A DNA stretch of 30,402 bases from a virus. The stretch is from positions 1 to 30,402 of IMG/VR virus record IMGVR_UViG_3300037485_000819; one strand, given 5' to 3'. How positions within the stretch are numbered: position 1 is the first letter of the stretch; each line of letters opens with the position of its first letter. A program made the position numbers and the translations under genes. The notes under the pieces were generated by a model, which had not been told where the DNA came from, searched no databases, and saw only the letters and a program-made list of their open reading frames with translations. Shown piece after piece: positions 1-30,402 of the stretch.

Positions 1-278
1 AACAAACCGACTTTCAAATAAACATTAATACATTCCCTTTGGATTTAACCGATGGTGATGTAAAAATCCAACTTCGTAAAGAGCCTGGAGGGATTGTCGC
101 ATACACTCCAACGATAACAATTTTTGATCCGACAAATGGCGAGTTTTGTATTGATGAGCAGATTATCGATATTCAGGCTTGCGATTATAGATACGATATT
201 CAGGTGACACTTGATAGCGGTGAGGTTAATACTTGGGTGAGTGGGATTTTTTCAATAACAGATGACATTACACGATAA
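1..278 (+). CDS. BppU-like baseplate/fibre N-domain protein, 5' truncated by window edge
   Basis: The reading frame is open from base 3 and ends at TAA 276-278. It is the same protein as the complete 107-residue copy at 29706-30029, which starts 46 bases before the point matching base 1. Its segments (FPLDLTDGDVKIQLRK, DPTNGEFCIDEQIIDI, tail ending SITDDITR) look like the immunoglobulin-like N-terminal domain of BppU-type upper baseplate proteins, small beta-sandwich adaptors that sit next to receptor-binding fibres. It ends 3 bases before the tail fibre gene. Compared with the other copy there are six base differences, of which only one changes a residue (Asp to Glu), so the protein is under purifying selection. 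The family name is from memory of similar phage proteins; a structural role next to the fibre is likely. Confidence 0.7.
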   Translation, partial: QTDFQININTFPLDLTDGDVKIQLRKEPGGIVAYTPTITIFDPTNGEFCIDEQIIDIQACDYRYDIQVTLDSGEVNTWVSGIFSITDDITR

Positions 279-281
279 AAA

Positions 282-2543
282 ATGGCTGATAACGTAGATA
301 TAATAGTACAGGATACAATTAATGAAATCGTTGTTAATGCCGCAGTTGTGGTTGAAACAATTGATATCAATGTACAGGTCGCAGTTGATGAGGTTACAAT
401 TATAGCAAATCCAAATGACTATATTATAAATGTAAATCGAATTATCGGTGAGCAAGTGCAAAGCGATTGGAATGTTACAGACGACCAAGCTCCTGACTAT
501 ATAAAAAATAAACCATCAATCCCTTCGATTGAAGGATTGGCAACGGTTGTATATGTAGACCAACAAGACGCCTTAAAAGTTGACAAAGTTGTCGGTAAGG
601 GTTTAAGTACAAATGATTTCACGGATATTTTAAAAACCAAACTCGATGGCATTCAGGATGGTGCTGAGGTTAATGTCAACGCTGATTGGAATGCTACTTC
701 GGGCGATGCTCAAATTTTAAACAAGCCAACCATTCCAACAGCCGTTACAAAAACATCGGATTTAACAAACGATGGTTCGGATGGAGTGAATCCATTTATA
801 ACTTTAAATGATATTCCTGCGGGTGGTTTAACTTCAATAGGTTTAACAATGCCAGCTGCTTTTAGTGTTGCAAATAGTCCTTTGACTTCGGATGGTACAA
901 TAGAGGTTTCCGCTGCTGGAACTTCGGCACAATATATTCGAGGCGATGGTCAATTAGCAACTTTGCCAAGCGGTGGCGGTGGTGGTGCGTCTGTGTTTTA
1001 TTATTTAAATGGTTCGATTGCTGCATCGGTAGCTACTTATAAACAATTAAGCAATACGGCAGTTATTGGGGCAGGAACAGATTTTGCAATTACAGGAAAT
1101 GGCTTAATTACGCAATTTTTAACGGATGTTGGAAATCCAAATAGATTGCAAATACCTTCAGGAGCTTGGAATTTTGAAATGTTTTTTTCAATGTCCTCAA
1201 GTGGTGGAACGCCAAAGTTCTATGTTGAGTTATTAAAATATAACGGAGCAACTTTTACAACTATTGCAGACAATTCAGCAGCTCCCGAAACAATAAGCGG
1301 AGGCACAAGTATTGATTTATATTTAAGCTCGTTAGCAGTTCCTGAAACAACATTATTATTAACGGATAGATTAGCGATTAGGGTTTATATTGTAAATAAT
1401 AGCGGAGGTAGGACAGCCACATTGCATACTGAAGACAATCATCTTTGTCAAATAACCACAACCTTTGCAAGTGGTATTTCAGCAATAAACGGATTGAATT
1501 CTAACAATCAATATTTATCGGTAGGAACAAGCGGAACAGATTTTAATATTAATAGTGTAAGCGAAACGCATACATTTAATTTACCAACGGCATCGGCTAC
1601 AAATCGAGGGGCATTAAGCACAACCGATTGGAGCGCTTTTAACGGAAAACAAAACGCATTAACAAATCCAATTACAGGAATAGGTACAACTAACTATTTA
1701 CCTAAGTTTACAGGAGCGAGTGCTTTGGGTAATAGCTTAATATTTGATAATGGCACAAACGTAGGAATTGGAACAGCAACTCCTGAAAGCCTTTTACATT
1801 TGAATAAAGCTTCCGTTGGTGCGGTTGGTCCTATTTTATATTTAGATAATTCAGCAGCATCAACATTAGATAATTCAAGTAATATTGTTTTTTCAACTTG
1901 GTCAGGCGAAACAGTAACTACTCCAGGAGCTAAAATTAGTATTTTAAATACATCAGCAGCCACAGGAGCAAATGCTATGACATTTTTCACAAAAGATACC
2001 GCAGGAACAGTAGCTGAAAGAGTTAGAATTAACGCAGTAGGAAACGTAGGAATCGGAACAACTGCTCCTGTTGCTAAATTACAAGTATTTGGAGGGATTA
2101 GAAATGTAATACCAAATGCAAACGGTATAACAGTGCCAGGGTTAGCAGCGGAAGCTGTTATTTTTACAAAAGCAAATGAGGTTAATAGTCATTTTTATGC
2201 AGGTAATCATTTTGGTGGATTTTTAGGAATTGGATATACTGCAAATAATTTCAGTACATATTCTCAAATATTAAAACTTTATCCCGCAGCAGTTGTAATT
2301 GGAGCAGACGCTACTAATATCACTTATTTTAATGGTAATACAACATTTGGAACAACAGCTCCTGTGGCAAGTGCAAAGGTTCAAATTGATTCAACTACTC
2401 AAGGTTTTTTACCTCCAAGAATGACAACAACTCAAAAGAATGCAATTGCAACTCCAACGTCAGGATTAGTGGTTTACGATACAACATTGGGAAAATTATG
2501 CGTAAGAGGTGCTTCGGCTTGGGAAACAATAACATCAATATAA
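282..2543 (+). CDS. Tail fibre / receptor-binding protein (753 aa)
   Basis: This is a large modular fibre protein. Residues about 1-50 are a variable beta-rich N-part. Two related modules follow, DWNVTDDQAPDYIKNKP and DWNATSGDAQILNKP, of the DWN...NKP type common in phage tail fibres. Low-complexity Gly/Ser/Thr-rich segments come next. Two VGIGT-T/A-x-P...L modules start near residues 494 and 589, and a third, more diverged GTTAP segment follows. The C-terminus (from about residue 708: GFLPPRM, then GLVVYDTT...GSAW-like) is the ending often seen on Bacteroidota phage fibres. There is no C-terminal S74 intramolecular chaperone. It probably forms a trimeric fibre that binds the host surface. 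The right end of the window carries a second version lacking an N-terminal and an internal segment, which marks this as the variable adhesion gene. Start ATG 282 follows the upstream stop by 3 bases. Confidence 0.85.
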   Translation: MADNVDIIVQDTINEIVVNAAVVVETIDINVQVAVDEVTIIANPNDYIINVNRIIGEQVQSDWNVTDDQAPDYIKNKPSIPSIEGLATVVYVDQQDALKVDKVVGKGLSTNDFTDILKTKLDGIQDGAEVNVNADWNATSGDAQILNKPTIPTAVTKTSDLTNDGSDGVNPFITLNDIPAGGLTSIGLTMPAAFSVANSPLTSDGTIEVSAAGTSAQYIRGDGQLATLPSGGGGGASVFYYLNGSIAASVATYKQLSNTAVIGAGTDFAITGNGLITQFLTDVGNPNRLQIPSGAWNFEMFFSMSSSGGTPKFYVELLKYNGATFTTIADNSAAPETISGGTSIDLYLSSLAVPETTLLLTDRLAIRVYIVNNSGGRTATLHTEDNHLCQITTTFASGISAINGLNSNNQYLSVGTSGTDFNINSVSETHTFNLPTASATNRGALSTTDWSAFNGKQNALTNPITGIGTTNYLPKFTGASALGNSLIFDNGTNVGIGTATPESLLHLNKASVGAVGPILYLDNSAASTLDNSSNIVFSTWSGETVTTPGAKISILNTSAATGANAMTFFTKDTAGTVAERVRINAVGNVGIGTTAPVAKLQVFGGIRNVIPNANGITVPGLAAEAVIFTKANEVNSHFYAGNHFGGFLGIGYTANNFSTYSQILKLYPAAVVIGADATNITYFNGNTTFGTTAPVASAKVQIDSTTQGFLPPRMTTTQKNAIATPTSGLVVYDTTLGKLCVRGASAWETITSI

Positions 2544-2544
2544 T

Positions 2545-2907
2545 ATGGAAACTAAATACGAATGGATTATTAGCGCATTAGATTGCAGAGTAAAAGAAGG
2601 AAGTCTTGAAAATGTGGTCAACGTTGTTCATTGGAGGTTAAACGCTTCGAATGATAAATATACTGCTGAAACATACTCAGCAACGGGTATGCCTGAACCA
2701 AGCGGAACAGATTTTACCTTATATGCTGATTTGACCAAAGAGCAAGTCGTTGGATGGGTTGAAACTATTTTAAGTGTAATCCCTGAACCAATAGATGGCG
2801 AACCGCAAATATCACAATTAGAACAAATAAAAATAGGGCTTAATGAGAATTTACTTTTACAAGCACACCCTGTTGAAATAACCCCTGCATTACCTTTTAA
2901 TAATTAA
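2545..2907 (+). CDS. Fibre-associated small protein, DUF7936-like (120 aa)
   Basis: This 120-residue soluble protein starts 1 base after the fibre stop (TAATATGG), so it is probably translationally coupled to the fibre gene. The N-terminus (YEWIISALDCRVKEG, then VVNVVHWRLNA) matches my memory of a small phage family found next to tail fibres, currently a domain of unknown function. It has no signal peptide or membrane segment. The C-terminal third has a short amphipathic stretch (ISQLEQIKIGLNENLL) followed by a Pro-rich end. Position suggests a structural or assembly accessory of the fibre. No function is proven by sequence alone. Confidence 0.6.
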   Translation: METKYEWIISALDCRVKEGSLENVVNVVHWRLNASNDKYTAETYSATGMPEPSGTDFTLYADLTKEQVVGWVETILSVIPEPIDGEPQISQLEQIKIGLNENLLLQAHPVEITPALPFNN

Positions 2908-2914
2908 TAAATTT

Positions 2915-3064
2915 ATGGAAAATCAACAAGCTATTAACGTACTTATTCAAGTAGCGAATTTGGCACAATCAAAAGGACTTTTATCATTAGACGAAGCCGT
3001 AATCGTATCACAATGCGTTAAACAATTACAAGAAAAAAAAGAGGATGAGCCGACAGCAGTTTGA
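2915..3064 (+). CDS. Small hypothetical protein (49 aa)
   Basis: ATG 2915 to TGA 3062-3064. It is a 49-residue, mostly helical, charged protein (MENQQAINVLIQVANLAQ at the N-terminus; KQLQEKKEDEP near the end) without a membrane segment. The same type of short QxAINVLIQVAxLAQxKG helix protein is often seen between fibre and lysis genes in Bacteroidota phages, but its role is unknown. It overlaps the next gene by 20 bases, so the two are likely translated in a coupled way. Confidence 0.55.
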   Translation: MENQQAINVLIQVANLAQSKGLLSLDEAVIVSQCVKQLQEKKEDEPTAV

Positions 3065-3227
3065 TGTAATATTGAATAAATTAATTAGCCGAAAATTACT
3101 CGTTTTTGTTATCGCTTGCGTTGGTTTATTTAATCAAACGTTAACGAGTTCCGATTGGGTTATTATTGCAACCGCTTACATCGGAATTGAAGGGATTACA
3201 AACATAGTTGAACGATTAAAAAAATGA
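3045..3227 (+). CDS. Small two-span membrane protein, holin candidate (60 aa)
   Basis: The protein has two hydrophobic segments (about residues 17-31 and 37-53), a short polar turn (TLTSSD) and a basic C-terminus (VERLKK). This is the layout of a small class II type holin that would form the membrane lesion releasing the endolysin. It lies two genes before the endolysin and is packed between overlapping small genes (20-base overlap upstream, ATGA overlap downstream). No family-specific motif is visible, so the holin assignment rests on topology and position. Confidence 0.55.
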   Translation: MSRQQFDVILNKLISRKLLVFVIACVGLFNQTLTSSDWVIIATAYIGIEGITNIVERLKK

Positions 3228-3397
3228 AAAATTATATTTTAGATTTAAAGAGTTCCTTTTTAACTGGAGGCTATTTAGTTTTTACTTTCACAAACGTAGA
3301 TTCAGCAATGAAAGTCTTTGCTTTTATTATTGCAACAGGATACACGATTCGCAGATGGTATTTAATGGAAAAAAACAACAAAGATGCGTCTGAATAA
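3224..3397 (+). CDS. Small membrane protein, second holin/antiholin candidate (57 aa)
   Basis: ATG 3224 overlaps the upstream TGA (ATGA), and TAA is at 3395-3397. The 57-residue product has two moderately hydrophobic segments (about residues 11-24 and 29-42) and a charged C-terminal tail (RRWYLMEKNNKDASE). It overlaps the endolysin gene by 14 bases. Two consecutive small membrane proteins before an endolysin suggest a holin plus antiholin or a two-component holin. Which is which cannot be told from sequence. Confidence 0.5.
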   Translation: MKNYILDLKSSFLTGGYLVFTFTNVDSAMKVFAFIIATGYTIRRWYLMEKNNKDASE

Positions 3398-3833
3398 TGC
3401 AGGATATTTACTTATTTGCGAATTTGAAGGATTAAGCCTTAAACCTTATTTATGTCCCGCTAAAATTCCAACGATTGGTTATGGGAATACGTTTTATTCG
3501 GATGGCTCAAAGGTAAAAATGAGCGATCCAGCGATTTCGAAATATATCGCTTTTGAAATGTTTAAAACCATTGCCGATGACTTTGCAAAAAAGGTTTCGA
3601 AACTAATCACATCCCCTTTAAATCAAAATCAATTTAACGCGATTGTAAGTTTTTCTTACAATTGTGGTATTTCTAATTTAAAAAGTAGTACATTGCTCAA
3701 AAAAGTGAACTTTAATCCTTCAGATTTAACCATAAAAGACGAGTTTTTGAAATGGGATAAGTCAAGAGGCAAGGTTTTAAAAGGCTTAACAAGGCGCAGA
3801 GAGTTAGAAAGCGAAATTTATTTTAACAAATAA
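3384..3833 (+). CDS. Endolysin, T4-type lysozyme (GH24 family, 149 aa)
   Basis: The enzyme hydrolyses the MurNAc-GlcNAc bond of peptidoglycan at the end of infection. The GH24 catalytic signature is visible as Glu15, eight residues, Cys24, five residues, Thr30, followed by IGYGNT. This is the E-8-D/C-5-T triad with Cys at the middle position, as in several phage lysozymes. Later family elements are present: LNQNQFNAIVSFSYNCG (about residues 79-95) and GLTRRRELE near the C-terminus. Length about 150 aa is normal for a single-domain enzyme. There is no signal peptide or SAR segment, so it should be cytosolic and need the holin. It overlaps the small membrane protein gene upstream and is followed after 8 bases by the phosphoesterase. 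Confidence 0.92.
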   Translation: MRLNNAGYLLICEFEGLSLKPYLCPAKIPTIGYGNTFYSDGSKVKMSDPAISKYIAFEMFKTIADDFAKKVSKLITSPLNQNQFNAIVSFSYNCGISNLKSSTLLKKVNFNPSDLTIKDEFLKWDKSRGKVLKGLTRRRELESEIYFNK

Positions 3834-3841
3834 CAAAAATT

Positions 3842-5005
3842 ATGGGTTCAAGATTTTCAAGGTTCGACAACAAAATTAAAGACATTTTAAATAAGGATTC
3901 CGAAATAAAAAATTTTGAAGTAATTGATAAAATTTTAAAAAGTGAAAATTTAAAATACAATCGAGGTGATTTAAAAGCGTTTTCAAAATACTTAACTCGA
4001 TTTCGCAAAAGATTTACCGAGAATTACGATGGCATTTACGATGCAACCGATTCGCTCGATATTGACAACCAAAACGTGAAACATTTATGGGTTAAAAATA
4101 AACAAGCTTCAGTATTTGTTAAGAATCCAAACTTTGTTCAATCCGAAGTGGCGAATGTAAGCCAATTGCGTGAGGATTTAATCAAAGACCTCCAGCAATA
4201 TGCACCGAAGTTCCCAAAATTGGAACGCATTGAAAATAAAGATAGTTATTTGTTGGTAATAGATCCAGCAGACATTCATATCGGCAAACTTTGCTCCGCA
4301 TTTGAGAGCGGTGAAACATACGACAATCAAATTGCAGTTCAAAGAGTATTGCAAGGTGTCAGCGGAATACTTCAAAAAGTATCGAGCTTTAATATTGACA
4401 AAATTTTGTTCATAGGCGGTAATGATATCTTACATACTGACAATCCAGGTCGAACAACCACATCGGGAACACCACAGGACACTGACGGAATGTGGCACAG
4501 CAATTTTTTAATAGCAAAACAGTTGTATGTGGATGTATTAGAAATTCTTTTAGGGGTTGCGGATGTACATTTTACATTCAATCCTTCCAATCACGATTAT
4601 ACAAATGGATTCTTTTTAGCTCAAGTAATAGAAACCTATTTTAAGGATTGCAAAAACATTACATTTGATACTACAATCGCACATCGCAAAGGATTTCAAT
4701 ACTATAATAATCTAATTGGAACTACTCACGGCGATGGAGCAAAACAAATGGACTTGCCTTTGTTAATGGCTGTTGAATTTCCACTTGAATGGAGCAAAAC
4801 AAAGCATCGTTATATCTATACGCACCACGTACACCATAAAACGAGCAAAGATTACGCAGGAATAACCATTGAAAGCCTAAGAAGTCCCTCAGGAACTGAC
4901 TCCTGGCACCATCGCAATGGCTATCAACACGCTCCAAAGGCAGTTGAGGCGTTTTTACATTGCAAAACCAATGGTCAAATAGCACGAATTACTCACATAT
5001 TTTAA
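3842..5005 (+). CDS. Calcineurin-like metallophosphoesterase (387 aa)
   Basis: The conserved metal-binding blocks of the calcineurin-like phosphoesterase fold appear in order: D144-x-H146 (ADIHIG), GGND with N194/D195 and H198, N250-H251-D252 (the GNHD block, here SNHD), H296 (THGDG) and H329-x-H331 (the GHxH-like block, here HHVHH). The first ~120 residues are a charged helical N-terminal extension, possibly for nucleic-acid or partner binding. The substrate cannot be read from sequence; nuclease or nucleotide phosphodiesterase activity is possible. The gene sits between endolysin and spanin, an unusual place for a nucleic-acid enzyme, and is probably co-transcribed with both. Confidence 0.85.
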   Translation: MGSRFSRFDNKIKDILNKDSEIKNFEVIDKILKSENLKYNRGDLKAFSKYLTRFRKRFTENYDGIYDATDSLDIDNQNVKHLWVKNKQASVFVKNPNFVQSEVANVSQLREDLIKDLQQYAPKFPKLERIENKDSYLLVIDPADIHIGKLCSAFESGETYDNQIAVQRVLQGVSGILQKVSSFNIDKILFIGGNDILHTDNPGRTTTSGTPQDTDGMWHSNFLIAKQLYVDVLEILLGVADVHFTFNPSNHDYTNGFFLAQVIETYFKDCKNITFDTTIAHRKGFQYYNNLIGTTHGDGAKQMDLPLLMAVEFPLEWSKTKHRYIYTHHVHHKTSKDYAGITIESLRSPSGTDSWHHRNGYQHAPKAVEAFLHCKTNGQIARITHIF

Positions 5006-5012
5006 TAAAATT

Positions 5013-5477
5013 ATGAAATATTTATTTATATTATTGTTATTAGTTGGATGTGGATCGCGTAAAGTGAACAAAACCAACACCGAAACCACAACAAAAAACG
5101 AAATATCGGTTGTGGATTCGGTTAAAATTGTCACAAATACAGATTCAAATACCGAAATTATTGCTGATGAGTTTGAAATTATACCAGTTGATAGTTTGAA
5201 ACCAATTGTTATCGTAGATAGTCAAGGCAAAAAGACTTCTTATTTGAATGCGCGTATAAGTAAACGACACGAAACGAGCCGAAATAAGACACTAAAAAAC
5301 GAAATAGCACAAAGTAGTCGCAAAATAAATATAAAAGCCGAGAAACAAACGAAACAAGCCGAGAAACAGGTTGAACGCAAAGAATCCATTATTACTTCTT
5401 TATGGTGGCTTTGGTTATTGATTATTTTAGTAGTAACGTATTACGTTAGTAGAAAATTTATATCCTTTCGCATATAA
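5013..5477 (+). CDS. Unimolecular spanin (u-spanin) lipoprotein (154 aa)
   Basis: The N-terminus is a lipoprotein signal peptide with lipobox LLVG-C (Cys13) followed by Gly14-Ser15, so the mature protein should be lipidated and can reach the outer membrane. Residues about 127-146 form a C-terminal transmembrane helix (LWWLWLLIILVVTYYV) followed by a basic tail. An outer-membrane lipid anchor plus an inner-membrane helix joined by a ~110-residue charged periplasmic linker (with a K/E/Q-rich helical stretch at about 100-125) is the architecture of unimolecular spanins such as T1 gp11. These fuse inner and outer membranes in the last step of lysis. It is the last gene of the lysis module, after endolysin and phosphoesterase. 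Confidence 0.75.
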   Translation: MKYLFILLLLVGCGSRKVNKTNTETTTKNEISVVDSVKIVTNTDSNTEIIADEFEIIPVDSLKPIVIVDSQGKKTSYLNARISKRHETSRNKTLKNEIAQSSRKINIKAEKQTKQAEKQVERKESIITSLWWLWLLIILVVTYYVSRKFISFRI

Positions 5478-5495
5478 AATAGCGTTTTAATGGAC

Positions 5496-5553
5496 AATTA
5501 TATCTTATTCGGTATAATTAAAATACGCAAATATTCGTAATTATCCGCAAATA
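5496..5553. repeat. Inverted repeat and 8-bp direct repeats upstream of early promoter
   Basis: In the 188-base gap after the spanin gene, AATTATA (5496-5502) pairs with TATAATT (5513-5519) around a 10-base loop. CGCAAATA occurs twice (5526-5533 and 5546-5553), 20 bases apart. These lie just upstream of the early promoter and could be protein-binding sites. The hairpin is too weak and AT-rich to be called a terminator. Confidence 0.35.
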
Positions 5554-5606
5554 CCTATATTCATTATTTAGAATCAATATAAATTAGACTTATTTTTAAT
5601 TTATTG

Positions 5607-5636
5607 TTTGTTTATTAATTTATTGTTATATATTTG
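5607..5636 (+). promoter_or_regulatory. Host-type early promoter (Bacteroidota consensus)
   Basis: TTTG at 5607-5610 and TAtaTTTG at 5629-5636 are separated by 18 bases, close to the Bacteroidota vegetative sigma consensus (TTTG near -33, TAnnTTTG near -7). It precedes a run of small genes starting at 5666, so it probably drives the early operon. Confidence 0.75.
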
Positions 5637-5665
5637 CTGAAGTATTAACAACAAAAAACAAAACA

Positions 5666-5755
5666 ATGAAACAGAATTTAAAAAATTTCGGACTTGCTTT
5701 TTTATTATGGACAGCATTTGTAATAATGCAAATTTTAATTAATTATGGAAACTAA
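5666..5755 (+). CDS. Single-span membrane micropeptide (29 aa)
   Basis: ATG 5666 to TAA 5753-5755, the first gene after the early promoter. The product has a basic N-terminus (MKQNLKNF) and one hydrophobic helix (about residues 8-25). It overlaps the next gene by 11 bases through an ATGGAAACTAA junction, which supports real, coupled translation. A role in early host take-over or membrane modification is conceivable, but no function can be assigned. Confidence 0.5.
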   Translation: MKQNLKNFGLAFLLWTAFVIMQILINYGN

Positions 5756-5939
5756 AAAACTAATTCAGACACATCGCAAACAAATTGCGATTCTTAAAAT
5801 GATTCAAAATTCAGAAAACCGTTTTAACGAACATTTAAAAATGGTAAAACAACACATAAATCCCGATTGGCATTTTAAAAGAGCGAGAATTAATTTGGAT
5901 ATCAAAGAACGTTTAACCGCTTATTATTTTAGATTATGA
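5745..5939 (+). CDS. Small basic hypothetical protein (64 aa)
   Basis: The product is basic, helical and soluble (METKKLIQTHRKQIAILK at the N-terminus; INPDWHFKRARINLDIKERL in the second half). It overlaps the upstream micropeptide by 11 bases and the next gene through ATGA. The high Lys/Arg/His content suggests nucleic-acid or protein binding, but I recognise no family. Confidence 0.55.
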   Translation: METKKLIQTHRKQIAILKMIQNSENRFNEHLKMVKQHINPDWHFKRARINLDIKERLTAYYFRL

Positions 5940-6031
5940 GTAATTATATCCCTGATCCAAACGAAGACAAAAATGTAATAATTGCATTTGTAGTATTAAT
6001 AATTATTTTAATAATATTTTTATATGAGTAA
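5936..6031 (+). CDS. Single-span membrane micropeptide (31 aa)
   Basis: ATG 5936 overlaps the previous stop (ATGA); TAA at 6029-6031. An acidic N-terminus (IPDPNEDKN) is followed by a strongly hydrophobic helix (VIIAFVVLIIILIIFLY, about residues 14-30). It overlaps the following ORF by 8 bases. Function unknown; it is the second tiny membrane protein of the early operon. Confidence 0.45.
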   Translation: MSNYIPDPNEDKNVIIAFVVLIIILIIFLYE

Positions 6032-6170
6032 CGAGCGAAACGCTGGAAGGAAATCAAAATTTCAAGAAGGAACACAAACAAAAATCCTTCATAAATTAAT
6101 CCCAATAGAAGCTGAAGAGCAAATCAAACAATTAATAAATAAAACAATAGAAAAATGGATAAGAAAGTAA
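6024..6170 (+). CDS. Small putative DNA-binding protein, ribbon-helix-helix-like (48 aa)
   Basis: ATG 6024 to TAA 6168-6170. The basic N-terminus (NERNAGRKSKF) is followed by a beta-like segment (TQTKILHKLIPIEAEEQ) and a helix (IKQLINKTIEKWIRK). This resembles short ribbon-helix-helix type proteins that begin with an AGRPKK-like arm. The match is by shape only. It overlaps both neighbours by a few bases. Confidence 0.45.
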   Translation: MSNERNAGRKSKFQEGTQTKILHKLIPIEAEEQIKQLINKTIEKWIRK

Positions 6171-6277
6171 AACTAAAAGAAATTAAAAAATTCGATAAAT
6201 GGATGCGTAAAATAGTGCAATCCGTTTACTACTCAAATAACGAACAAATGTGCAACGCATATCAAAAAATAAATTAA
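6155..6277 (+). CDS. Small basic hypothetical protein (40 aa)
   Basis: ATG 6155 to TAA 6275-6277, overlapping the previous gene by 16 bases and ending 1 base before the next ATG. It is Lys-rich at the N-terminus (MDKKVKLKEIKKFDKWMRK) with no membrane segment. The tight packing supports it being a gene; function unknown. Confidence 0.4.
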   Translation: MDKKVKLKEIKKFDKWMRKIVQSVYYSNNEQMCNAYQKIN

Positions 6278-6278
6278 G

Positions 6279-6722
6279 ATGGGAGCAAATGCAGTAAGAT
6301 TTTTAGAAGATTCAGAAAAATTGATGTCAATGTACGAACCAACCTTTACAAAAAAGGATGCAATCCTCACAGGAAAGCGAATGGTTGACGATGTAATTGA
6401 ATCAGGTAATATTGATAAACATCAATTTATGGCACAAATATGCCGTTTAAAAGAAGTAATCAATTCAGCCGATAGCGAAATGCGCAAATGGTTGCCTGAG
6501 GAAAAGGTTGTAATATTAGGAGTTGAATTCACTCCAGTAAACGGAGGCAGTACAATCGATTATGCAGACGATCCGATTTATTGCCAACTAAAAGCCGATT
6601 TGGATGCAAGGGTTGAGCTATTGAAGCTTGCACAAAAGCAAACTATAATCGATGCTTACGGAAACGATGTTCCCAAAGTGGGAACGACACCTCGCAAAAA
6701 CTCAATCACATTAAAATTTTAA
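6279..6722 (+). CDS. Conserved-looking early hypothetical protein (147 aa)
   Basis: The product is soluble and mixed helical, starting MGANAVRFLEDSEKLMSMYEP. A central acidic/aromatic segment (EEKVVILGVEFTPVNGG) and a long helix (about residues 100-122, QLKADLDARVELLKLAQKQT) are followed by a basic tail (TPRKNSITLKF). No catalytic motif is visible. Location in the early operon just before the SSB-like gene suggests a DNA-metabolism accessory, which is inference only. Start ATG 6279 is 1 base after the preceding stop. Confidence 0.65.
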   Translation: MGANAVRFLEDSEKLMSMYEPTFTKKDAILTGKRMVDDVIESGNIDKHQFMAQICRLKEVINSADSEMRKWLPEEKVVILGVEFTPVNGGSTIDYADDPIYCQLKADLDARVELLKLAQKQTIIDAYGNDVPKVGTTPRKNSITLKF

Positions 6723-6725
6723 TCG

Positions 6726-6860
6726 ATGACCGCAAAACAAAGCGCGAAAGCACGAATAAACCGAGTAATAAAATTCTATTACAATCGAGGTATAAACTCA
6801 GAGCGAGTGAATAAAGTTTTAAGAAAAATTATACAAAATGAACTCAACAAAAATCGTTAA
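6726..6860 (+). CDS. Small basic hypothetical protein (44 aa)
   Basis: ATG 6726 to TAA 6858-6860. The product is strongly basic (MTAKQSAKARINRVIKFYYNR; VLRKIIQNELNKNR) and probably two short helices, so nucleic-acid binding is possible. It starts 3 bases after the previous gene and overlaps the next by 23 bases. Confidence 0.4.
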   Translation: MTAKQSAKARINRVIKFYYNRGINSERVNKVLRKIIQNELNKNR

Positions 6861-7023
6861 CACGAACAGAAAAATAATGGTATTGCAATATTATTTTATT
6901 TTCAAAGACGATGGCTTAAAAAACATCGCAATGGATTTGGGGATTGCTTATAATACATTGACAAAAATAGTCGCTGAATATAAAAAAAATGATTGTATTA
7001 TTGTAAAATCAAAATTTTCTTAG
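6838..7023 (+). CDS. Helix-turn-helix protein (61 aa)
   Basis: Residues about 26-47 (GLKNIAMDLGIAYNTLTKIVAE) fit a helix-turn-helix: helix 2 NIAMDLG, a turn, and recognition helix AYNTLTKIVAEY. The flanking regions are basic. It could act as a small transcription regulator within the early operon. The next promoter's -33 region lies inside the end of this gene, so expression of the SSB-like gene can be uncoupled from it. Confidence 0.6.
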   Translation: MNSTKIVNTNRKIMVLQYYFIFKDDGLKNIAMDLGIAYNTLTKIVAEYKKNDCIIVKSKFS

Positions 7024-7031
7024 TATATTTG
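7001..7031 (+). promoter_or_regulatory. Host-type promoter upstream of the SSB-like gene
   Basis: TTG at 7001-7003 and TAtaTTTG at 7024-7031 are separated by 20 bases, a good Bacteroidota vegetative promoter. Transcription would start around 7036-7041, leaving a leader of roughly 55 bases that contains the pseudoknot at 7047-7078. Confidence 0.75.
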
Positions 7032-7046
7032 TTAAATCATAATACC

Positions 7047-7078
7047 GATGCAAGGGGTGGGCATCTTAATTTCACTCC
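7047..7078 (+). promoter_or_regulatory. Predicted H-type pseudoknot in the SSB-like gene leader
   Basis: Stem 1 is GATGC (7047-7051) with GCATC (7061-7065). Stem 2 is GGGGTG (7054-7059) with CACTCC (7073-7078), with one G-U pair. Loop 1 is two A residues, one G lies between the stems, and loop 3 is seven A/U residues (7066-7072). This is textbook H-type geometry. An unstructured A/U-only stretch (7079-7092) follows up to ATG 7095. The layout is like the T4-group gene 32 autoregulatory leader. Folding was done by eye. Confidence 0.6.
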
Positions 7079-7094
7079 ATAAATAAATTAAATT

Positions 7095-7769
7095 ATGAGT
7101 ACAATTTCAAACCGCAAACAAGCTTTTGCACAACCACAAACAAATCCAGCAGCAAAATTTATTGACTGGAAATCAAACGACAAATGTTTCAGTTATTACG
7201 ACAAAGAAACAAAAGAAAATGTCAGTTTGCCTTTGCCTTTTAAATTTTTAGTATTAGACGAATTGCATACCATCAAAGGATGGAACGATGCGACTCAATC
7301 AGCTATTTATTCCAATGAGGTAAAATGGATTTCAAAAGACGAATTAATTGTAAAACCATTTAAAGGAAATGAAATCGCAAAAGGTCTTTACAAAGACATC
7401 AAAGAAAAAGTTAAATCAGCTGGAGCGCATTATGTAAAATCTGTTTATTGTATGTTGGAGGATGGATCAATTGCCAATTTACAACTAAAAGGAGCAGCGT
7501 GTCAATCTTATGGTGATTTCACCGCAAAAACTCGCTCACGTTTGAGTGATGAATGGGTTGAGGTGTCAAGTGCTGCCGAAGGTAAAAAAGGAGCTGTCAA
7601 ATATACGACTCCTGAGTTTAAGTTCCAAAAATGTTTGAGCGATTCTGAAGCTGATTTGGCTGATGAGGCTTTTAATACATTGGAGGCTTATTTAAAAACG
7701 TATCTAATCAAATCCGAACCTGTTGAATCGATTGAAACTGAAATCGAAGAGGATGACTTAGAATTTTAA
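7095..7769 (+). CDS. Putative single-stranded DNA-binding protein (224 aa)
   Basis: The core (about residues 20-130) is rich in predicted beta strands and aromatic residues (FIDWKSNDKCFSYYDK, PLPFKFLVLDELHTIKGWND, SVYCMLEDGSIANLQLKGAA), consistent with an OB-fold-like ssDNA binder. The C-terminus is a flexible, highly acidic tail ending EDDLEF, the hallmark of replication SSBs that recruit partners through an acidic tip with a final Phe. It has its own promoter and a pseudoknot leader and is followed by an intrinsic terminator, so it forms a one-gene unit just upstream of the primase-helicase. I cannot name the family with certainty; a recombination mediator or other replication scaffold is the main alternative. 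Confidence 0.6.
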   Translation: MSTISNRKQAFAQPQTNPAAKFIDWKSNDKCFSYYDKETKENVSLPLPFKFLVLDELHTIKGWNDATQSAIYSNEVKWISKDELIVKPFKGNEIAKGLYKDIKEKVKSAGAHYVKSVYCMLEDGSIANLQLKGAACQSYGDFTAKTRSRLSDEWVEVSSAAEGKKGAVKYTTPEFKFQKCLSDSEADLADEAFNTLEAYLKTYLIKSEPVESIETEIEEDDLEF

Positions 7770-7797
7770 AAATTTGTTTTGGTTAATAGTTGGAAAG

Positions 7798-7825
7798 CCT
7801 CACTTGCAAAAGTGGGGTTTTTTTT
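7798..7825 (+). terminator. Intrinsic terminator after the SSB-like gene
   Basis: Stem CCTCACTT (7798-7805) pairs with AAGTGGGG (7810-7817; one G-U) around a GCAA tetraloop, followed by eight T (7818-7825). It closes the early operon. Confidence 0.85.
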
Positions 7826-7953
7826 GCAATAGTACACATTTTTAGCGTTTTTCTATACACGCCTCGCTGGAGGGTTTTCGATTTGATAGGGGGGGGGTGT
7901 TTTTCCAAAAAAATGTGTACTATGTGTACTATTTAAAAAAATATTAAAAAAAA
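7826..7953. repeat. Intergenic region with 13-bp inverted repeat, 9-bp tandem repeat and G-run (origin/operator candidate)
   Basis: AGTACACATTTTT (7831-7843) is the perfect inverse complement of AAAAATGTGTACT (7909-7921). The 9-mer ATGTGTACT occurs twice in tandem (7913-7921, 7922-7930). A run of nine G lies at 7889-7897, striking in an AT-rich genome. The region then becomes almost pure A/T (7931-7953) before the primase-helicase promoter. No ORF of note is present. Repeats plus an AT-rich stretch beside the replication genes suggest a replication origin or an operator; this is inference. Confidence 0.45.
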
Positions 7954-7984
7954 TTTGCATATTAAAAATAAAGTATTACCTTTG
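7954..7984 (+). promoter_or_regulatory. Host-type promoter for the primase-helicase operon
   Basis: TTTG at 7954-7957 and TAccTTTG at 7977-7984 are separated by 19 bases, matching the Bacteroidota consensus. The predicted RNA starts almost exactly at the first arm of the structured leader (7988). Confidence 0.75.
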
Positions 7985-7987
7985 GTG

Positions 7988-8064
7988 AACTTCGACAATA
8001 TAAGAAAACATTATTAAAAAGGGATAATGAAACCAGTGTCGAAGTTGGTGGATTTATCCCTTTT
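7988..8064 (+). promoter_or_regulatory. Structured leader with interleaved inverted repeats (pseudoknot topology)
   Basis: Arm A AACTTCGACA (7988-7997) is complementary over 10 bp to A' (8037-8046). Arm B AAAAGGGATAA (8017-8027) is complementary over 11 bp to B' (8054-8064). The order A-B-A'-B' means that both stems together make a pseudoknot, or that two hairpins compete. B' ends 15 bases before ATG 8080, so folding could control translation, and the T-rich bases after B' leave room for attenuation. Confidence 0.6.
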
Positions 8065-8079
8065 AACTTTTTAAAAAAT

Positions 8080-10404
8080 ATGATAGTATCAGTATTTAAG
8101 GATTTGTATAAATCCACAGATGTACCTTTTCACGTTCCAATCGATAAAATTATCAATAGGATTAAAAAAGGAGCTTCAAAGGAATTGGTTGAATCAATCC
8201 GAAGTGGAGCAAAAGAACAAAAAACAAAATTACCTTGCATTTTATTTGCAGGAATTTTTAATGAGCGTAATTCAAACTCACTCCAGGAACATTCAGGGCT
8301 TATGGTTGTCGATTTTGATAAATATCCTAATCAGGAAACTATGCTCCAACATTTGGAACTATTAAAAGAAAATAAACATTTTTGCTTACTTTTTATAAGT
8401 CCTTCAGGAAATGGAATAAAAGGGGTTTTAAAGGTGTCAAATGAATTAACGAAGGAAACACATCCCAAAACATTTAAAGAGTTCCAAAAGCAATATAACT
8501 ACGATTATTTTGACATCGCCAATTCAAATGTTGACAGGGTTTGTTTTGAATCTTACGATCCAAATATTTATGTTAATTTAGAAGCTGAAATTTTCAATCC
8601 AATTTTAAAGGATGAGGGTTTTAATGTTTCGGAGCGTGTGCCTCTTTTACCAATTACCGATGAGGATAAGATTATCGCTAAAATAATGGAATGGAATTGG
8701 AACAAAGATTTTCGCGAAGGTGAGCGCAACGCTTTTATATTTGATTTGGCTGGAGCGTTTTGTGAATATGGAATCACTCAGTCAACAGCCGAAGGATATA
8801 TTTTTAATAATGTGGTAATCGGTGATTTTTCAGAAACCGAAACAAAGACAACAATCAAATCGGCATATCGAAAACGAAATTTTGATACTAAGTATTTTGA
8901 GAATTATAATAAAATTGACTCCATAAAAGCCGACCTTAAAAAAGGCAAAAATGAAGTAATTGGCAAATACGGTATTTCGGAGGGTACATTCAACGAAATA
9001 AAGGAAGCATCCGAACACGAAGACTTTTGGTATTTTACAGAAAATAAAAAGATTGGAATCAATCCAATGAAATACAAATTGTTTTTGGAGCGAAACGGAT
9101 TTAAAAAATACTTTCAATCCGATGCACAGAAGGCAACGTGGATTTATATTAGTTCTAATAAGGTAATCGAAACCTCAACTGAAAAAATTAAAGATTTTGT
9201 TTTAAACTATTTGACTGAGCGTTCCGAAATTGATGTGTGGAATTATTGCGCATCGTTTCAAAACCTATTTTCTGAGGGTTATTTGTCAATGATTGACAGC
9301 GTTGATTTACTAATGCTAAAAGATACCAAATTTAAATCCTTTATAGCTTTTGAAAATGGCATCTTAGAAGTTACCAAAGACATCGTTAAATTAATCGACT
9401 ATATCGATGTGGATGGTTATGTTTGGAAGTCACAAATTATCCAGCGCGATTTTATTATTTTGGATAATTTAGAAAATGAATACAAAACTTTTATAAATAA
9501 TATCAGTAGCAATGAGCCAATCGCTATCGAGTGCGTAATTGGATACCTTTTAAGCACCTATAAAAATAAAATGAATAACAAGGCTATAATCTTAAACGAT
9601 GAGGTTATAAGCGAAAATCCTGAAGGCGGAACAGGGAAGGGATTATTTGTTCAGGGTTTAAAACAAATCCGAAATATATCGATTTTGGATGGTAAAAGTT
9701 TTGACGATAAAAAATCGTTCCCTTACCAAACTGTTTCACCTGAAACTCAAGTACTGGTCTTTGACGATGTTAAAAAGAATTTTGACTTTGAGAGCAAATT
9801 TAGTTTGGTTACCGAAGGAATTACATTGGAGCGTAAAAACAAAGATGCTATTAAATTAAAAGTCGAGGAAAGTCCTAAAATGATTTTGAGTACAAATTAT
9901 GCAATCAAAGGCGAGGGTAATTCTCACGACAGACGAAGACACGAAATCGAATTTGCACAATTTTATGGCAAGGCTTTGACTCCATACGATGATTTTAATC
10001 GTCAACTATTTGATGATTGGGATGATTTGGATTTTCAAAGGTTCGATAATTATATGGTTTATTGCTTACAATCATTTTTGAAAATGGGCTTAGTTCCTCA
10101 AAATGCTAAAAATATTAAAATGCGTAAATTTATCGCTGAAACCTCGATGGAGTTTTTAGAATGGGTAAAAGACAAAGAAAATGTGATGCACAACGATAGA
10201 CTTGAGAAATCGGTATATTTTACCAATTTTACTAACGATTATCAGGATTATAAAAAATGGCTCACGAATAAGAAATTTAATATTTGGGTTCAAAAGTACT
10301 GCAACTTCATAGGAGCTGAATATTTGGAAGGAAACACAAACGGGATGCGATGGTTTACAATTAAAACAGGTCAACTTAACGAGGTTGACGATATAGCCTT
10401 TTAA
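8080..10404 (+). CDS. Replicative primase-helicase: VirE-N/prim-pol-like N-domain with SF3 helicase (774 aa)
   Basis: The N-terminal ~170 residues resemble the VirE-N/BT4734-like module (KLPCILFAGIF, HSGLMVVDFDKY, LLFISPSGNGIKGVLKV) associated with archaeo-eukaryotic-type primases. A linker domain follows (RNAFIFDLAGAFCEYG). The C-terminal half is an SF3/DUF5906-type helicase: Walker A GGTGKG with Lys520, Walker B VLVFDD (Asp562-Asp563), a sensor-like ILSTN ending at Asn606 and the arginine cluster HDRRRHE (618-620). It should prime and unwind phage DNA at the origin. No phage DNA polymerase is present, so the host replisome is presumably recruited. It follows a promoter, a structured leader and the repeat-rich gap at 7826-7953. 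Confidence 0.85.
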   Translation: MIVSVFKDLYKSTDVPFHVPIDKIINRIKKGASKELVESIRSGAKEQKTKLPCILFAGIFNERNSNSLQEHSGLMVVDFDKYPNQETMLQHLELLKENKHFCLLFISPSGNGIKGVLKVSNELTKETHPKTFKEFQKQYNYDYFDIANSNVDRVCFESYDPNIYVNLEAEIFNPILKDEGFNVSERVPLLPITDEDKIIAKIMEWNWNKDFREGERNAFIFDLAGAFCEYGITQSTAEGYIFNNVVIGDFSETETKTTIKSAYRKRNFDTKYFENYNKIDSIKADLKKGKNEVIGKYGISEGTFNEIKEASEHEDFWYFTENKKIGINPMKYKLFLERNGFKKYFQSDAQKATWIYISSNKVIETSTEKIKDFVLNYLTERSEIDVWNYCASFQNLFSEGYLSMIDSVDLLMLKDTKFKSFIAFENGILEVTKDIVKLIDYIDVDGYVWKSQIIQRDFIILDNLENEYKTFINNISSNEPIAIECVIGYLLSTYKNKMNNKAIILNDEVISENPEGGTGKGLFVQGLKQIRNISILDGKSFDDKKSFPYQTVSPETQVLVFDDVKKNFDFESKFSLVTEGITLERKNKDAIKLKVEESPKMILSTNYAIKGEGNSHDRRRHEIEFAQFYGKALTPYDDFNRQLFDDWDDLDFQRFDNYMVYCLQSFLKMGLVPQNAKNIKMRKFIAETSMEFLEWVKDKENVMHNDRLEKSVYFTNFTNDYQDYKKWLTNKKFNIWVQKYCNFIGAEYLEGNTNGMRWFTIKTGQLNEVDDIAF

Positions 10405-10406
10405 TT

Positions 10407-10946
10407 ATGACAGCAATAGATAAAAAAGAATATCAAAAACAATATCGTGAAAATAATAAAGAAAAAAATAAACAATGGATATTAAATAATAAAGAAAATA
10501 ATAAAGAAAATAATAAAGAATATCAAAAACAATATCGTGAAAATAATAAAGAAAAAGCAAATAAATATCAAAAACAATATCGTGAAAATAATAAAGAAAA
10601 ATTAAATGAATATCGTAAAAATAAAAAATTAATAGATCCATTATTTAAATTAAGTTGTAAGTTAAGAATTTCTATTGTACGTTCTTTTAGACAAAATGGA
10701 TATACAAAAAAATCAATTACATATCAAATATTAGGATGTTCATTTGAAGATTTTAAAATACATTTAGAGAAACAATTTACCGAATGTATGAATTGGGAAA
10801 ATCAAGGCAAATGGCATTTAGACCATATTTATCCAGTTTCAAAAGCTAAAGATGAGGAGCATTTAATAAAGTTAAACCATTATACAAATTTTCAACCTCT
10901 TTGGGCAATTGATAACATTAAAAAAGGAAATAAAATATTATGCTAA
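10407..10946 (+). CDS. HNH endonuclease with internal repeats (179 aa)
   Basis: The first ~70 residues are low-complexity repeats (YQKQYRENNKEK type), encoded by three near-identical 39-bp DNA repeats. The C-terminal domain has the HNH-type core WHLDHIYPVS (Asp139-His140) followed by LNHYTNFQPLWAIDNIKKGNK, the arrangement of phage free-standing HNH nucleases with His-Asn ligands to a catalytic metal. It sits with a 2-base gap after the primase-helicase stop and overlaps the SF2 helicase start by 7 bases. Its base composition is even more A-rich than its neighbours, which suggests a homing-type intruder. A packaging or host-DNA-degrading role is the alternative. Confidence 0.8.
   Translation: MTAIDKKEYQKQYRENNKEKNKQWILNNKENNKENNKEYQKQYRENNKEKANKYQKQYRENNKEKLNEYRKNKKLIDPLFKLSCKLRISIVRSFRQNGYTKKSITYQILGCSFEDFKIHLEKQFTECMNWENQGKWHLDHIYPVSKAKDEEHLIKLNHYTNFQPLWAIDNIKKGNKILC
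10428..10601 (+). repeat. Three 39-bp in-frame DNA repeats in the HNH gene
   Basis: Copies lie at 10428-10466, 10518-10556 and 10563-10601, identical except for the first base of the third copy. Offsets of 90 and 45 bases keep the reading frame. Between the first two copies lies a degenerate short unit (GAAAATAATAAA type). They encode the lysine-rich N-terminal region of the nuclease. Confidence 0.8.
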
Positions 10947-12160
10947 AACTCAGAGACTATCAAATTAAACTTTCAGCTCAAGGAGTTGAAATCCTGCAAC
11001 ATAAAAAAATAGTTTACTATTGCTGTGAGGTGAGAACAGGAAAGACATTAATCGCTTTGAATACCGCAAAATTATTCGGAGCTAAAAATGTACTATTCCT
11101 AACTAAAAAGAAGGCAATATCCAGCATCCAATTTGATTACGATAACTTTGGATTTGATTTTGATTTGACAATTATAAACGATGAGTCTTTGCATTTAGTC
11201 GAGGGACAATTTGATTTGATTATACACGATGAGCATCACAGATTCGGTGCATTTCCTAAGCCGAACAAAGTTGCGGTACTATTTAAAAAACGATATTCAA
11301 AACTTCCAATGATATTCTTATCAGGAACACCAACTCCTGAGAGTCACTCGCAATGGTTTCACCAATTTTGGGTATCGGATCACTCACCATTTAAACAATA
11401 TACCAATTTTTATAAATGGGCGGTTGATTATGTGGATATAAAACAACGCAACATCGGTTATGCGGTAATAAAAGATTACAGCACCGCAAATGAGCAGTTA
11501 ATACGAAGAGCCACACAGCACTATATTATAACTTTCACACAATATCAGGCGGGTTTCACCACATCAGTTAAAGAAATGGTACTCGAATGCGAAATGCAAC
11601 CAATAACAAAGTTAATAATTGACAGACTTAAAAAGGATTTGGTAGTAAAAAACGCTGAAGGTCAAATCATATTAGGGGATACTGGAGTCAAACTTATGCA
11701 AAAAGTGCATCAGTTGAGTTCTGGTACGTGTAAATTTGAGGATGGAAGCTCCAAAGTAATTGATGCGAGTAAGGCTTTATTTATACACGATAAATTTGAA
11801 GGAGTTAAAATTGCGATTTTTTACAAGTTCAAAGAGGAATTCAACGCTTTGAAATCGGTTTATGGAAATGACCTTACAAACGATGTTGACGAGTTCGACA
11901 ATTCAGACAAATGTATTGCGTTACAAATCGTCTCCGGGCGCGAAGGAATCAGTCTTAAAAACGCGAAGTATTTAGTTTATTATAATATCGATTTTAGTGC
12001 AACGAGTTACTGGCAATCCCGCGACAGATTAACGACTATGCAAAGACAATCGAATGAGGTCTTTTGGATATTCTCAAAAGGAGGCATCGAAATGGATATT
12101 TATAAAACAGTATTAAAGAAAAAAGATTATACTTTAAAAATATTTCGTGAAAATAATTAG
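10940..12160 (+). CDS. SF2/SNF2-like DNA helicase or translocase (406 aa)
   Basis: Superfamily 2 ATPase motifs appear in order: Q-like LRDYQIKL at the N-terminus, Walker A VRTGKT (Lys35), motif II DEHH (97-100), motif III-like SGTPTP (128-133), motif V-like IVSGREGISLKNA and motif VI SRDRLTTMQR (around 360-369). At 406 residues it is a minimal two-RecA-lobe enzyme. It is likely a DNA translocase that remodels replication or recombination intermediates with the primase-helicase and SSB-like protein. The gene overlaps the HNH gene by 7 bases and is the last of the replication operon. Confidence 0.88.
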   Translation: MLKLRDYQIKLSAQGVEILQHKKIVYYCCEVRTGKTLIALNTAKLFGAKNVLFLTKKKAISSIQFDYDNFGFDFDLTIINDESLHLVEGQFDLIIHDEHHRFGAFPKPNKVAVLFKKRYSKLPMIFLSGTPTPESHSQWFHQFWVSDHSPFKQYTNFYKWAVDYVDIKQRNIGYAVIKDYSTANEQLIRRATQHYIITFTQYQAGFTTSVKEMVLECEMQPITKLIIDRLKKDLVVKNAEGQIILGDTGVKLMQKVHQLSSGTCKFEDGSSKVIDASKALFIHDKFEGVKIAIFYKFKEEFNALKSVYGNDLTNDVDEFDNSDKCIALQIVSGREGISLKNAKYLVYYNIDFSATSYWQSRDRLTTMQRQSNEVFWIFSKGGIEMDIYKTVLKKKDYTLKIFRENN

Positions 12161-12181
12161 GATATATAAAAAAAGATTTTG

Positions 12182-12189
12182 TATATTTG
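12182..12189 (+). promoter_or_regulatory. Host-type promoter -7 element for the accessory operon
   Basis: TAtaTTTG at 12182-12189 is a perfect -7 element, but no TTTG/TTG stands at the expected -33 position (TTAG at 12157-12160 is the nearest), so the promoter may be weak or need an activator. The predicted RNA begins near the first arm of the leader at 12194. Confidence 0.55.
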
Positions 12190-12193
12190 TTCA

Positions 12194-12255
12194 ACCGCCA
12201 AAGTGAAAACATTAATACCCTTCTCTTTTGCACTTGGCGGTCAATCGAGGAGGGT
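12194..12255 (+). promoter_or_regulatory. Structured leader with interleaved inverted repeats (pseudoknot topology)
   Basis: Arm A (12194-12205) pairs with A' (12231-12241): ACCGCCAA plus GTG against CACTTGGCGGT, 11 bp with one bulged A. Arm B ACCCTTCTC (12217-12225) pairs with B' GAGGAGGGT (12247-12255), 9 bp with one G-U. The order is again A-B-A'-B'. B' is followed by a T-rich tract (to 12264), so B:B' alone would look like a terminator and A:A' could oppose it. Confidence 0.6.
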
Positions 12256-12273
12256 TTATTTTTTAAAAGAATT

Positions 12274-12684
12274 ATGAGAATAAGCGAATTACCACTGGAA
12301 GTTAAATTATTAGCATTATATTATCAAAAAAAATCTATTGATTATAGTCAATTAACAGATCATTTAGTTGATGCTTTTAATTGGAATGATACAAAAGAGG
12401 GATTTTCGTATTGGTTGGATTGGGATATTGAAAAAAAATATACTGAGATAATCACAAATCCATACGTCAAAAACAATTACGACTCAAATGGAGTGACTAA
12501 GCCGGAACAATACCAAATCGGAATCGATACATTTGAACGATCCGAGAGCAATTTATCAAAGCAGGAAATTATCGCGATATGTAAATTCAACATTGATAAA
12601 TACTGCTGGAGGAAAAAAGACCAAGACAAAGACGATTTTAAAAAAATTATTGATTATGCCAATTGGGCAATTAAAAATTTATAA
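12274..12684 (+). CDS. DUF3310-like hypothetical protein (136 aa)
   Basis: The N-terminal part (ISELPLEVKLLALYYQKK ... FNWNDTKEGFSYWLDWD) is a module often seen in Bacteroidota phage proteins. The C-terminal part (YQIGIDTFERSE ... ICKFNIDKYCWRKKDQDKDDFKKIIDYANW) has the spacing of the DUF3310 family, a short helical phage domain of unknown function sometimes annotated as a nucleotide-kinase-like protein. I chose ATG 12274 because an in-frame start at 12187 would lie inside the -7 element and upstream of the predicted transcript. First gene of a tightly packed operon of small proteins. Confidence 0.65.
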   Translation: MRISELPLEVKLLALYYQKKSIDYSQLTDHLVDAFNWNDTKEGFSYWLDWDIEKKYTEIITNPYVKNNYDSNGVTKPEQYQIGIDTFERSESNLSKQEIIAICKFNIDKYCWRKKDQDKDDFKKIIDYANWAIKNL

Positions 12685-12687
12685 GTT

Positions 12688-12921
12688 ATGGAACACCTAA
12701 CAATTAAAAATCAGACCATCGGTTTACATTTTGAACCACAGGTCGGAACAAATAACAAACCCTTTCGGTATTGTGGAATTCGTAAAAACGAAGACTATCC
12801 TGAGAAATGGATTGATAAGGTTTTGAAATGGCATTGGATTTATACTTTTGTTTATATTAATACCAACGAAGTATTTGAACTCGAATTTGATTATAACGAT
12901 AAATTTTTAAAGAAACTATGA
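12688..12921 (+). CDS. Hypothetical protein (77 aa)
   Basis: The product is soluble, aromatic-rich and probably mostly beta (FRYCGIRKNEDYPEKWIDK; WHWIYTFVYINTNEVFELEF). It lies 3 bases after the previous stop and overlaps the next gene by an ATGA. No family recognised. Confidence 0.55.
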   Translation: MEHLTIKNQTIGLHFEPQVGTNNKPFRYCGIRKNEDYPEKWIDKVLKWHWIYTFVYINTNEVFELEFDYNDKFLKKL

Positions 12922-13166
12922 CACTAAAAGAAAAAGCTGAAGAGTTAGTAAGTAATTTTTACAAACTCAATTGCAAATTAATTATAGTAAAAGATGGTAA
13001 CGATATGGCAAATCAATATAATTTAATTATGCCAATTGCAAAGCAATGCGCTATTTTATCAATAGATGAGCTTATGACTTTCAATAAACAATTATTTTGG
13101 ATTAATGAAGGAAGTTTAGCGTGGGATTATTTTGAGAAAGTAAAATTAGAAATAGAAAAACTATGA
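12918..13166 (+). CDS. Hypothetical protein (82 aa)
   Basis: The product is soluble and helical (LKEKAEELVSNFYKLNCKLI; AKQCAILSIDELMTF). It is joined by ATGA overlaps to both neighbours, so it is part of the same translationally coupled chain. The MTLKEKAEELVxxFY start is seen in other small Bacteroidota phage proteins of unknown role. Confidence 0.55.
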   Translation: MTLKEKAEELVSNFYKLNCKLIIVKDGNDMANQYNLIMPIAKQCAILSIDELMTFNKQLFWINEGSLAWDYFEKVKLEIEKL

Positions 13167-13378
13167 CATTAGAACAACAAATAAGACCGCATACACAATA
13201 TTGGGATTGTTATAATGATGAACCTGATTTATACAATCACACAGGTAAAGTACTAAAAATAGCAGATGAATTTGCTACTGGGTTTGGAGAATGGTGCTTA
13301 AAAATTAAATTTGAACCAATTGAAAATATATCAGTTAAAAGATTATTAGAAATCTATAAAAAAGAAAAAGGATTATGA
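13163..13378 (+). CDS. Hypothetical protein (71 aa)
   Basis: The product is small and soluble (QIRPHTQYWDCYNDEPDLYN; GEWCLKIKFEPIENISVKRL) without membrane or metal motifs. Overlaps of 4 bases on both sides place it in the accessory operon. Function unknown. Confidence 0.5.
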   Translation: MTLEQQIRPHTQYWDCYNDEPDLYNHTGKVLKIADEFATGFGEWCLKIKFEPIENISVKRLLEIYKKEKGL

Positions 13379-13602
13379 CAAAGCAAGAACTTAGACAAAT
13401 CATTCGTCAGGAATGGTTGAAGTACGATGAGAATCCATATCTTTACGAAACCGCCTTTGAGGATGGTTTTATGAAAGGGTATGAGTTAGGAGTTGATTTT
13501 GATATGATGCAAAAATTCGCAGAGTTTTGTATTGATTGCAATAATGAAGGATTACCTTTATTAGAAGCAAAGGGATGGTTTGAAAACTTTAGAGATAAAT
13601 AA
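13375..13602 (+). CDS. Hypothetical protein (75 aa)
   Basis: An acidic, helical protein (MTKQELRQIIRQEWLKYDEN; FEDGFMKGYELGVDFDMMQKFAEFC). The FxxGFxxGYxxG-like helix is common in small phage accessory proteins. It is the last member of the coupled chain that begins at 12274. Function unknown. Confidence 0.5.
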   Translation: MTKQELRQIIRQEWLKYDENPYLYETAFEDGFMKGYELGVDFDMMQKFAEFCIDCNNEGLPLLEAKGWFENFRDK

Positions 13603-13603
13603 G

Positions 13604-13649
13604 ATAATAAACCTATAAAGTTTATTATACAATAATAAGTTTATTGTAT
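13604..13649. promoter_or_regulatory. Two adjacent dyads upstream of the VRR-NUC gene
   Basis: ATAATAAAC (13604-13612) is complementary to GTTTATTAT (13620-13628). ATACAATAA (13627-13635) is complementary to TTATTGTAT (13641-13649). The half-site GTTTATT recurs at 13639-13645, so the first arm can also pair with the second dyad. This looks like an operator pair or alternative hairpins. I see no good TAnnTTTG promoter here. Confidence 0.45.
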
Positions 13650-13670
13650 TTAAAATTAATAGATTAACAA

Positions 13671-13928
13671 ATGACAGAGCAACAGATTCAATCGAAAATT
13701 AAAAGAAAACTCCAGGAGCGGGGCTGGTATGTCACCAAACTAATTAAGACCTCAACAAACGGCATCCCTGATTTATTAGCCATTAAAAATGGCAAGGCGA
13801 TGTTTATTGAAGTCAAACGCGAGAAGGGCAAACTTTCACCGCTTCAGGAGCTTCGAATCGATGAGCTGCGTCAATCAGGGGCAATTGTTCACGTTTGGAC
13901 AGATTTTGAAGTAAATTATGAATTGTAA
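13671..13928 (+). CDS. VRR-NUC domain nuclease (85 aa)
   Basis: A stand-alone VRR-NUC (PD-(D/E)xK superfamily) nuclease. Motifs are GIPDLL with Asp34, the strand FIEVKRE with Glu47 and Lys49, and GKLSPLQ with Gln59. These are the conserved positions of phage VRR-NUC proteins, usually 80-150 residues and assembled as dimers. It probably cuts branched DNA such as Holliday junctions or replication forks before packaging. It precedes the sigma/terminase operon and lies after the dyads, suggesting separate regulation from the upstream chain. Confidence 0.88.
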   Translation: MTEQQIQSKIKRKLQERGWYVTKLIKTSTNGIPDLLAIKNGKAMFIEVKREKGKLSPLQELRIDELRQSGAIVHVWTDFEVNYEL

Positions 13929-13940
13929 TATATTTTTACT

Positions 13941-13948
13941 TATATTTG
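13941..13948 (+). promoter_or_regulatory. Host-type -7 element upstream of the sigma-like operon
   Basis: TAtaTTTG at 13941-13948 matches the host -7 consensus; the only TTG nearby (13923-13925) is 15 bases upstream, shorter than usual. It ends 2 bases before the late-motif copy at 13951, so the sigma operon may have both a host-type and a phage-type promoter. Confidence 0.45.
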
Positions 13949-13950
13949 TT

Positions 13951-13981
13951 ACAAATTACTAATTTTTAGTTATATATATAT
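13951..13981 (+). promoter_or_regulatory. Bipartite late-promoter candidate, copy 1
   Basis: Box 1 ACAAATT (13951-13957; variant of ACAAAAC) and box 2 TAGTTATATA (13967-13976) are offset by 16 bases, as in the three other copies. The distance from box 2 to the start codon is 18 bases here, against 13 in the other copies. It lies upstream of 13985, the first gene of the operon carrying the sigma-like protein and terminase. Confidence 0.55.
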
Positions 13982-13984
13982 ACT

Positions 13985-14218
13985 ATGATAAAACCACACA
14001 CAATATCCGTACAAATGTGGGTTGAAAAAGATGAGGACACCTTAGGGATGTCAGGATCTTTTGTGGAATTAAGACTCAATGTCGATAGTATCGATGGTTA
14101 TTGGATTGAAAATGAATTAGAAATAGTATTAATTATAAAAGGTACAGCCTATTATATTGAAAGCGAAGACAATTTGCTCCTATTTTTAGCTCAGTATTTT
14201 AATCCAGTACGATTATGA
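13985..14218 (+). CDS. Hypothetical protein (77 aa)
   Basis: A small acidic beta-rich protein (HTISVQMWVEKDEDTLGMSG; ELEIVLIIKGTAYYIESEDN). It is the first gene of the operon, coupled by ATGA to the sigma-like gene. Such a partner directly before a sigma factor could be a regulator of it, but nothing in the sequence proves this. Confidence 0.55.
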   Translation: MIKPHTISVQMWVEKDEDTLGMSGSFVELRLNVDSIDGYWIENELEIVLIIKGTAYYIESEDNLLLFLAQYFNPVRL

Positions 14219-14640
14219 TTTACGAATTAGCCAAAAAGGATGCCCAATGGCGTAAAATGTCCTATCAAATTTGTAAAGATAGGGATTTGGCTGACGAACT
14301 AACTCAGGAAATGTATTTAAAGCTACAAAATAAGATAAAACCACTTTCAGATGGTTATATTTTTGTGACTTTGCGCTCATTGTTTTATGATTATTTAAAA
14401 AATAACAATATTTTAATCGATGACTTCAGTAAATTTGAAGTAATTGATGAGGAATATATAGAAGGAATTGATTATACCGAACTTTCAAAAGACTTAACTT
14501 GGTATGAAAGGACTATATTTGAACTTTCAACACTCAACGGACAGCGTGCCTTAGGAAGGGAGACAGGAATTCCATTACAAACAATCCATCGAGTTAATAA
14601 GATGGTCAAAATCAAATTAAATGGCAAAGAGAAAAACTAA
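14215..14640 (+). CDS. Small sigma-70-like (ECF-type) RNA polymerase sigma factor (141 aa)
   Basis: Residues about 10-60 fit sigma region 2: QWRKMSYQICKDRDLADELTQ (the DLADELTQEMYLKL helix is the region 2.2 core-binding signature), then a helix YIFVTLRSLFYDYLKNNN. Residues 94-136 fit region 4: TWYERTIFELSTLNG, then helix-turn-helix RALGRETGIPLQTIHRVNK. Total length is short for an ECF sigma but typical of phage sigma-like proteins. It would bind host RNA polymerase and redirect it to phage promoters. It is placed at the start of the late region and its operon carries one of four copies of a conserved bipartite upstream motif, so I infer a late-transcription activator. A DNA-binding protein with no sigma activity is the alternative. 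Confidence 0.72.
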   Translation: MIYELAKKDAQWRKMSYQICKDRDLADELTQEMYLKLQNKIKPLSDGYIFVTLRSLFYDYLKNNNILIDDFSKFEVIDEEYIEGIDYTELSKDLTWYERTIFELSTLNGQRALGRETGIPLQTIHRVNKMVKIKLNGKEKN

Positions 14641-14995
14641 AAAGGAAATTCAAGGCTTAGGCGATGTCGTAGCTGCTGTAACTTCAGCAATTGGAATCGA
14701 ACCTTGTGAAGGATGCAAAGAGCGTCAATTTGGACTCAATCGTTTGTTTAACTTTAAAACAGTTAAATCCGAAATGATCCAAACCGACAAAGACCAATTC
14801 GCTATTTTTATGGATGCAAAAGGTCAAAGAGTAATCGATGGTAAAAGAACCGAATTAATATTTGAGGATATTGATTTTTTAAATAAATTATACCTTTACT
14901 ATTTTGGATTAGACAATTCAAACTGCCCGAACTGCTCAAAAGTTCACGAGCAAGTAATCAAAGACCTTTTTAAATTGTACTCGTATGCCAATTAG
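14621..14995 (+). CDS. Zinc-ribbon-like hypothetical protein (124 aa)
   Basis: After a basic start (MAKRKTKKEIQGLGDVVAAV), the protein has two CxxC pairs, Cys29/Cys32 (CEGC) and Cys102/Cys105 (CPNC), which could bind one zinc ion. The GLGD...CxxCxERQxxLNxLF pattern recurs in small proteins near the terminase genes of Bacteroidota phages, of unknown role. It overlaps the sigma-like gene by 20 bases and the next gene by 11, so translation is coupled. Confidence 0.6.
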   Translation: MAKRKTKKEIQGLGDVVAAVTSAIGIEPCEGCKERQFGLNRLFNFKTVKSEMIQTDKDQFAIFMDAKGQRVIDGKRTELIFEDIDFLNKLYLYYFGLDNSNCPNCSKVHEQVIKDLFKLYSYAN

Positions 14996-15290
14996 TTTCG
15001 ATTACGATGGCACACTTTCAACCAAAAAAGGCAAAGACTTAGCAGCTAAGTTTATTTCCGAAGGTAAGGATGTGAGAATATTAACCGCTCGCGATTCAAA
15101 TGGTGACAATACAGACCTCGAATCAACTGCAAAGGACTTAGGAATCGAAAAAATATATTATAGCAATGGTCGCGACAAATGGTCGTTTGTATTAAAATAC
15201 GGAATAAAAGAACATTATGACAACAACAAAGAACAAATTGACAAAATCAATGAAAAAACAAAAGCCAGAGGGATTTTATTCGTTGATTAA
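14985..15290 (+). CDS. HAD-like phosphatase (101 aa)
   Basis: Haloacid dehalogenase motifs: motif I FDYDGTL with nucleophile Asp6 and Asp8 at the very N-terminus, motif II-like ILTARD (Thr34), a candidate Lys65, and a final HYDNN segment (Asp79) near the position of the acidic motif. Without a cap domain and only ~100 residues long, it is a minimal HAD fold. It might dephosphorylate nucleotides or nucleic-acid ends. Co-occurrence with terminase genes is common in phages of this group. The next gene starts inside its 3' end. Confidence 0.75.
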   Translation: MPISFDYDGTLSTKKGKDLAAKFISEGKDVRILTARDSNGDNTDLESTAKDLGIEKIYYSNGRDKWSFVLKYGIKEHYDNNKEQIDKINEKTKARGILFVD

Positions 15291-15471
15291 TTTTATTGAT
15301 GTGGTAATTGACAACAAGCCTGAAGACGTTTTAAACAACGAAATTTGGTTAGCTGGTAATTTGTATAGTCAAATCAAATTAAAGCAATACAGAGGCTTTA
15401 AAATATACACCTCAAGGCATTTAAAAGATAATGATATCATAATTGGTAAGTTTATTATCGAACAAAATTAA
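15217..15471 (+). CDS. Hypothetical protein (84 aa or 73 aa)
   Basis: The body (PEGFYSLINFIDVVIDNKPE; YRGFKIYTSRHLKDNDIIIGKF) is soluble and alpha/beta. Two starts are possible: ATG 15217 overlaps the HAD gene by 74 bases and adds a Lys/Thr-rich arm; ATG 15250 (MKKQKPEG) reduces the overlap to 41 bases. I favour 15250 weakly. The stop is directly followed by TTG, the likely start of the small terminase gene. Confidence 0.5.
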   Translation: MTTTKNKLTKSMKKQKPEGFYSLINFIDVVIDNKPEDVLNNEIWLAGNLYSQIKLKQYRGFKIYTSRHLKDNDIIIGKFIIEQN

Positions 15472-15792
15472 TTGAACATTCAAATTATTTCAATTTTGGC
15501 AGATAAAAGGAAATTTAACGGAGGTTCAAGAGCGGTAGTTCGACCTGATGACAAACGTTTGATGACAAAATCGGAAATGCAGGATACATATGAAAGGCTC
15601 AAACCTTTTTTACCTGAAGCGATTTTGCAATTAGAGGCAGCGATGCAAGCTGGTGAGAAATGGGCGATTGAATTATGGTTCAAATACTTCTTTGGAATGC
15701 CGAAGCAAACCATTGACCAACATATTAGCATTGAAAAACCGATTTTTAATTCCTTAGATTTGGATGTTCCAACAGACAACAGCACAGAGTAA
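15472..15792 (+). CDS. terS: Putative terminase small subunit (106 aa, TTG start)
   Basis: Residues about 41-80 (ERLKPFLPEAILQLEAAMQAG followed by EKWAIELWFKYFFGMPKQT) resemble the helical repeat and YxxGxPKQ ending of small terminase/DUF5681-type proteins that recognise phage DNA for packaging. The reading frame has no ATG near its beginning; TTG 15472 immediately follows the upstream TAA, giving a coupled start, while the first in-frame ATG would begin at residue 31. The next gene, the large terminase, overlaps its 3' end by 29 bases, the usual order for terS-terL. Confidence 0.65.
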   Translation: MNIQIISILADKRKFNGGSRAVVRPDDKRLMTKSEMQDTYERLKPFLPEAILQLEAAMQAGEKWAIELWFKYFFGMPKQTIDQHISIEKPIFNSLDLDVPTDNSTE

Positions 15793-16927
15793 AATCGCAC
15801 GACTCCGAAAACGAGTCCGAATTGTTCAGGGTGGCACATCGAGTTCAAAAACGTTTTCAATCCTTCCGCTTCTTATAACTTACGCAATACAAAATCCATT
15901 TTCGGAAATTAGTATTGTTAGTGAGTCAATCCCTCATTTAAAAAGGGGAGCTTTAAAGGATTTCCAAAAGATTATGTTGATGACCGATAACTATCGGGAT
16001 GCCAATTTCAATCGTTCGTCTTTAAAATACACGTTTTCAAATAATTCCTACATCGAATTTTTTAGTGTCGACCAACCTGACAAGCTCAGAGGTGCAAGGA
16101 GGGATATTCTATTCGTAAACGAGTGTAACAATATCGATTTTGAATCCTATCAGCAACTCGCAATCCGTACAAAGAAATTCATATACTTAGATTACAACCC
16201 AACGAATGAATTTTGGGTGCAAACGGAACTTATAAACGATCCTGATTCCGATTTTGTGGTGTTAACTTACAAAGATAACGAGGCACTCGATCCAGCTATC
16301 GTAAAAGAAATTGAGAAGGCAAAAGAAAAAGCACTCACCTCAACCTATTGGCAGAATTGGTGGAACGTTTATGGACTTGGTCAACTCGGTTCACTCGAAG
16401 GAGTTATATTTCAAAACTGGGAGCAAATCGATACCATTCCAACTGAGGCAAAGTTCTTAGGTTGTGGATTAGATTTTGGGTATTCAAACGATCCAACCGC
16501 TTTGATTGCTGTTTATGAGTTCAATGGTAAGATAATAGCTGACGAATTAATCTATTCAACCTCGCTTTTGAACTCCGATATTATTACTTTAATGAAACAG
16601 GAGCGAACCGCTCCGATTTGGGCGGATTCGGCTGAGCCAAAAAGCATCGAGGAAATTCGCAGGGCAGGTTACAATATCAAACCAGTTGTCAAAGGTGCGG
16701 ATTCAATTAGCTTTGGAATTTCGGTACTTCAGCAAAAGGAAATCTTAGTCACAAAGTCAAGCGTCAATCTTATCAAAGAGCTTCGGCATTACAGCTGGGA
16801 TATTGATAAGACAGGCAAAAAGCTAAACAAACCAATCGATGACTTCAATCACGGACTCGATGCGCTTCGTTATTTTGCAATGATGAGCCTATCGATTAAG
16901 CAGTCGCGTAAAATTATTATTACATAA
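15764..16927 (+). CDS. terL: Terminase large subunit (387 aa)
   Basis: This is the ATPase-nuclease motor of DNA packaging. Walker A is QGGTSSSKT (Lys29), a form common in PBSX/Terminase_3-type enzymes. Walker B with catalytic Glu is ILFVNE, and the coupling region is YLDYNPTNEFW. The RNase H-like nuclease domain has Asp237 (GLDFGYSNDPTA), Asp288 (WADSAEPKS) and Asp366 (NHGLDALRY). At 387 aa it is slightly short but has all catalytic elements. It overlaps terS and ends 23 bases before the late-promoter candidate preceding the tail genes. Confidence 0.95.
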   Translation: MFQQTTAQSKIARLRKRVRIVQGGTSSSKTFSILPLLITYAIQNPFSEISIVSESIPHLKRGALKDFQKIMLMTDNYRDANFNRSSLKYTFSNNSYIEFFSVDQPDKLRGARRDILFVNECNNIDFESYQQLAIRTKKFIYLDYNPTNEFWVQTELINDPDSDFVVLTYKDNEALDPAIVKEIEKAKEKALTSTYWQNWWNVYGLGQLGSLEGVIFQNWEQIDTIPTEAKFLGCGLDFGYSNDPTALIAVYEFNGKIIADELIYSTSLLNSDIITLMKQERTAPIWADSAEPKSIEEIRRAGYNIKPVVKGADSISFGISVLQQKEILVTKSSVNLIKELRHYSWDIDKTGKKLNKPIDDFNHGLDALRYFAMMSLSIKQSRKIIIT

Positions 16928-16934
16928 TCACTTA

Positions 16935-16965
16935 ACAAAACGACTTTTTTTAGTTATATATATAT
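16935..16965 (+). promoter_or_regulatory. Bipartite late-promoter candidate, copy 2
   Basis: ACAAAAC (16935-16941) and TAGTTATATA (16951-16960) are offset by 16 bases; box 2 is 13 bases before ATG 16964 of the tail chaperone gene. TA repeats run directly into the ATG, so a promoter here would give a leaderless or nearly leaderless RNA. Confidence 0.6.
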
Positions 16966-17656
16966 GAGAGTTATAATTCCAACAGATTTAAAGGAAATAA
17001 AATTATCGCAGTACCTTAGATATCAAAAGGTGCGTCAGGATAATGGTGACGATGACACGTTCATTTGCATTCAAATGGTGGCTATCTTTTGCAATTTAAC
17101 AGTTGCTGAAGTTATGCAAATCCCTGTTAATGATTTCGCTGAAATTGTCGAAAGCTTAGCAAAGGTTTTGGATCAGCAACCTCAACTCGTTCGTAGGTTC
17201 AAAATGAATGGAGTGAAGTTTGGTTTTATTCCGAACTTTGATAAAACAAGTTTAGGCGAGTACGCGACAATCGATTCGCTACTTGGTAACGATGAGAATA
17301 TTGCTATGCTGATGTCGGTTTTATATCGGCCAATTACAAAATCAGCTGGTGAGCTTTACGAAATTGAGCCTTTCGATGGTGACGAATCCAAAGCGGATTT
17401 GTTTAAGGAAGTGACAATGGATATCGTTTCGGGTTCTATTCTTTTTTTTTGGACATTAAGCAAGGAATTATTAAGCAATATCCTGTCGCATTTGGAGAGC
17501 AAAGCGAAGAGGGACGGAATGAATTTGGAGGAAGTTTTGCAGAAAGGTGGGGATGGTATCCTTCATTTATACGAATTGCGCGAGAGCTTGGAATCCACAT
17601 TCGAGAAGTTGGAAAAGAACCTCTTCACGAATCACTCACGCTTTTATCTTATCTAA
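16964..17656 (+). CDS. Tail assembly chaperone, short (G-like) form (230 aa)
   Basis: The N-terminal part (MRVIIPTDLKEIKLSQYLRYQKV ... FICIQMVAIFCNLTVAEVMQIP) looks like the conserved first domain of the tail chaperone family in Bacteroidota siphoviruses, which guides tape measure and tail tube assembly. At 17441-17452 the frame reads ctt ttt ttt tgg over a run of nine T. Past that point the encoded sequence (to 17656) overlaps the more family-like -1 frame. The gene lies between terminase and tail structural genes, as lambda G/T-type chaperones do relative to the tape measure. Confidence 0.75.
   Translation: MRVIIPTDLKEIKLSQYLRYQKVRQDNGDDDTFICIQMVAIFCNLTVAEVMQIPVNDFAEIVESLAKVLDQQPQLVRRFKMNGVKFGFIPNFDKTSLGEYATIDSLLGNDENIAMLMSVLYRPITKSAGELYEIEPFDGDESKADLFKEVTMDIVSGSILFFWTLSKELLSNILSHLESKAKRDGMNLEEVLQKGGDGILHLYELRESLESTFEKLEKNLFTNHSRFYLI
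17443..17449 (+). promoter_or_regulatory. Predicted -1 ribosomal frameshift site (U_UUU_UUU)
   Basis: The 0-frame codons are C-TT TTT TTT TGG with codon boundaries at 17441, 17444, 17447 and 17450, so 17443-17449 is a perfect X_XXY_YYZ heptamer inside a 9-T run. Slipping by -1 enters the frame that continues to 17709. In that frame a stop at 17404-17406 prevents translation from further upstream. A downstream stimulatory hairpin was not obvious; transcriptional slippage on the T-run is possible too. Confidence 0.65.
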
Positions 17657-17709
17657 TTGATGAGGCAAACGAGGAACAAAAAGAACTTAAAAAACATATG
17701 AAACGATGA
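17449..17709 (+). CDS. Tail assembly chaperone, -1 frame extension (T-like domain, 86 aa)
   Basis: The frame contains a sequence typical for the second domain of tail chaperones: GGSFAERWGWYPSFIRIAREL (compare FGxKWGWYxxIxxIA), then PLHESLTLLSYLIDEANEEQKE and a basic C-terminus. There is no good start codon of its own (TTG 17449 lies inside the slip site). A -1 frameshift after residue 162 of the upstream gene gives a 248-residue fusion equivalent to lambda gpGT. ATGA overlap with the next gene at 17706. Confidence 0.7.
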   Translation: MDIKQGIIKQYPVAFGEQSEEGRNEFGGSFAERWGWYPSFIRIARELGIHIREVGKEPLHESLTLLSYLIDEANEEQKELKKHMKR

Positions 17710-18170
17710 GGTCATTTTATCAGGCAATAGATTACATAAAGCAAACACTTGAAAGCGCACCGCTTTTGAATACAATCACTCACGGAACGGATATAATCGA
17801 CAATGTCAAAAAAAATATATTTCCTTTGGCTCATATTAATATCACAGGCTCAACGATTGGTGCTGGAGTTGTTAATTTTACTTTTGAGGTGGCTGTTGTG
17901 GATATTCGAAATATATCAAAGGTAAAAGGAAGCGATAAGTTTCTCGGAAATGACAACGAGCTTGACAATTTAAACACCTGTCACGCGATATTAAATTATA
18001 TGATTACTAAAATGCGGTTACAACGAAACGATAATGACATTGAATTACAAAACGATCCTTCTTTGCAACCAATTTTGATGGCTTTTACCAATGCGCTCGA
18101 TGGTTGGAAATGTGATATTGAGTTGAGTGTTCCAAATGACGATTTTAGTGTTTGCTGTAATGGAAACTAA
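17706..18170 (+). CDS. Putative tail completion/neck protein (154 aa)
   Basis: Soluble alpha/beta protein (SFYQAIDYIKQTLESAPLLN; FPLAHINITGSTI; LGNDNELDNLNTCHAILNYM; GWKCDIELSVPNDDFSVC). This pattern, with HINI strands, a GNDNE-D-LNT helix and the final W-x-C-D/T-x-x-x-x-V-PND segment, is a recurring Bacteroidota phage family located between tail chaperone and connector genes and often annotated as a tail-completion or tail-terminator-like protein. The assignment is from recalled patterns and gene order. Confidence 0.6.
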   Translation: MRSFYQAIDYIKQTLESAPLLNTITHGTDIIDNVKKNIFPLAHINITGSTIGAGVVNFTFEVAVVDIRNISKVKGSDKFLGNDNELDNLNTCHAILNYMITKMRLQRNDNDIELQNDPSLQPILMAFTNALDGWKCDIELSVPNDDFSVCCNGN

Positions 18171-18684
18171 TTTAGTTCAACAGGCGTTAAACGAGTTCGG
18201 TGCTTTGGTTGTTAAAAAAGCGCAGGATAATTTAAAGACCGGAGGCAAATTCGGAACGCATAACGCTTCAGGAAACCTGTCAAGGTCGTTAAGTTTCAAA
18301 ACAAAGGTCAATAAAAACTCTTTGGAGTTTGATTTCTTTGCTGAAAGCTATTGGAAGGAGTTAGATTTTGGAACGAAAGGAAGTAAAACGAGTAAAAAAG
18401 CTCCTAATTCCCCTTATAAAGCGAGTGCAAATATCGCAGCGATTGATAAATGGGTTGTTCGTAAAGGATTGCAAGGCACGCGAGGTGCTGGAGGTAAGTT
18501 CACGAGCCGAAAATTAATGGTTGCATCCATTACAAGGTCGATAAATACAACGGGTACACCTGAAACAAAGTTTTTCAGGAGTGCTTTTGACATAGAATAT
18601 GAGAATTTTGACAAGGTTGTTGTCGAAAAATACGGATTGGATTTGGAATCATTTTTAAAATTTACATTAAAGGAATCAATATGA
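18160..18684 (+). CDS. HK97 gp10-like head-tail/tail completion protein (174 aa)
   Basis: The product has the features of gp10-like virion morphogenesis proteins: an N-terminal helix (LVQQALNEFGALVVKKAQDNLK), a Gly/Ser loop (THNASGNLSRSLSFKT), strands around WKELDFGTKGSK and a C-terminal helix containing RSAFDIEYENFDKVV. ATG 18160 is preferred over an in-frame ATG at 18127 because it forms the overlapping ATGGAAACTAA junction with the previous stop. It likely joins head and tail. It is coupled to the next gene by ATGA. Confidence 0.65.
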   Translation: METNLVQQALNEFGALVVKKAQDNLKTGGKFGTHNASGNLSRSLSFKTKVNKNSLEFDFFAESYWKELDFGTKGSKTSKKAPNSPYKASANIAAIDKWVVRKGLQGTRGAGGKFTSRKLMVASITRSINTTGTPETKFFRSAFDIEYENFDKVVVEKYGLDLESFLKFTLKESI

Positions 18685-19766
18685 CATTAATATACACTCG
18701 AAGTCCTTATTTTATAAGCGTAAACGAAACAGGGCAAACTGGAGCAAAGGTTAAACTATATATTTGGAACAAAGGAACGACTGAGCCAACGACTCCGACA
18801 TATATAATATCTAAAAATATACCAAGTCCAACACAGACTGAATTGAATTTTAATATTTCAAACTATGTACGGGAGTTTATTGATAACATCGCACCAGTTC
18901 CAGCGGATTTTATAACGCTTGAGGAAAACAACGCTTGGTGTTTTGTAAAGGTTGAGCAATATTCTATTGAATCAGGAGGCGATAAATTTGTTAGCGAAAC
19001 TACTTACATTGCCACAAATGGATATACAAAATATTTGGATGGATTTAACGAAAGTACAACCGATTTAATTATACCATTAACAAATGATTTGCAAACGATT
19101 TATTATAATCGCGATGGTGTTATTCCATATATTAATACTTTATTTTTAAATCCTGATGGATATTTTACAATCGAAGCTCGTTGGACTTATATAGATAGTG
19201 GCGATATTATAGATTCGTTTTCAACTTCGGAGCTTGGTAATTTCAATTATGCCATATCAGTTGCAAACACTCCTGTTGAATATGATAACGGAAATGTTTT
19301 ACAAATTATTGACGCTACAAATTATGAAGAGCTAAGATATTTGGCTATCTATAAAATAATTCCAATTTGCGAACCTAAATACACTCCAGTCCTTTGTTCA
19401 TTTATAAACGCAAAAGGCGGTTGGCAGTTTTTAACGTTCTTTAAAGCACAAACTAATAATATCAATGTGAAAGGAAGCACATATAAAATGATGCCTTCAG
19501 CGTTGGATTATAACATACAGCAACCACAAACAAAAAGCTTTAACATAAACGGAACTCAATCGGTAAAATTGAACACAGGTTGGGTTGATGAGAATTATAG
19601 TGATATTATTACGCAATTATTATTGTCTGAAACTGTTTTGCTCGATGGCAAACCTGTTGATGTAAAAAGTCAAAGCTCAACGCTTAAAACTTCGCTCAAA
19701 GATAAAATGATAAATTACGAAATCGACTTTGACTATGCCTTCGGATTAATTAACGACGTAATATAA
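18681..19766 (+). CDS. Tail structural protein (361 aa)
   Basis: A beta-rich protein starting MTLIYTRSPYFISVNETGQTG, with an internal FINAKGGWQFLTFFKA segment and a C-terminal helical/strand region (VKLNTGWVDENYSDIITQLL, then SLKDKMINYEIDFDYAFGLI). It sits directly before the 803-residue tail protein (TAATG overlap) and the tape measure. I recognise it as a family that co-occurs with its neighbour in Bacteroidota phages; a tail-tip or distal tail role is likely but not provable here. Confidence 0.6.
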   Translation: MTLIYTRSPYFISVNETGQTGAKVKLYIWNKGTTEPTTPTYIISKNIPSPTQTELNFNISNYVREFIDNIAPVPADFITLEENNAWCFVKVEQYSIESGGDKFVSETTYIATNGYTKYLDGFNESTTDLIIPLTNDLQTIYYNRDGVIPYINTLFLNPDGYFTIEARWTYIDSGDIIDSFSTSELGNFNYAISVANTPVEYDNGNVLQIIDATNYEELRYLAIYKIIPICEPKYTPVLCSFINAKGGWQFLTFFKAQTNNINVKGSTYKMMPSALDYNIQQPQTKSFNINGTQSVKLNTGWVDENYSDIITQLLLSETVLLDGKPVDVKSQSSTLKTSLKDKMINYEIDFDYAFGLINDVI

Positions 19767-22177
19767 TGAATGTAGTATCAATTTATATCATTGACGATTC
19801 AGTTGCTAAAAGGATTGAATTATTCAATGACGAAAAAATATCGGTGACATCTTCAATCGCATCGGCAAACGATGTTGGTAAGGTTTTCACGGACTATTCT
19901 CAAAGCTTTACTGTTCCAGCTTCCGACCATAACAATTCTATTTTTAGACATTGGTACGAAAGCGAGGTTGACAATGGATTTTTACACGGGCAACGTTACA
20001 ACGGATATATTGAAATAAATACTATTTTATTTAAAGAGGGAAAATTCCAATTAGAAAAAGCCAATAAGAAAAACGGAAGGATTGAAAGTTATACCATAAC
20101 TTTTTATGGTAATTTAACGCAACTAAAAGACTTATTCAAAGACGACAAATTGAATACTTTGGATTATACTGATTTAAATCACCCCTATACTTCAGCTGAA
20201 ATAAAAACAAGAGTAAGTACATTAATTACTGTCCTTTATGATGTTATGTACCCTTTAATAGGTACTGAAAAAAAGTTTTATTATAAAACAGGCGGGACAA
20301 CAAATGATGTTACATTATCAGCAAATGCCATTAAATGGAATAGCTTATTTCCTGCTATTCGTTTGACAAGTATAATAAGTTTTATTGAAGAAAAATACGG
20401 AATCACTTTTACAGGAAGTTTTTTAACTTTAAAGCAATGGACGAAATTACGTTTATATTGTAAAAATGCTGAATCGTTATCCGTTCCAACTGAGCAGTTA
20501 AAAATAAATTTTACCACTAAAAGTTCGACGTTTGATGAAATGAATTTGACTATTGATACTATTACAATAAATCCAAACATATTTCCAAATGCAACAGTTG
20601 GGAATAATACCTATACATACTCCAATAGAGCTGTTGGAATTAGACTTTTAATAAGCCCACAAGGAGCAACATCATTATTAACAAAATATAGGATTTTTGT
20701 TTATAGAAATGGTTCATTATTTTATACTTATAATGATTTAATAGGAAATAGTGACCAATATATTACCGTAGGAAGTTTAATTGGTAATACAAATCAATAT
20801 TATTTTAAAGTAGATAGCGAAAATCCATTTACTTTTACAACACAAGTTATTTATGCAAGAAGTGCAACTTATAAAATTACTGGTTCAGGCAATCCAAATC
20901 CTATTAACATTGGTTCAAGCGATAGTGCAACTGGAACAAGTCAAACAACAATAGGAAGCATTCAAATCGGTAATTACATTCCTGATATTAGCGTTGTTGA
21001 TTTTTTTACTGGACTCGTTAAAATGTTTAACTTAATAATTGTACCGACAACTCCGACCTCATTTGAATTAATACCTTTAGAATTATATTATCAACAAGGA
21101 AATATAAACGATGTTACAGAGTACATACGTTCCGAAGAGGCTGACATTGAACGACCAAAACTATTCAAATCAATAAATTTCAAATACGAAAAATCGGCAA
21201 ATATTTTAAATAACGCTTTTTATAGGACTTTCAATTTAGAATATGGCGATTTGATTCTCGACAATGTGAATATGAATGAAACATCAAATTATGAAATTAA
21301 ATTACCATTTGAAAATGTTTTGTTTGAGCGTTCACAAACAGCAGGAACTTTATATCCATTTGAAACAGCAACTATTATTGATAAGGATTTAAAACCATAC
21401 ACTCCAAAGCCTATATTTATTTATGAGAATGGAAAGGAGTCTGTGGCTGGCACAGGGAATAATATTTGGATAACAACAACATCGACAAGTGAACCAATTT
21501 CAAGTTATCAAAGATTTTCAAATGAAGTAACAACCGTTCCAACTGATTTAAACTATTTAATGAGTTCAAATTTTGGTGAATATCAATCACCTTGGTATAA
21601 TCAAAACGCAAGTAACGGACTTTATGCAAGGCATTACGAAAATTATATAGCAAATATCTATAATAAAAAGACTCGAATCGTAAAAGTGAAAGCGGTTTTG
21701 CCTGAAAAATTACTTGGCTCAACCACAACCGATGGATTCGGTAGAAAATTAGGCTTAAAATTAAATGACAGATTAATAATTCGTGACAAGCGATATATTA
21801 TTAATTCATTTACAACGGATTTAACAACCGGTGAAACCGATTTGGAACTATTAAATGACTATCGTACTGCGGATGCAGCCACAACGGTTGGATATCGTTT
21901 CAGTTCGTCCGATGTTATTAGGGTTGACAACACAGAAAAGGAGGTTGAGTACTTAATTTATAAAAACGAGTACGATAGTTTTAATATTTTACCACAAGAT
22001 CCAGCGGGATTTGTGAAGTATGTCGATGTTTTGGATTGTGTTGAGGATACAGCGTTGACAGTAATCATTGACGCAAACACGACAGGAGTCGAAAGGACTG
22101 GATCAATTGGATTGGAATATTTCCAAAACGGAGTTTCAGTATTAACCACATTTTTAATAGTAAGACAAGATGTTTAA
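19766..22177 (+). CDS. Large tail tip/baseplate protein (803 aa)
   Basis: The N-terminal region (VFTDYSQSFTVPASDHNNSIF; RYNGYIEINTILFKEGKFQL; YTITFYGNLTQLKDLF) is a strongly recurring Bacteroidota phage tail module. It is followed by a long beta-rich central part with Thr/Asn-rich segments and a C-terminal part containing LKLNDRLIIRDKRYIINSFT and a bacterial Ig-like ending (DANTTGVERTGSIGLEY). The start overlaps the previous stop by one base. Size and position before the tape measure suggest the tail tip hub/adsorption structure. Confidence 0.65.
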   Translation: MNVVSIYIIDDSVAKRIELFNDEKISVTSSIASANDVGKVFTDYSQSFTVPASDHNNSIFRHWYESEVDNGFLHGQRYNGYIEINTILFKEGKFQLEKANKKNGRIESYTITFYGNLTQLKDLFKDDKLNTLDYTDLNHPYTSAEIKTRVSTLITVLYDVMYPLIGTEKKFYYKTGGTTNDVTLSANAIKWNSLFPAIRLTSIISFIEEKYGITFTGSFLTLKQWTKLRLYCKNAESLSVPTEQLKINFTTKSSTFDEMNLTIDTITINPNIFPNATVGNNTYTYSNRAVGIRLLISPQGATSLLTKYRIFVYRNGSLFYTYNDLIGNSDQYITVGSLIGNTNQYYFKVDSENPFTFTTQVIYARSATYKITGSGNPNPINIGSSDSATGTSQTTIGSIQIGNYIPDISVVDFFTGLVKMFNLIIVPTTPTSFELIPLELYYQQGNINDVTEYIRSEEADIERPKLFKSINFKYEKSANILNNAFYRTFNLEYGDLILDNVNMNETSNYEIKLPFENVLFERSQTAGTLYPFETATIIDKDLKPYTPKPIFIYENGKESVAGTGNNIWITTTSTSEPISSYQRFSNEVTTVPTDLNYLMSSNFGEYQSPWYNQNASNGLYARHYENYIANIYNKKTRIVKVKAVLPEKLLGSTTTDGFGRKLGLKLNDRLIIRDKRYIINSFTTDLTTGETDLELLNDYRTADAATTVGYRFSSSDVIRVDNTEKEVEYLIYKNEYDSFNILPQDPAGFVKYVDVLDCVEDTALTVIIDANTTGVERTGSIGLEYFQNGVSVLTTFLIVRQDV

Positions 22178-22307
22178 AAATATATTAGATATGCTCAAAA
22201 TTGCCGAGCAATACAAAGGCAACGAAGTGATTGAAATCGCAAAAGGTAAATACCATTATCCAAAATCAAATGTACAATTATTTAAAAAATTATTAAAATG
22301 GCAATAG
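22170..22307 (+). CDS. Small hypothetical protein (45 aa)
   Basis: ATG 22170 overlaps the previous stop by 8 bases; TAG at 22305-22307, overlapping the tape measure start by 10. The product is basic and helical (MFKNILDMLKIAEQYKGN; FKKLLKWQ). The double overlap supports it being translated as a bridge between the two large genes. Function unknown. Confidence 0.5.
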   Translation: MFKNILDMLKIAEQYKGNEVIEIAKGKYHYPKSNVQLFKKLLKWQ

Positions 22308-24184
22308 AAAAAGTAATTGATATAAAAGTACAGGGTAATGCTGACCAAGCCGTTGGAAGTTTACGCTCACAATTAAGGGAGGCTCAGGCTGATGTTGCTG
22401 CCTTAAGTGATAAATTTGGAGCTACTTCAAACGAGGCAATTAATGCAGCAAAAAGAGCTGGGGAATTAAAGGATAAAATAGGCGATGCGAAAGCGTTGAC
22501 CGATGCCTTCAATCCTGATGCTAAATTCAAAGCCTTATCGAGTTCGTTGGGCGGAGTTGCTGGAGGGTTCGCAGCGGTTCAGGGTGGAATGGCTTTATTT
22601 GGAAAACAATCCGAAGACGTTGAAAAAACGCTTTTGAAAGTTCAAAGTGCGATGGCACTTTCGGCTGGATTACAATCAATTGGTGAGAGTGTCGATTCAT
22701 TTAAGCAATTGGGAGCAGTTGTTAAAAGTTATTCAATTGTACAAAAAGCATTAACCGCTGGGCAATGGCTTTGGAATGCTGCAATGGCAGCAAATCCAAT
22801 TGGGTTAATTATTGCAGGAATTGCGGCTTTAATTGCGGCAGGAGTTGCATTGACAAATTATTTTAAATCGAGTGCTGAGGCATCCGAGAAAAATGCAACC
22901 GCGATAAAAAATAATAGTCAAGCTTTAAAAAATGAAATCAAAGCAGCAAATGATAATTCAAAAGCGCTTGAAATAAATAACAATCATAAATTAGCAATGG
23001 CAAAAGCTTCAGGTGCTTCGGCTGCTGCTATTCGAAAACTTGAGTTAAAATTAATTGATGAGCAAATTGCCTACGCAAATTCAAGTCGCGAAATTGCGAA
23101 AAATACCTACGAAAAAAACAAAAATACATTAGCGAGTTTAAAAGCAAACGATGCCGATGAGGAACAAATAAAATCACAGGAGGATTTAACCAAAAAAGCG
23201 CTTGACAACTTTGGTAAGCAAACACAATATTTAAGGGATTCAGTTGATAAGAAAAAAGAAATTCAATTAAGACAACAAGTTGAGGTTAAACAAGCTGAAA
23301 CAAATCACAATACTGAAATCCGCGACAAACAAAAAGAACATCAAAAGGAATTAGCTGAAATTCGTAAAAAAGCACACGAGGATGACTTAAAACAAAAAGA
23401 GGAATGGGCGAAACAGGCAAGGGATAAGCAACGCGAGGAATCATATACCGCAATGGATGACATTGAGGCAGCGCGTAAAGCAAATGAGGAATCATTATTG
23501 ACTGAGCAAGAACTTGCAACCCAAAGAGAAAACGAAGCCTATAAAATCAAATATGACAACGCTGTAAAGAATGGATTTGATACTGAGGAACTTGAAATCC
23601 AGCATCTAAATAATATTAATGCTATAAATTTAACAGCTCAGCAAAAGCAATATGACGATGACAAAGCGGCTTCGGACGCAAAAATTAAAATAACAGAATT
23701 AGAGAAAAAAGCTAAATTAGAAGCTGCCGATGCGGTTGCAAATACCTTGTCGGGAATGGCTGATTTATTAGGCAAGGAAACCGCAGCAGGAAAAGCCGCT
23801 GCCGTTGCGAGTGCTACAATAAACACATTTAGTTCCGCTCAAAAGGCTTACGATGCAACAGTTGGGATTCCTTATGTCGGACCAGTATTAGCTCCAATCA
23901 ATGCGGGTATTGCAATAATGGCTGGTATTAAAAATGTGAAATCTATTTTAGCGGTTAAAGTTCCAGGCGGAGGCGGAGGCGGTTCAGCTCCAACTGCTGG
24001 AGGTGCTGCTGGTGCTGCCGCAACTGCTCCGCAATTTAATATGGTTGGAAATACTGGTGTTAATCAATTGGCTCAAACGTTAGGGCAAGAGCAGCCTCCA
24101 ATTAAAACCTATGTAACCGCTGGCGATGTTACAACTGGTCAATCGCTCAACCGCAATATTATAACGAATGCGAGTTTAGGTTAA
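22298..24184 (+). CDS. Tail tape measure protein (628 aa)
   Basis: This protein sets tail length and is ejected with DNA. The N-terminal ~70 residues are helical (SLRSQLREAQADVAALSDKF). Residues about 154-189 are a strongly hydrophobic Ala/Gly/Ile-rich region (NPIGLIIAGIAALIAAG), a typical tape-measure membrane segment. Residues about 190-440 are long charged coiled coil (Lys/Glu/Gln-rich). A second hydrophobic region lies around 505-553 (VGPVLAPINAGIAIMAG), followed by a Gly/Ala-rich linker. At 628 residues, and using the usual rule of about 0.15 nm per residue, the tail would be about 90-100 nm. Confidence 0.85.
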   Translation: MAIEKVIDIKVQGNADQAVGSLRSQLREAQADVAALSDKFGATSNEAINAAKRAGELKDKIGDAKALTDAFNPDAKFKALSSSLGGVAGGFAAVQGGMALFGKQSEDVEKTLLKVQSAMALSAGLQSIGESVDSFKQLGAVVKSYSIVQKALTAGQWLWNAAMAANPIGLIIAGIAALIAAGVALTNYFKSSAEASEKNATAIKNNSQALKNEIKAANDNSKALEINNNHKLAMAKASGASAAAIRKLELKLIDEQIAYANSSREIAKNTYEKNKNTLASLKANDADEEQIKSQEDLTKKALDNFGKQTQYLRDSVDKKKEIQLRQQVEVKQAETNHNTEIRDKQKEHQKELAEIRKKAHEDDLKQKEEWAKQARDKQREESYTAMDDIEAARKANEESLLTEQELATQRENEAYKIKYDNAVKNGFDTEELEIQHLNNINAINLTAQQKQYDDDKAASDAKIKITELEKKAKLEAADAVANTLSGMADLLGKETAAGKAAAVASATINTFSSAQKAYDATVGIPYVGPVLAPINAGIAIMAGIKNVKSILAVKVPGGGGGGSAPTAGGAAGAAATAPQFNMVGNTGVNQLAQTLGQEQPPIKTYVTAGDVTTGQSLNRNIITNASLG

Positions 24185-24187
24185 GTA

Positions 24188-24207
24188 TTTAAGGTTAAAA
24201 CCTTAAA
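24188..24207. repeat. Hairpin between tape measure and protease genes
   Basis: TTTAAGGT (24188-24195) pairs with ACCTTAAA (24200-24207) around TAAA. An A-rich rather than T-rich tract follows, so on the + strand it is not a canonical terminator. It might still stabilise the 3' end of the tape measure transcript. Confidence 0.4.
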
Positions 24208-24225
24208 AATAAAAAAAAGTTTATA

Positions 24226-24256
24226 ACAAAACATTAAAAAATAGTTATATAGTTAT
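24226..24256 (+). promoter_or_regulatory. Bipartite late-promoter candidate, copy 3
   Basis: ACAAAAC (24226-24232) and TAGTTATATA (24242-24251), offset 16 bases; 13 bases from box 2 to ATG 24255. The spacer here is A-rich, while the other copies have T-rich spacers, so what is conserved is the two boxes and their distance. Confidence 0.55.
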
Positions 24257-25349
24257 GGATACGTACAATGTAATATTTAACGAGCAAGAGAACGAGGGTG
24301 TTTACGCAGTTTCTTTGGTTTCAGATCCTGCAATTGGTGTCAATTTTATTACACTTTCAAGACAAGAGCAAATAAAATTGGCAACCGTAAACGAAGAGCA
24401 ACGAATTTTGATGGGTGCGATATTAATTCCTAACCAACCTATTTATAGAAATCAGGATGGACACGAATTTAATATAGTATTTCCAAAAGAAACAATCAAA
24501 AGAGTTCAACAAAATTTTAGTATTCAGGGTTACCAAAATAATTCAACGATTGAGCATTCAGGTTCGAATATTCCTGATGTTACATTTGTTGAGAGTTGGA
24601 TCAAAGAGGATGAGGTTCACGATAAGTCGGTGCATTATGGTTTTAACGAACCAGTCGGAAGTTGGTTTGGATTAATGAAAGTTAATAACGATTCGATTTG
24701 GAACGATTACGTTAAGACTGGCAAGGTCAAAGGATTTTCAATTGATGGAGTCTTTGATATGGAGAAAGTAAATTTAAAAAGTGAATATATGAATTTAGAA
24801 TCAATCGTTAACGCGATTAAAGATGGCTTCGCTTCGATAAAATTATCGAACGAGGTTGAAGTAGTAGAACCGATTGAGGTTTCAATGGCTACAATGATGT
24901 TAAAAGATGGAGTTACTACTTTGGAAGCTGAAGCGTTCGAAGCTGGTATGCCTGTTTTTGTTGTTACCGAAAACGGTGACAAAGTTCCTGCTCCAATTGG
25001 AGAACACGAACTTGAGGATGGTAGAATTTTAGTAATTACCGAAGAGGGTATGATTGCTGAAATTAAAGAAGTAGTAGCCGAAGAGGTTGCTCCAGCAGAA
25101 GCTGAAGAGGTTGAAATGTCAACTGAGGAAATGATTAAATCAATCATTACATCAATGAGCGTTGAAGTTGCAAAACAAATCGAATCAATTAGAACTGAAT
25201 TATCAGCTCAAATCGAGGAAGTAAAAACCGCAAAAGTTGAAGTGAAAGCATCAACAAAAGCAAGACCAGAAGTTGCAGAAACTTCAAACAAAAACGTGAA
25301 ATTGACACGTAATCAAAAAATAATGAATAACCTTAAAAATTTAAATTAA
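24255..25349 (+). CDS. Prohead serine protease XkdF-like, fused to a scaffold-like C-domain (364 aa)
   Basis: Residues 1-170 fit the XkdF family of phage serine proteases: NEQENEGVYAVSLVSDPAIG at the N-terminus, LMGAILIPNQPIYRNQDGHE, catalytic His candidate His101 (STIEHSG) and Ser candidate Ser162 (VKGFSIDG). Residues about 205-364 are acidic and helical (EVVAEEVAPAEAEEVEMS, then a long coiled-coil helix and a basic end), as expected for an internal scaffolding domain removed during capsid maturation. The gene is immediately before the major capsid gene (3-base gap), the normal order of protease-scaffold and capsid. Confidence 0.82.
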   Translation: MDTYNVIFNEQENEGVYAVSLVSDPAIGVNFITLSRQEQIKLATVNEEQRILMGAILIPNQPIYRNQDGHEFNIVFPKETIKRVQQNFSIQGYQNNSTIEHSGSNIPDVTFVESWIKEDEVHDKSVHYGFNEPVGSWFGLMKVNNDSIWNDYVKTGKVKGFSIDGVFDMEKVNLKSEYMNLESIVNAIKDGFASIKLSNEVEVVEPIEVSMATMMLKDGVTTLEAEAFEAGMPVFVVTENGDKVPAPIGEHELEDGRILVITEEGMIAEIKEVVAEEVAPAEAEEVEMSTEEMIKSIITSMSVEVAKQIESIRTELSAQIEEVKTAKVEVKASTKARPEVAETSNKNVKLTRNQKIMNNLKNLN

Positions 25350-25352
25350 AAA

Positions 25353-26252
25353 ATGGCTACAACTACGACTGTAAGTTCTAACTATGCCGGTAAAGATGCT
25401 GGTATGATTATCGGTCAAGCGTTCAAAACGATTGACACTATTGAAAAAGGGGCGGTTACTATCGCTGAGAATGTAAATTACAAATTGTCTTTGCGTAAAA
25501 TTGCGTACACAGATGGTACAACTGCATACACTTGCGGATTTGCTCCAGCTGGGACAATCGTTTTAAACGAAAACTTAATCGAGCCTTTCAAATTCAAAAA
25601 TGATTTTGATGTTTGTAAAGAAGATTTCAGAGCTACTTGGTCTGATGGAATTATGGGTGGTGGTGCTGCAAATGGTACTGCTCCTTCTGACATTATGGAA
25701 GCTATCCAAGCTGAGGTTTTGGGTGCTATCGGTGAAAAATTAGAGTCTGATATTTGGACTTCGTCTGTAAACTTTGATGGATTCTTAACTCAATTTGCTG
25801 CTGATGCTGACGTAAACAAACCAACTGCTTTGGATATTGTTACTGAGGCTAACGTTTTAAGTGATTATTTAAAACCAGCTTTGGAGGCTTTGCCAATTGC
25901 TTTGAGAAATAAAGAATTAGTTTTTGCTGTGTCTCCTGATGTTGCTCAAGCATATAGCTTTTATCTTGCTACTCAAGGTATCGTTTACGGAAATGGAAAC
26001 AATGACTTTGCTTTGGCATTCGGTCGTCACACATTAACTGTATTGAACGGCATCCCTGGAAACAACGTTGTTATTTACGAAAAGAAAAATCTTGTATTTG
26101 CAACAGGTTTGACTGCTGATCACAATCAGGTTGCAATGGTTGACGAAGACGAAATTGGTTTACTTACTGGAAAAGTAAGAGGAAAAGTTGTTTACAACGT
26201 AGGTGTTGGATACTACAACGCTGCTGAAATCGTTTGGTTAACTAGAGACTAA
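25353..26252 (+). CDS. Major capsid protein (299 aa)
   Basis: The protein directly follows the protease/scaffold and is followed by a terminator. Sequence blocks (KNDFDVCKEDFRATWSDG, AIQAEVLGAIGEKLESDIW, LVFAVSPDVAQAYSFYL, GIPGNNVVIYEKKNLVFATGL and the C-terminal VVYNVGVGYYNAAEIVWLT) are consistent with an HK97-like fold: an E-loop/spine region, an A-domain near 200-240 and a P-domain. Codon use is noticeably richer in GCT, GGT and AAC than in its neighbours, as expected for the most abundant phage protein. No N-terminal cleavage site is evident. Confidence 0.85.
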   Translation: MATTTTVSSNYAGKDAGMIIGQAFKTIDTIEKGAVTIAENVNYKLSLRKIAYTDGTTAYTCGFAPAGTIVLNENLIEPFKFKNDFDVCKEDFRATWSDGIMGGGAANGTAPSDIMEAIQAEVLGAIGEKLESDIWTSSVNFDGFLTQFAADADVNKPTALDIVTEANVLSDYLKPALEALPIALRNKELVFAVSPDVAQAYSFYLATQGIVYGNGNNDFALAFGRHTLTVLNGIPGNNVVIYEKKNLVFATGLTADHNQVAMVDEDEIGLLTGKVRGKVVYNVGVGYYNAAEIVWLTRD

Positions 26253-26262
26253 TTAATAATTT

Positions 26263-26289
26263 AACCGCTCATTAATTTGGGCGGTTTTT
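26263..26289 (+). terminator. Intrinsic terminator after the major capsid gene
   Basis: AACCGCTC (26263-26270) pairs with GGGCGGTT (26279-26286; one G-U), with an 8-base loop and a run of five T ending at 26289. Only 17 bases separate it from the next ATG, so partial read-through would set the ratio of capsid to tail tube expression. Confidence 0.8.
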
Positions 26290-26305
26290 AATACAAAAAA
26301 AACAT

Positions 26306-26830
26306 ATGTCTTGTCTTATAAGTAAAGGAAAACTTTTAGGCTGTAAAGACCAAAGAGGCGGAGTTAAAAATTTATTTTTTGCAAATTTCGGTGATTATGG
26401 TTTTACTACTACGGCTCATCAAGTTACAAGTTTGGGAACTCTTGACGAGGTTTTCAAATACGAAGTTAAAGCGACTTCAAACGCATTAACTGAAACAGGT
26501 ACAAGTTCAGAGGATAACGGAACTTTTTTAAACGCTCAATCATTAGCGGTTACACTTCCGAAATTATCAGCTGACTTACAAGGTCAAATCCAATTGATTT
26601 GCGCAGGCAGACCATTGGTATTCGTTGAGGATTACAACGGAAATATTTTGCTTTTAGGAGCTACTAACGGAACTATGAGCAATTGCACAAAAGTTTCTGG
26701 AGGTGCTGGAGGTGATTTAAGCGGATTTACGCTTACAATTGCAGCAGAGGAAGGCAATTTATCACCATTTTTAGATGGTGCAATGAAGACAGCATTGAAA
26801 GCTTTGGTGTCAGATGTGGTTGTTTCTTAA
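26306..26830 (+). CDS. Probable major tail tube protein (174 aa)
   Basis: The product (CLISKGKLLGCKDQRGGVKN; FFANFGDYGFTTT; TFLNAQSLAVTLPKLSADLQ; ICAGRPLVFVEDYNGNILLLG; DLSGFTLTIAAEEG near the end) is a compact beta-rich protein of the size of siphovirus tail tube subunits. Its gene lies between two strong terminators next to the major capsid gene, so it is likely expressed at high level as an abundant structural protein. The exact assignment is inferred from size, fold impression and context; a head decoration protein is the main alternative. Confidence 0.6.
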   Translation: MSCLISKGKLLGCKDQRGGVKNLFFANFGDYGFTTTAHQVTSLGTLDEVFKYEVKATSNALTETGTSSEDNGTFLNAQSLAVTLPKLSADLQGQIQLICAGRPLVFVEDYNGNILLLGATNGTMSNCTKVSGGAGGDLSGFTLTIAAEEGNLSPFLDGAMKTALKALVSDVVVS

Positions 26831-26850
26831 TTATCTTTCATAATTTGTTT

Positions 26851-26879
26851 AAAAAAGTGCGACTTCGGTCGCATTTTTT
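26851..26879 (+). terminator. Intrinsic terminator with UUCG tetraloop
   Basis: TGCGAC (26858-26863), loop TTCG, GTCGCA (26868-26873), flanked by A6 (26851-26856) and T6 (26874-26879). A very stable terminator that isolates the capsid/tube unit. The downstream late-promoter candidate begins 4 bases later. Confidence 0.9.
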
Positions 26880-26882
26880 GTT

Positions 26883-26913
26883 ACAAAACGTTTTTTTTTA
26901 GTTATATATATAT
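26883..26913 (+). promoter_or_regulatory. Bipartite late-promoter candidate, copy 4
   Basis: ACAAAAC (26883-26889) and TAGTTATATA (26899-26908), offset 16 bases; 13 bases from box 2 to ATG 26912. Because a strong terminator stands directly upstream, the portal operon needs its own promoter here, which is the best positional argument that this motif is a promoter. Confidence 0.65.
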
Positions 26914-27220
26914 GTGGATATTTAGTTTAACAGCACCTTACCAATTCCGTTGCATACCACGAGAGTATAATAGCGGTATAATTACCTTTGTTTTACGAAA
27001 CGAGGGTAACGATTACACTCAGGAAATTGATGTAACTGGTGTTTATTATCAAAACAACGTTTTAGTTTTAACTTTTGATGCTCCAATTTTAAAAGAAGGG
27101 CAATCATTTGAGGTTACAATCAACGAAAACGATAATTTGATTTATCGCGGTAAGGCATATTCAACCGCTCAGACAGATTTAGAAAATTTTGAACTCAACA
27201 AAGGGGTTTTAAAAGTATAA
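26912..27220 (+). CDS. Hypothetical structural-module protein (102 aa)
   Basis: The product is small and beta-rich (FSLTAPYQFRCIPREYNSGI; LTFDAPILKEGQSFEVTINEND) without signal or membrane segment, resembling an Ig-like or fibronectin-like small domain. It is the first gene after the fourth late motif and lies 3 bases before the portal gene, so a virion or assembly role is likely. No family named. Confidence 0.55.
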   Translation: MWIFSLTAPYQFRCIPREYNSGIITFVLRNEGNDYTQEIDVTGVYYQNNVLVLTFDAPILKEGQSFEVTINENDNLIYRGKAYSTAQTDLENFELNKGVLKV

Positions 27221-27223
27221 TTT

Positions 27224-29128
27224 ATGGAAAAATTACAAATAATAAACCTATCAAATTACATTCGACCTGAAATTAAAGAGGTTTCGGGTAAAAAATGGGT
27301 GCTTAATGGTGACAAAAATAGCTTTTATCAGGTAATGATTGACGCTTATAACGGATCGCCAACAAACTCAGCGATAATTGATTCTTATAGTCAATTTATT
27401 TATGGCAAAGGTTTGACATCAAAAGACAAAAGTACAAAGCCATCCGAATGGGCAGCGATAATTTCGCTTGTTTCAAAAAAAGACCTTCGCAGAATTTGCA
27501 AAGATTTCGAAATGTTTGGTGAGGCTTCAATCGAGGTGAAATATATTAAGAATAAAATCCAAAGATGTTTCCATATAGCCAAACAGAAAATCGCTCCTGA
27601 AGTTGCGAATGAGGAAGGTGACATAACAGGATACTATTACAGTTATGATTTTTCAAATGTGAATAAATATAAGCCTGAGCGTTACGATGCTTTTGGATTT
27701 GGCGAAGGAACTCAGGAACGCTCCGAAATTTATATTATTCGCGATTATCAGGTTGGGCAATTTTATTATAGCAACCCTTCATACGTTTCAGGGATTAGCT
27801 GGTCGCGCATGGAGCAGGAGATCTCGAATTACTCAATCAACCATATTCAAAAAGGATTATCGTTTGGACATATTATAAATATGAATTGCGGTATTCAGGA
27901 AAGCGTTGAAACAATCCAGGAAAACACGCGACAAATTAGAAACCATTTGACAGGTTCACAAAACGCAGGTGCATTCTTTTTAAATTGGAACGATAACAAA
28001 GATAGCGAAATCACTATTTCGGCTTTGGAGGTTTCCGATGCACATCAACAATATGCGTACTTAAGTACTGAGGCAAGACAACAAATTTGCACCTCACATA
28101 AATTAACTTCACCGATGTTGGTTGGAATTACAACTCCAAACGGATTTAGTTCAACTGCTGACGAAATCAAAGTCGGATTTGAGGAATTAATGATTAACGT
28201 AATTAAGCCAAAGCAGGAAATAATTTTGGATGGCTTAATGGAAATTTTCGCTGTCAATGGTTTGACTTTGGATTTACAATTTGAAAATTTAAGAGCTGAG
28301 GATGTGGTGGCAAATGCAATCGGAACTGATGTAAGCGGAATAGACAAAGCCACAAGCGATGCTGCGGTTTCTTATAATGGTGCGCAAATCGCTTCGGCAA
28401 TTGATATCTTTGCAAAAGTAAAAGAGGGTATTTTGACAACGGAGCAAGCGATTGTTTTCTTAGTTCAATTCCTAAATATTCCAGCTTCGGTTGCTCAGTC
28501 TTTATTTTCAAGTCAATCCGCTCCATTAACACAATTATCAAATCAAAAAATTGATGACTTAGGTGAGGTAATTGATTTAAATGAATGGGAGCTTATAAGT
28601 TCCGATCCAGTTGATTATGATAAGGAAGTTGAATTGGATGCTGAAGTTGAGCGATTAAATAATATATCAACTCAGTTAATGAAAGTTGGTTTAGCAAGTG
28701 CATCAACAGGAACTGCAAGAACAAAAAGTCCTTCATTACAAGACACTGAATTATATATAACACGTTATCGTTATTCAGGAAATCAAAATCCTGAGAGAGA
28801 ATTTTGTCAAAAAATGATTAACGCAAATAAATTGTATCGTAAAGAGGACATCGAGGAAATGAGCAATAGAAATGTAAATCCTGGTTTTGGTATGTCACCA
28901 AACCCTGACCAACCTTACGACATATTTATGTGGAAGGGTGGCGGATTACTTTCGGATGCGTTTCCTTACGGAACTTGTAAGCATTTTTGGACTCGCGAAA
29001 TGTACCGAAAAATCGGAACAGGCAAAAACACAGCGGCTCAACCATCAACTCCAGCGGATGTAAGAAAGGCTGGTGAAATTGCTCCAACAAATAACCCAAA
29101 GGTGTACATTGCACCGCACGATATGTAA
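27224..29128 (+). CDS. Portal protein with C-terminal MuF-like extension (634 aa)
   Basis: Residues about 1-400 have portal features: an N-terminal clip/wing region (YQVMIDAYNGSPTNSAIIDSYSQFIYGKG), a stem-like part and helices such as EARQQICTSHKLTSPMLVGIT and STADEIKVGFEELMI. Residues about 520-615 (YRYSGNQNPEREFCQKMINA, KLYRKEDIEEMSNRNVNPGFG, FMWKGGG, CKHFWTREMYRK) resemble the MuF-like minor head domain that in related phages is fused to, or adjacent to, the portal. It forms the DNA-entry vertex. Unusually, the portal lies downstream of the major capsid gene and far from terL. Confidence 0.75.
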   Translation: MEKLQIINLSNYIRPEIKEVSGKKWVLNGDKNSFYQVMIDAYNGSPTNSAIIDSYSQFIYGKGLTSKDKSTKPSEWAAIISLVSKKDLRRICKDFEMFGEASIEVKYIKNKIQRCFHIAKQKIAPEVANEEGDITGYYYSYDFSNVNKYKPERYDAFGFGEGTQERSEIYIIRDYQVGQFYYSNPSYVSGISWSRMEQEISNYSINHIQKGLSFGHIINMNCGIQESVETIQENTRQIRNHLTGSQNAGAFFLNWNDNKDSEITISALEVSDAHQQYAYLSTEARQQICTSHKLTSPMLVGITTPNGFSSTADEIKVGFEELMINVIKPKQEIILDGLMEIFAVNGLTLDLQFENLRAEDVVANAIGTDVSGIDKATSDAAVSYNGAQIASAIDIFAKVKEGILTTEQAIVFLVQFLNIPASVAQSLFSSQSAPLTQLSNQKIDDLGEVIDLNEWELISSDPVDYDKEVELDAEVERLNNISTQLMKVGLASASTGTARTKSPSLQDTELYITRYRYSGNQNPEREFCQKMINANKLYRKEDIEEMSNRNVNPGFGMSPNPDQPYDIFMWKGGGLLSDAFPYGTCKHFWTREMYRKIGTGKNTAAQPSTPADVRKAGEIAPTNNPKVYIAPHDM

Positions 29129-29131
29129 TTT

Positions 29132-29641
29132 ATGGCAACAGTAATCCTTTTAAAAGAAAACGAATTGACAAAAAACACTCTTTTGGGTGGAAATATTGAT
29201 GTTGATTTATATATACCTTGTATCGCAGACGCTCAACGTATTAGACTTGAGGAAATTTTAGGCGAAACGCTTTACAATAAAATTTGCGATGACTTCGAAG
29301 GTGACGATTTAGCTGGGGACTATTTGTCCCTATATGAAGGCTATATAGTTCCGTTCTTAATTGCAGCCGCAGCGGTTGAGTATTTGTTAATCGGTGCGTA
29401 CAAAGTCAATAACAATGGTATTTTTAAGGCTCAACCTGACAACTCGGTTGCGATTGATAAGACAGAAGTTGATTACCTTGTTAATAATATGCGATTGAAG
29501 TCGGAAATGTATCAGGATCGAATGTTAAGATGGTTATATAAAAACCATTTGCCTGAATACGTGAGCAGCTCGACAAATATTGTAAACCCGATGCGATCAA
29601 ATTTAATTTGCGGTAAATGGTGGCTCGATAAACCATATTAA
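29132..29641 (+). CDS. Head-tail connector / DUF6712-like protein (169 aa)
   Basis: The protein begins VILLKENELTKNTLLGGNID, then YIPCIADAQRIRLEEILGETLYNKI, a helix-rich central region (YIVPFLIAAAAVEYLLIGAY) and a C-terminal NLICGKWWLDKPY. This arrangement is found right after portal genes in many Bacteroidota phages and fits a DUF6712-type head completion/adaptor protein. It follows the portal gene by 3 bases. Confidence 0.65.
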   Translation: MATVILLKENELTKNTLLGGNIDVDLYIPCIADAQRIRLEEILGETLYNKICDDFEGDDLAGDYLSLYEGYIVPFLIAAAAVEYLLIGAYKVNNNGIFKAQPDNSVAIDKTEVDYLVNNMRLKSEMYQDRMLRWLYKNHLPEYVSSSTNIVNPMRSNLICGKWWLDKPY

Positions 29642-29644
29642 TAT

Positions 29645-29779
29645 ATGAGAAAAATTGATAAAAGAACAGAGGAAAATATTAAAAAATTAAAACTATTTTT
29701 AACAAATGGCATCGACACTAAACTTCACGACAAAAAGAGGGGACACGTTCAAACAAACCGACTTTCAAATAAACATTAA
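29645..29779 (+). CDS. Possible small basic protein (44 aa)
   Basis: ATG 29645 to TAA 29777-29779. The product is Lys/Arg-rich (MRKIDKRTEENIKKLKLFL). It starts 3 bases after the connector gene, in line with the tight packing here, but overlaps the following BppU-like gene by 74 bases and its second half is an alternative reading of that gene. It may be only a short leader peptide or not a gene. Confidence 0.3.
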   Translation: MRKIDKRTEENIKKLKLFLTNGIDTKLHDKKRGHVQTNRLSNKH

Positions 29780-30029
29780 TACATTCCCTTTGGATTTAAC
29801 CGATGGTGATGTAAAAATCCAACTTCGTAAAGAGCCTGGAGGGATTGTCGCATACACTCCAACAATTACAATTTTTGATCCGACAAATGGTGAGTTTTGT
29901 ATTGATGAGCAAATTATCGATATTCAGGCTTGCGATTATAGATACGATATTCAGGTTACACTTGAGAGCGGTGAGGTTAATACTTGGGTGAGTGGGATTT
30001 TTTCAATAACAGATGACATTACACGATAA
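29706..30029 (+). CDS. BppU-like baseplate/fibre N-domain protein, complete copy (107 aa)
   Basis: This is the complete version of the truncated gene at 1-278. It starts MASTLNFTTKRGDTFKQTDFQININ, the KRGDTF...F-x-I opening typical of BppU-like N-domains, followed by FPLDLTDGDVKIQLRK and DPTNGEFCIDEQI. It is a small beta-sandwich protein that probably anchors the receptor-binding fibre. It differs from the left copy at six bases (one amino-acid change). It is followed after 3 bases by the second version of the tail fibre. Confidence 0.7.
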   Translation: MASTLNFTTKRGDTFKQTDFQININTFPLDLTDGDVKIQLRKEPGGIVAYTPTITIFDPTNGEFCIDEQIIDIQACDYRYDIQVTLESGEVNTWVSGIFSITDDITR

Positions 30030-30032
30030 AAA

Positions 30033-30402
30033 ATGGGCGATATAATTGACATAAACGTACAGGTAGCAGTTGACGAAGTAACAATCAATGCAACTCCAAA
30101 CAATTACATAATAAATGTAAACCGAATTATCGGTGAGCAAGTGCAAAGCGATTGGAATGTTACAGACGACCAAGCTCCTGACTATATAAAAAACAAACCA
30201 ATAATCCCAGCAGCCGTTACAAAAACATCGGATTTAACAAACGATGGTTCGGATGGAGTGAATCCATTTATAACTTTAAATGATATTCCTGCGGATGGTT
30301 TAACTTCCGTAGGTTTAACAATGCCAGCTGCTTTTAGTGTTGCAAATAGTCCTTTGACTTCGGATGGTACAATAGAGGTTTCCGCTGCTGGAACTTCGGC
30401 AC
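30033..30402 (+). CDS. Tail fibre protein, variant copy, 3' truncated by window edge
   Basis: ATG 30033; the frame is open to the end of the window (123 codons). It is the start of a variant of the fibre at 282-2543. Its N-terminus (MGDIIDINVQVAVDEVTINA) lacks about 25 residues present in the left copy. The DWNVTDDQAPDYIKNKP block is then identical, and the next ~65 residues of the left copy are missing: the sequence jumps from the first NKP repeat directly to AVTKTSDLTNDGSDGVNPFI. After that the two agree closely. It therefore encodes the same fibre with a changed modular N-half. Confidence 0.8.
   Translation, partial: MGDIIDINVQVAVDEVTINATPNNYIINVNRIIGEQVQSDWNVTDDQAPDYIKNKPIIPAAVTKTSDLTNDGSDGVNPFITLNDIPADGLTSVGLTMPAAFSVANSPLTSDGTIEVSAAGTSA

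What the first reader, a model, noticed from the sequence alone, without database searches (positions are those of the whole stretch)
7001..7095. T4 gene 32-like pseudoknot leader in front of an SSB-like gene
Seen: after a host-type promoter the leader holds stem 1 (7047-7051/7061-7065) and stem 2 (7054-7059/7073-7078) in interleaved order, with a 2-nt loop 1, one base between stems and a 7-nt A/U loop 3, then an A/U-only unstructured stretch up to ATG 7095. The downstream protein ends in an acidic tail EDDLEF like SSBs. Known: in T4-group phages gp32 represses its own mRNA by binding a leader pseudoknot (stems of about 5 and 7 bp) and spreading along unstructured A/U RNA over the start site. 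Inference: an unrelated SSB of a Bacteroidota phage uses the same autoregulatory design, which would be convergent evolution of a translational operator.
Basis: partly seen in the sequence, partly recalled or inferred. Interest (0 to 1): 0.82.

Follow-up and report, generated by a model that had tools for sequence, protein, structure and literature searches.

The report
Pseudoknot operator before phage SSB-like gene
A family of uncultured Bacteroidota phages carries, just in front of a probable single-stranded-DNA-binding protein gene, a tiny knotted RNA that evolution preserves base pair by base pair; it has the same layout as the RNA switch by which phage T4's unrelated-by-sequence binding protein shuts off its own production, so the same control design seems to have arisen twice.

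Summary
The leader 7047-7078 is an H-type pseudoknot. Homologous leaders show that the base called a junction (7060) pairs with 7072, so the stems are 5 and 7 bp, abutting, with a 2-nt A-A loop and a 6-nt loop: close to the T4 gene 32 layout. In 63 distinct leaders 98.4% of pair cells are standard, and 10 of 12 pairs change on both sides. Over 119 loci there are 13 stem-1 and 41 stem-2 sequences. Every one of 80 motif hits found by DNA alone lies in front of the same gene. The gene (phrog_6706, unknown function) is probably an SSB: its predicted core aligns best with RB69 gp32 (Z 6.8-6.9, middling), the tail is acidic, and relatives end in DEDIPF, DVPF or PPF. Sequence profiles show no kinship with gp32. 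Relatives of the protein in actinobacteriophages have no detectable pseudoknot, so the RNA probably arose independently of T4. Autogenous translational repression is the best explanation (about 0.68) but is untested. In passing: a second, larger interleaved pseudoknot with many sequence versions lies in front of the next gene (primase, 7988-8064).

The parts
7024..7031 (+). Bacteroidota-type -7 promoter box TATATTTG (TAnnTTTG); implied transcript start about 7036-7041, so the pseudoknot is at the 5' end of the mRNA
   Evidence: sequence; a TAnnTT[T/A]G box 15-16 nt before the pseudoknot in 47 of 82 distinct leaders, no box matched in 27
7047..7051 (+). stem 1, 5' strand GATGC
   Evidence: 5 of 5 pairs change on both sides among homologs, 100% of cells paired
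7052..7053 (+). loop 1, AA, crosses stem 2
   Evidence: AA in 79 of 82 distinct leaders
   Evidence: pair 7060-7072 has A-U, G-C, G-U and C-G versions, no mismatches
7061..7065 (+). stem 1, 3' strand GCATC
7066..7071 (+). loop 3, TTAATT, crosses stem 1
   Evidence: 6 nt in nearly all leaders, mostly TTAATT or TTCATT
7072..7078 (+). stem 2, 3' strand TCACTCC
   Evidence: 5 of 7 pairs change on both sides, 97.3% of cells paired
7079..7094 (+). A/T-only spacer with UAAA, UAAA, UUAAA up to the start codon
   Evidence: 14-22 nt in homologs apart from one contig-end artefact; 152 TAAA units against 107 in shuffles, maximum 122
7095..7769 (+). SSB-like protein, 224 aa, PHROG 6706 (unknown function)
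   Evidence: phrog_6706 E 1.9e-32; AF2 pLDDT 83, pTM 0.78; best VIA-align match RB69 gp32 core Z 6.8
7713..7766 (+). disordered acidic C-terminal tail, net charge about -8, ending EEDDLEF
   Evidence: pLDDT <50 for residues 207-224; relatives end in DEDIPF, DVPF, PPF
7798..7825 (+). terminator-like hairpin CCTCACTT-GCAA-AAGTGGGG followed by T8, which would make the mRNA monocistronic
   Evidence: sequence; a hairpin plus T-run follows the gene in most homologs printed

Best explanation
The leader is a translational operator for the gene behind it. The phage makes a mostly monocistronic mRNA whose 5' end folds into an H-type pseudoknot, 14-22 nt before the start codon and followed by unstructured UAAA-rich RNA. 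The encoded protein, a probable single-stranded-DNA-binding protein, first coats replicating phage DNA. When it exceeds the single-stranded DNA available, it binds the pseudoknot and the A/U spacer, covers the start site and stops its own translation. Shown here: the pseudoknot, its base-pair-level conservation, its restriction to this one gene, its fixed distance to the start codon. Supported by prediction only: that the protein is an SSB. Inferred from the T4 precedent: binding, repression, and the switch by free ssDNA.
For: Covariation: 98.4% of 756 cells paired, 154 double-changed cells against 30.3 in shuffles, score 0.683 against 0.188 shuffled and at most 0.168 when slid. At least 26 changes of stem 1 and 53 of stem 2 on the protein tree. 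G-U cells 74 of 984, which points to RNA rather than DNA. Gene specificity: 80 of 80 returned motif hits precede the gene. In a second pattern scan, of 11 hits with stem 1 intact 10 precede the gene and one ends at a contig edge, while none of the 24 other hits does. The four pattern matches in 296 genomes of the Bacteroidota phylum do not form the stems on inspection. Protein: fold and tail as above; gene next to a primase in both phage groups. Precedent: T4 operator = 5'-terminal pseudoknot plus UUAAA/UAAA repeats over the start site, both essential (PMC535899, PMC3014915); T4 leader measured here as 4/1/7/0/5/7 with 39 nt to AUG.
Against: No binding or expression data exist. Foldseek gave no significant PDB hit with either model (best E 5e-3 and 6e-2), and Z 6.8 is within the range that unrelated models reach (note). 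The core of the protein is only weakly basic (net +1). The spacer is much shorter than in T4 (16 against 39 nt), so cooperative spreading may not be needed or may not occur. An A-rich stretch before the start codon is common in Bacteroidota (general knowledge), so UAAA repeats are weak evidence on their own.
Confidence: 0.68

Rival explanations
1. The pseudoknot is a real RNA element but is read by another factor: a host protein, another phage protein or a small ligand, which then controls translation of this gene.
For: Compact H-type pseudoknots also serve as riboswitches and as ribosomal-protein operators (general knowledge; S15 operator in PMC3014915).
Against: No Rfam match. The only near-invariant letters are the AA loop, the first two G-C pairs and parts of loop 3, with no obvious ligand core. 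The motif was found at no other gene in phages or in 296 genomes of the phylum, unlike a regulon.
Confidence: 0.15
2. The pseudoknot is a constitutive element: it protects the 5' end of the mRNA or keeps the start site open, without regulation.
For: It sits at the 5' end of the transcript when a promoter box is present; the A/U spacer would be a good open start site.
Against: In L070, L071, L202, L208, L220 and L222 the pseudoknot is kept although no promoter box lies before it and it follows closely on an upstream reading frame, so it need not be 5'-terminal. Strict geometry (5/2/7/0/6/7) and a fixed loop are more than protection needs.
Confidence: 0.13
3. It is a DNA element (replication origin, protein site or ssDNA fold), not an RNA one.
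For: The gene belongs to a replication module; STAXI pseudoknots near SSB genes were proposed to act as ssDNA (PMC2864571).
Against: Orientation and distance to the start codon are fixed (14-22 nt), G-U pairs occur at most positions, and there is a single copy per locus.
Confidence: 0.04

Closest known systems
T4/T2/RB69 gene 32 translational operator
   Same: H-type pseudoknot at the 5' end of the SSB mRNA; about 5 + 7 bp abutting stems, 1-2-nt loop 1, short A-rich loop over stem 1; then unstructured RNA with UAAA/UUAAA units up to the start codon; SSB-type product
   Different: Different phage lineage and host phylum; different pseudoknot sequence; spacer 14-22 nt instead of about 39; no Shine-Dalgarno sequence evident; protein without detectable sequence kinship to gp32; repression not yet shown
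gp32 family of SSB proteins
   Same: Best structural match of both AF2 models is RB69 gp32 core (Z 6.9 and 6.8); acidic C-terminal tail
   Different: hhalign finds nothing (probability 0.1%); no invariant Cys/His set for a zinc site; 224 against 301 aa; middling Z allows a merely common OB arrangement
M13 gp5 repression of gene 2 mRNA
   Same: An SSB acting as an mRNA-specific repressor (PMC535899)
   Different: There the target is another gene's message
STAXI RNA motif
   Same: Pseudoknots near genes for ssDNA-binding proteins
   Different: STAXI is a tandem repeat of two or three pseudoknots; here a single one, and no Rfam hit
phiC31 gp3 recombination directionality factor
   Different: No sequence kinship found; no leader comparison made

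Membership tests
T4 gene 32-type autogenous translational operator | H-type pseudoknot with abutting stems of about 5 and 7 bp and short loops, in the leader | tested here: met
   5/2/7/0/6/7 here against 4/1/7/0/5/7 measured for T4
T4 gene 32-type autogenous translational operator | stems supported by compensatory changes in relatives | tested here: met
   10 of 12 pairs changed on both sides; at least 26 and 53 changes on the tree
T4 gene 32-type autogenous translational operator | unstructured A/U spacer with UAAA/UUAAA repeats between pseudoknot and start codon | tested here: met
   152 TAAA units against 107 expected; spacer shorter than in T4
[quoted passage not shown]
   OB-like predicted fold with RB69 gp32 on top, acidic tail, DEDIPF-type tips in relatives, primase next door; no binding data
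T4 gene 32-type autogenous translational operator | the protein represses its own translation through the pseudoknot | not testable with these tools
   needs purified protein or a reporter
gp32 protein family | sequence-profile kinship to gp32 | tested here: not met
   hhalign against a 7-member gp32 alignment: probability 0.1%, 14 columns
gp32 protein family | same fold of the DNA-binding core | tested here: inconclusive
   top match 2a1k_B at Z 6.8-6.9 over 112-124 residues, rmsd 4.5-5.6
gp32 protein family | zinc-binding Cys/His set | tested here: not met
   no invariant or nearly invariant Cys or His in the 32-member alignment
Rfam riboswitch or leader family (preQ1, SAM-II, STAXI and others) | score above the family's gathering threshold | tested here: not met
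   no match at gathering, nothing sensible at E up to 10

The most novel reading that the evidence does not exclude
A T4-like pseudoknot operator for an SSB arose independently in Bacteroidota phages, for a protein with no sequence kinship to gp32, so that this RNA layout is a recurrent evolutionary solution for SSB dosage control; and the phage may extend pseudoknot control to the adjoining primase gene through the second, larger leader.
Probability: 0.5. Interest if true: 0.82.

Novelty: new variant of a known kind. Interest (0 to 1): 0.73.

Why it matters
The gene 32 operator has been a textbook case known only from T4 and close relatives, and it is an open question how an SSB that binds any single strand picks out one mRNA. 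A second, unrelated family with about 50 natural pseudoknot sequences and one constant geometry gives the comparative data that T4 never offered: it shows which features are invariant (abutting 5 + 7 bp, AA loop, fixed distance to AUG) and which are free. It also gives a probable function to PHROG 6706, a family of unknown function found in mycobacteriophages too.

Tried and rejected
Rfam at gathering and at E up to 10: nothing for this leader. Pfam and NCBIfam for the protein: nothing. PDB by sequence: only a weak match to a phosphorylase (E 1.3e-3 with one profile, 0.17 with a broader one), taken as chance. First AF2 model (pLDDT 70) was replaced by one from a more diverse alignment (pLDDT 83); both give the same top VIA-align match. 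Foldseek on the second model gave no significant PDB hit. Pseudoknot in actinobacteriophage and other distant homologs (L164, L165, L172, L175-L177): not found; L209 (49% identity) has a related 4/2/7/0/4/7 knot, 0/100 shuffles. Most gp32 leaders of distant T4 relatives gave no convincing knot in the same scan, in line with PMC535899 on RB49. Literature searches found no report of this element; most subscription journals are not held, and the T2 NMR paper could not be read.

Full report
WHAT WAS CLAIMED. A reader saw in 7001-7095 a pseudoknot like that of T4 gene 32 in front of a gene for an SSB-like protein, and inferred autoregulation by convergent evolution.

THE OBSERVATION. The exact geometry 5-2-7-0-6-7 with all 12 pairs formed occurs once in the 30,402-base window, at 7047; dinucleotide shuffles give 0.28 per strand, and none of 60 shuffles keeps the AAGG core. 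A flexible scan of the 90 nt before the start codon gives 0 of 100 shuffles as good; the same scan finds the known T4 pseudoknot (4-bp stem 1 TGCC/GGTA, 7-bp stem 2, starting at -67) with 0 of 100, so it is a fair test.

COVARIATION. 80 viral contigs encode close relatives of the protein, and two further searches added more distant ones. Nearly every leader in the Bacteroidota clade has the knot. On 63 distinct leaders (alignment A3), which align almost without gaps, 98.4% of cells pair; all five stem-1 pairs and five of seven stem-2 pairs have changes on both sides; 154 cells are double changes against 30.3 in shuffles; the covariation score is 0.683 against 0.188 in shuffles and at most 0.168 with partners slid by 1-3 columns. 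The structure was read from one member, so the slid control flatters it somewhat; the double changes do not depend on that. Stem 1 has 13 versions (GATGC, GCAGC, GCTCG, GTTGG, AGGGT, GGAGC, GGGGT, GAGGT, AATGG, GCAGG and others) and stem 2 has 41 (one further 'stem 1' there comes from L040, whose contig starts inside the knot). On a protein tree with weak branches collapsed, at least 26 changes of stem 1 and 53 of stem 2 are needed. The base pair 7060-7072 varies as A-U, G-C, G-U and C-G without a mismatch. So stem 2 is 7 bp, the stems abut, and loop 3 is 6 nt.

GENE SPECIFICITY. A pattern for the commonest stem 1, run on 2.9 million viral contigs without any protein information, hit 98 stretches; all 80 that were returned lie before this gene. 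A second pattern that excludes that stem gave 35 hits: 11 form stem 1 fully, and 10 of them precede the gene, the eleventh lying at a contig end; none of the 24 others does. In 296 genomes of the same bacterial phylum the pattern matched four times, each time without the stems when read by eye. The element therefore belongs to one gene and is not a general riboswitch or regulon.

THE REST OF THE LEADER. A box of the Bacteroidota -7 type lies 15-16 nt before the knot in 47 of 82 distinct leaders, which would put the knot at the 5' end of the mRNA. In some members (for example L070, L202, L208, L220) the knot follows closely on an upstream reading frame and no promoter box is seen; it is kept there too, so it need not be 5'-terminal. 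Between knot and AUG lie 14-22 nt of A/U-rich RNA, with 152 TAAA units in 82 leaders against 107 in shuffles, maximum 122. T4 has UUAAA/UAAA repeats in the same place, and they are essential there (PMC535899). Here the distance is so short that a protein on the knot would itself cover the start site (inference). A terminator-like hairpin follows the gene.

THE PROTEIN. It matches only PHROG 6706, of unknown function, and no Pfam or NCBIfam family. AF2 with a diverse alignment gives pLDDT 83 and pTM 0.78. VIA-align puts the RB69 gp32 core first with both models (Z 6.9 and 6.8), phiC31 gp3 second, and then mostly OB folds such as RPA, nearly all at Z below 5. Foldseek finds no significant PDB match, and Z under 8 is not decisive. 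The tail is disordered and acidic; most members of the clade end in DDLDF or DDLEF, and one in DEIPF. Distant relatives end in DEDIPF, DVPF or PPF, the type of tip known from bacterial SSBs (general knowledge). In mycobacteriophages Gaia and Lucky2013 the homologous gene, annotated as hypothetical, sits directly before a DNA primase/polymerase gene; in the window the next large gene is a primase-helicase. I take it as an SSB with about 0.83 confidence.

KINSHIP WITH gp32. hhalign finds none, against T4 gp32 alone and against a 7-member gp32 alignment, and no conserved Cys/His set suggests a zinc site. The fold match leaves a remote common origin possible. Even so, the knot is not found before the actinobacteriophage or other distant members of this protein family that were scanned, and in T4 relatives it is reported missing in RB49 (PMC535899). 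Independent origin of the RNA is the simpler reading (inference).

MECHANISM. Best explanation: autogenous translational repression, free SSB binding knot and spacer and blocking initiation, relieved when ssDNA draws the protein away, as established for T4 (PMC535899, PMC3014915). Shown: structure, conservation, gene specificity, spacing. Predicted: SSB nature. Inferred: binding, repression, ssDNA sensing. Rivals: another factor reads the knot (0.15), constitutive element (0.13), DNA element (0.04).

NOVELTY. The design is known from T4. The RNA family, its phage group and its protein family are not described in the papers that could be searched. It is a new variant of a known kind and, if confirmed, a case of recurrent evolution of an RNA operator.

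HOST. The terminase is 54% identical to that of Flavobacterium phages, the one genome-contig hit is a Bacteroidetes MAG, and the promoter box is of the Bacteroidota type; the host is therefore most likely a member of the Bacteroidota, perhaps of the flavobacteria. No cultured phage in the collection carries a close relative of the protein.

IN PASSING. A second interleaved pair of helices lies before the primase gene (7988-7997/8037-8046, 10 bp; 8017-8027/8054-8064, 11 bp). Most homologous loci have such an A-B-A'-B' arrangement scoring 39.5-55.5, against a shuffle maximum of 36.5, in at least eight unrelated sequence versions. Rfam gives only a sub-threshold RT-14 match (23.3 bits, E 0.14). 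This deserves its own study.

Noticed in passing
window 7988-8064, before the primase-helicase ORF 8080-10404: A second, larger pseudoknot-like leader: AACTTCGACA/TGTCGAAGTT (10 bp) interleaved with AAAAGGGATAA/TTATCCCTTTT (11 bp). Most homolog loci have an equivalent A-B-A'-B' structure in at least eight unrelated sequence versions, far above shuffles; the 3' helix is followed by U-rich RNA like a terminator. Closely related phages carry different versions, as if the element were swapped.
   Followed up: partly
window 7840-7940 and the same place in homologs: Between the SSB gene and the second leader lies an AT-rich stretch with an imperfect inverted repeat (AGTACACATTTT ... AAAATGTGTACT) around a run of G (GGGGGGGGG); similar in most homologs. 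It could be a replication origin.
   Followed up: no
window 39-278 and 29767-30029: The two ends of the record encode nearly the same protein stretch (DSGEVN against ESGEVN), so the record is probably a circular or permuted genome whose ends overlap imperfectly, perhaps from mixed strains.
   Followed up: no
L082, L083, L164-L173 (mycobacteriophages and other actinobacteriophage-like contigs): PHROG 6706 members annotated as hypothetical end in PPF, APF, DVPF or DEDIPF and lie beside primase genes: they look like unrecognised SSBs.
   Followed up: partly
model m9f0beb35e8bc against 9teh_I: The phiC31 recombination directionality factor gp3 is the second-best structural match (Z 6.4-6.6), which suggests that gp3-type factors share this fold and may be derived from SSBs.
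   Followed up: no
window 7036-7046 and homologs: The short stretch between promoter and knot (TCATAATAAC) is itself conserved and resembles the stretch after the knot (CCATAAATAA); its role is unknown.
   Followed up: no
L209, about 48 nt before its start codon: A distant relative (49% identity) has a variant knot with a 4-bp stem 1 (GCCC/GGGC), AA loop, 7-bp stem 2 (GCGCTTC/GAAGCGT) and 4-nt loop 3, 0/100 shuffles as good.
   Followed up: yes
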